64,000 bases of DNA, from assembly GCA_002011215.1 (NCBI GenBank), contig MTML01000100.1, positions 1 through 64,000 on the forward strand, read 5' to 3'. Each line of letters starts with the position of its first letter. Positions within the stretch are counted from its first letter, which is position 1. Made by a program: the position numbers and the translations under genes. The DNA is from Archaeoglobus sp. JdFR-24. GTDB lineage: Archaea > Halobacteriota > Archaeoglobi > Archaeoglobales > Archaeoglobaceae. The notes beneath the pieces are model-generated. The model was not told where the DNA came from, did no database searches, and saw only the letters and a program-made list of their open reading frames with translations. Positions 1 through 64,000 of the stretch are shown one piece after another.

Positions 1-1373
1 TCATAGCCAAAGATCTCAGCCATCCTTGGGTTAACATATACAAAGGCATCATCCTGTATGAGGTATATGCCTGCAACAGATCTTTCAGCCAGGATTCTGA
101 ACGATTCTTCACTCTCCTTAATTTTATCCTCGAGCCTCTTACGCTCAGTTATGTCAACAACACTTGCCAGAATTGCCGGTTCACCCTGATGATATATTTG
201 TGTGGGTCTTACTTCCAGCCAGATTTCCTTTCCATCTCTCTTAGTTGCTCTGAGGACATAGAGTGATGGAATGTCCCCATATCCTTCAGAGATAATTTCA
301 ACGAATTTTTTAGTTGTCTCGACATAATCGGGGTGCAAAAGATCAAAGGGATCGATTTTCATAAGCTCGTCTCTTGAATATCCAGAAATATCCTCCATAG
401 CCATATTTACCATGACAATTTTCCCATTCTGATAGATGCACACTCCTACAGGAATGTTTTCAGTAACGCTGCGATATTTCTCTTCATACTCTTTCAGGGT
501 TTCTCGAGATCTTTTAAGCCCCTCTGTCTTTTTTCCAATCTCCTTTGAGAGTACTAAACTTATAAGAACAAATGCAATAAAGCCTGTAAGAGCTAAAATG
601 CTAATTATAAAAATTTGTCGAGCCGGGTATACTTCCACCGGCTCACCAAACCATTTGTTATAGATTTCATCATATTCACCACTCGCTTTGATTACACCAA
701 GAGCATAGTTTATGTCACCCAATAATTCTGAATTTCCCTTTTTCACAGCAATAGCCCTGTTTCCAATTTCAATTTTTTCTCCAATTACCTTTATATCCAT
801 ATAACCGTATTTATGGATGAGATAGTGTCCAGTATGGTAGTTTCCAAAAAAGGCAAAAACATCTCCTCTTGCAAGCATCCCAATTGCCTCATCCTGGCTA
901 TCAACAGCTATAATTCTCGCACCCTTCCCTGAAAGAATTTCATAAGCGATATCATCTCTTTCAACAGCTACAGTATGATTTTTAAGATCTTCAATAGAAG
1001 CTATGCCATAAACATTGTTGCCAACAAAAATTGCCAGAGTGATATTTAACACCGGATTGCTGAATTCATAAAACTCCTTTCTTGGCCCGTAATCAGCCAT
1101 AAAAGCAATATCAATACTGCCATTATCCAGAGACTCCATTACTGCACTCCAAGGCATTGGTTTAAATTCCACGCTCTCATTCAAAACCTCAGCACAGGCT
1201 TTGATTAAATCGATATTGAATCCCTTAATTTTCCCATTTTCCACGAATTCATGCGGGGGATAACTTTCGTCTACACCAACAACCCATGCAGACGCCGGAG
1301 TGATATGGAGGAATAAAAGTAAAAAGAGAAGTTTTAGCCGTATTGATTTAACCACAACAGTTGAATTAGCCAC
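1..1373 (-). CDS. Membrane sensor (kinase) with periplasmic solute-binding domain and PAS domains, partial
   Basis: The gene enters from the left window edge and its 3' part is missing. Reading leftwards from GTG at 1373 (a second in-frame GTG is at 1355) the protein has an N-terminal hydrophobic signal segment, a bacterial extracellular solute-binding family 3 domain of about 230 residues, a transmembrane helix (coded near 540-600) and then two PAS domains; the second PAS is cut by the edge. This is the layout of sensors that bind an amino-acid-like ligand outside the cell and signal to a cytoplasmic histidine kinase or other output domain, which lies outside the window. The start overlaps the end of the upstream kinase gene by 8 bases, so the two are almost certainly one operon. 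The domains are clear; the output domain is inferred only. Confidence 0.8.
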   Translation of the reverse strand, partial: MANSTVVVKSIRLKLLFLLLFLHITPASAWVVGVDESYPPHEFVENGKIKGFNIDLIKACAEVLNESVEFKPMPWSAVMESLDNGSIDIAFMADYGPRKEFYEFSNPVLNITLAIFVGNNVYGIASIEDLKNHTVAVERDDIAYEILSGKGARIIAVDSQDEAIGMLARGDVFAFFGNYHTGHYLIHKYGYMDIKVIGEKIEIGNRAIAVKKGNSELLGDINYALGVIKASGEYDEIYNKWFGEPVEVYPARQIFIISILALTGFIAFVLISLVLSKEIGKKTEGLKRSRETLKEYEEKYRSVTENIPVGVCIYQNGKIVMVNMAMEDISGYSRDELMKIDPFDLLHPDYVETTKKFVEIISEGYGDIPSLYVLRATKRDGKEIWLEVRPTQIYHQGEPAILASVVDITERKRLEDKIKESEESFRILAERSVAGIYLIQDDAFVYVNPRMAEIFGY

Positions 1374-2736
1374 AACCTACCCTCCTTAACGTAACAACAA
1401 AAATGGTTCCTCTCGGATCATTATCCTCCACACGAATGCTCCCACCACATCTGTCAATCACTTTTTTAACAATATACAGACCTAAACCTGAATGGCCTGT
1501 TTTCCCATATTTAAAGCCTTCTTCAAAGATTTTTGGTTTTATCTCATCTGGAATGCCTATGCCATAATCTGTTATTCTTATCTCGCAGAAGTCATTTTTA
1601 TTCTCAATTTTGAAATCAATTCTGTTAGTTTCACTATGAATTATGGCATTTCTTACAATATTGTCGATGACAGACTTTAAAGCCTCATCAGCTATAACAG
1701 TGCAATCCCCCTCTATTTCAAAATCAACTGAAGACGAGTAATTCTCAACCACACTTTCTATTATTTCTCTTATATTATACGGTTTCAGCTCTTCTCCGCG
1801 AGATACAAGGAATTCAAGGTTTTTCATCTCATTTATGAGCTCAGTACTTTTATCAATAGCCTTGAACACAAAATCAAAAACCTTGTCATCTCTCTTTACA
1901 AGATATGCATCTACCGCTCCACCAATGATCATCAAGTTATTGAGAATATCATGCCTGGTGACTTTGTTTATCAATCTGAGAACGTCGATTAGTTCTTCAA
2001 CTTTCTTTTTCGATTTCTCCTCCTCAGTAATATCAATCCCAATGCAGACAGTTAGCCATTTTTCATTCTTTTTCACAGTTGTGCTGTGCCACCAGATTAG
2101 CCTTTCACCGTCTTTAGATATAATGGGTATCCTGCATTCAGCAAGTTCTCCTTGTTTGGCTTTCTGAAAAGCTTTTTCAGCTTCTTCTTTTGCATTTTGA
2201 GGAATAAAATTGTTAAACCAACTCTTTCCAATCGCATCTTCTCTATTCCATCCCGTCAGTTCCTCACATTTTTTGTTGAATAGGACTATTCTTCCCTCCT
2301 CATCTAACCCAATTATCAGAGAGTTTGCTGCTTTTATTATCGACTCTATAAACTCTTTTTCCACTTTCAGCTTTTCTTCCAGCCTTTTCCCCTCAGATAT
2401 ATCTTCCACGAAATGCACAAACAAAGTAGTATCGTTCAGCTTGACCTTGCTTGCTTTAACTCTGAAATACCTTTTAAGTGATGGTTCATAAAATTCCTCT
2501 ATGCCATCTTCACCTCTTAGCAATTTCAGGACAACACAGAACTCCGGTGGTGCATCGAGGGAATGAAAAACCTCGTAACACTTTTTTCCCACCACATCTC
2601 CAAAAAAATCCTTCATTTTTTTGTTTATTCGTATTATGTTGAATTCACTATCAACTATAGATGAGAAAAAGTCGAGTTGTTCAAATATTTCTTCCCACAT
2701 ATTGCTTTCTTCTGAAAATTCAAACACCTTATTCAC
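1366..2736 (-). CDS. PAS-domain sensor histidine kinase (cytoplasmic)
   Basis: A 456-residue protein without membrane segments. It has a PAS domain at about 15-110, a second PAS domain with a PAC tail at about 130-240, a dimerisation helix with the phospho-acceptor region around His262 (RHDILNN), and a C-terminal GHKL ATPase domain. The N box is in VIDNIVRNAI, the G1 box in DYGIGIPDEI and the G2 box in GHSGLGLYIVKK. The H-box sequence with HD followed by NN is of the type common in archaeal PAS kinases. Its 3' end overlaps the start of a membrane sensor, and a single-domain response regulator is divergently transcribed 73 bases away, so the three probably form one signalling unit. The signal sensed is not visible. 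Confidence 0.9.
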   Translation of the reverse strand: MNKVFEFSEESNMWEEIFEQLDFFSSIVDSEFNIIRINKKMKDFFGDVVGKKCYEVFHSLDAPPEFCVVLKLLRGEDGIEEFYEPSLKRYFRVKASKVKLNDTTLFVHFVEDISEGKRLEEKLKVEKEFIESIIKAANSLIIGLDEEGRIVLFNKKCEELTGWNREDAIGKSWFNNFIPQNAKEEAEKAFQKAKQGELAECRIPIISKDGERLIWWHSTTVKKNEKWLTVCIGIDITEEEKSKKKVEELIDVLRLINKVTRHDILNNLMIIGGAVDAYLVKRDDKVFDFVFKAIDKSTELINEMKNLEFLVSRGEELKPYNIREIIESVVENYSSSVDFEIEGDCTVIADEALKSVIDNIVRNAIIHSETNRIDFKIENKNDFCEIRITDYGIGIPDEIKPKIFEEGFKYGKTGHSGLGLYIVKKVIDRCGGSIRVEDNDPRGTIFVVTLRRVGCG

Positions 2737-2809
2737 CGTGTCACGCTCTGATGAGGATTATTTACGCAACATATTTATTAATGATTCTCTAATACCATTA
2801 TGTGGTAAT

Positions 2810-3196
2810 ATGACAAACGACGAGAAAACGATAGAAAATAAATCAAAGAGCAAAAAAATCCTGATAGTTGATGATGATGAGATTCTGAGAGGTGTTTTAA
2901 AGGCAATGTTGTCTGAATTTGAGATAATTGAAGCCGATAATGGCAAAAAAGCTGTCGAGTTATACAGCACACACAAACCTGACATAGTTCTAATGGATAT
3001 AGTCATGCCGGTAATGGATGGTACCGAGGCGACCAAGGAGATCCTCAGAAGAGACTCGAATGCAAAAATACTTGCTATTACAGCGTATGCTCCAACAAAA
3101 GGCCAGGGTATGCTTGAGGCTGGAGCGATAGAGGTAATTTCAAAGCCAATAAGGAAGAGTGAACTTGTTGAGAAAATAAAGAGACTTCTTAAATAA
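2810..3196 (+). CDS. Stand-alone response regulator receiver domain (CheY-like)
   Basis: A 128-residue receiver domain. The acidic pair is Asp21/Asp22 (ILIVDDDE), the phospho-acceptor is Asp63 (VLMDIVMP), the switch Thr is in LAITAY, and the conserved Lys is Lys112 (ISKP). No DNA-binding or enzymatic output domain follows, so it probably acts by protein contact or phosphotransfer. The frame stays open upstream to 2621, but that part lies inside the divergent kinase gene and has no receiver-like sequence; ATG 2810 gives a normal CheY length. It is divergent from the histidine kinase that is its likely partner. Confidence 0.9.
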   Translation: MTNDEKTIENKSKSKKILIVDDDEILRGVLKAMLSEFEIIEADNGKKAVELYSTHKPDIVLMDIVMPVMDGTEATKEILRRDSNAKILAITAYAPTKGQGMLEAGAIEVISKPIRKSELVEKIKRLLK

Positions 3197-3499
3197 TACC
3201 ATATTCGAGACTGTTTGAATACAATATCAAGTAACATATCATATAGTCAATATATGTTGTGGAAGTTAATATTGCCATAATATTATTTTATAGTAAACTG
3301 AATATGCTTCTCACGCAGGGGGGGCATGGGTTTGAAGGTATTGAAATATAGAGCTTTGAAATAACACCTATAGGGCTTAACAACTCCTGTAGAGCTCATT
3401 AAAGCGAGTGCTATCATAATTAAACCATCAAGCGCCATCATAACTAACAAACATACCTAAACAAAAAATTTTATAATATTTTAAATCAATTTTTTGTAG
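3197..3499. other. Intergenic region before cas6
   Basis: No gene is seen in these 303 bases. The stretch carries an 18-base segment (3355-3372) that recurs at 33062-33079, and a segment (3207-3231) that shares two 10-base words with the CRISPR leader. The final 30 bases contain a TATA-like stretch (TTTTATAATATTTT, about 3469-3482) roughly 25 bases before the cas6 ATG, consistent with a leaderless cas6 transcript. Confidence 0.5.
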
Positions 3500-4387
3500 A
3501 TGTTCACGTTAAATCTTTCAACGCTTGTAGCAAGTATGGATTTTCCAGAATATAAGCTTCCTTACTGGATGGGTAACAAGTTTAGAGGTGGTTTTGGGAG
3601 TGTTTTATTGAGAGCGATTTGTGGTTATCTGACTCCCAGATGTAATGACTGCAGAAGTGAGGATGAGTGCCTGTATTATGCCCTTTATGTAAGGAACAAG
3701 CAAAAAAGGGGGAGATCACAGCCAGTAAGGCCGATCATTTTCATACCTCCATTCCTCGGCAGAAGTGTTGATGGGGGCGGAGAACTCGAGGTGAGAATAA
3801 ACGTTTTTGGAGATTATAACAGATATCTTCCGCACATAGTCTACGGGCTGAGATATCTTGGGAAAACCGGGTTGAACAGAAATTCAAAGTATGAACTCAA
3901 AGAAATAAGAGATTTTTTCACTGGAGAAGTTGTTTATGATGGCGAATCCATAAATGTCGAGAGTTTAAAGACAATTGACCTCGGGAAAATTTCAGGTAAA
4001 AGCAAGAAAGTGAAGAAGTTGAGAGGGATTAAGATAGAGTTTGTAACGCCAGTGGAAGTTGAAAAGGTTCCTTTACCTCTAAACCACATTTTGCAGATGG
4101 TCAGGAGAAGGTTAATACTCTATGTGAATGAGTATGGAGGGGGCGAAGTTTTCGATTACAGATGTGAGGACTCGATTTTGAGTTCGGAATGGAGTAAACA
4201 CAGGTTATATCATAGATCAAAAAGAGAGGGTGAAAGGTTTTTTATTGCATACACGGGAAAAGCTGAATATGAGGCTGAAATGGACGATAATGCTGATAAG
4301 TTATTAAGAATTGGTGAGCTCATCGGTGCCGGTTCCAAGTCAAGTTTTGGAATGGGATTTTTTAAGGTTGGTATTGATATTAAATGA
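3500..4387 (+). CDS. cas6: Cas6 family CRISPR pre-crRNA endoribonuclease
   Basis: A 295-residue RAMP protein. Cas6 cleaves the long CRISPR transcript within each repeat to give crRNAs carrying an 8-base 5' tag. The C-terminus has the glycine-rich Cas6 signature (IGAGSKSSFGMGFF, about 273-286). The N-terminal part has RGGFGSVLLRAIC followed by a Cys cluster (Cys41, Cys48, Cys51, Cys57), a form seen in the PF10040-type archaeal Cas6 group. It is the only Cas6 in the window, so it probably serves both the type III-A and the type I complexes. A TATA-like element about 25 bases upstream suggests it is transcribed alone. The catalytic residues cannot be assigned from sequence alone. Confidence 0.85.
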   Translation: MFTLNLSTLVASMDFPEYKLPYWMGNKFRGGFGSVLLRAICGYLTPRCNDCRSEDECLYYALYVRNKQKRGRSQPVRPIIFIPPFLGRSVDGGGELEVRINVFGDYNRYLPHIVYGLRYLGKTGLNRNSKYELKEIRDFFTGEVVYDGESINVESLKTIDLGKISGKSKKVKKLRGIKIEFVTPVEVEKVPLPLNHILQMVRRRLILYVNEYGGGEVFDYRCEDSILSSEWSKHRLYHRSKREGERFFIAYTGKAEYEAEMDDNADKLLRIGELIGAGSKSSFGMGFFKVGIDIK

Positions 4388-4966
4388 TAAAAATTAATGA
4401 CAAGATAATGCGAAAATGCTCTCCACAGAAGCATGGATGACAGGCACCATATAGCCTACGGATTTATGTTGATCAGTATTTGAGATGTGCAAAGTTGTTA
4501 GCGGGAAGTTTGAGTTGAGGGATAAAGCAGGGTTAAAGCAATAAAGGGCGATGGGGGGCTTGCTGAGGGAGTGAGCATTGGTGTTGTCAAATATAAGGAC
4601 ATTCTGCATATAGCTTTATGGCCGGGCTTGGTGGTGAGATGGTAGTATTCTACAGACTTTCAGTAGGTATAGATTTGTTTGGAGTTCCACTGATGAGATA
4701 ACACCGCAGCTCTGTTCGGGGGCTCGGGACGATTTTCAAGGCACTTATCGGGGCTCTATTGATGTATATGGCGGAGCACTAGATGTTCATGGAAGTTTCC
4801 AGAGTGGTAAATGTACAGCAGGCAGATGAGCTTATGGTGTGTCTTTTGTTATAGTGCTTGTACTGATGATGCCGGGAGGGTTTGGTTGGAGGAAGTCGAT
4901 TAAATTAACTAAAATCACTTTGTTTACTTAATTTTGGATATGTGAAAAGTAAAATTTATAATTTTC
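4388..4966. other. Non-coding or decayed sequence between cas6 and the CARF-HEPN gene
   Basis: No intact gene is visible in these 579 bases. The middle (about 4490-4900) is richer in G and C than other gaps here and has short open stretches in several frames, for example from ATG 4618, each broken by stops. That would fit a decayed gene, but no family can be named. Confidence 0.35.
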
Positions 4967-6175
4967 TCACATATTCATTCTAAAAAGTTTGTTCGCTTTT
5001 TCAATTAAATCTTCAGCCTTTTTTACGATCTTATTCGATGGAATTCTTTTTGGATTCATACCACAATGGGCAAGATCATTTCTTAAATTGGTTATTTCGC
5101 CCCAAAATTTAATTATGTCCTCGCACTGAGACATTTTTTCAAATTTATCCATTAAACCAGTGGGTGTATAAACCTCCCCATCCCTTTTTCTTTTCAAACC
5201 ATTCAGTGTTGTCTCAACAACTTCCCTGACTTCTCTTTTCAGCCATTCTTCCTTTTTATAACCAAGATTCAAAATCAAATAGTTTACAACCCACTCCCTA
5301 AGGAGTTCAACGGCCTGTAAAACCAATCCCGTTTCTATTTGATACTCGACAAGTTTAAATTGAACTAAAAGAGATTCTTCATCAAGTTTATCACCATCAT
5401 ACGCCATGTCAGTTATTCTTCTAATCCACTCAAAAACCTGAATAACAGGTTTGAGATTGAGGTTTGCTATTTCCTCCTCAACTGTTTTAATCTCCCTACC
5501 AATAATTCCAGCCTTGTTTATCGCTTCAATTGAACGAGAGAGTGAGATTGAATTAGAAAATTCCTCAATTCTATCTGCGAAGGGTTTCAATCTTTTTGGT
5601 TTAAAATAGAAGTTCTCTTTGTATGCTCTATCATGTGATCCTCTCAATAATCCAGAAAGAGTTTTTCCTGCCCCATATTTCACAAATTCCCTTACACCCA
5701 TCATCCAATCAAGAACAGTCGTAAACTGAGTTAAATCCAGCAAAGGTGTTTCATTATCTTTCCTTGCATCAAATGCCCCATATACAACCTTCTTCACCGT
5801 TATATTTTTGATTTCTTTTAGATATGCTATACTGAGGAAAGCGACAAAGGGTATGGAGCGAAAACCATGTGTCAGATCGAACAATATTTCATCCCTATCC
5901 CTAACAGAGTCACATATCTTATCAAATATATCCCAGAACTCTTTTTCATTGTGTCCATCAGGAATCTCAACAATTTTGTGATTTTTTACCTTTAGGTTGG
6001 GCAAAATTTCCTGGAGATTTTCTTTGGCTTTTTCTGTGACGAACAATATGATTTCATCAGGGTGAAAGAATTCACATAAAGCTTCCTGGATAAATTTCGT
6101 TGTTTTTTTAAAATCTTCATAAACATATGTAGTTTCACTGTAATTACCTTTCCCGATAAAAGATATACATTTCAT
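4967..6175 (-). CDS. csx1: CARF-HEPN protein, Csx1/Csm6-like RNase (TM1812 family)
   Basis: A 402-residue protein. The N-terminal CARF domain (about 1-170) starts with the beta strand CISFIG and holds the TM1812-family signature FDLTHGFRSIPF (about 99-110), followed by VVYGAF and a DLTQF element. The C-terminal HEPN domain has the RNase motif RNDLAH (Arg365 to His370, R-x4-H). In type III systems such proteins bind cyclic oligoadenylate made by Cas10 and then degrade RNA non-specifically. The gene follows the csm operon on the same strand but has a 117-base gap with its own TATA-like box (GATTTATATG) and a strong ribosome site (GGAGGAG), so it may also be transcribed separately. Domain assignment is firm; which oligoadenylate size it binds is not visible. 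Confidence 0.87.
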   Translation of the reverse strand: MKCISFIGKGNYSETTYVYEDFKKTTKFIQEALCEFFHPDEIILFVTEKAKENLQEILPNLKVKNHKIVEIPDGHNEKEFWDIFDKICDSVRDRDEILFDLTHGFRSIPFVAFLSIAYLKEIKNITVKKVVYGAFDARKDNETPLLDLTQFTTVLDWMMGVREFVKYGAGKTLSGLLRGSHDRAYKENFYFKPKRLKPFADRIEEFSNSISLSRSIEAINKAGIIGREIKTVEEEIANLNLKPVIQVFEWIRRITDMAYDGDKLDEESLLVQFKLVEYQIETGLVLQAVELLREWVVNYLILNLGYKKEEWLKREVREVVETTLNGLKRKRDGEVYTPTGLMDKFEKMSQCEDIIKFWGEITNLRNDLAHCGMNPKRIPSNKIVKKAEDLIEKANKLFRMNM

Positions 6176-6292
6176 ATTACTCCTCCACCTATCCTTTATC
6201 AGATGATCAATTCATCCTATTTAGCATATAAATCTTAACAAACTTTCTCCACTTACCTTATACTTTTTACGGCAATCCTAACCACACCATCC

Positions 6293-7039
6293 TTATTTTC
6301 CCAAAAGTACTTCAACAAAACGTCTTCCGTAATCTGACAGGTAGTGTCTATTGCCAGTTCTTTCAAATATTCCGTGCCTTTCCAGCAGAACTTTCTCTTC
6401 TGAAGATAGCATTTCAGGATCTGAATAAACTGCCGTGAGAATTTTCGTAAGATAACCTTTGGGATAGGGTAATGTAGGAATCCTGACTATTTCATATTCA
6501 GACTTATCTGGAAAGAGGAGAGTATCAAAGTATCTCTCTTTTTCCAGATAAAGATTGAGTTTTTCATTTTCAGTTTTTGCGTTGTAGATTCTCCGGATAT
6601 CTTCTCTCAGCGATTCTAATTGCTGATTGACGATATAGACGTCTTTGCTTACTACATGAAACACACCATCAACACTCATAAGTTGTCCAAGAAGAGAGAG
6701 TGTTATGCACATGTTCTTTCTTCCGCCAGCAATGTTCAAAAGGATTCTATTACAACCATATTCCTCTCTTTCATCCCGTATAACCTTCGCAGCTATTGAC
6801 ATAAACCGCAAGTTTTGTTCTGTGGTAAGAACGTCGTCAAACGAAATTATCACTTCATGAACTCTGGTTTTTGGGTATTTCTGTTTCATTCCTATTTTTA
6901 TCAGTTCCAAACCAGCTTTTACTGTTTCATTTTCTGTAGTCATTATAACAAGGTCAGAGATGGGTTCACCAATCCCATCCACAAACGTCGTTATGACTGG
7001 CGGACTCATGCCGAGTGGAGCAATTACTGCAGTTTTCAT
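6293..7039 (-). CDS. CARF-domain protein of the NE0113 type (possible ring nuclease or Csm6-like)
   Basis: A 248-residue protein whose first 140 residues look like a CARF domain: PLGMSPPVIT near residue 8, an IMTT strand end near 35, and NIAGGRKNM with GGRK at 105-108. These match my memory of the Cas_NE0113 family, which has been linked to type III effectors and cyclic-oligoadenylate degradation. The C-terminal 90 residues contain a winged-helix-like end (SSEEKVLLERHGI then NRHYLSDYGRRFVEV) and no HEPN R-x4-6-H motif. It lies 13 bases after csm5 in the same operon. It could remove the signal that activates the neighbouring CARF-HEPN protein, or act as a sensor itself; the sequence does not decide. 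Confidence 0.65.
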   Translation of the reverse strand: MKTAVIAPLGMSPPVITTFVDGIGEPISDLVIMTTENETVKAGLELIKIGMKQKYPKTRVHEVIISFDDVLTTEQNLRFMSIAAKVIRDEREEYGCNRILLNIAGGRKNMCITLSLLGQLMSVDGVFHVVSKDVYIVNQQLESLREDIRRIYNAKTENEKLNLYLEKERYFDTLLFPDKSEYEIVRIPTLPYPKGYLTKILTAVYSDPEMLSSEEKVLLERHGIFERTGNRHYLSDYGRRFVEVLLGK

Positions 7040-7052
7040 AGTTACCCACCCA

Positions 7053-8102
7053 TTATATCACCCTATCAAAACTCAGCCATCCGAGAGGAAGACCGTTTGC
7101 AGTGATTCTCCTAGTTTTTGGGAAATTTTTAACAACCCTCTTTGTTACAGGATTTTTGCCCATTCCAAAAATTTTTCTTATTCCTTCGAACTCATCAAAT
7201 TGTCTTACGATAAGTCCAATTGTTTTGGTAAAATACCCCGTGCTATGACCTAGCCGCATGAGTTTTTTACCCTCAACGCTGGAATAGAATTGATGAGTTT
7301 CACGTGAATACCCATATCGCTTCTCCTCTTTGAGAAGCACACTAACAAACGCATCAATTGATTCCAATACATAGTCTATCGTGAGTTCTCTGAGTTTTCC
7401 GTCAGTTTCAATGAATTCATCGAATTGGAGTGTGCAGAGTAAGATCTCCCCAGGATTGATACATTCCAGATATACCGGAATCGATTGGGGGTTTCCAATG
7501 ATTTTAACTTCATAAACACTCGTTTCTCCGGCAAAACTACTATCAGTAATTCGCATGGATCTGAAGATGTCTTTATTCGGGTTACTACCGAACACAACCT
7601 TCTCAATCTCCTTAGCAGCTGATTTTCTGAGTCTTGAAGCCCTTCTCTGATCTCGGAGTCTATTTTTGAGCTTTGACAGTTCAATAGCGAGGATGTCCGG
7701 ATACTCTTCCAGAAACTTATATAGGACGGCAGTTCTTATGAATCCTTTTATCGTTGAGCCAGGTATGTATGCTCTGCCTATGCTTTGAATATGTTTCTGG
7801 ATTTTCAGACTCCTATTTGGAATTTTTCCAACGAATTCTATATCCCTCGAAAATGGTATATCCTTTTTATCAATTCCGAATATCTCCGGAATCTTATTTT
7901 TCACCTCACCAGTTTCAGCTGCCAGTTTCAGTTTTTCAACAAATTCTTCGCTAAATTCAACCATCTCAAAAAGCTTTTCATAATCAATTATCCTTATCTT
8001 ATTATTATTGGCAATAAAATCAGTTTCAATATATGTTTCTCCGGAACCTATATGAACTGGAGATTCGACTTTAAACTTTAATTTAGCGATCATCTCGACC
8101 AC
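7053..8102 (-). CDS. csm5: Type III-A RAMP protein Csm5
   Basis: A 349-residue RAMP protein. The opening KLKFKVESPVHIGSGET and the later IPGSTIKGFIRTAVLYKF are typical of the Cas7-like Csm5 group, which caps the 3' end of the crRNA in the Csm complex. It overlaps csm4 by 13 bases; ATG 8093 is an alternative start that keeps the overlap to 4 bases. Length is normal for the family. The position last in the cas10-csm2-csm3-csm4-csm5 order supports the call. Confidence 0.85.
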   Translation of the reverse strand: MVEMIAKLKFKVESPVHIGSGETYIETDFIANNNKIRIIDYEKLFEMVEFSEEFVEKLKLAAETGEVKNKIPEIFGIDKKDIPFSRDIEFVGKIPNRSLKIQKHIQSIGRAYIPGSTIKGFIRTAVLYKFLEEYPDILAIELSKLKNRLRDQRRASRLRKSAAKEIEKVVFGSNPNKDIFRSMRITDSSFAGETSVYEVKIIGNPQSIPVYLECINPGEILLCTLQFDEFIETDGKLRELTIDYVLESIDAFVSVLLKEEKRYGYSRETHQFYSSVEGKKLMRLGHSTGYFTKTIGLIVRQFDEFEGIRKIFGMGKNPVTKRVVKNFPKTRRITANGLPLGWLSFDRVI

Positions 8103-9013
8103 CCTTCAAAGTAAATATCGCTGATTTCAGCTGGAAACACCCTAGCATAAACGAAAACTTTATGGCCAAGATAGTCAGAGTAATTGCCATAGTCGTCTAA
8201 GTCAATAAGAAATCCAGAGTCTCTAAGAACTACAGAACCCTCTCTAAGCATAAAAAAAACTGGTTTTATTGCATCTTTTGTAGAAGTTCTCGAAAAAATG
8301 TATCCGCCTCTCTTTAGGAGATCATAGCTGACGAGATTATCCTTTGCAGTAATCGCCAGACTTAGAGTTACACTGTACTCAGACTGTGGTACGTTAAGAT
8401 TGAAATCAAAAACCTCATAGTCAAAATGACCGAATCCTGATGTTCGATTTCCTCCAATACCTTCATCGGCGAGAAGTCTGAAAGCTGGCTCGATGAAATC
8501 TTTAAAATCTCCATTACTTGATTTAATGATAGTGTACAGTCCGCAATCACTTTTAAAAGTCAGGACAGCATACGTATAAAGTCCAGAATTCGCTGTTGTT
8601 CTGTCAAGAGTTACAGATGCTATGTCAGTATGTTCAGCAAACCTTTCAAGTTTCACCATGGGGGAATTCTCAGGAATTGGTTCACCTTTCAAAACACACT
8701 CAAATAGATCCTTTCTCAAAAAAGACTTGGAGTAGTTTTTGAGTATTGTCTTTTCATCCCCATCTACTTTCGGTCTGACAAGTGGTGGCGGAAAATAGGA
8801 GTCGTCTCTGCAATAGGGAAACGCCGATGAAATCGTTATTTCGCCAGAACCGACCTTCTCGATGAACTCGTTGATATCAAGATTCAGGTAGGCTATGGCA
8901 TTTGCAATGGCTCCAAAAAGAGTGTCAGAGTGGATTAAGTTATCATAGGACTCAAAACCTTTCAATCCACCAAGCCTTACAGGGGACCTGAACCTTAATT
9001 TTACGGCTTTCAA
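8090..9013 (-). CDS. csm4: Type III-A RAMP protein Csm4
   Basis: A 307-residue Cas5-like RAMP. It begins with AVKLRFRSPVRLGGLKGFES and continues with IHSDTLFGAIANAI, the standard Csm4 N-terminal pattern; the stretch ADEGIGGNRTSGFGHFDYEVF gives the glycine-rich loop. Csm4 holds the crRNA 5' tag and contacts Cas10. It overlaps csm3 by 4 bases (ATGA-type junction), showing translational coupling. Confidence 0.87.
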   Translation of the reverse strand: MKAVKLRFRSPVRLGGLKGFESYDNLIHSDTLFGAIANAIAYLNLDINEFIEKVGSGEITISSAFPYCRDDSYFPPPLVRPKVDGDEKTILKNYSKSFLRKDLFECVLKGEPIPENSPMVKLERFAEHTDIASVTLDRTTANSGLYTYAVLTFKSDCGLYTIIKSSNGDFKDFIEPAFRLLADEGIGGNRTSGFGHFDYEVFDFNLNVPQSEYSVTLSLAITAKDNLVSYDLLKRGGYIFSRTSTKDAIKPVFFMLREGSVVLRDSGFLIDLDDYGNYSDYLGHKVFVYARVFPAEISDIYFEGWSR

Positions 9014-9753
9014 TTCATATCACCGAAAACCATGTCCATATTTTTCAGAAGTTCATCAACCCCCATACTTTTATCGAGCAATTTTGTTTCCTCACCTTCC
9101 CCAGTATAGAACTTGGCATCCCTCACCACAATGGAATCTATCGAGAACCTCACTTTACCATAGCCCCTTGAACCTGAACCTCCAAGATAATCATCCTCAA
9201 GAAGTTTCATAGCTTTGAAGAGGTTTCTAAGATCTTCTTTCCATCGATTGTCTTCGACATTATATATTATTTCGAACTCGAATTCAACACCAGGTGGAAC
9301 TCTTTCCACAGGTCTTGGATTGGCCGCTGATGTTACTCGATCTATAGATGCCTCATACTTTTCTTCGATTAATAACTCCTTCCTGAATTTTTCTTCCCAT
9401 ATTCCAGTCAAATAAGAATCTCTTACAAAGATTCTGGCCGGGTGGTTTGTGGAACCAGATGAGCCAAAGAGTCGGCATACATTGCATAAAAGAGCATCTT
9501 CTTCAGTATCACATACATGGATATTCACTTTCTGACCAACTGTTCTGTTAAATTCGATACCACTCACTTTTTCAAGTAATGACCTCATTTTACCCTTCAA
9601 GGAGCTACCCGGGATATAGGGTAGACCTGTGATGGGGTCCTTAATTACTGGATTGTCCATTCCTCCAATCTCAGAAGTTTCTCTGGCTGCTCCGACATGC
9701 AGACCTGTCAGCGTTTTGATCAGACCTGAAATGACAAATTTCTTTTCGAGCAT
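9010..9753 (-). CDS. csm3: Type III-A backbone RNase Csm3
   Basis: A 247-residue Cas7-like RAMP that forms the Csm backbone and cuts target RNA every six bases. The expected catalytic Asp is Asp33 in the loop EIGGMDNPVIKDP. IPGSSLKGKMRSLL (about 47-60), a Cys-His cluster (HVCDTEEDALLCNVCRLFG) and the C-terminal loop GGSGSRGYGKV are all typical. Start and stop overlap its neighbours, so it is translated with csm2 and csm4. Because Asp33 is present, target RNA cleavage is probably active. Confidence 0.9.
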   Translation of the reverse strand: MLEKKFVISGLIKTLTGLHVGAARETSEIGGMDNPVIKDPITGLPYIPGSSLKGKMRSLLEKVSGIEFNRTVGQKVNIHVCDTEEDALLCNVCRLFGSSGSTNHPARIFVRDSYLTGIWEEKFRKELLIEEKYEASIDRVTSAANPRPVERVPPGVEFEFEIIYNVEDNRWKEDLRNLFKAMKLLEDDYLGGSGSRGYGKVRFSIDSIVVRDAKFYTGEGEETKLLDKSMGVDELLKNMDMVFGDMN

Positions 9754-10286
9754 TAATCACCACCTCCGAGATAATAATGAAATGCAACTATGCTCTGCAT
9801 GAACTCGTAAACTCTCTCAAAATCACCGTAACTTTTAATATCTGCAAGCAGAGGATCGAGAACTGACATAAGGGGCTTTACACTCCTGTTTCTGCCTGCA
9901 CTGTATGCAAGCATGTATCTTACTCTGCCAACTTCTCTCTTCAGAGTGTTTTCGTCATTTTTCATCAAATCAGATCTTTTCTTTATGTTACTCATCATTT
10001 CCAAGACTTTTCTGATCTGGTTTCTTTTTAAGTCATTTAAAATTGAATATCCCGCCACAAACATCGCTACTGAAAGTACTTTATTTGATTCACCCTCTAA
10101 AAATCCAATACGCTTTTCTTTTATTTCCAAGACTCTACCATTAAGAGTGCCTCGTTTATCTAACTCCTTTATTATATTGCCCTTTTCCCATTGCTTTAAT
10201 TTTTTTAAACTCCCAAAAATTTCTTCAGCCTCGCTAAAATCGGTTATTTCTTCCCTTTCCAGCAGCTCAATCAAATCAGAATACAA
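9753..10286 (-). CDS. csm2: Type III-A small subunit Csm2
   Basis: A 177-residue, mostly helical charged protein between cas10 and csm3. The C-terminal half, with VRYMLAYSAGRNRSVKPLM and then LLADIKSYGDFERVYEFMQSIVAFHYYLGG, has the usual Csm2 pattern of RYMLAYsaGR followed by a helix ending FHYY. Csm2 is the inner-filament (Cas11-like) subunit. It is somewhat longer than common Csm2 proteins (about 120-150 residues). A GGGGGTGAT ribosome site precedes the start. Confidence 0.85.
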   Translation of the reverse strand: MYSDLIELLEREEITDFSEAEEIFGSLKKLKQWEKGNIIKELDKRGTLNGRVLEIKEKRIGFLEGESNKVLSVAMFVAGYSILNDLKRNQIRKVLEMMSNIKKRSDLMKNDENTLKREVGRVRYMLAYSAGRNRSVKPLMSVLDPLLADIKSYGDFERVYEFMQSIVAFHYYLGGGD

Positions 10287-10290
10287 TCTA

Positions 10291-12609
10291 TCACCCCCTT
10301 ACAGCCAAATCAACTATTTTTAAAGGTACATCGATAAAGAAAATATCTTGTGGTATGCCCTCCTTAGCCCGTTCAGGATCAATCCTGAAAAGATTGCTGA
10401 AAATTTTCTTTACATCACTTTCTTTTTTCCTCGAAAGATAGTACATTGGAATAATAAACCAGTAAGATGATTTTTCGTCTTTAACATAGATATCTCTCGC
10501 TTCCAGCAACTTGTAAATCAGACTTCTTGGTATACAAATTTCCGGTTTGGCTCCATTTAACTCAAGTAGTCCAGAAGCATAATTTTTCCAGATTTTGATG
10601 AAAGTATTCCATTCGTACGATGTGAATCCCTCATATTTGCCTAACTTACCCACGTTCCTATCCATCAGGTAGATTCTGTTCTTTCCCTCATCCTTTGCTT
10701 TATCAAGTCTCGAAGACACCACATAAGCCATTCGAATCATCGGCATTTTCTCTTCAAAAATAGCATACCCACCACTAATTGTTATGTTTGGATTGTATCC
10801 AACAAATCTCCTGAAAAACTCCCTTATCTCAAATGCTGCTTCAAATACATCATTCCAGCTTCCACCAATTACAAGATCATCTCCCCCCGAATAGATCACC
10901 ACGATCTCCCTTTCTTCCACCGAATTTCTTACCCTTGGTGTATTCAGATCATGGGATTTACTCACTATCGTGTTGAGATGTCCTTTAAAGAAGAGGTTCA
11001 ACAATCTGGACAGCATTGAAGAGCGGGATGGTGTGTTATTTCTCAACCCATCTGAAAATATTTTGCCAAGGTTATCAACATCCATTTTGAGCAGTGCAAT
11101 CTTATTTGCTCCAACACAATTCATTTTATCGAAGCTTTTAACTGAACCATTATCTTTAATTGCATAGTCTGACACCAGATATGTGATTTGTCTGTGAGGA
11201 TAACTGAGCGGGTCAAAGCTGTTTTTAACGAAGATTACTGATTCGCCAGAAAATTCTGTTGCATCTTCTGTTTTGCAGAGATATATCTTCGAAAATGGAA
11301 CTTTAAAGTGCTTGAACTCTTTGTCTTCTTTCGATCTGATGAATATCTTAGCTCTCAAGAGGCCATCACCAAGCCCCCAGAGATTATAACATGACTTACA
11401 GACTTCGATTTCTTTCTCCTCAATCCGTCTCAAACCACCTTCTTTTACCCTCTTCCCGCAAACCTTACAACTTTTTTCTGCTTTCGAGACCAACCACCAC
11501 TCTTTTTCGAAAAGATTATAGAACTTCCTCTGCTTATCCTTTTTCAATTCGGCATTTACAGCATCCCATAAACTCAAACCATTGCTTTGCATTTTCATTA
11601 CGGAGTTTCCATCAGCATCTACATAAGCCATCGAAAAGTACAAATCACCGTCGTACTCTTTGAGAAGCCACCTGTTCACTTCCTCTTTTAATTTAATTAT
11701 AAGAGACTTAACATTATCAGTGTTTGGGAGCAGAAGGTAGAAATTACCGCCACCGATGTAGATTATGTTCGCAAAGGTCAGCTTTAACCGATCGATAATC
11801 TCGAGAGCAATGTCATATGTCAGAAATTCCAGAAAAGCCGACCTTGCCCTCAGATACTTTAAGGCACCTTTAGAGGTTATGTTGTAAATGAAGTCCTGAA
11901 TTCCACTCATGTCTCCAGCAACAAACAAATACTTCTTCGTATTTCTGTTGTCTATATCAGGATTGCCATCAAGTTCATACAAATGGTATTGATACATACA
12001 CGATGCTATTGCAGCGGTTGATTTTAGATGATCAAAAAGAGATATGTCATTTTCTATACTCATCTTGGATGGAATGAAGGAAGTATACTTTTCAAGGAGC
12101 ATGAGAAGTTTATCCGTGTTGAAGGAGTTAAGTAAACTCGTAAAAGCGTTATCAAATTCATCAAATAAAATCTTGTATTCATATTCTCCTACATCTCTCT
12201 TCACTTTCGGGAAGTTTATATCACTCAGGTTTAGTGGTAGAGGGTAGTAATACAACGTGTCTATATTCTCTTCCTTCCCGAGATTGACTGATGAAAAGAC
12301 TGATTTTAGAGGAGTCCAGTACAGAACTCCCCCCTCATCTCTCTCCATCGAAGAAATATTATCGGCTTCACATACAATTCTAAGAAGGTTATACATTCTT
12401 TTATTACCCTTAAACAATTTAAGCGTAAATGAATGGTGATTGCCTGCAAAAAGAGCAATGTCATCTAATCCTGAACCAGACAGCCTTTTACGTAAATATC
12501 CTTCGCCATGAGCCTCATGTGACTTCTTATCACTCCAGTTTGCCCTTTGCACAAATTTACCAATATCATGAAGAAGAGCTCCTGAGACGAGAATGTTAAA
12601 CTCATCCAT
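10291..12609 (-). CDS. cas10: Type III-A signature protein Cas10/Csm1 with HD and GGDD
   Basis: A 772-residue protein. The N-terminal HD domain carries His14-Asp15 (LLHDIGKF) with HHSF at 58-61, the pattern of the single-stranded DNA nuclease. A zinc ribbon is at Cys381, Cys384, Cys404 and Cys407. The second Palm domain has the metal site KMDVDN (Asp510, Asp512) and the cyclase motif GGDD at 575-578. Both nuclease and cyclic-oligoadenylate synthesis activities are therefore predicted, which fits the two CARF proteins downstream. It is the first gene of the operon; a TATA-like stretch (TTTTAATATTATAAA, about 12624-12640) precedes it. Confidence 0.95.
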   Translation of the reverse strand: MDEFNILVSGALLHDIGKFVQRANWSDKKSHEAHGEGYLRKRLSGSGLDDIALFAGNHHSFTLKLFKGNKRMYNLLRIVCEADNISSMERDEGGVLYWTPLKSVFSSVNLGKEENIDTLYYYPLPLNLSDINFPKVKRDVGEYEYKILFDEFDNAFTSLLNSFNTDKLLMLLEKYTSFIPSKMSIENDISLFDHLKSTAAIASCMYQYHLYELDGNPDIDNRNTKKYLFVAGDMSGIQDFIYNITSKGALKYLRARSAFLEFLTYDIALEIIDRLKLTFANIIYIGGGNFYLLLPNTDNVKSLIIKLKEEVNRWLLKEYDGDLYFSMAYVDADGNSVMKMQSNGLSLWDAVNAELKKDKQRKFYNLFEKEWWLVSKAEKSCKVCGKRVKEGGLRRIEEKEIEVCKSCYNLWGLGDGLLRAKIFIRSKEDKEFKHFKVPFSKIYLCKTEDATEFSGESVIFVKNSFDPLSYPHRQITYLVSDYAIKDNGSVKSFDKMNCVGANKIALLKMDVDNLGKIFSDGLRNNTPSRSSMLSRLLNLFFKGHLNTIVSKSHDLNTPRVRNSVEEREIVVIYSGGDDLVIGGSWNDVFEAAFEIREFFRRFVGYNPNITISGGYAIFEEKMPMIRMAYVVSSRLDKAKDEGKNRIYLMDRNVGKLGKYEGFTSYEWNTFIKIWKNYASGLLELNGAKPEICIPRSLIYKLLEARDIYVKDEKSSYWFIIPMYYLSRKKESDVKKIFSNLFRIDPERAKEGIPQDIFFIDVPLKIVDLAVRG

Positions 12610-12810
12610 AACATGTTTGACACCTTTATAATATTAAAATTTTTGTACAGTTTAAGTAATCCACCAAATCAATTATTTTTTAAAAATCATAATGAGATTA
12701 ATATATGATCTATCTTGTTGTTTATAACTCAACTTGCAAAAAAGGAGCTGAAGAATATTGAAATGCTTGCATGAGGAGTTTTAGAGTGTTTTAAATACGA
12801 ATACACTAAA

Positions 12811-13407
12811 TTATAAAACCGCGAGTTTACCAGCCGTAGTTATTCTCATATTTTCATCTACAAATCCCAAATCCTTTAATTCCCTCAAATGAGAATAAAC
12901 CATACCTTTGGAGATCCCAATCTTAATTGCAAGGTTTTTAACATTTGTTTCGCCTTTTTCAATTTCTTCGAGAATCATTCTCTTAGTCTCAGAAATTCCA
13001 AAGCTAAGCAGGGGGAATTCTATGATAGATTGATCTTCCTCAGTCACATAAACAACCTGTTTAACCATGTCTTTTCTAGCATAAGCCCCAAATAATGCCC
13101 CAAATGCCTGCGGTTTTCTCCCACCAGAAACGTTTATTATGATCTCATTACCTCTGGCGTGCTCTTCTTCTATAATATCTACTACATCTTTTGCAATTCT
13201 AACAACATCATATAAGCTTGTAATTTTAGTTGCAACCTCTACAACAGCGCCCAAGCTTTTTTTAATTAACTCTTCAGCCCTTAACTTCTCCTCTGGGGCG
13301 TCTTCTTCCCTCAACAATATGATTTTTTGAGGTGAGAATCTAGTGGCGCACACCATAACAGGTTCTATAGCATAAATTGTGTTGACGAGAGTTAGTTTGG
13401 TCATCAT
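12811..13407 (-). CDS. csa3: CARF-HTH transcription regulator, Csa3-like
   Basis: A 198-residue protein. Residues 1-140 form a CARF-type Rossmann domain with INVSGGRK (GGRK at 95-98), and about 145-198 form a winged helix-turn-helix (NVKNLAIKIGISKGMVYSHLRELKDLGFV). Csa3 proteins regulate cas operons in response to cyclic nucleotides. The start is taken as ATG 13407 (13404 is also possible) because the preceding open frame has no domain content. The gene lies between the type III-A operon and the divergent type I operon. An imperfect inverted repeat lies immediately upstream, flanking the presumed TATA region, so autoregulation is likely. Confidence 0.8.
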   Translation of the reverse strand: MMTKLTLVNTIYAIEPVMVCATRFSPQKIILLREEDAPEEKLRAEELIKKSLGAVVEVATKITSLYDVVRIAKDVVDIIEEEHARGNEIIINVSGGRKPQAFGALFGAYARKDMVKQVVYVTEEDQSIIEFPLLSFGISETKRMILEEIEKGETNVKNLAIKIGISKGMVYSHLRELKDLGFVDENMRITTAGKLAVL

Positions 13408-13419
13408 TTTAAAATAAAT

Positions 13420-13450
13420 GACGACTATTTTAACTTTTGTGATAATCGTC
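13420..13450. promoter_or_regulatory. Inverted repeat, candidate operator of the Csa3-like gene
   Basis: GACGACTAT (13420-13428) and ATAATCGTC (13442-13450) form a 9-base inverted repeat with one mismatch, 13 bases apart. On the minus strand the spacer holds a TATA-like stretch (AAGTTAAAATAG) about 20-35 bases before the csa3 ATG. A dimeric HTH protein bound here would block the promoter. The site itself is seen in the sequence; binding is inferred. Confidence 0.5.
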
Positions 13451-13533
13451 AATAATTTTGATATCTTTGCACTGTGCAATTTAGAGCCATACATGTAATG
13501 GTTAAAGGCTTACAATTATATGGTAAAGGTAAA

Positions 13534-13569
13534 CTTTAAATAATATGATTTACAATTTAGTGCAATTGT
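13534..13569 (+). promoter_or_regulatory. Type I operon promoter with perfect inverted repeat
   Basis: A TATA-like box (CTTTAAATAAT, about 13534-13544) is followed by ACAATT-6 bases-AATTGT (13552-13569), a perfect 6-base inverted repeat at the expected transcription start. A GAGGG ribosome site and ATG 13588 follow. A further ACAATT occurs at 13512. The inverted repeat may be a second operator controlling the type I operon. Confidence 0.4.
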
Positions 13570-13587
13570 AGTTCGTGAGGGTATATA

Positions 13588-15318
13588 ATGGGGTTCGAAG
13601 CAAAGAAGATAATCCAATATGCAAGATGGAAAAAAGACCCTGAATTTTTGACTGCGCTAAATCATACCGATGTGGAATTTGCGAAAGAGTTTTTGAGAAA
13701 ATTAGACGAGCCATTGTTTTGTAGATGGCTCTTGAAGAATGAAGTGAAAAATAATGATTACAATATCCATCACCTATATACATATGAATTCAGTCCTCCC
13801 ATAGCATCTGATCCATTAATCAACACAACCTTAAATTTCTTAGTGAGAGAGTTTTTAGACTATATTGAAGAAAGATATTTTGTTTGTGTTGAATATAAAA
13901 ATGGTCGAATTTTAATATTCAGTTTTGAGAATATAAACTTGAATGAATTTTTCTGGGAATTTCTGAGAGAAAAGTATGATGACGAGTTTTTAAAATACAG
14001 ATGGGAGTTAATTAAATCAGCATACAGCTTAAAGGAGTTTCCAAATATAATCCCTGAGCCTCTCGAGATAAAAAACTTGATATTAACCAAAAAAATCGGA
14101 TTAGAAGTTAAAAATGATATTGCTGGTTTTGGAGATGATGCAAAAAATCTCTGCCTCTTTTGTGGAAGAGAATCAGAAAACTATGAAGTAAAAACAGGTT
14201 ATGCAGATTTTGCTTCACAGCGACCTCAAAAGGGTTTTTATACTCAAAACCCCCGTATATGTCCAATATGTGTCTTTTCTGTATATATATCACCAATAAG
14301 AACCTCAAGAGGCACTGGTCAACAAAAAACAGAATTAATTGCTCTAAAGACGTCTTTAAAGGAAGGTAAATTTTCCCATGTATTTAATAGGCTGTTCGGT
14401 ATATCTACTGGCGATTATATCACTATTTCTGGTTTAAGTCAACAAGAAGAAAGTTATGGAAAAACTATACTTACATACCTTTCATCTTCAAGAATCCCAC
14501 TTTATGTATTGAATGAAGAGGAGTTTGAAGTTATTAACCTTCTAACTGATTCTAACCTAGATAGAAAGAAAATTTTAGCAATTAAAATTTTTGAGGGATT
14601 AGTTGGATTTAATATATTGTGGAGAGCGCGAAACAACCCACAAGCAGAACAGGAATATAGAAAGGCCCATTTATCTATTTTAAAAGGCGAATATTTTTCT
14701 TTGTTTAGGCATCTCGGAGGTTTAGCTCAAATTCTTAGATCCAAAAATAGAAAATCGATTTTAGATAATGGTATTTTCAATCTTATTAAATATGGGGTGA
14801 TAAAAATGGGAGAAAGACCAGATATTATTTTTGGAACTGCGCTTTTAATAGATGCGTTTTTGCCAAAACAGTGGCAGGGAAAGGATGAATTGAAAACAGA
14901 AATTAGAAAAGTCACATATTACTTAGAAAAGCCAGAGGAGGTTCTTTACAGACTCAGACAAATAAACAAGGAAAAAGATTATGCAACACTGGATAGAGAT
15001 TTCAGCAATAAAGCACAATTCAAATTACTCCAAGAACTCCTCAAAAGGATACATGAAGAGGAAAATCTTGGAGATTTTGAGGAGGAACAGAGAGAAAGGA
15101 AAGAATTCGTGGAAGAAGTTTCAGGATACACTTATGATGACGCAGAGAGATTATTTTTAAGATTCGATGACATCCTGAAAGTATATGTATATATCCAAAG
15201 AATATTGTCAGAAAAGTATCCAGAACCAAAAAAGAGAGAAAAGAAATACTCTGAATTAATGAATAGAATAAAATATGCCTTAATTGCAAGACGTCCAGAA
15301 CTATTGGGGGGTGAATGA
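13588..15318 (+). CDS. Type I CRISPR large subunit (Cas8-like) with CxxC-CxxC zinc ribbon
   Basis: A 576-residue protein, first gene of the type I operon. The only clear motif is a zinc ribbon: LCLFCG (Cys189, Cys192) and RICPIC (Cys225, Cys228), as seen in Cas8a/Cas8b and related large subunits. There is no HD motif and no GGDD, so it is not a normal Cas10d. Its position before cas7 and cas5 supports the large-subunit role, which in Cascade complexes is PAM recognition and recruitment of the Cas3 nuclease. The C-terminal 150 residues are highly charged and helical, which may replace a separate small subunit, since none is seen. Subtype cannot be fixed by eye: the split cas3 and csa1 suggest I-A, the gene order recalls I-B or I-D. 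Confidence 0.7.
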   Translation: MGFEAKKIIQYARWKKDPEFLTALNHTDVEFAKEFLRKLDEPLFCRWLLKNEVKNNDYNIHHLYTYEFSPPIASDPLINTTLNFLVREFLDYIEERYFVCVEYKNGRILIFSFENINLNEFFWEFLREKYDDEFLKYRWELIKSAYSLKEFPNIIPEPLEIKNLILTKKIGLEVKNDIAGFGDDAKNLCLFCGRESENYEVKTGYADFASQRPQKGFYTQNPRICPICVFSVYISPIRTSRGTGQQKTELIALKTSLKEGKFSHVFNRLFGISTGDYITISGLSQQEESYGKTILTYLSSSRIPLYVLNEEEFEVINLLTDSNLDRKKILAIKIFEGLVGFNILWRARNNPQAEQEYRKAHLSILKGEYFSLFRHLGGLAQILRSKNRKSILDNGIFNLIKYGVIKMGERPDIIFGTALLIDAFLPKQWQGKDELKTEIRKVTYYLEKPEEVLYRLRQINKEKDYATLDRDFSNKAQFKLLQELLKRIHEEENLGDFEEEQRERKEFVEEVSGYTYDDAERLFLRFDDILKVYVYIQRILSEKYPEPKKREKKYSELMNRIKYALIARRPELLGGE

Positions 15319-15319
15319 T

Positions 15320-16258
15320 GTGGGAAAAAGGATTAATATGGATATTTATGCCATTGTTGAGGCAACACAAGAATTACACTTTGGAAATGTTAAAGATTTG
15401 AATGTAAACAGAATAGAACTTGTAACAGTCCCAAGAATTGATGGAGAAATAGAAAAACTTTATATGAGTCCAACGAAGGTAAGAGGAGTTGCTAGAAGAG
15501 CACTTTTGTGGAAGCTCTATGAACTTGGTGATGAAAACGTTAAATCCTGCGGCATACCCGCAACCTGTGGAAAATGTGATTTATGTAAACTCTTTGGAGG
15601 TTTAATGACAACAGTTGGAGAGGAGGAAGGCTCTATTGCCAGTAGAGTATTTCAAGCTGGTGGTGTAGCAATTCAGGAAGTTTCTCCTGAAATAAAACAA
15701 AGACTAAGTTCACCCACATACATAATCGATGGACAAATAGGACAGTATGATAAAAATAAAATTAAACAACTGTTGAGCGAGAGAGGAGTGAAAGGTGATG
15801 TCCTCAACAGATTATCTCAGCCCATGCCTTATGAGAAAGAATACGTTGTAGCAAGCGCATTATTCCCTATTTATTGGCATGCATTGTTATTAGAAATAGA
15901 AAAGGAAAATAGAAAAATGTCAGAACCTCAAATGGTAGCATATAGCTTTTTGGAAACGTTGAAAAGAATAGGTGCTGGTCATCCGAAAGGAGTAGAGATA
16001 TTTCATTACAACTGGCTTGGAAATGGAGAAGAACCTGTGTTGGTTATAGATATATACAAAGAGCCACTTGGAAAAAGACCTATAATAAGCCCAATGGAAA
16101 CTGATGTGAAAAAAGCCATAGTGGAATTTGCGAAAAAAGCAAAGATGTATAACAATGTTGACAATAAATTTGAGAGATATATGGGGGAGAGTGCCCACGA
16201 ATTGTTAAGGATGTTAGCCAGCGGGGAGAAAACCGAATCAAAATTACTCAACAGTTGA
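15320..16258 (+). CDS. cas7: Type I Cas7 backbone protein
   Basis: Cas7-like RAMP that would form the crRNA-binding backbone of the type I complex. Counting from ATG 15338, MSPTKVRGVARRAL (about 43-56) matches the Cas7 helix after the first strand. A Cys cluster (Cys71, Cys77, Cys80, Cys83) ends in LCKLFGG, resembling the zinc insertion of Csc2, Csm3 and related proteins. Two starts are possible: GTG 15320, 6 bases after a strong GGGGGGTGA site, or ATG 15338 after AGGAT. The gene directly follows the large subunit and precedes cas5. A Csc2 (I-D) or I-A Cas7 assignment both remain possible. Confidence 0.75.
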   Translation: MGKRINMDIYAIVEATQELHFGNVKDLNVNRIELVTVPRIDGEIEKLYMSPTKVRGVARRALLWKLYELGDENVKSCGIPATCGKCDLCKLFGGLMTTVGEEEGSIASRVFQAGGVAIQEVSPEIKQRLSSPTYIIDGQIGQYDKNKIKQLLSERGVKGDVLNRLSQPMPYEKEYVVASALFPIYWHALLLEIEKENRKMSEPQMVAYSFLETLKRIGAGHPKGVEIFHYNWLGNGEEPVLVIDIYKEPLGKRPIISPMETDVKKAIVEFAKKAKMYNNVDNKFERYMGESAHELLRMLASGEKTESKLLNS

Positions 16259-16268
16259 GGAATAAAAT

Positions 16269-17237
16269 ATGTTCCTCAAGATTTTAGAGATTACACCAAC
16301 ATCAGTTCTTACATTTAGAAAAGTACCGATGTCTCATAAGATAATAAATACTTACAATTTTATTCCACCTACAACTCTCTCTGGCTTTCTTTATAGGCTC
16401 CTTAAACTCGGTAGAGGTGAAGAACTCCCAACTCCAAAAAAATTCAAATCTGAAAAGCCCGAAATAAATGAATACTATATTCTGGAAACTAAAAAAGAGA
16501 CTATAGGAATCTTTAGTTTGGGAGCATATCCTGTCGATTTAAAATCTTCCGTCACATTTAAAAGCTTTAGAATGGGGTACCAGCATTTAGGAAAGGGTCA
16601 TTCTTTAGCTGATGGACTTGATATCTTTGATCCGAGTTATGAAAATGTTATTAACTTGATTACACAGAAAATAAGAGATGGTCAACTAAAAGACGATAAT
16701 TTAGGGAAATTTCAAGAAGAGTTTGAAAAGTCAAGATATAACAAATATTACAAACGAGGTGTTTTTAAAGCAGTAATGCAAGGTTATGGGGTGCCAACTT
16801 TCCAAGCATTTAAAAAAGAAGAGCGGAGACAACCTTTAGACTGGCACTTCTGTTTTGCAGAAAGATTTTACGGGTTTCTAATTTCTGAAGATCCGAATTT
16901 ACTAAATATGTTTGATGACGTAGAAAATTATGGGTACAAAATAGGAAAAGAAGGTTTTGCATATATTTCAAAAGTTCATAAAACCTCAGAATTGGTAGAG
17001 GCAAACGGAGAATTTGTCTCAAGTACAATTATTCCAACTACAAGTACTGGAATTAGACTAAAAAAGATATCAGAAGTTGAGAGCGTTTATTATTTTGATT
17101 TAAAAACCCAAAAACTTGCTAGGGATATGTTTGCTCTCAACGGCACTTTGGCAGAAGGTGGGTTCTACAAGGCCATACTGGATGGTTTAGAAATAAGTGT
17201 TCCCAAAGTTACTGTCAACCTTCTTAAAGGTGTCTGA
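16269..17237 (+). CDS. cas5: Type I Cas5 protein
   Basis: A 322-residue RAMP, long for Cas5. The N-terminal strand KILEITPTSVLTFRK is followed by FIPPTTLSGFLYRLLKL (about 32-48), the common Cas5 pattern, and YKIGKEGFAYISKV gives the later glycine-containing strand. Cas5 holds the 5' tag of the crRNA and contacts the large subunit. It follows cas7 by 10 bases and is followed with a 1-base gap by the HD nuclease gene, so it is inside one operon. Confidence 0.75.
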   Translation: MFLKILEITPTSVLTFRKVPMSHKIINTYNFIPPTTLSGFLYRLLKLGRGEELPTPKKFKSEKPEINEYYILETKKETIGIFSLGAYPVDLKSSVTFKSFRMGYQHLGKGHSLADGLDIFDPSYENVINLITQKIRDGQLKDDNLGKFQEEFEKSRYNKYYKRGVFKAVMQGYGVPTFQAFKKEERRQPLDWHFCFAERFYGFLISEDPNLLNMFDDVENYGYKIGKEGFAYISKVHKTSELVEANGEFVSSTIIPTTSTGIRLKKISEVESVYYFDLKTQKLARDMFALNGTLAEGGFYKAILDGLEISVPKVTVNLLKGV

Positions 17238-17238
17238 A

Positions 17239-18006
17239 ATGTTGGATGGTATTGCCAAGACATTTAGAGAAAATAAAAAGATAATTTTCGTAGGAATCCA
17301 AAATCACTGTGAAAATTTAAAGGAAATTGTAAAGGCATTTGATGGTAAATTTATAGGAAACAGAGATTTACTGGAGAAAGCTGCCTCTAAACATGATTTG
17401 TGGAAATATGCCACAATGAACCCTGAAGTTATAATTAATGAACGTGGAAATTTATTTGTTGGTCACGGTTCAGAGTTTCCCTCTTATTTGGTAGTAGATG
17501 GTTTTGACGAAATTGAATTTGACAGGCAAAAGAGGATTAAAAATTTCCCCAACTATTACATTCTTAATCTCATACGCCTCCATCATTCAGGTTTTAGCAC
17601 TTTCAATCTCTACAGTAAAACAGACTTCATTTACGAAGCCGGAAACGTGAGAGAGAATATGACAAAATTCATTAGAGATTGGTATGCCTTGAAGACTGCT
17701 GACTGGATTGATAGCTCATTAATGGCTTCCACATTCAAAGCGAGGGAGATATTTTCCTTGATTGATTTGGGATTAAAATCGGAAGTGGATTTGGGGAAGA
17801 ATGGAGATAACGAATATTACATAATACCCGAAGATTTCATAAAAAAAGGTTTGAAACTCGCATACCACTATGTTGAAACAGACATTAGCAAGGTAAAAGA
17901 AATTATCAGAAAAAAGAAGACAAAACGTGAGCAAAGAACAAGCCTAAACGACTTTTTTGTTGAGAGCGAGAAAGAGACTATTGAGGTGATTGTGCATGGA
18001 CATTGA
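17239..18006 (+). CDS. cas3'': Cas3'' HD nuclease, separately encoded
   Basis: A 255-residue HD-superfamily protein. The likely metal ligands are His23 (QNHCENL), His52-Asp53 (SKHDLWK), His115-His116 (IRLHHSGF) and Asp155 (LKTADWID). This is the nuclease half of Cas3; in most type I systems it is fused to the helicase, but here it is a separate gene immediately before the helicase gene and overlapping it by 11 bases. Split Cas3 is usual in archaeal I-A systems. The frame stays open upstream to 17197 but ATG 17239 starts right after the cas5 stop. Confidence 0.85.
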   Translation: MLDGIAKTFRENKKIIFVGIQNHCENLKEIVKAFDGKFIGNRDLLEKAASKHDLWKYATMNPEVIINERGNLFVGHGSEFPSYLVVDGFDEIEFDRQKRIKNFPNYYILNLIRLHHSGFSTFNLYSKTDFIYEAGNVRENMTKFIRDWYALKTADWIDSSLMASTFKAREIFSLIDLGLKSEVDLGKNGDNEYYIIPEDFIKKGLKLAYHYVETDISKVKEIIRKKKTKREQRTSLNDFFVESEKETIEVIVHGH

Positions 18007-20029
18007 AAAAGCTTTTAGACTTATTAATGAAAACTTTAAGCCAAGGGAACATCAAAAGAAGTGTTGGGATCTGATAGATGACGATTTACCAGGGATTATT
18101 CTTTTATCCGGTACTGGCTCAGGAAAAACTGAAGCAATTTTGATACCGGCCCTATTTAAGAATAAGAGATTAGTGATGGTTTATCCAACCAGAAGTCTTG
18201 TAAATGACCAAATAAATCGAGTGAGGGACTACATCAGAGTTTTAATGTCCAATGGAATGCCAAGAAAAACAATCATACTGGATCTTGGTGATGAGCAATA
18301 TTCTCTAAAATATATGCCCTTTAGAAAAGATGTAGCGATTAAAAAGATTAAATCTCAGATGAGATTTTGGAAAGATATTGGAAAATTGAAACAAATTAAA
18401 TTCGTGAATAAGAATCAAGAAGAAGTACTGAATGACATTTCAGATAATTTGGAAGAGAAATTAGAAAGTTTAATTGCCAATTTTAAATATTTTGACCTTG
18501 TTTTCAGCTCTGGCCCATACACAGTAATTGAAGTAGAAGAGAACAAGAGAGGGAATTTCTTTGTAGAGAAAACTAGAAAACATTACTACGGTGGAGACGT
18601 AATATTAACTACAATAGATAAATTTCTTTATAGGTTTTTCGGATATGGGGAGAAAAAATGGAATCTGATTTATCCATATCGTCTTTATATTGATGAAGAA
18701 CTTGGAAATAGGTTGGTAATTTGCTTCGATGAAGCTCACACATATGATGGAGTGTCATATACTAATTTCATTAATTTGATTTCTACATTAATTGCCAATG
18801 GAATAAAGTCAGTTGTAATGTCAGCAACACTTCCTGATGAGTTTATAACTTTGGCAAAACAAAAATTTGGTATGCGTTTTGTAAAAGGAAAAGACTATAA
18901 AGGAGAAAAAACCTATGAAATCTTAGATATAGAAGATGAAGAACGTACAAATGTGATCAAAGGATTAATCCACAATAATCTGGGAAAGAAAATAATCGTG
19001 GTAACAAATACGGTAAACAACGCCTTCAAAATTTATGAGTTACTAGAAAAGGATGAAAAATGTAAAAACATTCTTTATTTTTATCATGGGAGACTATTCT
19101 CGTTTACTAAGACAAAAATCTACAACGAATTAAAAGAGAAAGATGAAAAAAATGAACCATATATACTAATAACCACACATGCTATTGAAGTTGGATGTGA
19201 TTTAAATGCAGATATACTCATAACAGATTTTTGCAACCCAGATCAGCTAATTCAGAGAGCAGGAAGATGTGCAAGAATTAAAGGAAGTAAAGGTAAGATG
19301 TATATTGTTGGGAGTTGGTTCTTGGACTCAGAGTCTTTTTTAAAGGATTACAGGAGTTTTGATTATAATAAATATGTTCAAATCTTGAAAATTAATAACA
19401 AAAAGACATTACCTGAAGAAGAAATTAGAGTGGAGACTATTAAGCACAACCTTAGGAAAGACGAATTAACAGATACTCTTTTTTACCTGTTGTTTTCCTA
19501 TGTTTATGAGTATGACAGAGGTAAAGAGGAACTATATAATAGTGGAATAATTGTAACAAGATCGTGGGTCCCATCAACGAGGTTTTTCTGGTTAAGAAAA
19601 GAGGTAAATCTAAATGAGATTAGAAAGATGTGCAAAGAAATGAGTATTTCAGAGGTGGTTGAGAAATTAAAGGAGAACAACCTCGTTTACAATTATGAAC
19701 CTGTGGATATAAGTTTAGAGCAGTTGATTAGTGAAAATGAGAAAATAAAAATTAACGAATTAAAAAATAAAGTTTTAGTTGTAGCTACAGAAGACTCCGA
19801 AACTGCGAGTTATGTGAGAGGAAATATTAATCCATATTTGAATGAAATATATTGTTTTTATAAATCTTTGGAATTTCCGAATGTCAAACCAATGAATGGC
19901 CTAATTCAACCACCTAAAATCTTCCAACTACAAAAGAGAGGAATAATAACTAGATTATCCCTCAAAAAACAAATTTCACTTGCTGAGAGTGATGTACGAA
20001 TAGAGTATTTAAGTGAATGGAGAACATAA
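17996..20029 (+). CDS. cas3': Cas3' DEAD/DEAH-type helicase
   Basis: A 677-residue superfamily 2 helicase. Walker A is GTGSGKT (39-45), motif Ia is VYPTRSLVNDQ, motif II is CFDEAHTYDG (DEAH 245-248), motif III is VMSATLPDEF, and motif VI is IQRAGRCARIKG. No HD domain is fused, matching the separate HD gene upstream. In type I interference this motor unwinds and feeds target DNA to the nuclease. The start is ATG 17996 with a GAGGTGAT ribosome site. The C-terminal 250 residues are lineage-specific. Confidence 0.9.
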   Translation: MDIEKAFRLINENFKPREHQKKCWDLIDDDLPGIILLSGTGSGKTEAILIPALFKNKRLVMVYPTRSLVNDQINRVRDYIRVLMSNGMPRKTIILDLGDEQYSLKYMPFRKDVAIKKIKSQMRFWKDIGKLKQIKFVNKNQEEVLNDISDNLEEKLESLIANFKYFDLVFSSGPYTVIEVEENKRGNFFVEKTRKHYYGGDVILTTIDKFLYRFFGYGEKKWNLIYPYRLYIDEELGNRLVICFDEAHTYDGVSYTNFINLISTLIANGIKSVVMSATLPDEFITLAKQKFGMRFVKGKDYKGEKTYEILDIEDEERTNVIKGLIHNNLGKKIIVVTNTVNNAFKIYELLEKDEKCKNILYFYHGRLFSFTKTKIYNELKEKDEKNEPYILITTHAIEVGCDLNADILITDFCNPDQLIQRAGRCARIKGSKGKMYIVGSWFLDSESFLKDYRSFDYNKYVQILKINNKKTLPEEEIRVETIKHNLRKDELTDTLFYLLFSYVYEYDRGKEELYNSGIIVTRSWVPSTRFFWLRKEVNLNEIRKMCKEMSISEVVEKLKENNLVYNYEPVDISLEQLISENEKIKINELKNKVLVVATEDSETASYVRGNINPYLNEIYCFYKSLEFPNVKPMNGLIQPPKIFQLQKRGIITRLSLKKQISLAESDVRIEYLSEWRT

Positions 20030-20061
20030 CACTTATTATTTTAATTTTCTTTATACAATTC

Positions 20062-20346
20062 ATGATCCACCTTGTTGTTTACGACATAACAAACGACAAA
20101 AACAGAACAAGACTTGCTAAACTCCTTCAGCAGTTTGGACTGGAAAGAGTACAGTACTCAGCCTTCAAAGGCAAATTAAACCAGAACGACAGAGATGTTC
20201 TTGCAAGAAAAGTCAACAAATATATCAAAGACGAAAAAGACTGCATCTTCATAATTCCTTTGTGTTCAAGATGTTCAAGCACGGCTATAGTAATAAGCAA
20301 TACAGGAGTGGAACTCGTTAAAGATAAGAAGATAGAACTCATTTAA
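20062..20346 (+). CDS. cas2: Cas2 adaptation protein
   Basis: A 94-residue ferredoxin-fold protein. The first strand HLVVYDITND with its conserved Asp, the motif RTRLAKLLQQFGLERVQYSAF and the strand CIFIIPLC are typical of Cas2, which bridges two Cas1 dimers during spacer insertion. ATG 20062 gives the normal start; upstream in-frame residues to 20017 are hydrophobic and overlap cas3'. It is the last gene of the plus-strand type I operon and converges on vapC. Confidence 0.92.
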   Translation: MIHLVVYDITNDKNRTRLAKLLQQFGLERVQYSAFKGKLNQNDRDVLARKVNKYIKDEKDCIFIIPLCSRCSSTAIVISNTGVELVKDKKIELI

Positions 20347-20355
20347 CTTATCCAC

Positions 20356-20787
20356 TTATTTTCTGAACTCCTCCAAAAACACTATTTCGGCTCCAGTTAT
20401 ATTTGCTTTGCTAACAATTTCCTTCTCCCTTGTAAACAAAGCCTTGCTCTTTGTAAGCTTTGCAGCAGCTATTGTCGCATTGTCACAGAAAGAAATTGCA
20501 TTAACAGCCTTAAGATGAGCTAAAGCCGTTATGAAATCCCATGTAACTGGTATTACATCCAGAGGCATTTCATTGTAAATGGCAAACATACAATTGTAAG
20601 AATAGTCTTCATCTTCCGTTGCTCTCTCAACCACATAGCCCATTTCTGCAATGTTTATTGCACTTACGCAGGCATAATCTATCTCCTGCCTGAATATTCT
20701 ACCAACGAAATCGACAGCTTTCGCGTGCAACTTATCATCTTCAAGGAAGAATGCTACAAGCAGAGATGTGTCCAAGGCGAACCTCAT
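20356..20787 (-). CDS. vapC: PIN-domain toxin VapC
   Basis: A 143-residue PIN domain. The acidic residues typical of the RNase active site are in FALDTSLLVA (Asp6), NIAEMGYV (Glu) and FCDNATIAAA (Asp). VapC toxins cut RNA, usually initiator tRNA or rRNA. The antitoxin gene lies 9 bases upstream. The pair sits between cas2 and cas4 and reads in the cas4-cas1-csa1 direction. Confidence 0.88.
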   Translation of the reverse strand: MRFALDTSLLVAFFLEDDKLHAKAVDFVGRIFRQEIDYACVSAINIAEMGYVVERATEDEDYSYNCMFAIYNEMPLDVIPVTWDFITALAHLKAVNAISFCDNATIAAAKLTKSKALFTREKEIVSKANITGAEIVFLEEFRK

Positions 20788-20796
20788 AGAAGGACC

Positions 20797-21072
20797 TCAC
20801 AGGTCTTCGAGCTCATAACTTTCCCTAAAAATCTCTCCAACCTTTCTCACCAACCCGGGCTTCCTTCCCGTTCTCATCTCGACAAGCTTTAGAATTTCTT
20901 CAGCACTTTTCGGCTTTTCATCTATAACTCCCGAAACATACTCCTCTAAAGCCCTCCTCACGAGTTCTGCCTTACTTATTCCCTTTTTTCTTGCTGCAAG
21001 TTCTACCTTTCTTGCCAATTCCCTGCTCATCCTTATCGATGAAATCGTTTTGATGTTATCCTTACTACCCAT
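20797..21072 (-). CDS. vapB: Ribbon-helix-helix antitoxin VapB
   Basis: A 91-residue protein with an N-terminal ribbon-helix-helix (IKTISSIRMSRELARKVELAARKKGISKAEL, given in part: strand SSIRMS, helices RELARKVELAARK and SKAELVRRALEEYV). The C-terminal acidic tail would bind and block VapC. The start is chosen at ATG 21072 because a TATA-like box (ATTTATATCAT, 21092-21102 on the minus strand) lies about 25 bases upstream, suiting a leaderless transcript; the frame also opens at 21120, overlapping cas4. RHH antitoxins usually repress their own promoter. Confidence 0.82.
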   Translation of the reverse strand: MGSKDNIKTISSIRMSRELARKVELAARKKGISKAELVRRALEEYVSGVIDEKPKSAEEILKLVEMRTGRKPGLVRKVGEIFRESYELEDL

Positions 21073-21113
21073 ATATCGGTTATAGTTCACAATGATATAA
21101 ATCTTATTCCATT

Positions 21114-21635
21114 TTAACATATCTTCTTCATCTCACAGTATTCACACTTCCTTGATTTTTTCACCTCAGGCATCCTTTCCCCGTCTATTATTCTCTCAAC
21201 CCTTTTCACAATTTCCTTCAAAGCTTTCCTGTCTTCAGGGGTGATCTCTACCTCCCTCAACCTTTTCTCATCTATAAAGTAAATATAACCCTTTTTCACA
21301 GTTACTCCAAAGTTCTCCTCAACCAGAACAGCATAGGCTGTAAGTTGTATCTTCCAGCTGTAAAAGGGATTTTCAAACCTTGTAAACTTCGCATCAACCG
21401 GACAATATTCGTCTTCACATAGAATGATAGCATCAACCACTCCCTTTATACCATATTTGGGGCTTTCGAGATACAAATTGTAAACTATATCGCCCTCAGC
21501 TTTTATCTTCAGCTTTTCATGAGATTCCTTCCCGAATACCATTTTAGACTTTTTCAGTCTTATGCCCATTACTTTCATAAAATAGACTTTTCCCGGACAG
21601 TAAAGATACTGGACAAGATCGCTCACACCTATCAT
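21114..21635 (-). CDS. cas4: Cas4 nuclease
   Basis: A 173-residue PD-(D/E)XK nuclease with an iron-sulfur cluster. Cluster ligands are Cys13 (YLYCPGKVYF) and Cys164, Cys167, Cys173 at the C-terminus. The nuclease core is in KGVVDAIIL and CPVDAKFTRF, followed by WKIQLTAYAVL. Cas4 trims prespacers and helps choose PAM-bearing spacers. It lies downstream of cas1 on the same strand. Confidence 0.92.
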   Translation of the reverse strand: MIGVSDLVQYLYCPGKVYFMKVMGIRLKKSKMVFGKESHEKLKIKAEGDIVYNLYLESPKYGIKGVVDAIILCEDEYCPVDAKFTRFENPFYSWKIQLTAYAVLVEENFGVTVKKGYIYFIDEKRLREVEITPEDRKALKEIVKRVERIIDGERMPEVKKSRKCEYCEMKKIC

Positions 21636-21673
21636 TGTACTACCTCACACCGCACCTCACACTACCAGCTTAC

Positions 21674-22690
21674 TTACCATCTCTGGGAAAAACCGGTATA
21701 TTTCCTCTCCCCCCTTAAAAAAGAGGCTATTTTCCTGGCCTGCATCAGGATAATGGTTGAATAAGTGTAATTCTTACCCTCATACTGTGTTTTTGAGTCG
21801 AATCTGCTCAGCAGTTCCAAAAGTAGCTTTCTTCTCGCCCCATCTCCAAGCCTGAAAACCAAGTTATCCATCTCCCCATCTTCTTCCTTGATCTGTTTAT
21901 ACGTCAGAAGCTTTATTACGACCCTGTCAACAATAAACCTGAACTCTTCCATCAAATCCAGAGCCAGCGAGGTCCTCCCTGCCCTATCAGAATGCAGGAA
22001 TCCTGCGTAGCAATCCAGACCTGCGAGCTCAATCGCCCTCAGACATTCAGAGTGCAGAATGGAATAGCTATAGTTCAGCATGGCATTGGTTATGTCCTGT
22101 GCGTATCTGGGGCTTCCAGGCTCTAGTCCAGTCCTGCCTTTCATTGGCAGAATCAAAGATAACCCATCCCAGTAAAGAGAGCTTGCCTTTCCCTCAATTC
22201 CGAGGATTTCTTCCCTGCAATCATCTATACAGCTTCCCTGAATCGAGATTAATTCCTTACCAGCTTTTTCGATCTCCTTTTTCAATGAGGTGAGTCTTTC
22301 AGCTATTTCCTTTTTATCTTTCCTCGCTTTGGCGAGATTTGAAAGAACAACAGCCTGATTCTTTATCTTACATTTAACGAACTCTTTTGCCAGAATTATT
22401 CCTCTCCCATCATAGTATGCTCTGTATTGCTCTCTTCTCGTTTTTACAGTTCCTACAAACGGATGAGATATCCGTGCAGTCACACCAGACTGGTCCATGA
22501 AAACAATATCAACTTCATTCAAAAGCATCAGATTTATCGCATCACTGCTTATCGAAGCTTTTCCAGATATTACAAGCTGTTTCAGATCATCTGGCTTTAC
22601 CCTCTTAATCACCTTTCCTTTCTCCTTTATAGCTATAACCTCGCCTTCCCTCCCAATATATTTGCCAAAACCATCAACAACCACTCTCAT
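21674..22690 (-). CDS. cas1: Cas1 integrase
   Basis: A 338-residue Cas1. The metal-binding residues are likely Glu166 (GIEGKASSLYW), His233 (GFLHSDRAGRTSLALDLMEEF) and Glu248 or Glu249 in the same helix region. Cas1 inserts new spacers at the leader end of the array. ATG 22690 is taken as start; the frame opens 4 codons earlier at TTG 22702. It follows csa1 by 15 bases in the same operon. Confidence 0.95.
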   Translation of the reverse strand: MRVVVDGFGKYIGREGEVIAIKEKGKVIKRVKPDDLKQLVISGKASISSDAINLMLLNEVDIVFMDQSGVTARISHPFVGTVKTRREQYRAYYDGRGIILAKEFVKCKIKNQAVVLSNLAKARKDKKEIAERLTSLKKEIEKAGKELISIQGSCIDDCREEILGIEGKASSLYWDGLSLILPMKGRTGLEPGSPRYAQDITNAMLNYSYSILHSECLRAIELAGLDCYAGFLHSDRAGRTSLALDLMEEFRFIVDRVVIKLLTYKQIKEEDGEMDNLVFRLGDGARRKLLLELLSRFDSKTQYEGKNYTYSTIILMQARKIASFLRGERKYTGFSQRW

Positions 22691-22705
22691 AATCAGCAAC
22701 AACCC

Positions 22706-23527
22706 TTATAAGCAGTAATTTTTGAAAATGCAATTTACATTACAATTGATGACTCCGGGCTTTTTCTCGTTGAAAACTATCTCAGCTTTTCTATCTCTTT
22801 CCTCAATCCAGAGGCTTCTAAGATTTGCATCGATATAATGAATGTCCTTTGAGATTGCTAAACGACCATCCACTGTAGAGACATAAATTGTGCAACCAAC
22901 ATCCACTGGAATCTCATAAAGACTCTCCAGAACAAGTGCATAGCCAGTTGTGTAAAGCCTGAAGTTTCCTGGACTGGAAAACTTGAGATCAAAGACCATG
23001 TTATGCAAATAATCATAGCAATCAACAGATATCAGTCCAGAACAGCCCAGGAGCTCCCCATTCATCCTGTGTTCTACAAGAAATGGGATAGAAGTGAGTA
23101 TCACATCCTCCTCGCTCGCATAAGGTTGTTCACTCCTCTGTTTCAGATAGTTCATTCTGCATGCCGAGACGGTGTAATTCCACACTTGATTGGAGATTTC
23201 AAATTCAAAATCGGGTTTATGGTCGAACTCTAACCTTTTGGATCTTTGTATAGATTCTGCCACTGCCCTATGCAACTCTTTTCCAACTCTTATGAAGTGA
23301 TTTTCCACCCCTCTTACTTTCTCTACCATGTAAAGGTAAACATCCCTTCCACTCTCGCAGTAATTGTTGCATATAATCCACATTGGTAGTTTTATATCAT
23401 AGTAGGGTTTCAAAGGGGGAAAATTCCAGTTCCATCCTCTCAGTTCTTCAGGAACTGGGTTCTGTCTTATTTTTGGTCTCAAGCCCATTGTAAGAAATTT
23501 ATGTTCAACCTCATTGAGGTAGTACAT
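22706..23527 (-). CDS. csa1: Csa1 (Cas4-like) adaptation nuclease
   Basis: A 273-residue protein of the Csa1 family, a second Cas4-like nuclease found with archaeal I-A adaptation genes. Likely cluster Cys residues are in WIICNNYCESGRDVYL near the N-terminus and INCNVNCIFKNYCL at the end; the nuclease core contains VFDLKFSS and LYTTGYALVLES. ATG 23527 is chosen; the frame extends 6 codons to a TTG. It heads the csa1-cas1-cas4 operon, facing away from the array leader. Confidence 0.85.
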   Translation of the reverse strand: MYYLNEVEHKFLTMGLRPKIRQNPVPEELRGWNWNFPPLKPYYDIKLPMWIICNNYCESGRDVYLYMVEKVRGVENHFIRVGKELHRAVAESIQRSKRLEFDHKPDFEFEISNQVWNYTVSACRMNYLKQRSEQPYASEEDVILTSIPFLVEHRMNGELLGCSGLISVDCYDYLHNMVFDLKFSSPGNFRLYTTGYALVLESLYEIPVDVGCTIYVSTVDGRLAISKDIHYIDANLRSLWIEERDRKAEIVFNEKKPGVINCNVNCIFKNYCL

Positions 23528-24026
23528 ACCTGATATATGTTGCAAACAAAAATAACTTTTTCCATTATATTTATGATTAATTCAATGGTTGATAAAGAAG
23601 CTAATCGGTGATCAATTAAGAAGATCAACGATATTTTTTGGTTTGTGGTCGTTAATCGAATGAAAAGATAGTACTTTCTGAGTTGGATAGTTATTCATAT
23701 TGTTTTCTTTGTTTAGAGCTTCTTCACATAATTTTTTTAACTTGGCATGCCTATTTTAACCCACATATTTATAATTTTATCTAATATTGTATTAGGTATG
23801 TGAGACTGTTTTGAGGATACTATTAGTCAAATACGGCAATATCAAGAATGATTTAAGTACGTATCAAATGGACATTCTTCCAGTGTTTTAAAAAAGAAGG
23901 TATTGTCTGAGAGACCTTAAAGAATTCCTTTAAATACTCGAAGACGAAAAATAGGAATTCAAAATAGTATCACTAAATCTCGGGAAATTTTAAATATTTT
24001 TAGCTATTAAAGACATTATAAGTGGG
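23528..24026 (+). promoter_or_regulatory. CRISPR leader and csa1 promoter region
   Basis: About 500 bases of AT-rich DNA between csa1 and the first repeat, without genes. The degenerate repeat lies at the far end of the array, so this side is the leader. A strong TATA-like stretch (ACATATTTATAATTTTAT, 23763-23780) may drive rightward array transcription. The last 100 bases before the first repeat would hold the Cas1-Cas2 docking site; no motif can be proven from one locus. Confidence 0.7.
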
Positions 24027-27000
24027 GTAGAAGAGAGAAGCTCCTAAAAATGGAGATTGAAAGATCATATAAATATTTAGGAAATTTAGTTCAACATAAT
24101 CAAGTAGAAGAGAGAAGCTCCTAAAAATGGAGATTGAAAGTGATAACTTCCTGATATTGCTCTAATTTTCATCTTATCGTAGAAGAGAGAAGCTCCTAAA
24201 AATGGAGATTGAAAGAAAAGTAGGTGAAAGTATAACGTATTTCGGGAGAAGAGGTAGAAGAGAGAAGCTCCTAAAAATGGAGATTGAAAGCCCTGGTTAT
24301 CGAAGTTTTTAGCACAGATCACTATTACTCCTCGTAGAAGAGAGAAGCTCCTAAAAATGGAGATTGAAAGTATCACTACATCCCTTAAAAGCAGTTTTGA
24401 GGATTCAAGTAGAAGAGAGAAGCTCCTAAAAATGGAGATTGAAAGTATAACTGCTTTTGCTGTAAAAGTGTTGTGTTCATCAACGTAGAAGAGAGAAGCT
24501 CCTAAAAATGGAGATTGAAAGATGTCTTCAGTTTCGACATAACAGCCCTCTAACACTATGTAGAAGAGAGAAGCTCCTAAAAATGGAGATTGAAAGCCAC
24601 ACCTCCGTTTTTATTATAATGCCCTCATCTGTGTAGAAGAGAGAAGCTCCTAAAAATGGAGATTGAAAGCTCTATCCTGATTGCCTTCCTGGAATCTTTA
24701 GCATCGTAGAAGAGAGAAGCTCCTAAAAATGGAGATTGAAAGCCGCTGAAGTGGGTCGCGGGGTTTATTTCACTGCGTAGAAGAGAGAAGCTCCTAAAAA
24801 TGGAGATTGAAAGGAACTTTATGCTCAGCTTTCACCTGAACAAAAAGCAGTCGGTAGAAGAGAGAAGCTCCTAAAAATGGAGATTGAAAGATCCGAACAG
24901 GATTGCCACTGTCCCTACTCCGAGTAAGTAGAAGAGAGAAGCTCCTAAAAATGGAGATTGAAAGCAATGTCGTGAAGCAACGCAACAAATGACGCCCGTA
25001 ATGGTAGAAGAGAGAAGCTCCTAAAAATGGAGATTGAAAGCAGAGTCCCACTGCCACCATCGAGGGTAGCGAACCAACAGTTTCGTAGAAGAGAGAAGCT
25101 CCTAAAAATGGAGATTGAAAGTTTTCTTTTTCCACACTTGCCTTAATTCCCACAATTCGTAGAAGAGAGAAGCTCCTAAAAATGGAGATTGAAAGAGAAA
25201 TTCCTCGAGACTTATAGCCTCACGAGGTTTTAAGTAGAAGAGAGAAGCTCCTAAAAATGGAGATTGAAAGTTTTTATTACGAATGTTCGGATAAATGGAA
25301 AATTAGTAGAAGAGAGAAGCTCCTAAAAATGGAGATTGAAAGTATATCATCCTCACTCTTATCTGGGAATATCAACTTCGTAGAAGAGAGAAGCTCCTAA
25401 AAATGGAGATTGAAAGTTTTAATAACTTTTTCGACTAACCTAACCTCCATTTTGTAGAAGAGAGAAGCTCCTAAAAATGGAGATTGAAAGGAATAGTAAA
25501 AAAATAATAGACTATAGTTTGGAAAAATTGGGTAGAAGAGAGAAGCTCCTAAAAATGGAGATTGAAAGAGGAATCTAATCCACCATAAATATAAACCCGA
25601 TTAATCAGTAGAAGAGAGAAGCTCCTAAAAATGGAGATTGAAAGGAACCCATGCACTCGCCACCGAAGAACCAGACCACGCGTAGAAGAGAGAAGCTCCT
25701 AAAAATGGAGATTGAAAGTAAGTATGACGACTGTCCTGACGCATTGGAAGGACTTGTAGAAGAGAGAAGCTCCTAAAAATGGAGATTGAAAGTTTGAAAG
25801 TATGTTGTAAGTTTGATGTGCACCCCATTGGTAGAAGAGAGAAGCTCCTAAAAATGGAGATTGAAAGTGTTCTTAAACTCTTCCTGTAGTGATATGTTCT
25901 CCTCGTAGAAGAGAGAAGCTCCTAAAAATGGAGATTGAAAGACCGTTCCACTATCATCTCTCAATCTTAAAATCATCTCGTAGAAGAGAGAAGCTCCTAA
26001 AAATGGAGATTGAAAGTATAGTTCCCAAACCATCGAAGCGATTGTTAGCGAGTAGAAGAGAGAAGCTCCTAAAAATGGAGATTGAAAGTGAACGAGTGGC
26101 TCGCCAGCCACAACAATCCGGTTCGTTGGTAGAAGAGAGAAGCTCCTAAAAATGGAGATTGAAAGACAGATATCATCTATTATTTGAACAAAAGATCAAA
26201 ATTAGGTAGAAGAGAGAAGCTCCTAAAAATGGAGATTGAAAGTTCAAAAAGCAAAATCTTAATTTCGCCCGGCTACGTAGAAGAGAGAAGCTCCTAAAAA
26301 TGGAGATTGAAAGTCGAGTGTTCGTGTGGCCGCGATAGTTGAAGATACCGAGTAGAAGAGAGAAGCTCCTAAAAATGGAGATTGAAAGTGGTGATTTAAC
26401 ACCAACTGCGTCTCTAACTTATAGCGTAGAAGAGAGAAGCTCCTAAAAATGGAGATTGAAAGCGATAAGTTCACAGCATCAGTGGCAACTTCTGGAGTGA
26501 GTAGAAGAGAGAAGCTCCTAAAAATGGAGATTGAAAGCTGATTTCGAAGGTGAAGATGAGGAAAAAACTCAAAAGTAGAAGAGAGAAGCTCCTAAAAATG
26601 GAGATTGAAAGATTACTTTATCTTTCAACCCCATAATACAACACCTCGTAGAAGAGAGAAGCTCCTAAAAATGGAGATTGAAAGATCTTTAATTTTTTCC
26701 CAATCCAAACTTGTAAAATACGTAGAAGAGAGAAGCTCCTAAAAATGGAGATTGAAAGCGGTTACAACACATTTTTTAGATTAGTCTTTGATCGAGTAGA
26801 AGAGAGAAGCTCCTAAAAATGGAGATTGAAAGACGCTGCTGATCCCATGGCAGCGGATGGAAAAGCAATTTGTAGAAGAGAGAAGCTCCTAAAAATGGAG
26901 ATTGAAAGGTTTTGCTTCTGTCCATGCAGGCTTTTTCTTTTTAGGTTGTAGAAGAGAGAAGCTCCTAAAAATGGAGATTGAAAGGGTTTTTTCCGATAGA

Positions 27001-30000
27001 ATCCTCTCTATGTATTCGGTAGAAGAGAGAAGCTCCTAAAAATGGAGATTGAAAGTTGGCAAATACTCTCCTTTCGTGACTCCACCCTCTCCAGGTAGAA
27101 GAGAGAAGCTCCTAAAAATGGAGATTGAAAGCGTTATGCCTCATTGTATTATTGCTTTTGTTGTATTTGTAGAAGAGAGAAGCTCCTAAAAATGGAGATT
27201 GAAAGTAAATCATGTGACTTGGAACAATTATCACGTGTAGGATGGTAGAAGAGAGAAGCTCCTAAAAATGGAGATTGAAAGACTGTCATAAATACGCTGC
27301 CCGCTGGAGTGATGTATTCGTAGAAGAGAGAAGCTCCTAAAAATGGAGATTGAAAGATCGTTGAGTAAGTGTATGGTATTGTTCTCACTTTTGTAGAAGA
27401 GAGAAGCTCCTAAAAATGGAGATTGAAAGTCTTCAAAATCAACATAACCATTTTTAGTTTCACCTTGTAGAAGAGAGAAGCTCCTAAAAATGGAGATTGA
27501 AAGACTATAATAGTATCTGCTTTAACTAATTTAAACTTTTCGTAGAAGAGAGAAGCTCCTAAAAATGGAGATTGAAAGCAATACATTACTATATGATAGG
27601 TAGCTTTTATTACACTGGTAGAAGAGAGAAGCTCCTAAAAATGGAGATTGAAAGTTGTGTTATAGCTATACCCTGTATTCCGTGTCTTCTTGTAGAAGAG
27701 AGAAGCTCCTAAAAATGGAGATTGAAAGGGGATAACAAAAACCCCGTCTGTGTTGGGTTTGAGCTTGTAGAAGAGAGAAGCTCCTAAAAATGGAGATTGA
27801 AAGGATTTTATAACTACCATAACGTTTAAGGTCAAACAACCGTAGAAGAGAGAAGCTCCTAAAAATGGAGATTGAAAGTAAGTAGTATAAGCTTTTCCTG
27901 CTTCCCGCTGAAATGTCGTAGAAGAGAGAAGCTCCTAAAAATGGAGATTGAAAGATAGTTAAATCTCTTTCAAAAGTGTTAACATTTGGGCTACGTAGAA
28001 GAGAGAAGCTCCTAAAAATGGAGATTGAAAGTTTCCACCACCTGACCGCTTCCACTCAGGTTTTACTCCCGTAGAAGAGAGAAGCTCCTAAAAATGGAGA
28101 TTGAAAGTTTGTCACATAACCCATTATCTCACCCTCATTAACACTGTAGAAGAGAGAAGCTCCTAAAAATGGAGATTGAAAGTTTAACAAAGCTTCTGCC
28201 CAATCTTCCACATTCCACAGTAGAAGAGAGAAGCTCCTAAAAATGGAGATTGAAAGGTTGGCAGACTTGATAACAGAAACACATAACGCAAATGAGTAGA
28301 AGAGAGAAGCTCCTAAAAATGGAGATTGAAAGATGGAATCTACAAGCTCGAGCGGTTTAATCCTGAAAAGGTAGAAGAGAGAAGCTCCTAAAAATGGAGA
28401 TTGAAAGTAGCCTGCTCTGGCTGACCCTGCAAGTCCACCGCTGAGTAGAAGAGAGAAGCTCCTAAAAATGGAGATTGAAAGGTTTATGTTTCTGCCGATT
28501 TCAAATAGTATTTTCCTGAGTAGAAGAGAGAAGCTCCTAAAAATGGAGATTGAAAGGAAAAATTTCCACTTGAGAGGGCATTACCCTAACCTGGTAGAAG
28601 AGAGAAGCTCCTAAAAATGGAGATTGAAAGCGTGTCTATACCACTGCGAACAATATGTGTTAAAACTGTGTAGAAGAGAGAAGCTCCTAAAAATGGAGAT
28701 TGAAAGACTTTTTCGTTAAAATATTCTTCCAACAACTTTTTAGGTAGAAGAGAGAAGCTCCTAAAAATGGAGATTGAAAGTTGATTGTCAAACTCTTTTG
28801 CACATATAAGTATAAGTAGAAGAGAGAAGCTCCTAAAAATGGAGATTGAAAGTTTTGTATTTGTCTAAGACTTTTTTGTGTAATATGTTTGTAGAAGAGA
28901 GAAGCTCCTAAAAATGGAGATTGAAAGTATAGTCACATAAATGGCAAATCCACATAAATTCCTGTAGAAGAGAGAAGCTCCTAAAAATGGAGATTGAAAG
29001 AATTTTATAATTTTCGTAATAACATATACTCATTCAGGTAGAAGAGAGAAGCTCCTAAAAATGGAGATTGAAAGATCCCATCATTTGAACAGATTGTATC
29101 AAACAGCTATGTGTAGAAGAGAGAAGCTCCTAAAAATGGAGATTGAAAGTGGTCTTCCTTGAGGAATCTTACAACTTCCTTGATCCGTAGAAGAGAGAAG
29201 CTCCTAAAAATGGAGATTGAAAGATCAGCATGTTAAACAGTTCTATCCACTTCTTCTCATGTAGAAGAGAGAAGCTCCTAAAAATGGAGATTGAAAGTCC
29301 TCCAATTCAGCTTTCCATTCTTCTATTCCACAGTAGAAGAGAGAAGCTCCTAAAAATGGAGATTGAAAGCCTTGAGATCTTTCTCGATGTGGTCGGGTAG
29401 TTTTATGTAGAAGAGAGAAGCTCCTAAAAATGGAGATTGAAAGGTGTTGGAGCGCTTCAATCTCCTCTGATATTTCTTTTGTAGAAGAGAGAAGCTCCTA
29501 AAAATGGAGATTGAAAGATACAAATAAAAGCAAAAAAAAAGAGTATTTTCTGTAGAAGAGAGAAGCTCCTAAAAATGGAGATTGAAAGTAGGGGTATACC
29601 TTCTGGACGGATTATTTCACATTCAGTAGAAGAGAGAAGCTCCTAAAAATGGAGATTGAAAGTTCATATATATCCTTACCATTCCTATCTTTCATCCCTG
29701 TGTAGAAGAGAGAAGCTCCTAAAAATGGAGATTGAAAGGTATTCGAACCAGAAACTGACTCTCCTATTTGCAAATATGTAGAAGAGAGAAGCTCCTAAAA
29801 ATGGAGATTGAAAGCAAAAACTAAAAGAGATCAATGAACAATTGAAAAAAGTAGAAGAGAGAAGCTCCTAAAAATGGAGATTGAAAGGCTTTTCTCTGCT
29901 TCCTGCTATATAGAGCATCCTTTTGTAGAAGAGAGAAGCTCCTAAAAATGGAGATTGAAAGTATAAGAAGTTTAAACGATACATTGAATCTGGTGTAAGT

Positions 30001-31678
30001 AGAAGAGAGAAGCTCCTAAAAATGGAGATTGAAAGCTGAATTCATCAGGAGAATATACTGTCGATTCAACAATGTAGAAGAGAGAAGCTCCTAAAAATGG
30101 AGATTGAAAGCTAAAAATTTTTAAGAGATTAAGCTCCCGTCTCGCCCATGTAGAAGAGAGAAGCTCCTAAAAATGGAGATTGAAAGGAATTTAACAGTAT
30201 TTACTTGACAAATGCAGCAGAATCAGGTAGAAGAGAGAAGCTCCTAAAAATGGAGATTGAAAGGATGTAAAAAAGGCCTTACCTCTCCTGCTAATCCTAA
30301 TGTAGAAGAGAGAAGCTCCTAAAAATGGAGATTGAAAGATTCTTCAGGAACTCGGACTGGATAGTCGAGATATAGTAGAAGAGAGAAGCTCCTAAAAATG
30401 GAGATTGAAAGTAAATATTTATCAAGTCCAAATTTGGATAATATGCCTCGTAGAAGAGAGAAGCTCCTAAAAATGGAGATTGAAAGTATCTTTTTCTTCT
30501 TTTCCCTAATAGCGGTTGCTCTTTGTAGAAGAGAGAAGCTCCTAAAAATGGAGATTGAAAGTCCAAGTTGCAGCACCAACAGGTGCTACATCAGGTAGGT
30601 AGAAGAGAGAAGCTCCTAAAAATGGAGATTGAAAGTTACTACTCACTAAAGAAACTACAGCGGGCAAACGTAGAAGAGAGAAGCTCCTAAAAATGGAGAT
30701 TGAAAGCTGTTTCATTAATTCAAGCTCCTTAAGAGCCTTCTCCGTAGAAGAGAGAAGCTCCTAAAAATGGAGATTGAAAGAGCCCACTGATTTACAATGT
30801 TTGATAGACCAATTGTAGGTAGAAGAGAGAAGCTCCTAAAAATGGAGATTGAAAGGTTTTGTTCATGTTTTAGCGATTTGTAAAATTCCAAGAGTAGAAG
30901 AGAGAAGCTCCTAAAAATGGAGATTGAAAGGCGATTCCGTTTTTGATTGGCTCTAAAATGTCTCCTATAGGTAGAAGAGAGAAGCTCCTAAAAATGGAGA
31001 TTGAAAGAAAGGTATAGAGGAAAACTGGTTTTAGGTAGAGTCGTGAGTAGAAGAGAGAAGCTCCTAAAAATGGAGATTGAAAGAAAATAGGTATTAATGA
31101 ACCTACCTTATATAAACTTGGTAGAAGAGAGAAGCTCCTAAAAATGGAGATTGAAAGGTAAACTGGTGATTTTATTTCTCATAAATCACTCTCAGGTAGA
31201 AGAGAGAAGCTCCTAAAAATGGAGATTGAAAGTGTTGTGTTGAGATCTGTGTTCATCAAGCTTGCGAGCGTAGAAGAGAGAAGCTCCTAAAAATGGAGAT
31301 TGAAAGATACTATACCGTGCCTGACGATGAGAAGTGGACACTAGTAGAAGAGAGAAGCTCCTAAAAATGGAGATTGAAAGTAGATTGATCTCTCGAGTTC
31401 GTCTGGATCATAGCCCGGTAGAAGAGAGAAGCTCCTAAAAATGGAGATTGAAAGAAGCAACCTCCTTTGTAATACTGGTACTTCCCACTCCCGTAGAAGA
31501 GAGAAGCTCCTAAAAATGGAGATTGAAAGAAAGAAGAAGAGGGTCTCTGTAGATGATGATAATCTCCGTAGAAGAGAGAAGCTCCTAAAAATGGAGATTG
31601 AAAGTTGACGGATTGGTCTTCTTAAGCTGGAATCCCTGATAGGTAGAAGAGAGAAGCTCCTAAAAATGGAGATTGAAG
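24027..31678 (+). CRISPR. CRISPR array: 103 repeats of 37 bases, 102 spacers
   Basis: I counted 103 repeat starts from 24027 to 31643. The 37-base repeat begins GTAGAAGAGAGAAGCTCC and ends ATGGAGATTGAAAG. All copies I read look identical except the last (31643-31678), which lost one A near its end. Spacers are 34 to 44 bases, mostly 36 to 39. The 3' end ATTGAAAG is the usual archaeal 8-base crRNA tag, so the plus strand is the crRNA strand. CTCC and GGAG within the repeat can pair weakly around an AT loop, the probable Cas6 site. The degenerate copy marks the oldest, leader-distal end. Confidence 0.98.
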
Positions 31679-31732
31679 TAACTTGCAACTATGCTATGAC
31701 CTTTTCGATTTTATTTTTGTAGGAAAACTTTA

Positions 31733-32760
31733 ATGGAGGTGATAATATCGAAATAAAAATAGATATCATTGGAGGGAGTATATCAGGACTTGAGGCAGCT
31801 AGGTTGTTATCTAAAAATAATGAGGTAGTAGTATATGAGAAACATGAAGTAGTGGGTGAACCATTACAGTGTGCTGAAGGATGGTGGGCCCATACACTCA
31901 AACCACCAGAAGATTTTGTTGTGAGAGAAATTGAGAGGGCATTGATTAGATATATAGATGGAGAATTCAGATTAAAAGATAAAGCAGTGATAGATGTCCG
32001 AAATCTAATATTTACAATTGATCGCAGATCTTTTGAAAGAGATCTGGCAAAACAGGCTGAAGAGAATGGAGCAATCGTATTTACTGGTAAGAAAGTAAAA
32101 ATTTCTGATTTAGACTCGGATATAATTATTGATGCATCAGGCTACCCTCCCCAGTATGATAAAGAATTTGGAACTAAAAAGAAAGGAGCAATAGCTATAG
32201 AAGCAATCTGTAAGTGCGATATTGAAGACATGATTATAGATTTACAACCTGGATTTGATGGTTACTACTGGATATTCCCAAAAGAAGAAGGCATTGCCAA
32301 TATAGGAGTCGGATACTTTAAAAGAAAGTTACCAAATATGAAAGAAATGCTGAATAAATATATCAACACAGTTGGTGCTGAGCCAATAAAATGGACTGGT
32401 GGTATTATAGGATGTACTTTGAATATCCCTTTAGTTAGAGGAAATGTTGTTCTCGTTGGAGATGCAGCCGGATTATGTGATAGATTGTTTGCAGAGGGTA
32501 TGTCGAAAGCTATGATTTCGTCTAGAGTTCTCGCTAAGAATATACTTAGTTTGCAGAATTATGAGCACGATCTTATGAAGGTTTTAGGGAGACATTTGTG
32601 GATAACAGGTGTCCTAAGTAAAATCAGAGATAGTACACCATACTACATGTTTGTTAAGTTGATAAAGATAGTATCATTTATGCACAAGTTTATTAAAATT
32701 AAAGGATTAAACTCCACTACTGAGCTATTCCCACCTGTTAACCTTTTGCATGATAGTTAG
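31733..32760 (+). pseudogene. Geranylgeranyl-reductase-family flavoprotein with a disrupted or non-standard start
   Basis: The family motifs are intact: FAD-binding GGSISGLEAARLL, PLQCAEGWW, GYYWIFPKEEGIANIGVGYF and LVGDAAGLCDRLFAEGM. Such enzymes reduce prenyl chains of archaeal lipids or related isoprenoids. The problem is the start. The frame holding the FAD motif (open from 31723) has no ATG, GTG or TTG before TTG 31804, which would cut off the GGSISG motif. A well-placed ATG with no separate need for other signals occurs at 31733 in another frame, which stops at 31754; adding one A in the A-rich run 31751-31760 would join it to the main frame. Alternatively translation begins at ATA 31753, 10 bases after GGAGGTGA. 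The protein after that point looks fully functional, so a sequencing slip is as likely as decay. Confidence 0.7.
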
Positions 32761-33107
32761 CTAAGCATTGCTACAGCATCTACAATTATATGGGCTACGT
32801 AGCCTGATAGAGTGCTTTTATATAGTCAACTATTTGGGCTAGCATTCCAAACAAGAAAGCACAAAACACGAGTATAATATCGAGGTGACATAATATACGT
32901 GTGGAATATTGCAAACAGTGTTGGATGATAGTAAAGCTCCACCTACCCAGCTAAACTTTTCTCCAACACTCACCAACCACATCTCTAAAAGTTACTTCCT
33001 TGACCATCGGAACAAGAGAAATACTGATTACAAAGCTAGGTTTTAAAATAACACACGTAATTTTGAAATAACACCTATAAAATCCGGAAAGAACAAAATC
33101 GAACTTA
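32761..33107. other. Intergenic region
   Basis: No gene is seen in these 347 bases between two convergent genes. It holds the second copy of the 18-base word found before cas6 (33062-33079). Confidence 0.4.
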
Positions 33108-33810
33108 TTAACGTTGCATCATTTTAAGAACCTCTCTAAGCTTTAAGTGCAAATCTACCAGTCCCACTGCGAATACAAGGTAACCTGTTATGACAAAACC
33201 AGAATGGAGGCTAAACGTTTCATGATATATCAATACTAAACCCATTAATATCGTAAAAATCCGGAAGGAGAAAGTAATATTGTAGAGGCTTATGGGAAAA
33301 GCAAGGATATCCACCATTCTCGCGTATTCTACTCATGCTAATTATAACATAGAATAAAATAGCTGTGAATATCGCACCTGGAATAATATAATTAACCAAG
33401 TTGATGTTCAGTTCCTCAAACAATACCCAGAGAACAGCAAAGTAAAAAGCATAATCCACAAGCTCCTTCTTGAATTTAGGCCTGAAATCAGCTTTCCAGA
33501 GTACAATGATCATACTGAGGTTTATATATAGTATAACGATCCATAAAATACCTATTGATACTTTTAGCAGAAATTCTGTTTGCTGAGTATAGAAATAAAT
33601 ATGGAGCAATCCAGAAACAGATGGGAGCAATATTGCAAAATTTAAAAGGGTAAGATCTCTCAAAACATTCCTGATCCGTTCACTTACCAATTGTTCAATC
33701 CTCTCTCTGTCGGAGATGATAATGCATAGACTTAAGTAACCAATGGCAACAAGAATAATTCCTGCTAATGCGAACAACGTGTGCTCTATGGTTGGTGGTA
33801 TAATTTCCAT
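33108..33810 (-). pseudogene. Integral membrane protein, apparently frameshifted
   Basis: The first part, from ATG 33810, has about four hydrophobic helices (for example FALAGIILVAIGYLSLCIII and LLKVSIGILWIVILYINLSM) and runs into IRENGGYPCF near 33310, after which it becomes non-hydrophobic and stops at 33220. A second frame from ATG 33317 to 33108 continues with two more hydrophobic helices (ITFSFRIFTILMGLVLIY, GFVITGYLVFAVGLVDLHL). The two overlap by 98 bases and together read like one membrane protein of about 230 residues with a frameshift near 33310-33325. Function unknown. A TATA-like box (CATATATAATAA) lies upstream of 33810. Two separate overlapping genes are the alternative. Confidence 0.55.
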
Positions 33811-34195
33811 ATTTTTAGTTCATTAACCAAACATACTTAAGTTTTGTTATTATATATGATCATCAATTTTATGAGGGTTTTATTGAGGCTGCTTTTCGAT
33901 TAGTTTAATTTTGCATGTCTATTTATATACATACGTTAAAACTTCCATGATTTTACAGCTTCCATAATATATGAATATCAATAAATATCCATGAATATTC
34001 AACTATAGGAACACAGAATCATAGAAACACAGAACCTCTGAGAAGGCAATGAATAAAGAAAGCAATGAATAAAAACAGAATACGCTTAGGTTCATGTCCA
34101 GCTGGAAAAAGAGAGTTACATACAGCTATAACGAAGAAACAAAGCAGTAAACATATTTTTATCTACATAAAACACCCTGTCGCAAGAAAAATGAT
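33811..34195. other. Intergenic region before tRNA-Val
   Basis: No gene is visible. There are short direct duplications, such as AACACAGAA at 34009-34032 and AGCAATGAATAAA-like words at 34046-34070. The region is AT-rich. Confidence 0.35.
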
Positions 34196-34267
34196 GGGCT
34201 CGCCCGGATTCGAACCGGGGACCTTCGCCGTGTGAGGGCGACGTCATAACCACTAGACTACGAGCCC
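34196..34267 (-). tRNA. tRNA-Val (anticodon CAC)
   Basis: Read on the minus strand, the 72-base sequence folds as a full cloverleaf. The acceptor stem is GGGCTCG with CGAGCCC, the D arm follows TA, the anticodon stem TCGCC/GGCGA encloses loop CTCACAC with anticodon CAC for GTG codons, and the T arm is CCCGG-TTCGAAT-CCGGG. The CCA end is not encoded. No intron is seen. Confidence 0.95.
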
Positions 34268-34478
34268 TGTCTTTTATTAGAACTATAACAACTATTGCCA
34301 GCCTATTTGTTTTTTAGTCTATTCTACAAGTCCACCAACGAATTTAGAGATGCTTCCTACATTCTTTTTGAGCTACCCATAGTTGGTTTTCCCAGCATTA
34401 TATATAAAGCCAGTCTATTTCGCTTCTTTTTGACTTTTATTTATTTCTCCTTGGCTTTTGTTTTATAACCACACTAGA

Positions 34479-34546
34479 CGGTTTGTAGACACCGGTTTGT
34501 AGACACCGGTTTGTAGACACCGGTTTGTAGACACCGGTTTGTAGAC
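34479..34546. repeat. 14-base tandem repeat, about five units
   Basis: The unit CGGTTTGTAGACAC starts at 34479, 34493, 34507, 34521 and 34535; the last copy ends after GTAGAC. The copies are identical and adjacent with no spacers, so this is a minisatellite and not a CRISPR. Confidence 0.95.
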
Positions 34547-35102
34547 GCAATCGCAATATCACCCTAAGAATATTTGAAGGTTTTGGTATTTAAAAAGACA
34601 ATAACAAATTTTAGTTTTAGTGGTTTGATAACCATCTTATTTCCTAATCTTCCTCTCCGATTTACGCATAACTAACACCCCAATCACCATAGCTATAATA
34701 GAGATCATAAAATTCCAATAATGATGCTTTTATCAAGCTTTGTAAACAACATCTACCTTTTCCGATTCTTCAAACATACTTGTTTAAACAAAAAGATATT
34801 AACTAAAATTTTCTTGGATTATAAACTATTGTATTCTTCTCCTGTCAACTAATAAGTTCCCAAACCAATAATTTTGGAGAAAATGGTAAATTATTCGGTT
34901 TGATTATTCAATTAGCTCAACATTGTCGATAGATACATTATACTTGCAATTCCGAAATTACATTTATTTCAGGAAGGTTAGCAACTTTAACTTTGATTTC
35001 CATTAGACATGAAACTCCTTTCTTTCTGGTCACATATCTACACTCTCCCATACCCCCATGTGAGAATAAGTTACCCCCAAATTTTGTTTATATCCCACTT
35101 TA

Positions 35103-35134
35103 CTATATATCTGCGCCTCTATATATCTGCGCCT
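35103..35134. repeat. 16-base direct duplication
   Basis: CTATATATCTGCGCCT occurs twice in direct succession (35103-35118 and 35119-35134). It resembles replication slippage. Confidence 0.9.
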
Positions 35135-35332
35135 CCCTCCCATTCCCAATTCATCCAGCCACCAGACTTTCACTGAGCGCTGAATAACATTACCACATAC
35201 ACAACTTCTTAATGGTTGCTATCCAACCTATCCAACCTATCCTTTCTGTTTAACCTCCTATTAACTTTCTCCTTCTATTAACTTTCTCTTTCGATACATT
35301 TAAAAAGAAAGGTATCAGTATTTAATTAAACC

Positions 35333-35515
35333 ATGACAATTGATCTTCTGTCTGAAAAATACAAGCTTAAAATAAAGAGAGTTTACCCAGAAGATTGTCA
35401 ACTCTGTATTTCCGGCTATACGGGGAAAAAATGCAAGTATCTCTTAAAAATCAGAAGGGAGTTTTACTGCATCAGAGAGGCAGTTAAGGCTGTTGATTCA
35501 AGATTGAAATACTAA
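35333..35515 (+). CDS. Small Cys-containing protein of unknown function
   Basis: A 60-residue basic protein with four Cys (Cys22, Cys25, Cys34, Cys46), spaced C-x2-C-x8-C-x11-C, which could bind zinc or an iron-sulfur cluster. A TATA-like box (CATTTAAAAAG, about 35297-35307) lies 26-35 bases before the ATG, suggesting a leaderless transcript. Ends just before purB on the same strand. No family is recognised. Confidence 0.6.
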   Translation: MTIDLLSEKYKLKIKRVYPEDCQLCISGYTGKKCKYLLKIRREFYCIREAVKAVDSRLKY

Positions 35516-35584
35516 ACATAACCGGTTCAAACAGAGTGCCAGCATTGCTAAATGTTTTTATATACTTCCTCCAATTTCTCCATT

Positions 35585-36940
35585 ATGAACAATATTATCA
35601 TTCACCCAATCGACTATCGTTACGGCACTCCTGACATGAAAAGAATCTGGAGTGAAGAGAGTAAAATAAAAAGAATGATATGGGTTGAGATCGCTCTTCT
35701 GAAATCATTATCAAAAAAAGGCTACTTTGAAATTGATTTGAAGGAAGTGAAAAAAAGAAGTCTGAAGATTAAACCAGAAGATGTAAAAAAAATCGAGAAT
35801 GAGATCAAACACGACATTATGGCTCTCGTAAAAGCCATCTCAAGTGAGGTTGGAGATGCATCGAGATGGATTCACTTTGGCGCTACCTCCAACGACATTA
35901 TAGATACTGCTACAGCAACACAGCTCAGAGATAGCATAAAAATTCTCGAAGTCAAAATAAAGAAATTGTTGAGAATACTGGCTGATAAAGCCATGGAATA
36001 CAGAGATGTTGTGTGTCTTGGCAGAACTCATGGTCAGGCTGCGCTTCCAACAACCTACGGGTTCAGGTTTGCTCTATGGGCATCAGAAGTGGCTCGCCAC
36101 TTTATTCGCATTCAGGAGATGAAGGAAAGACTTGTCGTGGGCCAGTTAAGTGGTGCTGTGGGGACGCAGGCGGCCTTTGGAGATGATGGTATCGACATTG
36201 AAGAGGAGGTTATGCGACTGCTGAACCTCAAACCAGCCATAATATCAAGCCAGATCATACCGAGAGATACCTACTGCGAGTATGTTGAGTTTCTTGCCAA
36301 TCTTTCCACCACTCTTGAAAAAATTGCAACAAACTTCAGATTGCTTCAAAGAACCGAGGTAAGCGAACTGAGAGAGAAATTTGAGAAAAAGCAGGTTGGA
36401 AGCTCAACCATGCCTCATAAAAGGAATCCGATAGACAGTGAAAATGTGTGTGGGCTGGCAAGAATTGTCAGAGGTTTTGTTGAGCCGCAACATCAGAGTT
36501 CAATTCTGTGGGAAGAGAGAGATCTGACAAATTCCTCAGCTGAAAGAATAATTCTGGTTGAATCAACAGTTCTTGTAGATCACATCCTCACAAAAATGAT
36601 CGATATAATCTCCAAAATATCGTTAGATGTAGAGGCGATTAAAAGAAACCTTGATGCTCAGCGTGGTTTGAACCTAAGTGAGGCTGTAATGATCGAAATA
36701 ACCAGAAGAGGAGTAGGAAGGCAGGAAGCACATGAATTGCTGAGAAATGCATCGCTAAGGGCTTATGAGAGGGGCACAACTCTACTTGAAGAGCTTAAAA
36801 GGGATAGTAAAATTCTCGAATTTATATCGGCTGAGGAGCTTGAGTACATCATAGATGCAGAAAACTATCTTGGCACCGCACACAAAAAAATAGAAAGAGT
36901 TGTTCTCTGGATTGATGATATTCTGAGGGCAAAGAACTGA
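35585..36940 (+). CDS. purB: Adenylosuccinate lyase
   Basis: A 451-residue member of the fumarase/aspartase superfamily. It catalyses two purine steps: release of fumarate from SAICAR and from adenylosuccinate. The signature GSSTMPHKRNPIDSE is intact, as are CLGRTHGQAALPTT with the catalytic His and WIHFGATSNDIIDTA. ATG 35585 is chosen over an earlier in-frame start because a TATA-like box (TTTTTATATAC, about 35554-35564) lies in the extension and fits a leaderless start here. Confidence 0.96.
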   Translation: MNNIIIHPIDYRYGTPDMKRIWSEESKIKRMIWVEIALLKSLSKKGYFEIDLKEVKKRSLKIKPEDVKKIENEIKHDIMALVKAISSEVGDASRWIHFGATSNDIIDTATATQLRDSIKILEVKIKKLLRILADKAMEYRDVVCLGRTHGQAALPTTYGFRFALWASEVARHFIRIQEMKERLVVGQLSGAVGTQAAFGDDGIDIEEEVMRLLNLKPAIISSQIIPRDTYCEYVEFLANLSTTLEKIATNFRLLQRTEVSELREKFEKKQVGSSTMPHKRNPIDSENVCGLARIVRGFVEPQHQSSILWEERDLTNSSAERIILVESTVLVDHILTKMIDIISKISLDVEAIKRNLDAQRGLNLSEAVMIEITRRGVGRQEAHELLRNASLRAYERGTTLLEELKRDSKILEFISAEELEYIIDAENYLGTAHKKIERVVLWIDDILRAKN

Positions 36941-37060
36941 GTGAACAGCCCGATTCAAAAGATGATCTCGGCTGAATACAAAAGATGAAAATTCACATGG
37001 TGATGGTTATAAAAAAGTTTAAGTACAATAAGTTATTATAATGATCATAGGTGAGAGCGA

Positions 37061-37252
37061 ATGGTAAAAATCGTACATGCTCAAACAGTACTGCCAGAAA
37101 GCATACTAGAGGAGTTAAAGAAGAAGACAGGGGAAAGTGCAACAAAGGATGCTATCGCAAAGGCCGTAGATCATTATCTCATGTGTCCATATACCCATGA
37201 AGAGCCTTTGGAGAGAAAACTTGAAGAAGTTCTTAAAAAGAAAATGAGATAA
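37061..37252 (+). CDS. Small conserved archaeal protein (possibly DUF5371)
   Basis: A 63-residue protein beginning VKIVHAQTVLPESILEELKKKTGE with a later STKDAIAKAVDHYL-like segment (here ATKDAIAKAVDHYLMC). It looks like small proteins widespread in methanogens and Archaeoglobales, which I recall as DUF5371; this name is uncertain. Helix content with a ribbon-helix-helix-like length hints at DNA binding but no motif proves it. A GGTGAG ribosome site precedes the ATG. Confidence 0.7.
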   Translation: MVKIVHAQTVLPESILEELKKKTGESATKDAIAKAVDHYLMCPYTHEEPLERKLEEVLKKKMR

Positions 37253-37262
37253 TAGTCAAAAT

Positions 37263-38381
37263 TTAATTTTTAAATCCATCGGATGAAAATCTGATGGGGG
37301 AGAATTCCTCCATCCCACTACCTTTAAAAATAACCTGGGCAACAATTTCACCTACTGCCGGTCCGATGGTCATCCCTAATCTACCCATTCCATTGGCCTG
37401 AATGAATCCGCGAATTTGCGATTCACCCACAACTGGAAATCCATCCTGTCCAGTATCATAAACACCTGCCCACTGTCTGAGAACCGAGAGCCCTCTCAAT
37501 CTTGGAATCATCTCAACTGCACCTTTTGCATACCTGAAAAGAAACTCCAGCGATGATTTTGTATTTAAATTTTTGACTCCAAGGGCATTATCAACGCCAG
37601 TTTCCCTGCCAAGCACTCCTCCAACAACCTCACCTCTTGCTGACTGACTCAAATAAACCCCATTTGAAACATTAAGTAAATATGGGTCTATAAATGGTTT
37701 GAGACTCTCAATTACGCATATTTCCTCTTTTATAACTCTATTTTCAGATTTGATGCCAGCCAAATTGCTAAATTGATTGCTCCAGGCTCCTGCAGCATTA
37801 ACTATGTAATCCGCCCTTACAACTTCATCGTTAACTTTTACTCCCTCAACTTCTCCATCACCGATTAGGATTCCGTTAACCTCCGCTTCAACCCGTATCT
37901 CAACTCCCAGATTTTTGCACCCTTTCACCAAACCCCAGATCACCGGCCAGGGGAAAATTACACCACCCTCTCCAATTACACCACCAATAACTGATTCGGG
38001 GTTAAATGCCGGCACAATGCTCCTTATCTCGAACGGATCGATTTCTCTAACATCAACACCAGCAGCCTTCTGCAATCTCATTTCTCTTTCCAGTACTGAC
38101 AGATCTTCATCATTCTGTGCAACCTTGATGTAACCATCCTTTCTGAACAGAAAATTGAAATCCACCTCGCTCTGAATGTGATCATAAAGCTCAATACTTC
38201 TTGCAGCCAGTTTGATCAAACTTTCATTGCTGAGTAAAGGGGTGATCCCACCAGAATTTCTTCCTGAGGCTCCGTAGAGAGGATATTTCCTTTCAAATAC
38301 CGTAACTTCCGCACCAGCTCTGGCAAGGTTGTACGCCACAGACAGACCCACAACACCGCCACCAATTACCACCACATTCAT
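37263..38381 (-). CDS. FAD-dependent amino acid dehydrogenase subunit (DAO family)
   Basis: A 372-residue DAO-fold flavoprotein. It opens with the dinucleotide-binding motif VVVIGGGVVGLSVAYNLA and continues with YGASGRNSGGI, typical of glycine/D-amino acid oxidases and of the beta (catalytic) subunit of dye-linked L-proline dehydrogenases. It overlaps the BFD-like ferredoxin gene by 4 bases and is the last of a four-gene operon whose other products are an NAD/FAD subunit and two iron-sulfur proteins. A dye-linked amino acid (proline-type or sarcosine-type) dehydrogenase complex is the best reading; the substrate is not visible. Confidence 0.8.
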   Translation of the reverse strand: MNVVVIGGGVVGLSVAYNLARAGAEVTVFERKYPLYGASGRNSGGITPLLSNESLIKLAARSIELYDHIQSEVDFNFLFRKDGYIKVAQNDEDLSVLEREMRLQKAAGVDVREIDPFEIRSIVPAFNPESVIGGVIGEGGVIFPWPVIWGLVKGCKNLGVEIRVEAEVNGILIGDGEVEGVKVNDEVVRADYIVNAAGAWSNQFSNLAGIKSENRVIKEEICVIESLKPFIDPYLLNVSNGVYLSQSARGEVVGGVLGRETGVDNALGVKNLNTKSSLEFLFRYAKGAVEMIPRLRGLSVLRQWAGVYDTGQDGFPVVGESQIRGFIQANGMGRLGMTIGPAVGEIVAQVIFKGSGMEEFSPIRFSSDGFKN

Positions 38382-38653
38382 TCTCCTTCACCCTCCACCA
38401 GAAGATATAGCGGGACAGGATTGACCGGTGGCCTCTGAGTCGTAATTCCAATTTCTTCAGGTTTTTTGCCAGTTTTCTGGGAAAGTATTCTGAGCACGTG
38501 CATCAGACATCCCTTACCCTGACATGAGCCAGTTGTTGCACCAGTATATCTCTTCAGGCTTTCAATGTCTGTATAGCCCTCTTCGATGGCATGAATTATC
38601 TCCTCCTCCGTCAGATCCTCACATCTGCAGACGATCTTTCTGTTCTTTGTCAT
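38378..38653 (-). CDS. BFD-like [2Fe-2S] protein
   Basis: A 91-residue protein with VCRCEDLTEEEI and GSCQGKGCLMHV, the four-Cys pattern of bacterioferritin-associated-ferredoxin-type [2Fe-2S] domains. In related dehydrogenase complexes this small subunit passes electrons between flavins. It lies between a 4Fe-4S protein and the DAO-type subunit, overlapping the latter. Confidence 0.85.
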   Translation of the reverse strand: MTKNRKIVCRCEDLTEEEIIHAIEEGYTDIESLKRYTGATTGSCQGKGCLMHVLRILSQKTGKKPEEIGITTQRPPVNPVPLYLLVEGEGE

Positions 38654-38657
38654 TCTA

Positions 38658-39167
38658 TCACCCTTCCTGCACCTTTACCGCAGGTTTAATTGCTCTTACC
38701 TCAAAAAGGAGGTCTTTATCGATTTCAACAGTTACTAGAGAGGTTTTATCGTTTCTATGCGGTGGCAAAACCCATCTAACCACCCCTTTACCAACTTCTT
38801 CACCTTTCCGGTTCAAAAGAATGACTTCCTGACCCTTTTCAATCCAAGGAGTAAATTCGTATGAGAGTGTAACATACCCCTTTTCATCCCTGATTCTGAG
38901 CATAAAAATAGCAAGACCCGGACAGACCCGTATACACTTCATACAGCCTGTGCATTTCTCATAATCAACAACAGGAGGATCATTTATGTTATCCATTCTA
39001 ATTGCATCATATTTACACGATTCCAGGCAGGGCGAGCAGGGGATTTCCTGGGGGCATTCGATGTACGCAACTGACTTTTTCCTCAACCTCTCCTCTGAGG
39101 GTTTGGGTGGAAGCTCCTCCAGTTCGAGATATCCTCTAACCAGATAACTGCTTTTCGGTTTGCTCAT
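38658..39167 (-). CDS. 4Fe-4S ferredoxin-type subunit
   Basis: A 169-residue protein. Its Cys are in CPQEIPCSPCLESC and CTGCMKCIRVCPGL, giving two [4Fe-4S] sites, the first irregular. The C-terminal half has beta-rich sequence (KGQEVILLNRKGEEVGKG) of unknown role. It overlaps the large flavoprotein gene by 4 bases and probably relays electrons in the same complex. Confidence 0.82.
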   Translation of the reverse strand: MSKPKSSYLVRGYLELEELPPKPSEERLRKKSVAYIECPQEIPCSPCLESCKYDAIRMDNINDPPVVDYEKCTGCMKCIRVCPGLAIFMLRIRDEKGYVTLSYEFTPWIEKGQEVILLNRKGEEVGKGVVRWVLPPHRNDKTSLVTVEIDKDLLFEVRAIKPAVKVQEG

Positions 39168-40801
39168 GCTTTCGCCTCCTTTGCAACTTCATCGGCGATT
39201 TTACTCGTATTATTGGGATTACCAGAATTAACAACCTCTTCTTCACCAATTATTACTTTTCTGATTCCTGCCACGATTCTTTCACCAAAAGGCCCTTCTC
39301 TGAACTCCCCCAGATCTTTTACTGCTTCTTCTCTCAATCTTACAGTTTCTTCCCCACCATATCCAAGTTTGATTGCCGCATCAATCCCTGCTATTCTTCC
39401 TTCCATCATTGCAGCAGTTGCTTCCTCAATACCGGCAACATCACCAGCCACATAAACCCCGCGCACACTCGTTTCACCATACTTCGTTCTCAATGGAACA
39501 AGTCCTCCAAGCTCAGGAACGAATTTCATCTCACATCCAGCCTGATAAAGAAGCTCATGGGTTGGTGAAAGTCCGACTGCAACACATATGAAGTCACATT
39601 CAATTCTTTTTTCCGTTCCCTTGACAGTACACCAGTTTTCATCCAATTTTGCTATTTCAGCACCCTCCACCTTCTTCTTTCCAATTGCTCTTACAATCGT
39701 GTGACCTGTGTAAATGGGAATTCCGAGCCTCCTGACTTTCGCGGCATGAACAAAATATCCACCTATTCTCGGCATAGCCTCGACAATTGCCGCAACATCA
39801 ACTCCTGCTTGCAGAAGCTGATAGGTTAAAATCAGTCCAACATTTCCAGACCCCACAATCAAACCACGGTTTCCGGGTTTAATTCCGTAAACATTCATTA
39901 GCGTCTGGACGCCTCCAGCACCATAAACCCCTGGTAAGTCATTGTTTTCAAAAATCAGTGTTCTTTCATACGCTCCAGTAGCTATAATAACCTTTTTTGG
40001 AAGGACTTTGAGAAGCTTCTTTTCCCTTTCAACTGCACCAACAACACCATTGTAAATGCCAAAAACTTTTGTCTCGTATCTGACATCAATATTTCCCAGT
40101 TGATTGAGTTCATCCTTAAGAATCTGGGCTATTCTTATACCTCTCGTCCCTGCTCTATGCCTTCCACTTCCAAAAAACCGATGAGTCTGTTTAACGAGCT
40201 GTCCCCCCAGGAAAGGATTTTCATCCATCAAAACAACCTTTGCTCCAGCTCTTGCTGCAGAAATCGCTGCGCTCATACCTCCTGGACCTCCGCCAACCAC
40301 AGCAACATCAGTTTTAATCTCTTCATAAGCTCCTTTACCTTCAAAGATAGTCTTAGGAGGGCTTCCCATCCCAGCAAACTTCCTTATCTGCTTTGTAACA
40401 ACTTCCCTTAAAAATTTAGGTCTGTTGAATTTTTTATAATGAGATCCATGGGGGTAAAATCTGTCAACAAGGGAATCCAGAACCCCATAAACGTCCTTTT
40501 CAGCATCAGGAAACGAGTTCTGTGTTCTCACATTCATTCCATCCCTGACATAGACTTTGCAAACCCTCACATTGGGTATCCCATCAATTTCCATCATACA
40601 CGAAGAGCATTTTCCAATGGCACAGAAGAATCCTCTTGGTCTGTGAAATCTGAAGGATCGGCTGAATATTCTCACTCCAGCTGCATAAAGGGCTGCTGCT
40701 ACAGTTTCACCTTCATAAGCCGTGACAGGTTTACCATTAAAATATATTATAAGCTCTCGACCTCTTTTAAATTCAACAATTGGATGTTCTGTAAGTCTCA
40801 T
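39164..40801 (-). CDS. Dehydrogenase alpha subunit: [2Fe-2S] plus NAD/FAD oxidoreductase
   Basis: A 545-residue protein. The N-terminal 100 residues form a [2Fe-2S] domain of the sarcosine oxidase alpha / HcnA type (FFCAIGKCSSCMMEI). An FAD-binding motif follows (VAVVGGGPGGMSAAISAARAG), then an NAD-binding motif (GLIVGSGNVGLILTYQLL) and a GVYVAGDVAG segment. Related proteins are alpha subunits of dye-linked proline dehydrogenases, opine oxidases and hydrogen cyanide synthase. ATG 40801 is preceded by GAGAGGTG; the frame is open further upstream. First gene of the operon. Confidence 0.83.
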   Translation of the reverse strand: MRLTEHPIVEFKRGRELIIYFNGKPVTAYEGETVAAALYAAGVRIFSRSFRFHRPRGFFCAIGKCSSCMMEIDGIPNVRVCKVYVRDGMNVRTQNSFPDAEKDVYGVLDSLVDRFYPHGSHYKKFNRPKFLREVVTKQIRKFAGMGSPPKTIFEGKGAYEEIKTDVAVVGGGPGGMSAAISAARAGAKVVLMDENPFLGGQLVKQTHRFFGSGRHRAGTRGIRIAQILKDELNQLGNIDVRYETKVFGIYNGVVGAVEREKKLLKVLPKKVIIATGAYERTLIFENNDLPGVYGAGGVQTLMNVYGIKPGNRGLIVGSGNVGLILTYQLLQAGVDVAAIVEAMPRIGGYFVHAAKVRRLGIPIYTGHTIVRAIGKKKVEGAEIAKLDENWCTVKGTEKRIECDFICVAVGLSPTHELLYQAGCEMKFVPELGGLVPLRTKYGETSVRGVYVAGDVAGIEEATAAMMEGRIAGIDAAIKLGYGGEETVRLREEAVKDLGEFREGPFGERIVAGIRKVIIGEEEVVNSGNPNNTSKIADEVAKEAKA

Positions 40802-41061
40802 TTCCACACCTCTCGAGGAACGAAATTTCAAATACTCTCATAACTTCACCTTTGTAAACTAACAGATCGTTCTGCTAATAGATTACTCAGCCAAATTTTC
40901 AGTAAAACAGTATCAATTATTTAAGTTTTACCAAATTGTCTAATATTGTCTATAAAGCATTTCTTCATTTTAAATAATTTAAAAAATCGAAGACCTATTT
41001 TTACTTTGTCAAATAAGTAAAATCGTAAAGTTTTATAGATTAAAAAGTGTTGTTTTTGGTT
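40802..41061. promoter_or_regulatory. Divergent promoter region
   Basis: AT-rich DNA between the dehydrogenase operon (minus) and the Hdr-Flx operon (plus). On the plus strand AAAGTTTTATAG (about 41027-41038) lies about 25 bases before ATG 41062 and would give a leaderless transcript. No clear operator was found. Confidence 0.5.
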
Positions 41062-41976
41062 ATGTCAAATAATAAAAAATCTGAAAAAGGTTCAATAACA
41101 GTGGATGATGAAAAGTGCATCAGCTGTGGGATATGCGTTTCAGTATGTCCCCATAATGCTCTCTCACTTGAAAACGGACTCCCCATCACCACAGGAAAGT
41201 GCAAGGTTTGTGGACTCTGCGCTTCATCATGCATAACCAAAGCAATTTCGATGAGAGCAAAGAAATTCACGGATGAGACGATAATTTCAGAATTTAAAAA
41301 TCTGTCAGATCCAAAAATTGTTGTTTTTTCATGCAGACGAGTTATTGACAAAAACAAGAACTATGGGGACGCGAGAGTCATCTCCCTGATGTGCAGTGCA
41401 AGAATCGATCCCTTCCTGATCGCCGAGGCTTTTGTCAGCGGAGCATGGGGGGTGATGATGACCCATTGTGAGAGCTGCAAAAATGATACAGGAAGCAAAG
41501 AGGCAATAATTAAGGCTGAATTCGTCAAAAAACTTCTTGAAAAATCAGGAATTGAGAAAGAAAGAATCCAGATTGTTGAAGGAGATTTTGAAGATGCTCT
41601 ACAGAGTTTTTCAGCTGAGCTGAGATCGCTTGGTGAGCTGAAAGCCGATGCTGCTGAGAGAATAAAGAGGGCAACCCTTGACCAGCGGTTGAGAGTCCTT
41701 GTGGCTAAGATGAGAGAGGTGACTGAAGAGGGTAATGTTTACGGCGAGAAAATTGAAAGAGAGGCTTTTGAGAGATTGCTCGATGATGCAATAATCTCGG
41801 TTGTCAATTCTCTGAAGATACTCGATGTGCTGGGAGAAGGGGCCGAAATCCATGAAATTTCTGAGAAAACAGGTTTAGATGAGAAAGAGGTGCTCGACAC
41901 TATCCTGGAGATGAGAAGAAGAGATTTAATTTCTGTAGAGGCGAAAGAGAAAACCCTGTTCTGTCCCAAGGGGTGA
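41062..41976 (+). CDS. Ferredoxin-MvhD fusion protein with C-terminal helix-turn-helix-like region
   Basis: A 304-residue protein. Two [4Fe-4S] motifs come first (CISCGICVSVCPHNA and CKVCGLCASSCITKA), then an MvhD-like domain (VVFSCRRV, LMCSARIDPFLIAEAF, THCESC) that normally carries a [2Fe-2S] cluster and connects electron donors to HdrA. The last 60 residues (DVLGEGAEIHEISEKTGLDEKEVLDTILEMRRRDLI, in part) look like a winged helix. It begins the Hdr-Flx operon. ATG 41062 suits the TATA box; an earlier in-frame start at 41047 exists. The added HTH-like end is unusual. Confidence 0.78.
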   Translation: MSNNKKSEKGSITVDDEKCISCGICVSVCPHNALSLENGLPITTGKCKVCGLCASSCITKAISMRAKKFTDETIISEFKNLSDPKIVVFSCRRVIDKNKNYGDARVISLMCSARIDPFLIAEAFVSGAWGVMMTHCESCKNDTGSKEAIIKAEFVKKLLEKSGIEKERIQIVEGDFEDALQSFSAELRSLGELKADAAERIKRATLDQRLRVLVAKMREVTEEGNVYGEKIEREAFERLLDDAIISVVNSLKILDVLGEGAEIHEISEKTGLDEKEVLDTILEMRRRDLISVEAKEKTLFCPKG

Positions 41977-41980
41977 AAAA

Positions 41981-44900
41981 ATGAGCAAATCTGTTGGAGC
42001 TGTTCTTGTAATTGGTGGTGGTATTGCCGGAATGCAGTCAGCACTTGATCTTGCTGAATCGAGTTTCAAAGTATATCTTCTGGAGAAGCATCCGAGTATA
42101 GGTGGGAGGATGTCTCAAATTGACAAAACATTCCCCACAAACGACTGTGCGATGTGTATTCTATCACCCAAACTGAATGAGGTCGGAAGACACGAGAATA
42201 TTCAGATAATCAACAACGCAGAGCTTGCAGATGTCAGCGGTGAGGCGGGTAATTTTAGAGTGATTGTAAAGAGAAAACCGCTTTACGTTGACATGGAAAG
42301 ATGCACTGGTTGCGGGCAGTGTGCGGCTGTCTGTCCGGTGAATGCGATTGATGAGTATAACGAAGGGTTATCCTATCGCTCCTCGATATATGTTCGATAT
42401 CCTCAAGCGATTCCAAGGGTGTTTTCGATTGATAGAGAGAAATGTATCGGTTGCGGGATCTGTAAAAACGTCTGTGTGGCAGATGCAGTTGATTACAGTC
42501 AGAAGGAGGAGAATATAGAACTGAACGTGGGTTCAATAATCCTTACCCCTGGTGGAAAGCTTGCCGATCCGGTAAAGAGAGGGGAATACGGGTATGGAAT
42601 ATACCCCAACGTCATAACGGGAATTCAATTTGAAAGATTGCTCTCCGCCACCGGACCTTTTGATGGGCACGTGTTGAGGCCTTCAGATGGTAAGGAGCCA
42701 AAGAGAATTGCCTTCATCCAGTGTGTGTGTTCGAGAGATGATAAAACCAATCCCTGGTGTTCATCCGTTTGCTGTACCTATGCAACCAAGCATGCTATTA
42801 TCGCCAAAGAACACATGCCAGATGTTGAAACTCACATTTTCGCTATGGACGTCAGAACCTTTGGAAAGGGATTTGAGGAATACGCCAGCAGGGCGGAAAA
42901 TGAATATGGTGTTGTTTACCACAAAGCAAGAGTTTCTGTGGTTATGCAGAAGCCCAATGGGAACCTCATCCTGAAATACGAAAAGAATGGCAGGAGTAAG
43001 GAGGAGGAGTTCGATCTCGTTGTTCTCTCAACAGGATTTGAAGCTCCAGAAGATGCTGAAACGTATGCGAAAATACTTGGAATTGAGCTGAATGAATACG
43101 GTTTTTGCAAGACCGATCCTTTCAGTCCGCTCGAAACCTCAAAACCAGGAATTTATGTTGCCGGAGTGTTCAGTGAGCCCAAGGATATTCCCGAGAGTGT
43201 TGCACAGGCGAGTGGTGTGGCCGCAAGAGCTTCAAGCCTTATTGCATCGGAAAGGGGCAAGCTCATATCGAAAAAGGATTACCCGCCTGAGAGAGATATT
43301 ATCGGAGAATCTGCAAGAATTGGTGTTTTCGTATGCCACTGCGGCATCAATATCGCCTCAGTGGTGGATGTTGAAAAGGTAGCAGAATATGCGAAAACCC
43401 TCGATAATGTTGTCTACGCAGAGCACACGCTTTTCACCTGCTCTGCTGATACGCAGGAAAGGATAAAGGAAGTGATCAACAAATACAACCTCAACAGAGT
43501 TGTTGTTGCTGCATGCACTCCAAGAACCCACGAAACTCTTTTCAGAAATACTTTGAGAGAGGCTGGTCTGAATCCCTACCTCTTCGAGTTTGTAAACATC
43601 AGGGAGCAGTGTAGCTGGGTTCACATGAATGATCCCGAGAAAGCTACCAAAAAGGCAATGGATCTCTTAAGATCGGGAGTTTCAAAAGCTAGGCTTCTTG
43701 AGCCGCTTTCATATGTTGAGGTTGACATCAACAAGAGGGCTCTCATAATTGGCGGTGGACTTGCCGGAATGATCGCAGCCCTTGAACTTGCAAATCAGGG
43801 GTTCGAAAGCTATATCGTGGAGAAGGACAGCGAGCTGGGTGGGAACCTGAAACACATCTACTACACAATAGACGGTAAAAACCCTCAGGAACTGCTTAAA
43901 GACCTGACATCTAAAGTTGAGAGCAATCCGTTGATTAAAGTTTTCAAGAATGCCAAAATAGAGAGCATAAATGGATTTGTTGGAAATTATACCACCAGAG
44001 TAAGGTCAAATGGACTGATCGAGGAATTGGAGCATGGAGTTGTCATCGTTGCAACCGGTGCAAAAGAGTACAAACCCAAGGAATACCTCTACGGCATGGA
44101 TCCAAGAGTGTTAACGCAGGTGGAGCTTGAAGAAAGGCTTGCAAATGGAGAAGCCCCGAACAGTGTTGTTATGATCCAGTGTGTCGGCTCAAGAAACGAA
44201 GAAAGGCCATACTGCAGCAGAATTTGCTGTCAGACTGCCATTAAAAATGCTTTAAAAATAAAGGAGCTGAATCCTGAGGCTGACGTGATTGTGCTCTACA
44301 AAGATATAAGAACATACGGTTTCATGGAGAAATTCTACACAAAGGCATCTGAAAAGGGCGTTATTTTCATCCCATACACTGATGAAAAACCACCAGTGGT
44401 TAAAAACGATAACGGGAATATACAGGTAGAATTCTTCGATGAGTTGCTTGAAGATTACATAATCGCAGAACCTGAATACGTTGTTCTGAGTGCTGCAACA
44501 GTTCCAAGAGAGGAGAATGAGGCAATCTCAAAGATGCTCAGAATACCTCTCAACGACAGCGGATTTTTCCTTGAGGCACATCCCAAGCTCAGGCCTGTGG
44601 ATTTTGCCTCAGAAGGGATATACCTGTGTGGTATAGCCCACAGTCCCAGACTCATAAGCGAGACTATTTCCATGGCATATGCGGCTGTTTCGAGGGCATG
44701 CACACTTCTGACAAAAGATAAAGTGATTATGGAGGCAAATAAAGCAGAGGTTATCAGGGAGAAGTGTGATGGATGTGGATTCTGCGCTGAAGCCTGTCCG
44801 GTTGGAGCCATCGAGGTGAAGGAGTTCGACAACAGAAGTGTTATCGAGCTCAAAGCAGAAGTCAACAGGGCGATATGCCTGGGATGTGGAGTCTGCCATG

Positions 44901-45001
44901 CCACATGTCCAAAGAGTGCAATAATTGTGAAGGGATTCACCCTGGATCAGATAAAGGCGATGGTCGATGCTCTGGCAGAAATGGATAAAATTGTGGTTTG
45001 A
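41981..45001 (+). CDS. hdrA: Double-length HdrA (heterodisulfide reductase subunit A-like)
   Basis: A 1006-residue iron-sulfur flavoprotein made of two HdrA-like halves. The first half has FAD-binding IGGGIAGMQS (11-20), NDCAMC near 54-59 and two [4Fe-4S] motifs (Cys108-111-114-118 and Cys155-158-161-165). The second half starts about residue 445 with VFVCHCGINIA, has HdrA markers CTPRTHETLF and a second FAD motif LIIGGGLAGM, and ends with two [4Fe-4S] motifs (CDGCGFCAEACP, CLGCGVCHATCP). HdrA is the flavin subunit that splits electron pairs between ferredoxin and a disulfide. It lies 5 bases after the MvhD fusion gene and 10 before mvhD. Confidence 0.9.
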   Translation: MSKSVGAVLVIGGGIAGMQSALDLAESSFKVYLLEKHPSIGGRMSQIDKTFPTNDCAMCILSPKLNEVGRHENIQIINNAELADVSGEAGNFRVIVKRKPLYVDMERCTGCGQCAAVCPVNAIDEYNEGLSYRSSIYVRYPQAIPRVFSIDREKCIGCGICKNVCVADAVDYSQKEENIELNVGSIILTPGGKLADPVKRGEYGYGIYPNVITGIQFERLLSATGPFDGHVLRPSDGKEPKRIAFIQCVCSRDDKTNPWCSSVCCTYATKHAIIAKEHMPDVETHIFAMDVRTFGKGFEEYASRAENEYGVVYHKARVSVVMQKPNGNLILKYEKNGRSKEEEFDLVVLSTGFEAPEDAETYAKILGIELNEYGFCKTDPFSPLETSKPGIYVAGVFSEPKDIPESVAQASGVAARASSLIASERGKLISKKDYPPERDIIGESARIGVFVCHCGINIASVVDVEKVAEYAKTLDNVVYAEHTLFTCSADTQERIKEVINKYNLNRVVVAACTPRTHETLFRNTLREAGLNPYLFEFVNIREQCSWVHMNDPEKATKKAMDLLRSGVSKARLLEPLSYVEVDINKRALIIGGGLAGMIAALELANQGFESYIVEKDSELGGNLKHIYYTIDGKNPQELLKDLTSKVESNPLIKVFKNAKIESINGFVGNYTTRVRSNGLIEELEHGVVIVATGAKEYKPKEYLYGMDPRVLTQVELEERLANGEAPNSVVMIQCVGSRNEERPYCSRICCQTAIKNALKIKELNPEADVIVLYKDIRTYGFMEKFYTKASEKGVIFIPYTDEKPPVVKNDNGNIQVEFFDELLEDYIIAEPEYVVLSAATVPREENEAISKMLRIPLNDSGFFLEAHPKLRPVDFASEGIYLCGIAHSPRLISETISMAYAAVSRACTLLTKDKVIMEANKAEVIREKCDGCGFCAEACPVGAIEVKEFDNRSVIELKAEVNRAICLGCGVCHATCPKSAIIVKGFTLDQIKAMVDALAEMDKIVV

Positions 45002-45010
45002 GGTGATAAA

Positions 45011-45469
45011 ATGAGCGAATCATGCGATAGGTCTAATCAATTAGATCAGTTCGAGCCGAAGATAATAGCCTTTGCATGCAACTGGTGCTCTTATGCCGGA
45101 GCGGATCTTGCAGGAACGAGCAGGATCCAGTATTCACCCAATGTCAGAATAATCCGTGTCATGTGCTCTGGAATGGTTAATCCCGCGATGATACTCTATG
45201 CCTTCAGAAAAGGGGCTGATGGAGTTGTTGTTGCGGGATGTCATCCGGGTGATTGTCACTACAATGTCGGCAATTACTATGCAAAGAAAAGGATAGTCCT
45301 CTTAAAGGAAATGCTCGATTTTATAGGCTTCGAAAGCGATAGACTCAAACTCCTCTGGGCGTCGGCTGCTGAAGGAAAGAAGTTCGCTGAGGAGATGATT
45401 GATTTCGTTGAGAAAATCAGGAGGCTTGGGCCTCAGAAAAAGATGCTCAGCATACCTTACAGGATCTGA
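45011..45469 (+). CDS. mvhD: MvhD/FlxD-like [2Fe-2S] electron-transfer subunit
   Basis: A 152-residue protein with the MvhD pattern: FACNWCSYAGAD, RVMCSGMVNP, VVVAGCHPGDCHYNVGN. This domain passes electrons from a hydrogenase, formate dehydrogenase or Flx module to HdrA. Since no hydrogenase is near and flx-like genes follow, it is probably FlxD. Preceded by GAGGTGATAA. Confidence 0.92.
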   Translation: MSESCDRSNQLDQFEPKIIAFACNWCSYAGADLAGTSRIQYSPNVRIIRVMCSGMVNPAMILYAFRKGADGVVVAGCHPGDCHYNVGNYYAKKRIVLLKEMLDFIGFESDRLKLLWASAAEGKKFAEEMIDFVEKIRRLGPQKKMLSIPYRI

Positions 45470-45478
45470 GGTGATATC

Positions 45479-46474
45479 ATGGATGAAAACACACTCAAAA
45501 AATTGAAAGAAAAATGCCGAGAGATGTTGAAAGAAGATGTTGAGGTTATTATAGTATACACAAGAAAGGAATCTGAACCAAAAGAAATTCTAACTGTGAT
45601 TGAATCTCCAGATGAAATAGAAAAAATCACCCTTTCACCCCTGTCAGCAAACAACCCGGCAAAACACCTGATTCATGAGCTGAAAAACAGAAGCGGAAAG
45701 ATTGGTGTTGTTGCGAAGGGTTGCGATTCAAGAGCGATAAAACAACTAATCAACGAGGGAAAAATCGACAGGGAGAGAGTGCATATCATAGGAATTTCCT
45801 GTCCCGGAATTATCGATTACAGAAAGCTTATCACCAAATTTAAACCTTCAGAGGTTAAAAAGGTGACGCTTTCTGGCGATACGGTTCTGGTTCAAACGGT
45901 AAACGATGAGCAGAGAATCCCACTGGATAAGCTCATCTATGAAAACTGCCTTTACTGCACACACCCAACACCGCAGGAGTATGATTCGCTGCTTGGCGAG
46001 GTACGTGAGGGTAGGCGGGACTTCTCAGATATAGAAGAGCTGGAAAAGATGTCGCAGGAAGAAAGATGGAACTACTGGATTGGTGAACTCGAGAAATGCA
46101 TAAGATGTTTCGCATGCAGGAACGCATGCCCGTTCTGCTACTGCACCGAATGTCTTGTGGATCCCACAGACCTGGCCATCTCACCAATGAGTCCGGCAGA
46201 AGAGAAGGCAAGCTATCCAAGATTTCTCGGTAAAACCGTTAATGCTCAGGATAACCTGTTCTACCACCTTTTGAGAGTAATTCATCATGCAGGAAGATGT
46301 GTGGGTTGTGGAGAATGCGAAAGAGCCTGTCCGATGGATATTCCACTGAGAAAACTGGAAAGAAAGCTGGAAAAAGAGGTAATAGAGGTGTTCGGGTATA
46401 TTCCTGATGGGGATGTCCCATTCCTGGCAAGACTGGACATTTTACCGGAAAAAGAGACCACTTCCGGAAGGTGA
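45479..46474 (+). CDS. flxC: FlxC-like iron-sulfur protein (FrhB-related)
   Basis: A 331-residue protein. The N-terminal 150 residues resemble FrhB/FdhB-type sequences (GVVAKGCDSRAIKQLI, GISCPGIIDY). Two ferredoxin-like motifs follow: CIRCFACRNACPFCYC near 205-220 and CVGCGECERACP near 280-291. In Flx-Hdr complexes such a subunit shuttles electrons from the NAD(P)H module. Function is inferred from context and family resemblance. Confidence 0.75.
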   Translation: MDENTLKKLKEKCREMLKEDVEVIIVYTRKESEPKEILTVIESPDEIEKITLSPLSANNPAKHLIHELKNRSGKIGVVAKGCDSRAIKQLINEGKIDRERVHIIGISCPGIIDYRKLITKFKPSEVKKVTLSGDTVLVQTVNDEQRIPLDKLIYENCLYCTHPTPQEYDSLLGEVREGRRDFSDIEELEKMSQEERWNYWIGELEKCIRCFACRNACPFCYCTECLVDPTDLAISPMSPAEEKASYPRFLGKTVNAQDNLFYHLLRVIHHAGRCVGCGECERACPMDIPLRKLERKLEKEVIEVFGYIPDGDVPFLARLDILPEKETTSGR

Positions 46475-46478
46475 TAAA

Positions 46479-47498
46479 ATGGATAATAAAATCAAAGCGA
46501 TGATATATGATGGTAATTTTCTCAGAGATGTTGCAGAAAAACTCCTTGAGAAAGGCTATAGGGTAATCGCACCCATTAAGTCAGGAAACTATTTCATCTT
46601 TAGGGAGATCGACAATCCAGAAAGAATCTCATTGAATTTCATCAATACAAAAAAATCCGCAAAAGAATTTCTCTTTCCGCAAAATGAGGGCCTAATCAGA
46701 TATAGAGAATGGATCGAGGAGATTTTGTTGGATAGCAAAAAGAGAGCTATCATCGGAATAAGGCCATGTGATGCAAAGGCCATAACACTTCTGGATGAGG
46801 TTTTCCTAAAAGGATTCAAAGATCCCTATTATGAGGCAAGAAGAAAGAACACGATTATCATAGGTTATGCATGCAACGAGACAGGAGATTACTGTTTTTG
46901 CAGCAGTCTGGGTTTAAGCCCGCATGAAACAGAAGGAATGGACATTCTGGTTACGAATCTTGGTGATAGAAATTATTTAGAGGTAATTACAGACAAGGGA
47001 GATGAGATAATCGGGCTCTTTGACGTAAAAGAGGTAACCGATGAGGATGGCAAAAGAAAGCATGAACTTGAAAGAAAAGCAGTGGAATCCACCACGAGGA
47101 AGATCGTTTCAGATATGAAAGACGTTCTTGTGAACAATTTCAACAGCGATTACTGGAGAAAAGTTGCTTTCAACTGTATTGGTTGTGGAACCTGCACTTT
47201 TCTCTGTCCAACATGCTTCTGCTTCGACATGCTTGATGAGGGTGAAAAAGAGGGAATCAGGTACAGAGCCTGGGATTCCTGCCAGTTTCCACTTTACACA
47301 CTTGAAAGTTCGAGCCACAATCCGAGAAGGGAGAAATGGCAGAGGCTCAGAAATCGATTCTATGATAAGTTCCTCTATACTGTTGAGTCAAAGGGCAAGG
47401 TTTTCTGTGTGGGCTGTGGAAGGTGCATCTCCGACTGTCCTGCCGGTGTTGACATAACCGAAGTTATGAATGGACTTCTGAAGGAGGTGAGCGAATGA
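46479..47498 (+). CDS. flxB: FlxB-like 4Fe-4S protein (AsrA-related)
   Basis: A 339-residue protein. GIRPCDAKAITLLDEVF and IIGYACNETGDYCFC are typical of the hydrogenase/sulfite-reductase subunit A group, and two [4Fe-4S] motifs follow (CIGCGTCTFLCPTCFC, CVGCGRCISDCPAGVD). It starts after GGTGATAAA and overlaps flxA by 4 bases. Confidence 0.78.
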   Translation: MDNKIKAMIYDGNFLRDVAEKLLEKGYRVIAPIKSGNYFIFREIDNPERISLNFINTKKSAKEFLFPQNEGLIRYREWIEEILLDSKKRAIIGIRPCDAKAITLLDEVFLKGFKDPYYEARRKNTIIIGYACNETGDYCFCSSLGLSPHETEGMDILVTNLGDRNYLEVITDKGDEIIGLFDVKEVTDEDGKRKHELERKAVESTTRKIVSDMKDVLVNNFNSDYWRKVAFNCIGCGTCTFLCPTCFCFDMLDEGEKEGIRYRAWDSCQFPLYTLESSSHNPRREKWQRLRNRFYDKFLYTVESKGKVFCVGCGRCISDCPAGVDITEVMNGLLKEVSE

Positions 47499-48337
47499 TA
47501 GATATAGGGGCAGAGATGGAGAATCCTTACGTCCCCTTCAAAGCTGAGATCATTGATATCAGACAGGAGGTAAAGGGTGTAAGAGCAATCAAAACCTTCA
47601 GAATGAGACTTGTGGGAAGAGAGAGATTCGATTACAAACCAGGTCATGGCTGTCTGGTATCTGTTTTTGGGAGAGGAGAGAGCTGGTTCACAATCGCAAA
47701 CTCACCAACACGTCCTGATCTTGAGTTCAGTGTTCTTAAAACCGGAAAAGTCACAACAAAACTCCATGAGCTTGAAGTGGGAGATATCGTTGGACTGCGA
47801 GGCCCGCTCGGCACACCATTCCCGGTGGATGAGTGGAAAGGGAAAAACATCATAACAATAGGTGGAGGTATAGGCCAAACTCCTCTTAGATCTGTCTACC
47901 AGTATGTTATAGACAACTACGACGATTATGGCGAGTTAACAATCGTTTATGGTGCGAGGACATCAAGGGATCTGGTTTACAAAGATGAACTCATGCAGCT
48001 TATCGATGAAGGATACAACGTCTACCTTTCAGTTGATATGCAGGAAGAGGGCTGGGAGCACTTTGTTGGGTACGTTCCCGATAATCTAAGGTTTAATGTG
48101 AAGCCCGATCCGGATAACACAATAGCGATAACCTGTGGTCCACCAATCATGATCACTCTCACCTTGAGGGTGCTAAAAGAGTTGGGTTTCAAGGAAGACC
48201 AGGTTTACACAACTCTCGAGAGGAGGATGAAGTGTGGAATAGGCAAGTGTGGGAGATGCAGGCTCGATGGAAAATATGTCTGCAGAGATGGGCCAGTGTT
48301 CAGATACGACAGACTTTCCAGCCTGCTTGAAAGTTAG
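47495..48337 (+). CDS. flxA: FlxA-like NAD(P)H-oxidising flavoprotein subunit
   Basis: A 280-residue member of the ferredoxin-NADP reductase superfamily of the AsrB/hydrogenase-gamma type. Flavin binding is in SWFTIANSPT, nucleotide binding in TIGGGIGQTPLRSV and ITCGPPIMI, and a C-terminal [2Fe-2S]-like Cys set in MKCGIGKCGRCRLDGKYVC. It probably supplies electrons from NADH or NADPH to the Hdr complex. Confidence 0.85.
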   Translation: MIDIGAEMENPYVPFKAEIIDIRQEVKGVRAIKTFRMRLVGRERFDYKPGHGCLVSVFGRGESWFTIANSPTRPDLEFSVLKTGKVTTKLHELEVGDIVGLRGPLGTPFPVDEWKGKNIITIGGGIGQTPLRSVYQYVIDNYDDYGELTIVYGARTSRDLVYKDELMQLIDEGYNVYLSVDMQEEGWEHFVGYVPDNLRFNVKPDPDNTIAITCGPPIMITLTLRVLKELGFKEDQVYTTLERRMKCGIGKCGRCRLDGKYVCRDGPVFRYDRLSSLLES

Positions 48338-48348
48338 GAGGGAAGAAG

Positions 48349-48882
48349 ATGATTAAACTCAATGAAGAGAGAGATAAAGACCTGATAAAAGAGCTAATAG
48401 AATTCGGTGGGCACGATCTGCTCAAATGTTATCAGTGCGGTACATGCATTGCTGACTGTCCGACAGGGATTGCTGAGAGTCCACTGAGTGTTAAAAAACT
48501 CATCCATATCTGTAAATTGGGTTTGAGGGAGAGACTCATCGAAGATACGACTCCTTGGATGTGTGTCACCTGTGGAGGATGTGAGGAGAGGTGCCCGAGA
48601 GGAGCAGAGCCTTTTGAGATTGTCCTTGCGATAAGGAGATGGCAGTGCAAAGAAGATGAAACATATATCCCGCTCGTTCTCGGGGAGATATACGAGAGAG
48701 GACACACCCAGAACCTTGCAGGTGTGTCTGAACTCAGAAAATCACTTGATTTGCCCGAGGTGCCACCAACTGTGATAAGCAAGCCAGAGATGCTGGAAAA
48801 GTTCAGGAAAGTGCTGAGAAATACCAGGATAGTGAAGGAATACGGTTACATATTTGGAATTGATGAGGAAGGAGAGGAGTGA
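48349..48882 (+). CDS. hdrC: HdrC-like iron-sulfur subunit
   Basis: A 177-residue protein with two [4Fe-4S] motifs (CYQCGTCIADCPTG and CVTCGGCEERCPRG). HdrC links HdrA with HdrB, the site of disulfide reduction. Preceded by GGAGGGAAG and followed 13 bases later by hdrB. Confidence 0.93.
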   Translation: MIKLNEERDKDLIKELIEFGGHDLLKCYQCGTCIADCPTGIAESPLSVKKLIHICKLGLRERLIEDTTPWMCVTCGGCEERCPRGAEPFEIVLAIRRWQCKEDETYIPLVLGEIYERGHTQNLAGVSELRKSLDLPEVPPTVISKPEMLEKFRKVLRNTRIVKEYGYIFGIDEEGEE

Positions 48883-48895
48883 GAGGTGAAAAGAT

Positions 48896-49798
48896 ATGTC
48901 AGATAAAACACCTAAATACGGCCTTTTTCTGGGGTGCAACATGCCGGCCCTTCGCCCCGACGTTGAAAAGGCCATCAGGGTTGCTCTACCGGGTGTTGGA
49001 ATAGAACTTGTCGATATTGAAGGAGCTGCATGCTGTCCTGCTTTTGGAACGTTCTACTCAGTTGATGAAGATGCTGCTCTTGCTGTCAATGCATGGAATC
49101 TCTCCCTTGCAGAAAAAGCGGGAGTTGATATCGTTGTTCAGTGTGGTAGCTGTTACAGTACACTGCGAATAGGGCGCCATAAAATACTGAACGGGAGAAA
49201 AGATGGTGTCAACAAGCTTCTGTCAAATGCCGGAATAAGCTATCAGGGAAAGGCGAATGTCAGACATGTGATAGATGTCTATTACAATGAGGCTGGCCCA
49301 CAAAAAATAAGCGAGAGCATAAAGTACTGTCTGGATGGAATGAGAGCTGTCGTTCAGAATCCATGTCATGTGCTTAGACCCAGTAAAATTGTCGGATTTG
49401 ATGATCCGGAGAACCCTATTGCCCTGAAGGGCATTACCAAGGCTTTGGGAGCAGATATTCCGGGCTATGAAAGGGAGAAACAGTGCTGTGGGGGTGCCGG
49501 AGGTTTCAGCAAGCGAGATGTAAAGGCAAATCTCGAGTTCGTAAAGAAGAAGTTCGATTCAATGAAAGCAGAAGTTGATCCCGATGTGATAGTTGTCTCC
49601 TGTATCACATGCCTCATGCACCTGGATTCAATACAGGATAAGATGAGGAAAAAAGGTATGATTGATTACAGCATCCCTGTTTTCGACTATTCCCAGCTAC
49701 TTGCGATCTGTCTTGGCCATGATCCTGATAAAGTGGCAAGAATTTCAGTAACGCCAAGAGATGAAGTAATTAAGAGAATACTGGAGAACAAACGCTAA
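48896..49798 (+). CDS. hdrB: HdrB-like heterodisulfide reductase catalytic subunit
   Basis: A 300-residue protein with two CCG domains. The Cys motifs are ACCPAFG with QCGSC in the first half and NPCHVLRP, QCCGGAGGF and SCITCLMH in the second, which hold the two non-cubane [4Fe-4S] clusters where the disulfide is reduced. In an organism without coenzyme M and B cycling the disulfide may be another thiol pair. Last gene of the operon. Confidence 0.93.
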   Translation: MSDKTPKYGLFLGCNMPALRPDVEKAIRVALPGVGIELVDIEGAACCPAFGTFYSVDEDAALAVNAWNLSLAEKAGVDIVVQCGSCYSTLRIGRHKILNGRKDGVNKLLSNAGISYQGKANVRHVIDVYYNEAGPQKISESIKYCLDGMRAVVQNPCHVLRPSKIVGFDDPENPIALKGITKALGADIPGYEREKQCCGGAGGFSKRDVKANLEFVKKKFDSMKAEVDPDVIVVSCITCLMHLDSIQDKMRKKGMIDYSIPVFDYSQLLAICLGHDPDKVARISVTPRDEVIKRILENKR

Positions 49799-50104
49799 TT
49801 TTTAATTAATTTTATAAATTTATAATTTTTATGGTTAATTATCTTTTTGCAGTTTAATAACATAACTTTTTGGTGATGTGAGGTTAAGTTCAGGAGGAAA
49901 GATATAGAATTCTCCCAAAATTTCTTCGAACCCCGAACGTTTCATCATCATTTTTCTTACGACTCAACCCTCTTATTTATGGATCCATTCTATCCAGATC
50001 TGTTGATAATTTTTATCCAAATTTGCAATATACCATAACATATAAACAATATTCCATCCCTACACTCCATAAACCAAAATAAAGGCTTTAAGAGGTGATA
50101 GCGG
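49799..50104. promoter_or_regulatory. Intergenic region and promoter of the peptide cluster
   Basis: Mostly AT-rich with no gene. A TATA-like box (ACATATAAACAAT, about 50038-50050) and, 41 bases later, the ribosome site GAGGTGA (50092-50098) precede the peptide ATG at 50105, so the peptide mRNA probably has a short leader. GGAGGAAAGAT at 49893 is not followed by a usable frame. Confidence 0.5.
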
Positions 50105-50221
50105 ATGGAAGAAGGCACAAAAGGTATAAGAGTGTTAGAATGCGGTCTTATGGGGGTTGAAGAACCGAATTTCTGTGGACTTTGTGGTGTATTTTGCGCC
50201 CCGCTGAAAAAATTGATATGA
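50105..50221 (+). CDS. 38-residue Cys-containing peptide, candidate RiPP precursor
   Basis: ATG 50105 to TGA 50221 codes for a 38-residue peptide. The N-terminal part (MEEGTKGIRVLECGLMGVEE) is leader-like and the C-terminal part is NFCGLCGVFCAPLKKLI. Cys are at 13, 24, 27 and 31; the three in the C-terminal part are spaced C-x2-C-x3-C. A GAGGTGA ribosome site lies 6 bases before the ATG. The next gene, 34 bases on, is a radical SAM/SPASM protein, and an ABC transporter follows; this is the usual setting for a thioether-type (sactipeptide or ranthipeptide) precursor. No known precursor family is recognised. Coding is supported by the ribosome site, the Cys pattern and the context; chance cannot be fully excluded for so short a frame. 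Confidence 0.72.
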   Translation: MEEGTKGIRVLECGLMGVEEPNFCGLCGVFCAPLKKLI

Positions 50222-50255
50222 ATAAAAACTATATTCATTTTATTTTGGTGAGTGA

Positions 50256-51584
50256 ATGGTTATGCCTCATGGCAAAAAATGGTCGAAATACAATTATAAT
50301 GTCGAAGTTGATGGTAAGTTAGTCATTTTTAACGGATTGTACAGACATTTATTAGTAATAGACAAAAAAACCTTTAAAGAGATCGATAATATACTAACAA
50401 ACACGCTGACAAACAACAAAGGATTTGATGATAAACTTAGGGAGAAGATTGAATATCTAACAAGATTAAATATAATTATCGATGATTACATCGATGAGGC
50501 TTTAATGGCTAAATTCTTAATAAACAGATGGAAATACACCACAGGTGTTTTTTCCCTCTTTATAAGTTATACTTCTGCTTGCAACCTATCGTGTAGATAT
50601 TGCTATCAGGATAATTCAAAAAATTCCTCCTATCTCAGTGAGAAAAAATGGAACATTCTTTATGACTTCATTGAGAGCAAAATATCAAGAGATGACACCA
50701 AATCTCTGAGTATAGCATTGTTTGGGGGAGAACCTCTTTTAAATTACAAAGTCTTGTTGAAAAGTGTAAAGGACATAAAATCCCTCGAGCATATTGGAGT
50801 TTCTTCTGACATCACACTAATAACTAATGGAACGTTACTTAACAAGAATATAGCAGAGGAGCTTTTTCCATATATGGATGCTTTCCAAATAACTATAGAT
50901 GGCACAAAGGAGTCCCATGATAGATTAAGGCCTTATAAAAATGGATTTGGAACTTACGACGTCATATTGAGCAACCTTATAGAGAATTTAGAGGAATTAG
51001 AAAACAAAGTGCAAATTCGTTCGAATATAGATGAAAGTAACTATCAAGACGTCATCAAGTTGTTAGATGAGTTAAGCTCATTGGGATTGCAGGATAGAAT
51101 AAGGAGTTACGATGCTGTAGCCATTTATGCATCTCAGAAGATGGTAAAAAGTAAGGGTTTTGAGCATCTGATAACTCCAAACAAAGTGAAACTTGTTATC
51201 GAGGTATTAAAATATGCTACCAAAAAGGGATTTAAGATCTCAAAAGGATTCGTAAATGCGCTCTGTATTGGAAGTTTAATGAATGGATTTGCAGTTGATG
51301 AAAATCTGAACATTTACAAATGCCCAGGTTTTTACTATGATATTCCTGACGGATACATCGATCATAATGGAAAATTGATTATAACTAATAATAGGTTCTA
51401 TAAGTTTGTTTTGGAGGAATCCGCTTGTTTTGGAACATGTGAGTTTGCTCCGATATGTTATGGTGGATGCAAATGGATGAGGGGGAGCAAAAAGATTCAC
51501 TGTCCAAAACCGGTATTTATTCCCTACCTTTCTGAGCTTATAAAATATTACGCGATTTCCAATTATCCGGAGGAGATCAGATGA
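50256..51584 (+). CDS. Radical SAM/SPASM peptide maturase
   Basis: A 442-residue protein. The N-terminal 90 residues (NYNVEVDGKLVIFNGLYRHL onwards) have the beta-then-helix pattern of a precursor recognition element. The radical SAM cluster is CNLSCRYC (Cys109, Cys113, Cys116), with the GGEP motif at 157-160 (LFGGEP) and ITIDGTKESHDRLRP after it. The C-terminal SPASM region has seven Cys (337, 356, 391, 395, 401, 405, 416), enough for two auxiliary [4Fe-4S] clusters. Such enzymes form thioether or carbon-carbon cross-links in ribosomal peptides. ATG 50262 is an alternative start. Ends in a 4-base overlap with the ABC ATPase gene. Confidence 0.88.
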   Translation: MVMPHGKKWSKYNYNVEVDGKLVIFNGLYRHLLVIDKKTFKEIDNILTNTLTNNKGFDDKLREKIEYLTRLNIIIDDYIDEALMAKFLINRWKYTTGVFSLFISYTSACNLSCRYCYQDNSKNSSYLSEKKWNILYDFIESKISRDDTKSLSIALFGGEPLLNYKVLLKSVKDIKSLEHIGVSSDITLITNGTLLNKNIAEELFPYMDAFQITIDGTKESHDRLRPYKNGFGTYDVILSNLIENLEELENKVQIRSNIDESNYQDVIKLLDELSSLGLQDRIRSYDAVAIYASQKMVKSKGFEHLITPNKVKLVIEVLKYATKKGFKISKGFVNALCIGSLMNGFAVDENLNIYKCPGFYYDIPDGYIDHNGKLIITNNRFYKFVLEESACFGTCEFAPICYGGCKWMRGSKKIHCPKPVFIPYLSELIKYYAISNYPEEIR

Positions 51585-52483
51585 GCTCAGTGATCAGGGT
51601 AGAAAATATAACCAAAATATTCCCCAATGGAATCGTTGCCAATCGAGATATCACGCTTTATGTGAACGCAGGTGAAATCGTGGGGATAGTTGGCCCGAAT
51701 GGAGCTGGCAAGACCACTCTTATAAGACAAATACTGGGTCTTCTCAAATCCACAAAGGGTAAGATAAGCATCTTGGGGGAGGATTCTGCAAACTCAAAGA
51801 AAGTAAAATATATAGGATATGTCCCCCAGTATCCCCTTTTCTTCCCTTCACTTACAGTAAAGGAGGTCATAGAATTTATGCTCAGATTCAACAATATGAA
51901 AGAATATGATAGAATATCTGAAACAATTCTCGAGACAGTAGGATTAGGTGACTCCAGAAACATGGCTGGATATCAATTATCTGCTGGACAGCGAAAGCTC
52001 CTTTTATTTGCCATGGCCATCAGTAAAAATCCGCAAATACTTATTCTCGATGAACCAACAAGTATGGTCGATCTCGTCCATAAGAAAATTATATGGGATA
52101 TAATCGAGAATTTCAATGGAGAAGGTGTCCTGATAGCCAGCCACGATATGAATGAGGTTAGAAAACTGTGTGATAGGATTTATTTGCTGGTTGACGGGAG
52201 GATAATCGCAAAAGGTACTCCTGAAGAGATTTCCTCGATAATTGAGATGCCTGTGGAGATTAGTTTTACGGTTAAAAAATCAAAGAGTGCGGAAAAATTA
52301 CTCACTGAAAAAAACATCGAGTATGAGAAGCGATTTAATGTTTTTAGCATATCTTTTCAAAATATTGACCATTGCATAAATTTTGTGAAAGTTTTGAATG
52401 ATATTGCAGGTATAACATCGTTGCATGTAGATGCACCGTCTTTCGAGAAAGCTGTTTATAAACTGCTGAAGGAGGTATCATGA
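51581..52483 (+). CDS. ABC transporter ATP-binding protein of the peptide cluster
   Basis: A 300-residue ATPase of the CcmA/NatA type. Walker A is GPNGAGKTT, the Q-loop is VPQYP, the signature is LSAGQRK (Gly of the usual LSGGQ is Ala), and Walker B is LILDEPTS. The C-terminal 80 residues match the extension found in drug and bacteriocin exporters. It overlaps both the maturase and the permease genes by 4 bases, so all are one operon. It probably exports, or protects against, the modified peptide. Confidence 0.9.
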   Translation: MSSVIRVENITKIFPNGIVANRDITLYVNAGEIVGIVGPNGAGKTTLIRQILGLLKSTKGKISILGEDSANSKKVKYIGYVPQYPLFFPSLTVKEVIEFMLRFNNMKEYDRISETILETVGLGDSRNMAGYQLSAGQRKLLLFAMAISKNPQILILDEPTSMVDLVHKKIIWDIIENFNGEGVLIASHDMNEVRKLCDRIYLLVDGRIIAKGTPEEISSIIEMPVEISFTVKKSKSAEKLLTEKNIEYEKRFNVFSISFQNIDHCINFVKVLNDIAGITSLHVDAPSFEKAVYKLLKEVS

Positions 52484-53217
52484 TGCAAAGGATGAGAAAG
52501 ATTCTTATCTCCGCCCTTATGGAATTCAAAAACCTAAGACTTTTCAAACTTCAAATAATTATAAGCTTAGGAATTATTCCTTTTTCCTATCTTTTCGTTG
52601 TTCTCCTATATGCAAATGGAAGTGATATCCCATACCTGCTTTCCGGATTTTCTGTGATCTCTCTCTTTAGTTCCCTAATAACTTTACTCTCGTTGAGAAT
52701 AAGCAATTTGATGGAACCTGAGGTTGTTGAATTATATTCTACCCTCCCCGTCAATTATAGTGATATTATTATCTCATACACTCTTGTATATGTGATCCTC
52801 GCACTTCCACAGTCTTTTCTCTCCCTAGGGCTGTCGGCTCTTAACGTAAATTCGGTAAATCTGTGGCTCGTTGGCACAGGTGTGGTGTTGGGCATAATTC
52901 TTTTTGGTTTAATGGCTATATCATTAGGCTTGTTTATAAACAATCCATATAAAGCCCAGGGAGTGGTTCCACTTATTGGATGGCTAATGCTCTTACTTTC
53001 ACCAGCATACTACCATATAAAAAATTATTATATGCTTGCTGTACTGATGGTTAATCCTGTCACCCATGTGCTAAACATAATCAGAGCTGGACTGGGCGAT
53101 GGTGGATTGAGATACGTGCACCCTCATATTTTCTATTTGATCGTTTTATCTATCCTTCTCAGTGTATACATCGGAAGAAGGTTTAAGAATGTTTATATGC
53201 TTGAAAAATTATACTAA
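52480..53217 (+). CDS. ABC-2 type permease of the peptide cluster
   Basis: A 245-residue protein with about six hydrophobic helices, for example IISLGIIPFSYLFVVLLYA near 28-46 and GTGVVLGIILFGLMAISLGL near 132-151. It carries no recognisable enzymatic motif and pairs with the ATPase upstream. ABC-2 permeases of this size export lipids, drugs or peptides. Last gene of the operon. Confidence 0.85.
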   Translation: MMQRMRKILISALMEFKNLRLFKLQIIISLGIIPFSYLFVVLLYANGSDIPYLLSGFSVISLFSSLITLLSLRISNLMEPEVVELYSTLPVNYSDIIISYTLVYVILALPQSFLSLGLSALNVNSVNLWLVGTGVVLGIILFGLMAISLGLFINNPYKAQGVVPLIGWLMLLLSPAYYHIKNYYMLAVLMVNPVTHVLNIIRAGLGDGGLRYVHPHIFYLIVLSILLSVYIGRRFKNVYMLEKLY

Positions 53218-53403
53218 TTTAAACAGCAAGATTTATAGTATTTTTAATACAATTGCTGTAACGTCACCAGATTATACATCATCAGGTCATCAGCTAATTA
53301 CCAATCAGATTGTTCACCCGTAAGCTCTTCTAATTACATATGTTAATAATCTTACAGCAAATGATGCGTAATGTTTATATACGGTGGTGATGAGGCAAAT
53401 TGC

Positions 53404-54900
53404 GTGAAGTCAGAAAACGTGAAAACAGTTGAAGAGATAAACAGGAAAATCAAAGAGGGTTCGGCTGTTGTTGTTACAGCAGAAGAGATGAAAAATATTG
53501 TCGAAGAGCTTGGAGCAGAGGGAGCCGCAAAGGAAGTAGATGTCGTTACCACCGGAACTTTTGGAGCAATGTGTTCATCAGGAGTTTTCTTCAATTTCGG
53601 CCATTCGGATCCTCCAATCAAGATGCAAAAGATATGGCTCAACGATGTAGAGGCATATACAGGAATAGCAGCAGTCGACGCATATCTGGGCGTTACGCAG
53701 ATTTCTGAAACACTTGGAATAGAATACGGTGGAGCACATGTGATTGAGGAGCTCGTCAGAGGGAAAGAGGTTGAATTGAAGGCAAAATCTTACGGCACAG
53801 ACTGCTACCCGAGAAAGGAAATTATCACTGAAATAAGCCTTGAGGATGTAAATCAGGCAGAAATGATCAACCCGAGAAACGCCTATCAGAGATATAAGGC
53901 TGCTACAAACTCATCAAACAGGATATTAAAGACATATATGGGCACACTTCTACCGAATTACGGTAATGTAACCTTTGCGGGAACAGGGGAGATTTCTCCA
54001 CTGAACAACGACCCCGAGTACAGAACGATCGGGATTGGAACAAAAATATTCCTTTGTGGAGCTGAGGGGTATGTCATCGGGGCTGGAACCCAACATTCAC
54101 CACCTTTTGGAACACTGATGGTAAAAGGAGACCTCAGAGAGATGAATACCGAATACATGAGAGCTTCAGTATTCCCAGGATACGGTGTGTCGATGTTTAT
54201 AGGGATTGGGATCCCGATACCAATTCTCGACGCTGAAATGGCAAGATTTACAGCAGTAAAGGACAGAGAAATTGAGACTGAAATCCTGGACTACGGAATA
54301 CCCAGAAGGGGCAGGCCAGTTGTGAGAAAGGTCAATTATGAGGAGCTGAAAAGCGGAAGGGTCGAGATAAATGGAGAAGAGGTCAGGGTTTCTCCACTCT
54401 CAAGTTACTCCATAGCAAGAAAAATAATGATCGAGCTAAAAGACAGAATTAGAAAAGGCGAATTTTTCATTACGCAACCTGTAAGCAGAATCCCTGTAAA
54501 ATCAGAATTCAAACCAATGCGTCAGAGAGAAATCGTGGTTGTTAAAAACGTGATGTCCGATGCAATCAGGATACTTCCTGATACTTCGATAATCGAGGCT
54601 TCAAAAATAATAATCGAAAAGGGTGTAAACCATCTTCCTGTAACCGACAGAGAAGGGGTCCTGATAGGCATTGTAACATCTTGGGACGTAGCAAAGGCAG
54701 TTGCAAAGGGTGGTGTTGAGAGAGTGGACGAAATAATGACAAAGCGTGTGATTACAGTGTCTCCAGAGGATCCCGTTGAACTGGCAGCGAGCAGACTGGA
54801 AAGACACAACATATCCGCACTCCCCGTTATAGACTCAAAGAAGAGAGTTCTCGGACTGATAAGCAGTGAAGATCTGAGCAGGCTCATTGCAAAAAGGTAA
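53404..54900 (+). CDS. Homocysteine biosynthesis protein (DUF39/HcyBio) with CBS domains
   Basis: A 498-residue protein. The first 370 residues are the COG1900/DUF39 domain (KTVEEINRKIKEG, VVVTAEEM, TTGTFGAMCSSG, YGTDCYPRKE, GGAGTQHSPP-like GAGTQHSPPFGT); the C-terminal 120 residues are two CBS domains (VMSDAIRILPDT, MTKRVITVSPED). In methanogens the homologue MA1821 is needed to make homocysteine from aspartate semialdehyde and sulfide. GTG 53404 is chosen as start because TTTATATA (53373-53380) is a TATA box 24-31 bases upstream and the extra N-terminal codons cover it. The CBS pair could sense adenosyl compounds. Confidence 0.88.
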   Translation: MKSENVKTVEEINRKIKEGSAVVVTAEEMKNIVEELGAEGAAKEVDVVTTGTFGAMCSSGVFFNFGHSDPPIKMQKIWLNDVEAYTGIAAVDAYLGVTQISETLGIEYGGAHVIEELVRGKEVELKAKSYGTDCYPRKEIITEISLEDVNQAEMINPRNAYQRYKAATNSSNRILKTYMGTLLPNYGNVTFAGTGEISPLNNDPEYRTIGIGTKIFLCGAEGYVIGAGTQHSPPFGTLMVKGDLREMNTEYMRASVFPGYGVSMFIGIGIPIPILDAEMARFTAVKDREIETEILDYGIPRRGRPVVRKVNYEELKSGRVEINGEEVRVSPLSSYSIARKIMIELKDRIRKGEFFITQPVSRIPVKSEFKPMRQREIVVVKNVMSDAIRILPDTSIIEASKIIIEKGVNHLPVTDREGVLIGIVTSWDVAKAVAKGGVERVDEIMTKRVITVSPEDPVELAASRLERHNISALPVIDSKKRVLGLISSEDLSRLIAKR

Positions 54901-54913
54901 GAGGGTGATAAAA

Positions 54914-55303
54914 ATGATGCTTCAGTTAAAGTTTGACTCAAAAACTGTAAAAGAGCCAGTAATATCTCAGACAGCCCTGGTGAAAAAAACACTGATAAAC
55001 ATCATAAGAGCAAGTGTTGGGGCAAGAGAAGGAGAGCTGGTTGTAGATGTTGACGATGAAAGAGCAGATGAAATAATACAGTTCATCCAGTCAAAGGGCG
55101 TAAGTGTAACAAAAATTTACAAAAACATAGTGAAAGACGAGGACAGATGTGTTCACTGTGGAGCATGCATAAGCATATGCCCGGTGGAGGTTTTTTCATT
55201 TAATGGGGAATACCGGGTTGTAGCAGAATCTGAAAAGTGCATCCACTGTGGTGTTTGCGTTGGAGTGTGTCCACTTCAGGCACTTGACCTTCCCAAAATC
55301 TGA
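54914..55303 (+). CDS. NIL-domain ferredoxin (MA1822-like)
   Basis: A 129-residue protein. An N-terminal NIL domain (about 1-75) is followed by two [4Fe-4S] motifs (CVHCGACISICPVEV, CIHCGVCVGVCPLQA). It is the usual partner of the DUF39 homocysteine protein and probably supplies electrons or sulfur handling for that reaction. GGGTGATAAAA precedes ATG 54914; earlier in-frame starts overlap the upstream gene. Confidence 0.9.
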   Translation: MMLQLKFDSKTVKEPVISQTALVKKTLINIIRASVGAREGELVVDVDDERADEIIQFIQSKGVSVTKIYKNIVKDEDRCVHCGACISICPVEVFSFNGEYRVVAESEKCIHCGVCVGVCPLQALDLPKI

Positions 55304-55329
55304 GTCTCAATGGTAAACTGGGAAATATA

Positions 55330-56070
55330 ATGAGATACAAGAGATTCAAATTCAAGCATAAGGAAACAATTGTAACTATACTGGCCGAGAACGAAAAATA
55401 TTACGAGATAGCGATTAATGCAATACTGGAAGCCAGAAGAGCCATTGAAAATAAAATAAAAGATGATCCTATTTTTTTGATAACTTATGAGCCCTATAAA
55501 GACTCCTGTGAAAAATCCACAATGTCGGAGCATGAAGTTGTAAGAAGAATGGTTGAAGCAGCAAATGTTGCTAATGTCGGGCCGATGGCAGCAGTAGCAG
55601 GAACAATTGCCTCATTTGCCGTTGAATCAATGGTTGAAGAAGGTGCCAGATTTGCTCTTGTGGATAATGGTGGTGACATCGTAATGTACTCACATGAAGT
55701 GATTAAAATTGCCCTTTATACTGGTAACCCACTCGATATAGGATTCAAAATGAATCCTGGAGGTTTTTATTCGGTATGCACGTCTAGTGGTACTGTCGGA
55801 CATTCTGTCAGTCTCGGATTTGCGGATGCCGTAACAGTTTTCTCCAAAAACGCTTCTCTTTCTGATGCATTTGCTACAAGGATTGGAAATGAAATCAAAG
55901 AAAATTACGGGAAAATTGAGATTCAGAGAGTTCTCGAAAAAATGTGGGATTTTACGAAAGAACATATAGACGGGATTTTTGTAGTAAAGGGAGATATAAT
56001 TGGCCAGATTGGAAAGGTTCCCACAGTTATAAGAACCAAATTCGAGCCTGATTTGATAACCAAGGGGTAG
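55330..56070 (+). CDS. UPF0280 (ApbE-like, COG2122) protein
   Basis: A 246-residue protein. GPMAAVAGTIASFAVESMVEEG, LVDNGGDIVMYS and CTSSGTVGHSVSLGFADAVTVF match the UPF0280 family. In methanogens this family has been linked genetically with the DUF39 and NIL-ferredoxin proteins in homocysteine synthesis, and here the three are adjacent. Its biochemical role is not settled. Confidence 0.85.
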   Translation: MRYKRFKFKHKETIVTILAENEKYYEIAINAILEARRAIENKIKDDPIFLITYEPYKDSCEKSTMSEHEVVRRMVEAANVANVGPMAAVAGTIASFAVESMVEEGARFALVDNGGDIVMYSHEVIKIALYTGNPLDIGFKMNPGGFYSVCTSSGTVGHSVSLGFADAVTVFSKNASLSDAFATRIGNEIKENYGKIEIQRVLEKMWDFTKEHIDGIFVVKGDIIGQIGKVPTVIRTKFEPDLITKG

Positions 56071-56101
56071 AATGCTGGAAATTACCAGTCAACCACAAAA
56101 A

Positions 56102-56812
56102 CTACGTTACTATACCCATACACAGCTTTTCAAATTTTTCATGTTCCCTGAGTTCCTGAGCCTTACCTTCGAAAACCACTCTCCCACTCACTAAAAGGTA
56201 TGCACTCTTACTTATCTCAAGGGCTCTCTTAACATTCTGTTCAACCAGGGCGATTGTGAGATTGAAATCGTCTCTCAGTTCGACAATCTTATCAAAAATA
56301 ATGTCTGCAAATTTTGGTGATAGCTGGGCAGTCGGCTCGTCGAGCATTAAAACTTCAGCCTTTCTTATTAAAGCGGTTGCGATGGCAAGAAACTGCCGCT
56401 CTCCACCGCTCAGAGTTCCGGCCTTTCTGTTTAAAAAATCATTGAGCTCAGGAAAAGCATTTAGTGCTATTTCCCTTCTCACCCCATATTCATCCTTGGA
56501 CAGGGTGTATCCAGCTATTTTGAGATTTTCCTCGACAGTAAGATCCGTAAAGACATTGTCAACCTGAGGAAGATAGGCTATTCCAAGTTTTGTCCTGTCA
56601 TGAGGGGGGACACTCGTTATATCCTGATCTTTAAAGAATACATTACCAGAATGAATTGTTGTAAGCCCAAAAATGGATTTGAGCAGTGTGCTTTTACCGC
56701 TCCCATTTGGTCCAACTATGGTTGTGATTTCATTTGATTCTATCTTCGCATTAACGTCAAACAGCACATGTACTTCTTTATACCCTGCACTCAGATTCTG
56801 CGTACGTATCAC
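56102..56812 (-). CDS. livF: Branched-chain amino acid ABC transporter ATPase LivF
   Basis: A 236-residue ATPase. Walker A is GPNGSGKST, the signature is LSGGERQ, Walker B is [13 protein letters not shown]. The order livK-livG-livF and the short length identify LivF. The start overlaps livG by 35 bases and uses GTG after AGGTG. The transporter may carry branched-chain amino acids or aromatic or other acids; the family does not fix the substrate. Confidence 0.92.
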
Positions 56813-57566
56813 CTAAATACACCTCTATCACATCTTTGTTGTTCATAATTTCACTTTCTACACCTTCTGCAATAACTCTACCATTTGCCATTACATATAT
56901 ATAATCAACATATGGAAGGACCAGGTCAAGCCTGTGCTCGACAATCAGGAAAGTATATCCCTTTTCTTTCAGCTCCAAGAGCCTGTCAAGAATGTTTCCT
57001 GCGAGAACCGGATTTACTCCCGCAACCGGCTCATCCATTATGATGAGCTTTGCATCTGTCATCATAGCTCTTCCAACTTCAAGCAACTTGAGCTGTCCAC
57101 CGCTCAGCTGGTATGCACTATTATCCCAGAGGTGATCTATTTTAAGAAATTCAAGAATTGTAAATGCCTTCTCAACAAGTTCTTCTTCTTTTTTCTTCCA
57201 TGCGGGCAGAAGGCTCATAAAAACTCCTTCTCCAGGGTTATCATCTGCAATAAGTAGATTCTCAAGGACCGTGAGTTTCTTCAAAGGCTGCGGGATCTGA
57301 AACGTTCTCACAATCCCATTCTGATATATGTAATGGGCTGGTTTGTTAGTTATATCAACACCCTGGAAGAATACCTTACCTTCATCAGCCCTGTAAAAGC
57401 CCGAAATTGTATTGATAAATGTGGTTTTACCACTTCCGTTCGGGCCTATTATTAACGTGATTTTACCTTCCTTAGCGTGGATATTCACGCTATCCAGTGC
57501 TTTTAAACCATCAAAAAATTTAGAAAGATTTAAAGTATATAGTAAATCACTTCCAGACGACTTCAT
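56778..57566 (-). CDS. livG: Branched-chain amino acid ABC transporter ATPase LivG
   Basis: A 262-residue ATPase. Walker A is GPNGSGKTT, the signature is [10 protein letters not shown], Walker B is [13 protein letters not shown], and the characteristic LivG ending VIEVYLG is present. It overlaps the end of livK by 20 bases, so the three minus-strand genes are coupled. Confidence 0.93.
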
Positions 57567-58824
57567 TTGTCTCAGACTTCCAGATACCTTTTAATACCCA
57601 CTGACAGTTCTCCACTGCCCAAATCGCGTAATCTCCAGAAGCTCTGTCGTTCCATTCGTCCAGTTTGATGTATCCACTGACAGGTTTGACTCCATATTCG
57701 CCCTTGCTGAATTTCTCTGTGACTGATGGAATGGTCTCTGCTACCTTATCTGGATCGAATTTTCCGGTTTCATCGTAGACCTGTGCAAAGCTCAAAGCAA
57801 GCACCCATGCAGCATCATAAGCGTCGAGACCGTACTGGTAAGTTGTCCTGCCATACCTCTCAGAATACGTCTTGTTCAGCTGCTCATAGGTTTCACCCTT
57901 GGATTCGAAGAGTGTCGAGTACATTTTCACCTTGTCAACCCTGTCACACATCTCTGTAATCTTCCTGCTGTAAGCATTACCATCACATCCAATCCACATC
58001 ACTTTTAGAAGTGGTGAGTTCTCATTAACCTGTGAGAGCATTGTGTAGGTTTCCTCATAGCTGAATGCAACAACTGCAACCTTATCCTCACCATATTTCT
58101 CAATCAACTTATTAACTCCATCTTCAATCGTTGCAATATAGGATGAGAAGTCTGCTGGTGGGGGATCTGGATATTCAACAACTCCTGCCACTTCAATTCC
58201 ATAGTTTTCAAACAGTGGTTTTGCATTGTCTGCCAGTCCTTTACCCCAAGCGTTTCCAACAAATGTTATAACAACACCCTTAATTCCAAGCTGCTGGGCC
58301 TCTTTGGCTATGGCTCTCGTCTGGAAAGTATCTGTTGCAACAAACCTGAAGATGTACTTCTTCTCTTCCGGCTTTGTAACACCAAGAAGCTGTGGAATGG
58401 CAGTAGATGACGGAGAAATGATTATTATCTTATTTGCGGTAACATATTCTGCAATATTCTTAACCTCTCCACTACCCATCGGGCCAACAATAAGTCTAAC
58501 ACCCTTTCCATGGAGTGCCTGAACCTTATCAAGAGCTATTTTTGGATCGACCTTTGTATCTTCAACAAATATCTCTACCTTGTAAGGCTTACCCTTTGAC
58601 TCAAAGTATTTGTTAATATCCTCCATAGCAATAGTAACTGTGTTTCTGATATCCTCACCATAAGTCGTCAATGGACCTGAGAGGTCTACAAGGACACCTA
58701 TGGGTACTTTAACCTCTGCCGGGGTGGCTGTTGGTGTGGCTGTTGGTTTGGGTTGCTCTGTGCCAGCACATGCCATTAAAAGTGCCGCCAGGGCAATTAC
58801 CAAAACTAATTTTTTCGATAACAT
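57547..58824 (-). CDS. livK: Substrate-binding lipoprotein of the Liv transporter
   Basis: A 425-residue periplasmic-type binding protein. The signal peptide ends at a lipobox-like LLMACAG (Cys19), followed by a Thr/Pro-rich linker (PTATPTATP) and a family 5/6 ligand-binding fold beginning VPIGVLVDLSGPLTTYGED. The protein would be tethered outside the membrane. First gene of the minus-strand operon, divergent from livH. Confidence 0.92.
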   Translation of the reverse strand: MLSKKLVLVIALAALLMACAGTEQPKPTATPTATPAEVKVPIGVLVDLSGPLTTYGEDIRNTVTIAMEDINKYFESKGKPYKVEIFVEDTKVDPKIALDKVQALHGKGVRLIVGPMGSGEVKNIAEYVTANKIIIISPSSTAIPQLLGVTKPEEKKYIFRFVATDTFQTRAIAKEAQQLGIKGVVITFVGNAWGKGLADNAKPLFENYGIEVAGVVEYPDPPPADFSSYIATIEDGVNKLIEKYGEDKVAVVAFSYEETYTMLSQVNENSPLLKVMWIGCDGNAYSRKITEMCDRVDKVKMYSTLFESKGETYEQLNKTYSERYGRTTYQYGLDAYDAAWVLALSFAQVYDETGKFDPDKVAETIPSVTEKFSKGEYGVKPVSGYIKLDEWNDRASGDYAIWAVENCQWVLKGIWKSETNEVVWK

Positions 58825-58875
58825 GTGTTAACAAATAACCTAAAAGTTTAAAAACTTTCGGTTGTACTGCGGTGC
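58825..58875. promoter_or_regulatory. Shared divergent promoter of livKGF and livHM
   Basis: Only 51 bases separate the two start codons. The nearly self-complementary AAAAGTTTAAAAACTTT (58840-58857) can serve as TATA box on either strand, about 20-35 bases from each ATG. The two halves of one transporter would thus be co-regulated. Confidence 0.5.
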
Positions 58876-59796
58876 ATGTCGGTCTTGGAAGGGACAATAA
58901 TCTACTCCAATCTACTTGTTTTGCTCAGCATAGGTCTAACGATGACATACATAACAACCGCTGTACCAAACTTTGCCCAGGGCTCTTTCGCCGTTTTTGG
59001 ATCATATATCGCTTTAACTCTTTTAAGACTATATGGCATTCATCCCTATGCATCTCTTCCTGTTGCTTTCGTCCTGGGTGGAGCTCTAGGAGTTCTAATA
59101 TACACGCTCGTCCTTAAACCGCTTATATCGAGAGGTGCAGAAGTTGTTATTTTGATGATTGCAACCCTCGCAGTTGACTTGATATTACTGGGAGTTATCG
59201 GTGCATATTCAGGATATCTGGAAGTGATTTCCAGAAAGGGAGCTAAAAAGTTTATTTTCACACCCTATGATTTTACTATAAACGGCCTTTCAGCCATTTT
59301 TGTGGTGTCGATAGTTGTAATTTCTATCATCCTTATTGCGCTTTATATTCTACTTTTCAAAACAAAATTCGGGGTTGCAATGAGAGCTTCAATGGAGAAT
59401 CCACCACTTGCAGAAATAATGGGGGTCAACGTTGAACACACAAGGTTATTTTCATGGCTTTTATCCGGCGCTCTCGCTGCGGTTGCAGGCGTATTACTTC
59501 CATTCAGACAGGAAATAGTCCCATCCACAGGCGGGATAATAATCGTCTCTATATTTGCTTCAAGCATTGTAGGTGGGCTTGGAAGCATATTTGGTGCCCT
59601 TCTGGGAGGATATATTATTGGAACTTCCGAATCATTTATTACCTTCAAGCTATCCACAGTTTTTGGTAGCAGCATACTTGTTTACAGCAGAGTTGTTTCT
59701 CTAATCGTACTCGTTATAACCCTGATACTCGCTCCTAAAGGTCTTGCATCAGTTAAATGGAGGAATCTAAAATGGGTCAAGAATTTCTTATCCTGA
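58876..59796 (+). CDS. livH: Branched-chain amino acid ABC transporter permease LivH
   Basis: A 306-residue membrane protein with about eight hydrophobic helices. The LivH pattern is clear at GLTMTYITTAVPNFAQGSF near the start, in ENPPLAEIMGVNVEHTR (cytoplasmic loop that contacts the ATPase) and in VGGLGSIFGALLGGYIIGT. Divergent from livK. Confidence 0.93.
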   Translation: MSVLEGTIIYSNLLVLLSIGLTMTYITTAVPNFAQGSFAVFGSYIALTLLRLYGIHPYASLPVAFVLGGALGVLIYTLVLKPLISRGAEVVILMIATLAVDLILLGVIGAYSGYLEVISRKGAKKFIFTPYDFTINGLSAIFVVSIVVISIILIALYILLFKTKFGVAMRASMENPPLAEIMGVNVEHTRLFSWLLSGALAAVAGVLLPFRQEIVPSTGGIIIVSIFASSIVGGLGSIFGALLGGYIIGTSESFITFKLSTVFGSSILVYSRVVSLIVLVITLILAPKGLASVKWRNLKWVKNFLS

Positions 59797-60806
59797 ACAT
59801 AATAATATGGATTGGCTTCTACCTCATTGTGTGTCTCAGCCTGAACATCGAATACGGTTTCGGTGGGATACCAAACTTTGGCCGAGCACTTGCAGTCCTC
59901 ATGGGGGCAATTGCAGTCGGCGGTATCGTTAACAGAATTTTAATGATCCTGTTCGGTATCAGCGGGCAAATTGTTGATGCAAGTGGTGCTGTAAAAACCA
60001 CGACAAACGATATTATTTCTCAGAATCCAGTAATTGGTGTAATTCTGCTACTGGTCTGGCTCCTTGTTGCAGCAATTTTAGGAGCTGGTACTGGTGCGCT
60101 TTTTATCCTCCCAAGTGCAAAATTATCTGAAGATTATCTTGCAATTACTCTCCTTGCGATCAGCGAGGTAACTTTTCTCGTTAGTTATTATAACCCCGAG
60201 ATCATTGGAGGATATTATGGTGTGTCCGTTCCAAACGTTCTGGCATTCATACCCGGCGAGCAGAGATTGTTTGCATTTGCCTTTTTGATTGTCTCCGTCG
60301 CCGTTTTTGTGTATATCCTTGTTAACAGGATGCTCAACTCACCCTACGGGAGACTTCTGAAAGCCATGAGAGAAAACGAGAATGTTGTAAAAGCCTACGG
60401 GAAAGACATAATGAAAATAAGAATCAAAACCGTGGCGGTTGGATCGAGTATAGCTGCCCTTGCAGGTGCTTTATATTCAATGTATTCCGTAAATGTAATC
60501 GCCACAAACTTCAGCAGAGTGGAGTGGACGTTCTATCCGTTCCTGATGATACTCCTCGGAGGGCTTGGAAACACCAAAGGTGTTGTTGTGGGAGTGATAT
60601 CATTCGTTACAGCAAGGATACTCCTCATCACCTACAAATTCGAGATCGTTGAAGTGCTAAATCTTCCCTTCGATCCTGTCTGGCTCGAATACATCCTATT
60701 CGGTTTCGTGATGCTGTTGATCCTGATATACAAACCAGAAGGGCTTATAAAAGAGAAACCGATAATGACCGGGCCAATAAAGAAGCTTCTGAAAGAGAAA
60801 AGTTAA
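59772..60806 (+). CDS. livM: Branched-chain amino acid ABC transporter permease LivM
   Basis: A 344-residue membrane protein. LSLNIEYGFGGIPNFGRALAV at the start, LKAMRENENVVKAYGKDI (ATPase contact loop) and LLGGLGNTKGVVVG near the end fit LivM. ATG 59772 has GGAGGA 7 bases upstream and overlaps livH by 25 bases. Confidence 0.93.
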   Translation: MGQEFLILNIIIWIGFYLIVCLSLNIEYGFGGIPNFGRALAVLMGAIAVGGIVNRILMILFGISGQIVDASGAVKTTTNDIISQNPVIGVILLLVWLLVAAILGAGTGALFILPSAKLSEDYLAITLLAISEVTFLVSYYNPEIIGGYYGVSVPNVLAFIPGEQRLFAFAFLIVSVAVFVYILVNRMLNSPYGRLLKAMRENENVVKAYGKDIMKIRIKTVAVGSSIAALAGALYSMYSVNVIATNFSRVEWTFYPFLMILLGGLGNTKGVVVGVISFVTARILLITYKFEIVEVLNLPFDPVWLEYILFGFVMLLILIYKPEGLIKEKPIMTGPIKKLLKEKS

Positions 60807-60967
60807 ACAGATGACCGGTTTCAGAATTTAAATAAGGTACAAAAGAGAGAATGTCATAAGAGGAGCACTAAATGACAAGAGAGACTCGATCAACTAAAAG
60901 AGAACAAACTAAATAAAATTAAGTAATACTAAATGGATTTGAAAAACAGATTATGCAGTTATTTACT

Positions 60968-61117
60968 TTACTTACCTCTTCTTTCCTTAGACTTTGGTCT
61001 GAGGCCTTTATAACCGCATTTTCTGCATGACGTTGCCTTAATCGGATTTCTAGCATTACATTTCATGCATATTTTGACATTGAACAATCTTGCCTCAGCT
61101 TCAGGAAACTTTGCCAT
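60968..61117 (-). CDS. rpl40e: Large-subunit ribosomal protein L40e
   Basis: A 49-residue protein that is easily missed for its size. It has the L40e zinc motif: Cys17, Cys20, Cys31 and Cys34 ([12 protein letters not shown] ... [11 protein letters not shown]), a basic tail, and the usual opening [12 protein letters not shown]. It is a structural part of the archaeal 50S subunit. A GGTGATGATT ribosome site precedes the ATG. Confidence 0.95.
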
Positions 61118-61299
61118 AATCATCACCCTCGTATTCTTTGTATTTTCTTCAAAACCCGAGGTGGTTATTTAAGTATTTTGATGCTTTAATCACTTGCTCA
61201 AATCTCTGAGAACTGAATTAACTTTTAGATCCAACTTTATCTTCACAGTTTTGCAGCCATAAAACAAAAGTTAAAAATACTAATAAATAATATTAATTC

Positions 61300-62898
61300 T
61301 CATGCAGTTCTATACTTCTCTCTCAGAACTTTCTTATCTATTTTCCCAACACTCGTTTTTGGAAGCGTCTCTTCGAAAATTATCTTTTCTGGTACTGCCC
61401 ATTTTGTTATTTTCCCTTCTTCAACGAATTTCATTAGATGCTCTCTAATTTCCTCAGCAGTAGGTGTTTTCCCTGGTTCAGGAACGATTATGGCAAGGGG
61501 CCTCTCTCCCCACTTCTCGTCTGGCACCCCGAGCACTGCAACTTCAGACACTCCAGGACACAGGCTGATAAGATCTTCAAGCGTTAAGGAGCTTATCCAC
61601 TCTCCACCACTTTTGATAACATCTTTTATTCTGTCTCTTATCTCCAGATATCCATCTTCATCCATTACACCAATATCCCCAGTATGAAGCCATCCACCTT
61701 CCCAGAGTTCCTTTGTTTTTTCCTCATCCTTGTAGTATGCCTGGGTAAACCATGGACCTCTCACTACAACCTCACCCATCGATTGCCCATCCTTTGGGAC
61801 GTCTTTCATTTCTTCGTCAACGACTCTTAAGTAAACGAGTGGTGACGGGAATCCTGCTTTTACTTTATACTCAAATTTTACATCCTCATCCGCATCCTTA
61901 AACTTGCTTTTCAATCCTGCAATCGTCAGCAGAGGACACGTTTCACTCAACCCGTATCCTGAAATAGTTATAATGCCTTTCTCAGCTGCTTTCTTGGCCA
62001 ATCCTTTTGGTAACTGAGATCCACCGATTACCATTTTCCATCCTGGCAGTTTGAATCCTTCCGGTAAAGCGTTGACTATCATGTTTAGAATCGTTGGAAC
62101 GCAGTGACTGATCGTGACTTTCTCCTCCATAACAAGCTTAAACAGCATCTGAGGTTCGTATCTGCCAGGATATACCTGTTTGGTACCTCGGAGTGTTGCA
62201 ATGTAGGGCACTCCCCACGCATGTACGTGAAACATCGGTGTGAGAGGCATGTAAACATCGTTCGTTGTAAAACTCAGGTCATCATCATATCCTGAGAAGG
62301 TTATAGCTCCGACTAAGGTATGCAAAACCAGCTGCCTGTGCGTGAAGAAAACCCCTTTAGGCCTGCCAGTAGTCCCGGTTGTATAAGAAAGCGTTGCAAC
62401 CGTGTTCTCGTCCAGATCCGGAAACTCATACTCAGAATCGGCCTCTTCAAGCAACCTTTCATACTCCAGATTGGTCAAATCTGTTTTTGTCTCTTCGTCC
62501 GTCATCAAAACGAACTTATCAACATCAAGCTTATCCTTCACAGATTCTATCAGCGGCACAAAATCGCTGTAAACCAGAACCAGATCATCCTCAGCATGAT
62601 TCATCGTATATACAAGATCTTCCGGAGACAACCGGACATTCACAGTATGCATTATCGCCCCCATCATGGGGATTGCAAAGTAGCACTCCAGATAGCGATG
62701 ACTGTCCCAGTCCAGAACAGCAACCTTTGTCCCCTTCTTAACGCCTAAACTCTCCAGAGCATTTGCAAGCCTGTGGACTCTCTCGTACAGATCTGTGTAT
62801 TTGTATCTAATAATGTCCCTGTACACTATCTCCTGATCGGGGGCCCATCTAACCCCGTGTTCCAATACGTGTTTCAAAATCAATTGAAAGTTGTACAT
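61300..62898 (-). CDS. AMP-forming acyl-CoA synthetase
   Basis: A 532-residue member of the adenylate-forming family. The phosphate-binding motif is LSYTTGTTGRPKGVFFTH, then SGYGLSETCPLL, GGWLHTGDIGVMDEDGYLEI and the C-terminal catalytic Lys in LPKTSVGKIDKKVLR. It activates a carboxylic acid with ATP and CoA; the sequence looks like medium- or long-chain fatty acid ligases, but the substrate cannot be fixed. A GGGGGTGG ribosome site precedes the ATG. Confidence 0.93.
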   Translation of the reverse strand: MYNFQLILKHVLEHGVRWAPDQEIVYRDIIRYKYTDLYERVHRLANALESLGVKKGTKVAVLDWDSHRYLECYFAIPMMGAIMHTVNVRLSPEDLVYTMNHAEDDLVLVYSDFVPLIESVKDKLDVDKFVLMTDEETKTDLTNLEYERLLEEADSEYEFPDLDENTVATLSYTTGTTGRPKGVFFTHRQLVLHTLVGAITFSGYDDDLSFTTNDVYMPLTPMFHVHAWGVPYIATLRGTKQVYPGRYEPQMLFKLVMEEKVTISHCVPTILNMIVNALPEGFKLPGWKMVIGGSQLPKGLAKKAAEKGIITISGYGLSETCPLLTIAGLKSKFKDADEDVKFEYKVKAGFPSPLVYLRVVDEEMKDVPKDGQSMGEVVVRGPWFTQAYYKDEEKTKELWEGGWLHTGDIGVMDEDGYLEIRDRIKDVIKSGGEWISSLTLEDLISLCPGVSEVAVLGVPDEKWGERPLAIIVPEPGKTPTAEEIREHLMKFVEEGKITKWAVPEKIIFEETLPKTSVGKIDKKVLREKYRTA

Positions 62899-63037
62899 AT
62901 TTCCACCCCCGATTAAATAACAATTAATAGTTTAAAAACCTTGGCAAGGTGAAAATCTCGATATTTTATAAAATTACCACTGCAATTACTTTCACACTGC
63001 TCGAAATGATGATATCCCGTTATGGGTGACAATATTC

Positions 63038-64000
63038 ATGGATCTAAACACAATCTCAAAACTAATAGGTGGCAGCAGATTTGATGTGTGTCATGCAAAA
63101 TGCACATTCGATCCCCACAACTTTGTTTACCATTCAAAAATTAATGGAAAAAGGGTGAACCTGTTAAAAATACTTCTATCATCCAATTGTAGGTTTGATT
63201 GTGCATACTGCCAGAACGCATGGAGAAGAGGTGTCAGTTTATCTCCTGAAGAGATTTCCAGATTATTCTATATAATGAAAAATAAAGGTCTTGTCTCTGG
63301 AGCCTTTATCAGCTCGGCAATAAATTACGATCCCGATACTGTTATGGAGAGGGTAGTAGAGACAGGTAGGCTGATAAGAGAATATCATAAAGGATATCTT
63401 CACCTCAAAATCGTTCCGGGAGCTTCTGAACATCTGATTAAAGAGGCTATTGAACTCGCAAATAGGGTCAGCATAAACATCGAGACCACCTCAAAAGATA
63501 GGATGAGTGAGTTAAGCAGCAACAAGATGTTCAAAGAAGATATTCTGCGGAAAGAAAGACTGATCTCCAGATATATCCGCAAATTCAGAAAAGCAGGATA
63601 CAGAAAAAGCCACACAACACAGATAATTTCCGGACTTGGCGAAAGCGACGTTGAAATTTTACAGGTTATGGAAGAGCAATATAGAGACTATGAGGTGTCA
63701 AGGCTATACATTTCCCCATTTAAACCACTCACGGGCACTCCACTTGAAAGCAAACAACCTGAGAACAAAAAGCGAGTGATAAAACTGTACCGCATGGACG
63801 CTCTTTTAAGAATCTACGACTATCCGCTTAGATTTATAAAATCGATAGTAAAAGACGGATTTCTTCCCGAAGGTGATCCAAAAGTTATTATTGCTGAAGA
63901 AATGCACAAAAAAGGTATTCTGAAAGATATGCCTCCTGAGTACATACCCGGCTGCGGTAAGAAGATTTCAGAACTCATAAAGAGTGGTAAATCACTTCTG
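63038..64000 (+). CDS. Radical SAM protein, possibly linked with DNA repair/modification, partial
   Basis: The gene runs off the right edge after 321 codons. The radical SAM motif is CRFDCAYC (about residues 50-57), preceded by RFDVCHAKC with additional Cys. The visible C-terminal part, with PPEYIPGCGKKISELIKSGK, looks like the start of a helix-hairpin-helix element. This layout recalls the COG4277 group, annotated as putative DNA modification or repair radical SAM proteins; that role is unproven. An in-frame GTG at 63026 is an alternative start. Confidence 0.8.
   Translation, partial: MDLNTISKLIGGSRFDVCHAKCTFDPHNFVYHSKINGKRVNLLKILLSSNCRFDCAYCQNAWRRGVSLSPEEISRLFYIMKNKGLVSGAFISSAINYDPDTVMERVVETGRLIREYHKGYLHLKIVPGASEHLIKEAIELANRVSINIETTSKDRMSELSSNKMFKEDILRKERLISRYIRKFRKAGYRKSHTTQIISGLGESDVEILQVMEEQYRDYEVSRLYISPFKPLTGTPLESKQPENKKRVIKLYRMDALLRIYDYPLRFIKSIVKDGFLPEGDPKVIIAEEMHKKGILKDMPPEYIPGCGKKISELIKSGKSLL

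What the first reader, a model, noticed from the sequence alone, without database searches (positions are those of the whole stretch)
50105..53217. Undescribed archaeal RiPP-type cluster: Cys peptide, radical SAM/SPASM maturase, ABC exporter
Seen: a 38-codon frame with ribosome site, then a radical SAM/SPASM protein with CxxxCxxC and seven C-terminal Cys, then an ABC ATPase and ABC-2 permease, the last three genes overlapping by 4 bases each. Known: radical SAM/SPASM enzymes next to short Cys peptides usually install thioether links (sactipeptides, ranthipeptides), and an ABC pair exports the product or gives immunity. Inferred: this is a complete archaeal peptide natural product or signalling system. 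No protease gene is seen, so removal of the leader would need a host enzyme or the transporter.
Basis: partly seen in the sequence, partly recalled or inferred. Interest (0 to 1): 0.88.

Follow-up and report, generated by a model that had tools for sequence, protein, structure and literature searches.

The report
Conserved radical-SAM modified peptide gene cassette
This is a compact four-gene set that most likely makes and exports a small, chemically modified peptide; it belongs to a peptide family that appears undescribed and occurs both in archaea and in bacteria.

Summary
In detail: a 38-codon frame, a radical SAM/SPASM maturase, an ABC ATPase and an ABC-2 permease, the last three overlapping by 4 bases. 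The peptide is real. Seven further loci (six genomes from the class of a Thermococcus MAG, one Ignavibacteria MAG) hold a homologous peptide before the same maturase and ATPase; one contig ends before the permease. With database hits there are 55 distinct peptides, 46 containing EPNFC, including Marinitoga piezophila and Hungatella proteins. In 115 genomes the peptide profile hits six places, all beside this maturase, and nowhere else. None of 53 members matches NCBIfam; the maturase is under the cut-off of all 25 best models shown. Its model fits the thioether maturase CteB best. Most likely this is a RiPP whose core Cys are cross-linked and whose ABC pair exports the product or protects the producer. 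Bond type and function are inferred. It is a new precursor family of a known kind of system.

The parts
50090..50099 (+). ribosome-binding site AAGAGGTGAT of the peptide gene
   Evidence: read directly; a purine-rich site of this kind stands before the peptide ATG in all 8 loci (sequences)
50105..50221 (+). precursor peptide, 38 aa, MEEGTKGIRVLECGLMGVEEPNFCGLCGVFCAPLKKLI
   Evidence: homologous peptide in 8 loci and 55 distinct peptides in all; low dN/dS in homologues
50132..50146 (+). conserved leader motif VLECG (V10-G14; family VLExG)
   Evidence: L11 and E12 nearly invariant and G14 invariant in 35 aligned peptides; C13 is not conserved
50162..50203 (+). conserved core EPNFCGLCGVFCAP (E20-P33)
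   Evidence: F23, C24 and F30 invariant, E20 P21 N22 C31 nearly invariant in 35 aligned peptides
50222..50246 (+). T-rich spacer between peptide and maturase, possible partial terminator
   Evidence: T 52%, longest T run 4; 5 of the 7 archaeal loci (two of them identical here) have runs of 6-7 T, and the bacterial locus has a hairpin of -18.2 kcal/mol; function inferred
50256..51584 (+). radical SAM/SPASM peptide maturase, 440-442 aa
   Evidence: Pfam PF04055 E 7.7e-14; AlphaFold2 model pLDDT 89.7; nearest solved fold 5WHY/5WGG
50580..50603 (+). CxxxCxxC motif of the radical SAM cluster (C109, C113, C116)
   Evidence: invariant in 27 aligned sequences
51264..51503 (+). seven-Cys SPASM region (C337 to C416)
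   Evidence: C337 C356 C391 C395 C401 C405 invariant and C416 at 90% or more in 27 aligned sequences
51581..52483 (+). ABC transporter ATPase, 300 aa
   Evidence: PF00005 E 4.3e-32; an ATPase frame follows the maturase in all 8 loci
52480..53217 (+). ABC-2 type permease, 245 aa
   Evidence: Pfam ABC2_membrane_3 30.3 bits, just under its cut-off of 31.6; a frame of 236-245 aa follows the ATPase in 7 of 8 loci, and in G087 the contig ends; L001 and L002 copies are 36% and 42% identical

Best explanation
The cassette makes a ribosomally synthesised, post-translationally modified peptide. The leader of the 38-aa precursor, a hydrophobic stretch ending in VLExG, docks on the N-terminal domain of the radical SAM/SPASM enzyme. 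The enzyme uses SAM-derived radical chemistry and its auxiliary iron-sulfur clusters to install cross-links from one or both conserved core cysteines (EPNFC...FC) to nearby residues, most likely as thioethers. The ABC ATPase/permease pair exports the product and/or keeps the producer immune. No leader protease is in the cassette, so trimming, if it happens, needs a host enzyme. Shown: a real conserved peptide, its tie to this maturase, the predicted enzyme fold, and the cassette. Inferred: docking, cross-link type and site, export or immunity, biological role.
For: Peptide, maturase and ATPase in the same order in 8 loci in five genomic settings, with the permease in the 7 whose contig reaches it. 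In 115 genomes the peptide profile hits six places, each beside the maturase, in the six genomes that hold this maturase type (five intact, one truncated). 55 distinct peptides, 50 with EPNF followed by Cys within two residues and 46 with EPNFC. Low peptide dN/dS. CxxxCxxC and six SPASM Cys invariant in 27 aligned sequences. Confident AlphaFold2 model, nearest to 5WHY/5WGG (CteB; name recalled and in PMC8172795 passages), with ChlB, anSME and TigE close. By sequence too 5WGG is the best of three solved matches (E 1.3e-14). In one genome (G041) a 681-base in-frame deletion removes maturase residues of about 185-411 while peptide, ATPase and permease frames stay open, as expected if the transporter is useful without the product.
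Against: No product has been seen. ChlB, anSME and TigE, nearly as close in fold, are not known here to make thioethers, so the fold does not settle the bond. Strong conservation of the core across distant phyla is unlike fast-evolving bacteriocins. The permease model is poor (pLDDT 55.8) and was not used. The G041 deletion is a single case. Whether any flanking gene is a protease was not tested throughout.
Confidence: 0.65

Rival explanations
1. A RiPP cassette in which the maturase makes a different change: a carbon-carbon bond at the conserved Phe residues (three-residue cyclophane at F-C-N), an epimerisation, or a TigE-like change; the cysteines stay free, form a disulfide or bind metal.
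For: Two Phe (F23, F30) are as conserved as the first Cys and more than the second; FCNP is the commonest form (23 of 55 peptides). TigE and ChlB rank with the best structural matches.
Against: The first core Cys is invariant in the 53-member alignment. The best sequence and fold match among solved structures is a thioether enzyme. The residue after FC is Gly in L002, which has no beta carbon for a cyclophane.
Confidence: 0.2
2. A peptide-derived conserved molecule rather than a weapon: a redox or metal-binding cofactor or a signal, exported by the ABC pair.
For: EPNFC and VLExG are kept between archaeal loci, an Ignavibacteria MAG, Marinitoga and Hungatella, which is unusual for bacteriocins; Cys-rich products can bind metal (general knowledge).
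Against: Patchy distribution: 6 of 115 genomes; 1 of 395 genomes in the phylum of G002 at E up to 1e-70. Low G+C relative to flanks and a tract shared between two genomes look like an accessory, mobile trait. Part of the conservation may serve maturase recognition.
Confidence: 0.2
3. The short frame is a chance open frame and the maturase acts on something else.
For: The frame is only 38 codons and no library model knows it.
Against: Homologous peptides at the same place in 8 loci; database peptides not in the query at E 6.4e-13 and 7.4e-13 (P0125, P0126); low dN/dS.
Confidence: 0.02

Closest known systems
CteA/CteB thermocellin system (SCIFF ranthipeptides; PDB 5WGG, 5WHY; the link of these entries to CteB is recalled)
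   Different: SCIFF peptides average six Cys in a 45-residue region (PMC8172795, passages); here 2-4 Cys follow EPNF. The SCIFF maturase model scores 82 bits against a cut-off of 425
NCBIfam CefA/CefB (Cys-every-fifth peptide and maturase, NF038107/NF038108)
   Same: best NCBIfam model for the maturase (179.8 bits); a CefA-like peptide is found in the same class of genomes (L029)
   Different: far below the cut-off of 600; the peptide is not a Cys-every-fifth repeat; separate branch of the tree
Geopeptide maturase TIGR04280 and TIGR04463 family
   Same: second and third best models (173.2 and 163 bits)
   Different: below cut-offs of 400 and 525; 0 of 53 peptides match any NCBIfam model
Bacillus subtilis epipeptide (Yyd/Epe) and Skf systems
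   Same: peptide, radical SAM enzyme and an ABC pair in one cluster (skfE/skfF for export/resistance: PMC8172795, passages; the Yyd gene order is recalled)
PapB/freyrasin ranthipeptides (NF047865)
   Same: radical SAM/SPASM maturase of a Cys peptide (125.5 bits)
   Different: cut-off of 340 not reached; the CxxxD pattern of freyrasin (recalled) is absent from the window's peptide

Membership tests
radical SAM/SPASM RiPP maturase system (general) | CxxxCxxC motif and multi-Cys SPASM region in the maturase | tested here: met
   C109/C113/C116 and six SPASM Cys invariant, seventh at 90% or more, in 27 aligned sequences
radical SAM/SPASM RiPP maturase system (general) | conserved precursor gene beside the maturase | tested here: met
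   8 of 8 loci of this type; in 115 genomes the peptide profile hits only beside the maturase
radical SAM/SPASM RiPP maturase system (general) | N-terminal RiPP recognition element | tested here: inconclusive
   model residues 7-93 form strands and helices of the expected kind, and the 5WHY alignment spans model residues 10-442; the domain was not searched alone
ranthipeptide | thioether from Cys sulfur to a beta or gamma carbon | not testable with these tools
   needs mass spectrometry and NMR of the product
sactipeptide | thioether from Cys sulfur to an alpha carbon | not testable with these tools
   needs mass spectrometry and NMR of the product
CefA/CefB | maturase over the NF038107 cut-off of 600 bits | tested here: not met
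   179.8 bits
CefA/CefB | Cys-every-fifth precursor (NF038108) | tested here: not met
   0 of 53 peptides match any NCBIfam model at E up to 1; the L029 peptide does (50.9 bits, cut-off 30)
geopeptide system | maturase over the TIGR04280 cut-off of 400 bits | tested here: not met
   173.2 bits
SCIFF | maturase over the TIGR03974 cut-off of 425 bits and six-Cys precursor | tested here: not met
   82 bits; 2-4 Cys after EPNF
PapB ranthipeptide maturase | maturase over the NF047865 cut-off of 340 bits | tested here: not met
   125.5 bits
epipeptide (Epe/Yyd) | protease gene in the cluster (feature recalled) | tested here: not met
   none between peptide and permease in the 7 loci long enough to show it; flanking genes were not all annotated

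The most novel reading that the evidence does not exclude
The EPNFC peptides are a cross-domain family whose product is under constraint on its exact structure: a peptide-derived redox or metal-binding molecule, or an interspecies signal, shared by thermophilic archaea and anaerobic bacteria and spread by horizontal transfer, rather than a fast-diversifying antibiotic.
Probability: 0.2. Interest if true: 0.85.

Novelty: new variant of a known kind. Interest (0 to 1): 0.62.

Why it matters
Few archaeal RiPP products are known; a 2025 survey notes the scarcity of identified products while predicting ranthipeptide and sactipeptide clusters in archaea (PMC12144867, passages). This is a minimal four-gene set with a very short precursor and a precise sequence signature. 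That makes it easy to express and to mine for, and it offers a direct test of which bond an archaeal radical SAM/SPASM maturase makes and of whether archaea share peptide signals or weapons with bacteria.

Tried and rejected
Chance frame: rejected. CefA/CefB, geopeptide, SCIFF and PapB membership: rejected by curated cut-offs (one search shows the best 25 of 84 matching models, all below cut-off; searches agree). Pfam gave seven weak, unrelated matches over 53 peptides (best E 0.014). Viral contigs: top row 25% identity; a capped list, 80 kept of 331 relatives. Plasmids: 4 records, at most 28%. PADLOC: viperin- and ATPase-type matches only. The permease model was too poor to search. Peptide search in the class of G002: 10 of 245 genomes at E up to 0.1; only G002 (7.5e-16) is convincing. 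The other nine have E 0.012-0.097, and none of them is among the 12 genomes with a maturase match at E up to 1e-40. Sigma-70-type promoters: 16 found against 14.9 in shuffles. The tree of 87 maturases puts the window in a 51-row clade (97/86, midpoint root) that also holds Marinitoga and Clostridium proteins; order inside it is mostly unresolved.

Literature: searches. No paper holds EPNFC, NFCGVFC, NFCGLC, PNFCGFC or EPNFFICG. Most subscription papers and preprints are not held, so 'undescribed' is limited to that. Passages only were seen of PMC12144867, PMC4158269, PMC8172795 and PMC8326336; other papers as listings.

The organism of the window was not identified. No genome is held for it. 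Archaeal origin rests on a Csa3 match and on gene content read by eye.

Full report
What is there. The window holds, on the + strand, a 38-codon frame with a ribosome site (50105-50221), a radical SAM/SPASM protein (50256-51584), an ABC ATPase (51581-52483) and an ABC-2 permease (52480-53217); the last three overlap by 4 bases. Pfam finds Radical_SAM and ABC_tran above cut-off and an ABC-2 permease model just below it. Upstream lie frames with iron-sulfur Cys motifs, read by eye as oxidoreductase subunits (not scanned); downstream is a protein with a below-cut-off match to methanogenesis marker 16. Nothing ties either side to the cassette.

The peptide is real. A scan of genome contigs returned two relatives of the maturase, in an Ignavibacteria MAG (L001) and a Thermococcus MAG (L002), at 40% and 39% identity. 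Both have a short frame at the same place that shares VLE.G and EPNF followed closely by C-G-L-C. A profile search of 115 genomes, the class of the Thermococcus MAG, found this maturase type in five genomes (E 1.4e-158 or lower; one is L002's own, and some of their proteins were in the profile) and a truncated copy in a sixth, G041. All six have the peptide. The peptide profile, which contains those six peptides or near copies, gave exactly those six places in the 115 genomes and no other at E up to 0.1. In the class of G002, 10 of 245 genomes matched at E up to 0.1, but only G002 itself is convincing. Peptide dN/dS was 0.06-0.19 in the 4 of 6 pairs that could be computed; two of these share a peptide, and the peptide is short, so the values are rough.

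The family. Two protein-database searches gave 34 and 50 hits at E up to 10; peptides placed in each query match by construction. In the first, 30 hits were not identical to a query row, 29 of them at E 0.011 or lower. The second added 18, 16 of them at E 0.0034 or lower. With the loci there are 55 distinct peptides: 50 have EPNF followed by Cys within two residues, 46 have EPNFC exactly, 53 fit the leader pattern, and 26, 26 and 3 have 3, 2 and 4 Cys after EPNF. Spacing from the first Cys to the next varies, most often two or three residues. Named members are Marinitoga piezophila KA3 Marpi_0927 and a Hungatella hathewayi protein. For five maturase hits a peptide hit has the same longest-contig length and a shared source (P0003/P0136, P0005/P0127, P0010/P0135, P0053/P0150, P0030/P0161), which suggests, without proving it, that they lie on one contig; a sixth pair (P0050/P0126) has equal length but different sources and is not counted. 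None of 53 members scanned matches NCBIfam at E up to 1.

Signs of mobility and use. Cassette G+C is 5.6-12.5 points below the fetched flanks in six genomes (the flank of G002 is only about 3 kb) and 2.8 points below the whole window here. The eight loci fall into five settings; G045, G078, G041 and G087 share an upstream neighbour. G041 and G087 are 98-100% identical from just before the peptide to about 440 bases into the ATPase, while the flanks are 75-91% identical, which points to recent exchange; G087's contig is only 3,308 bases, so assembly error cannot be excluded. In G041 an in-frame deletion of 681 bases removes about half of the maturase and leaves peptide and transporter frames open. 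Spacers between peptide and maturase are 40-57% T in the 7 archaeal loci, and the bacterial locus has a strong hairpin there; this fits partial termination favouring precursor over enzyme, but the window's own spacer has no T run over 4.

Relatives with other peptides. In six loci of a sister maturase group with longer Cys-rich peptides no ABC pair follows the maturase; instead, in five of the six an ABC-type ATPase frame (one of them short) lies on the other strand just upstream. So a transporter may be a wider part of such systems, but only in the EPNFC type is it in the operon.

Mechanism and limits. The best reading is a RiPP with Cys thioether cross-links and an ABC export or immunity pair. 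I put about 0.95 on a true peptide-maturase pair, about 0.6 on thioethers, and about 0.7 on export and/or immunity; these are judgements. Against the antibiotic reading stands the strong conservation of the core between archaea and bacteria. Against a general cofactor stands the patchy distribution.

Novelty. It works like known radical SAM/SPASM peptide systems, but it fails the tested cut-offs of each named family. The precursor family has no NCBIfam model and no trace in the searched literature. It is therefore a new variant of a known kind.

Noticed in passing
L031/L148 (G031), L017, L018, L019, L020, L022, L027: A sister family in the class of the Thermococcus MAG: Cys-rich peptides of about 53-77 aa with a leader like EF.I(I/L)E.GS followed by GN, beside a related maturase; an ABC-type ATPase frame lies on the other strand upstream in five of six loci looked at, and the gene after the maturase in L148 has a Peptidase_M1 domain. 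The two such peptides scanned have no NCBIfam match.
   Followed up: partly
L139 8253-9984 (G041): Maturase with a 681-base in-frame internal deletion, peptide and transporter frames open; the tract is nearly identical to G087 while the flanks are not.
   Followed up: partly
L153 2780-5426 (G022) and L158 548-3463 (G023): Tandem pairs of radical SAM/SPASM maturases; G022 has ten matches to the maturase profile at E up to 1e-40.
   Followed up: no
L025 and L026 (G041, G066): A short peptide with PPNFYGCPNLC upstream of a distant maturase, followed in G041 by an 8-TM protein; it recalls EPNFC, but the maturase lies on a long branch of the tree.
   Followed up: no
window 24027-31604: CRISPR array with 102 matches to the repeat family CRISPR-DR47; Cas1, Csm1 (type III-A) and Csa3 genes lie on the same side.
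   Followed up: no
window 37263-40831: Genes with below-cut-off matches to sarcosine oxidase alpha and beta families, with two small genes between.
   Followed up: no
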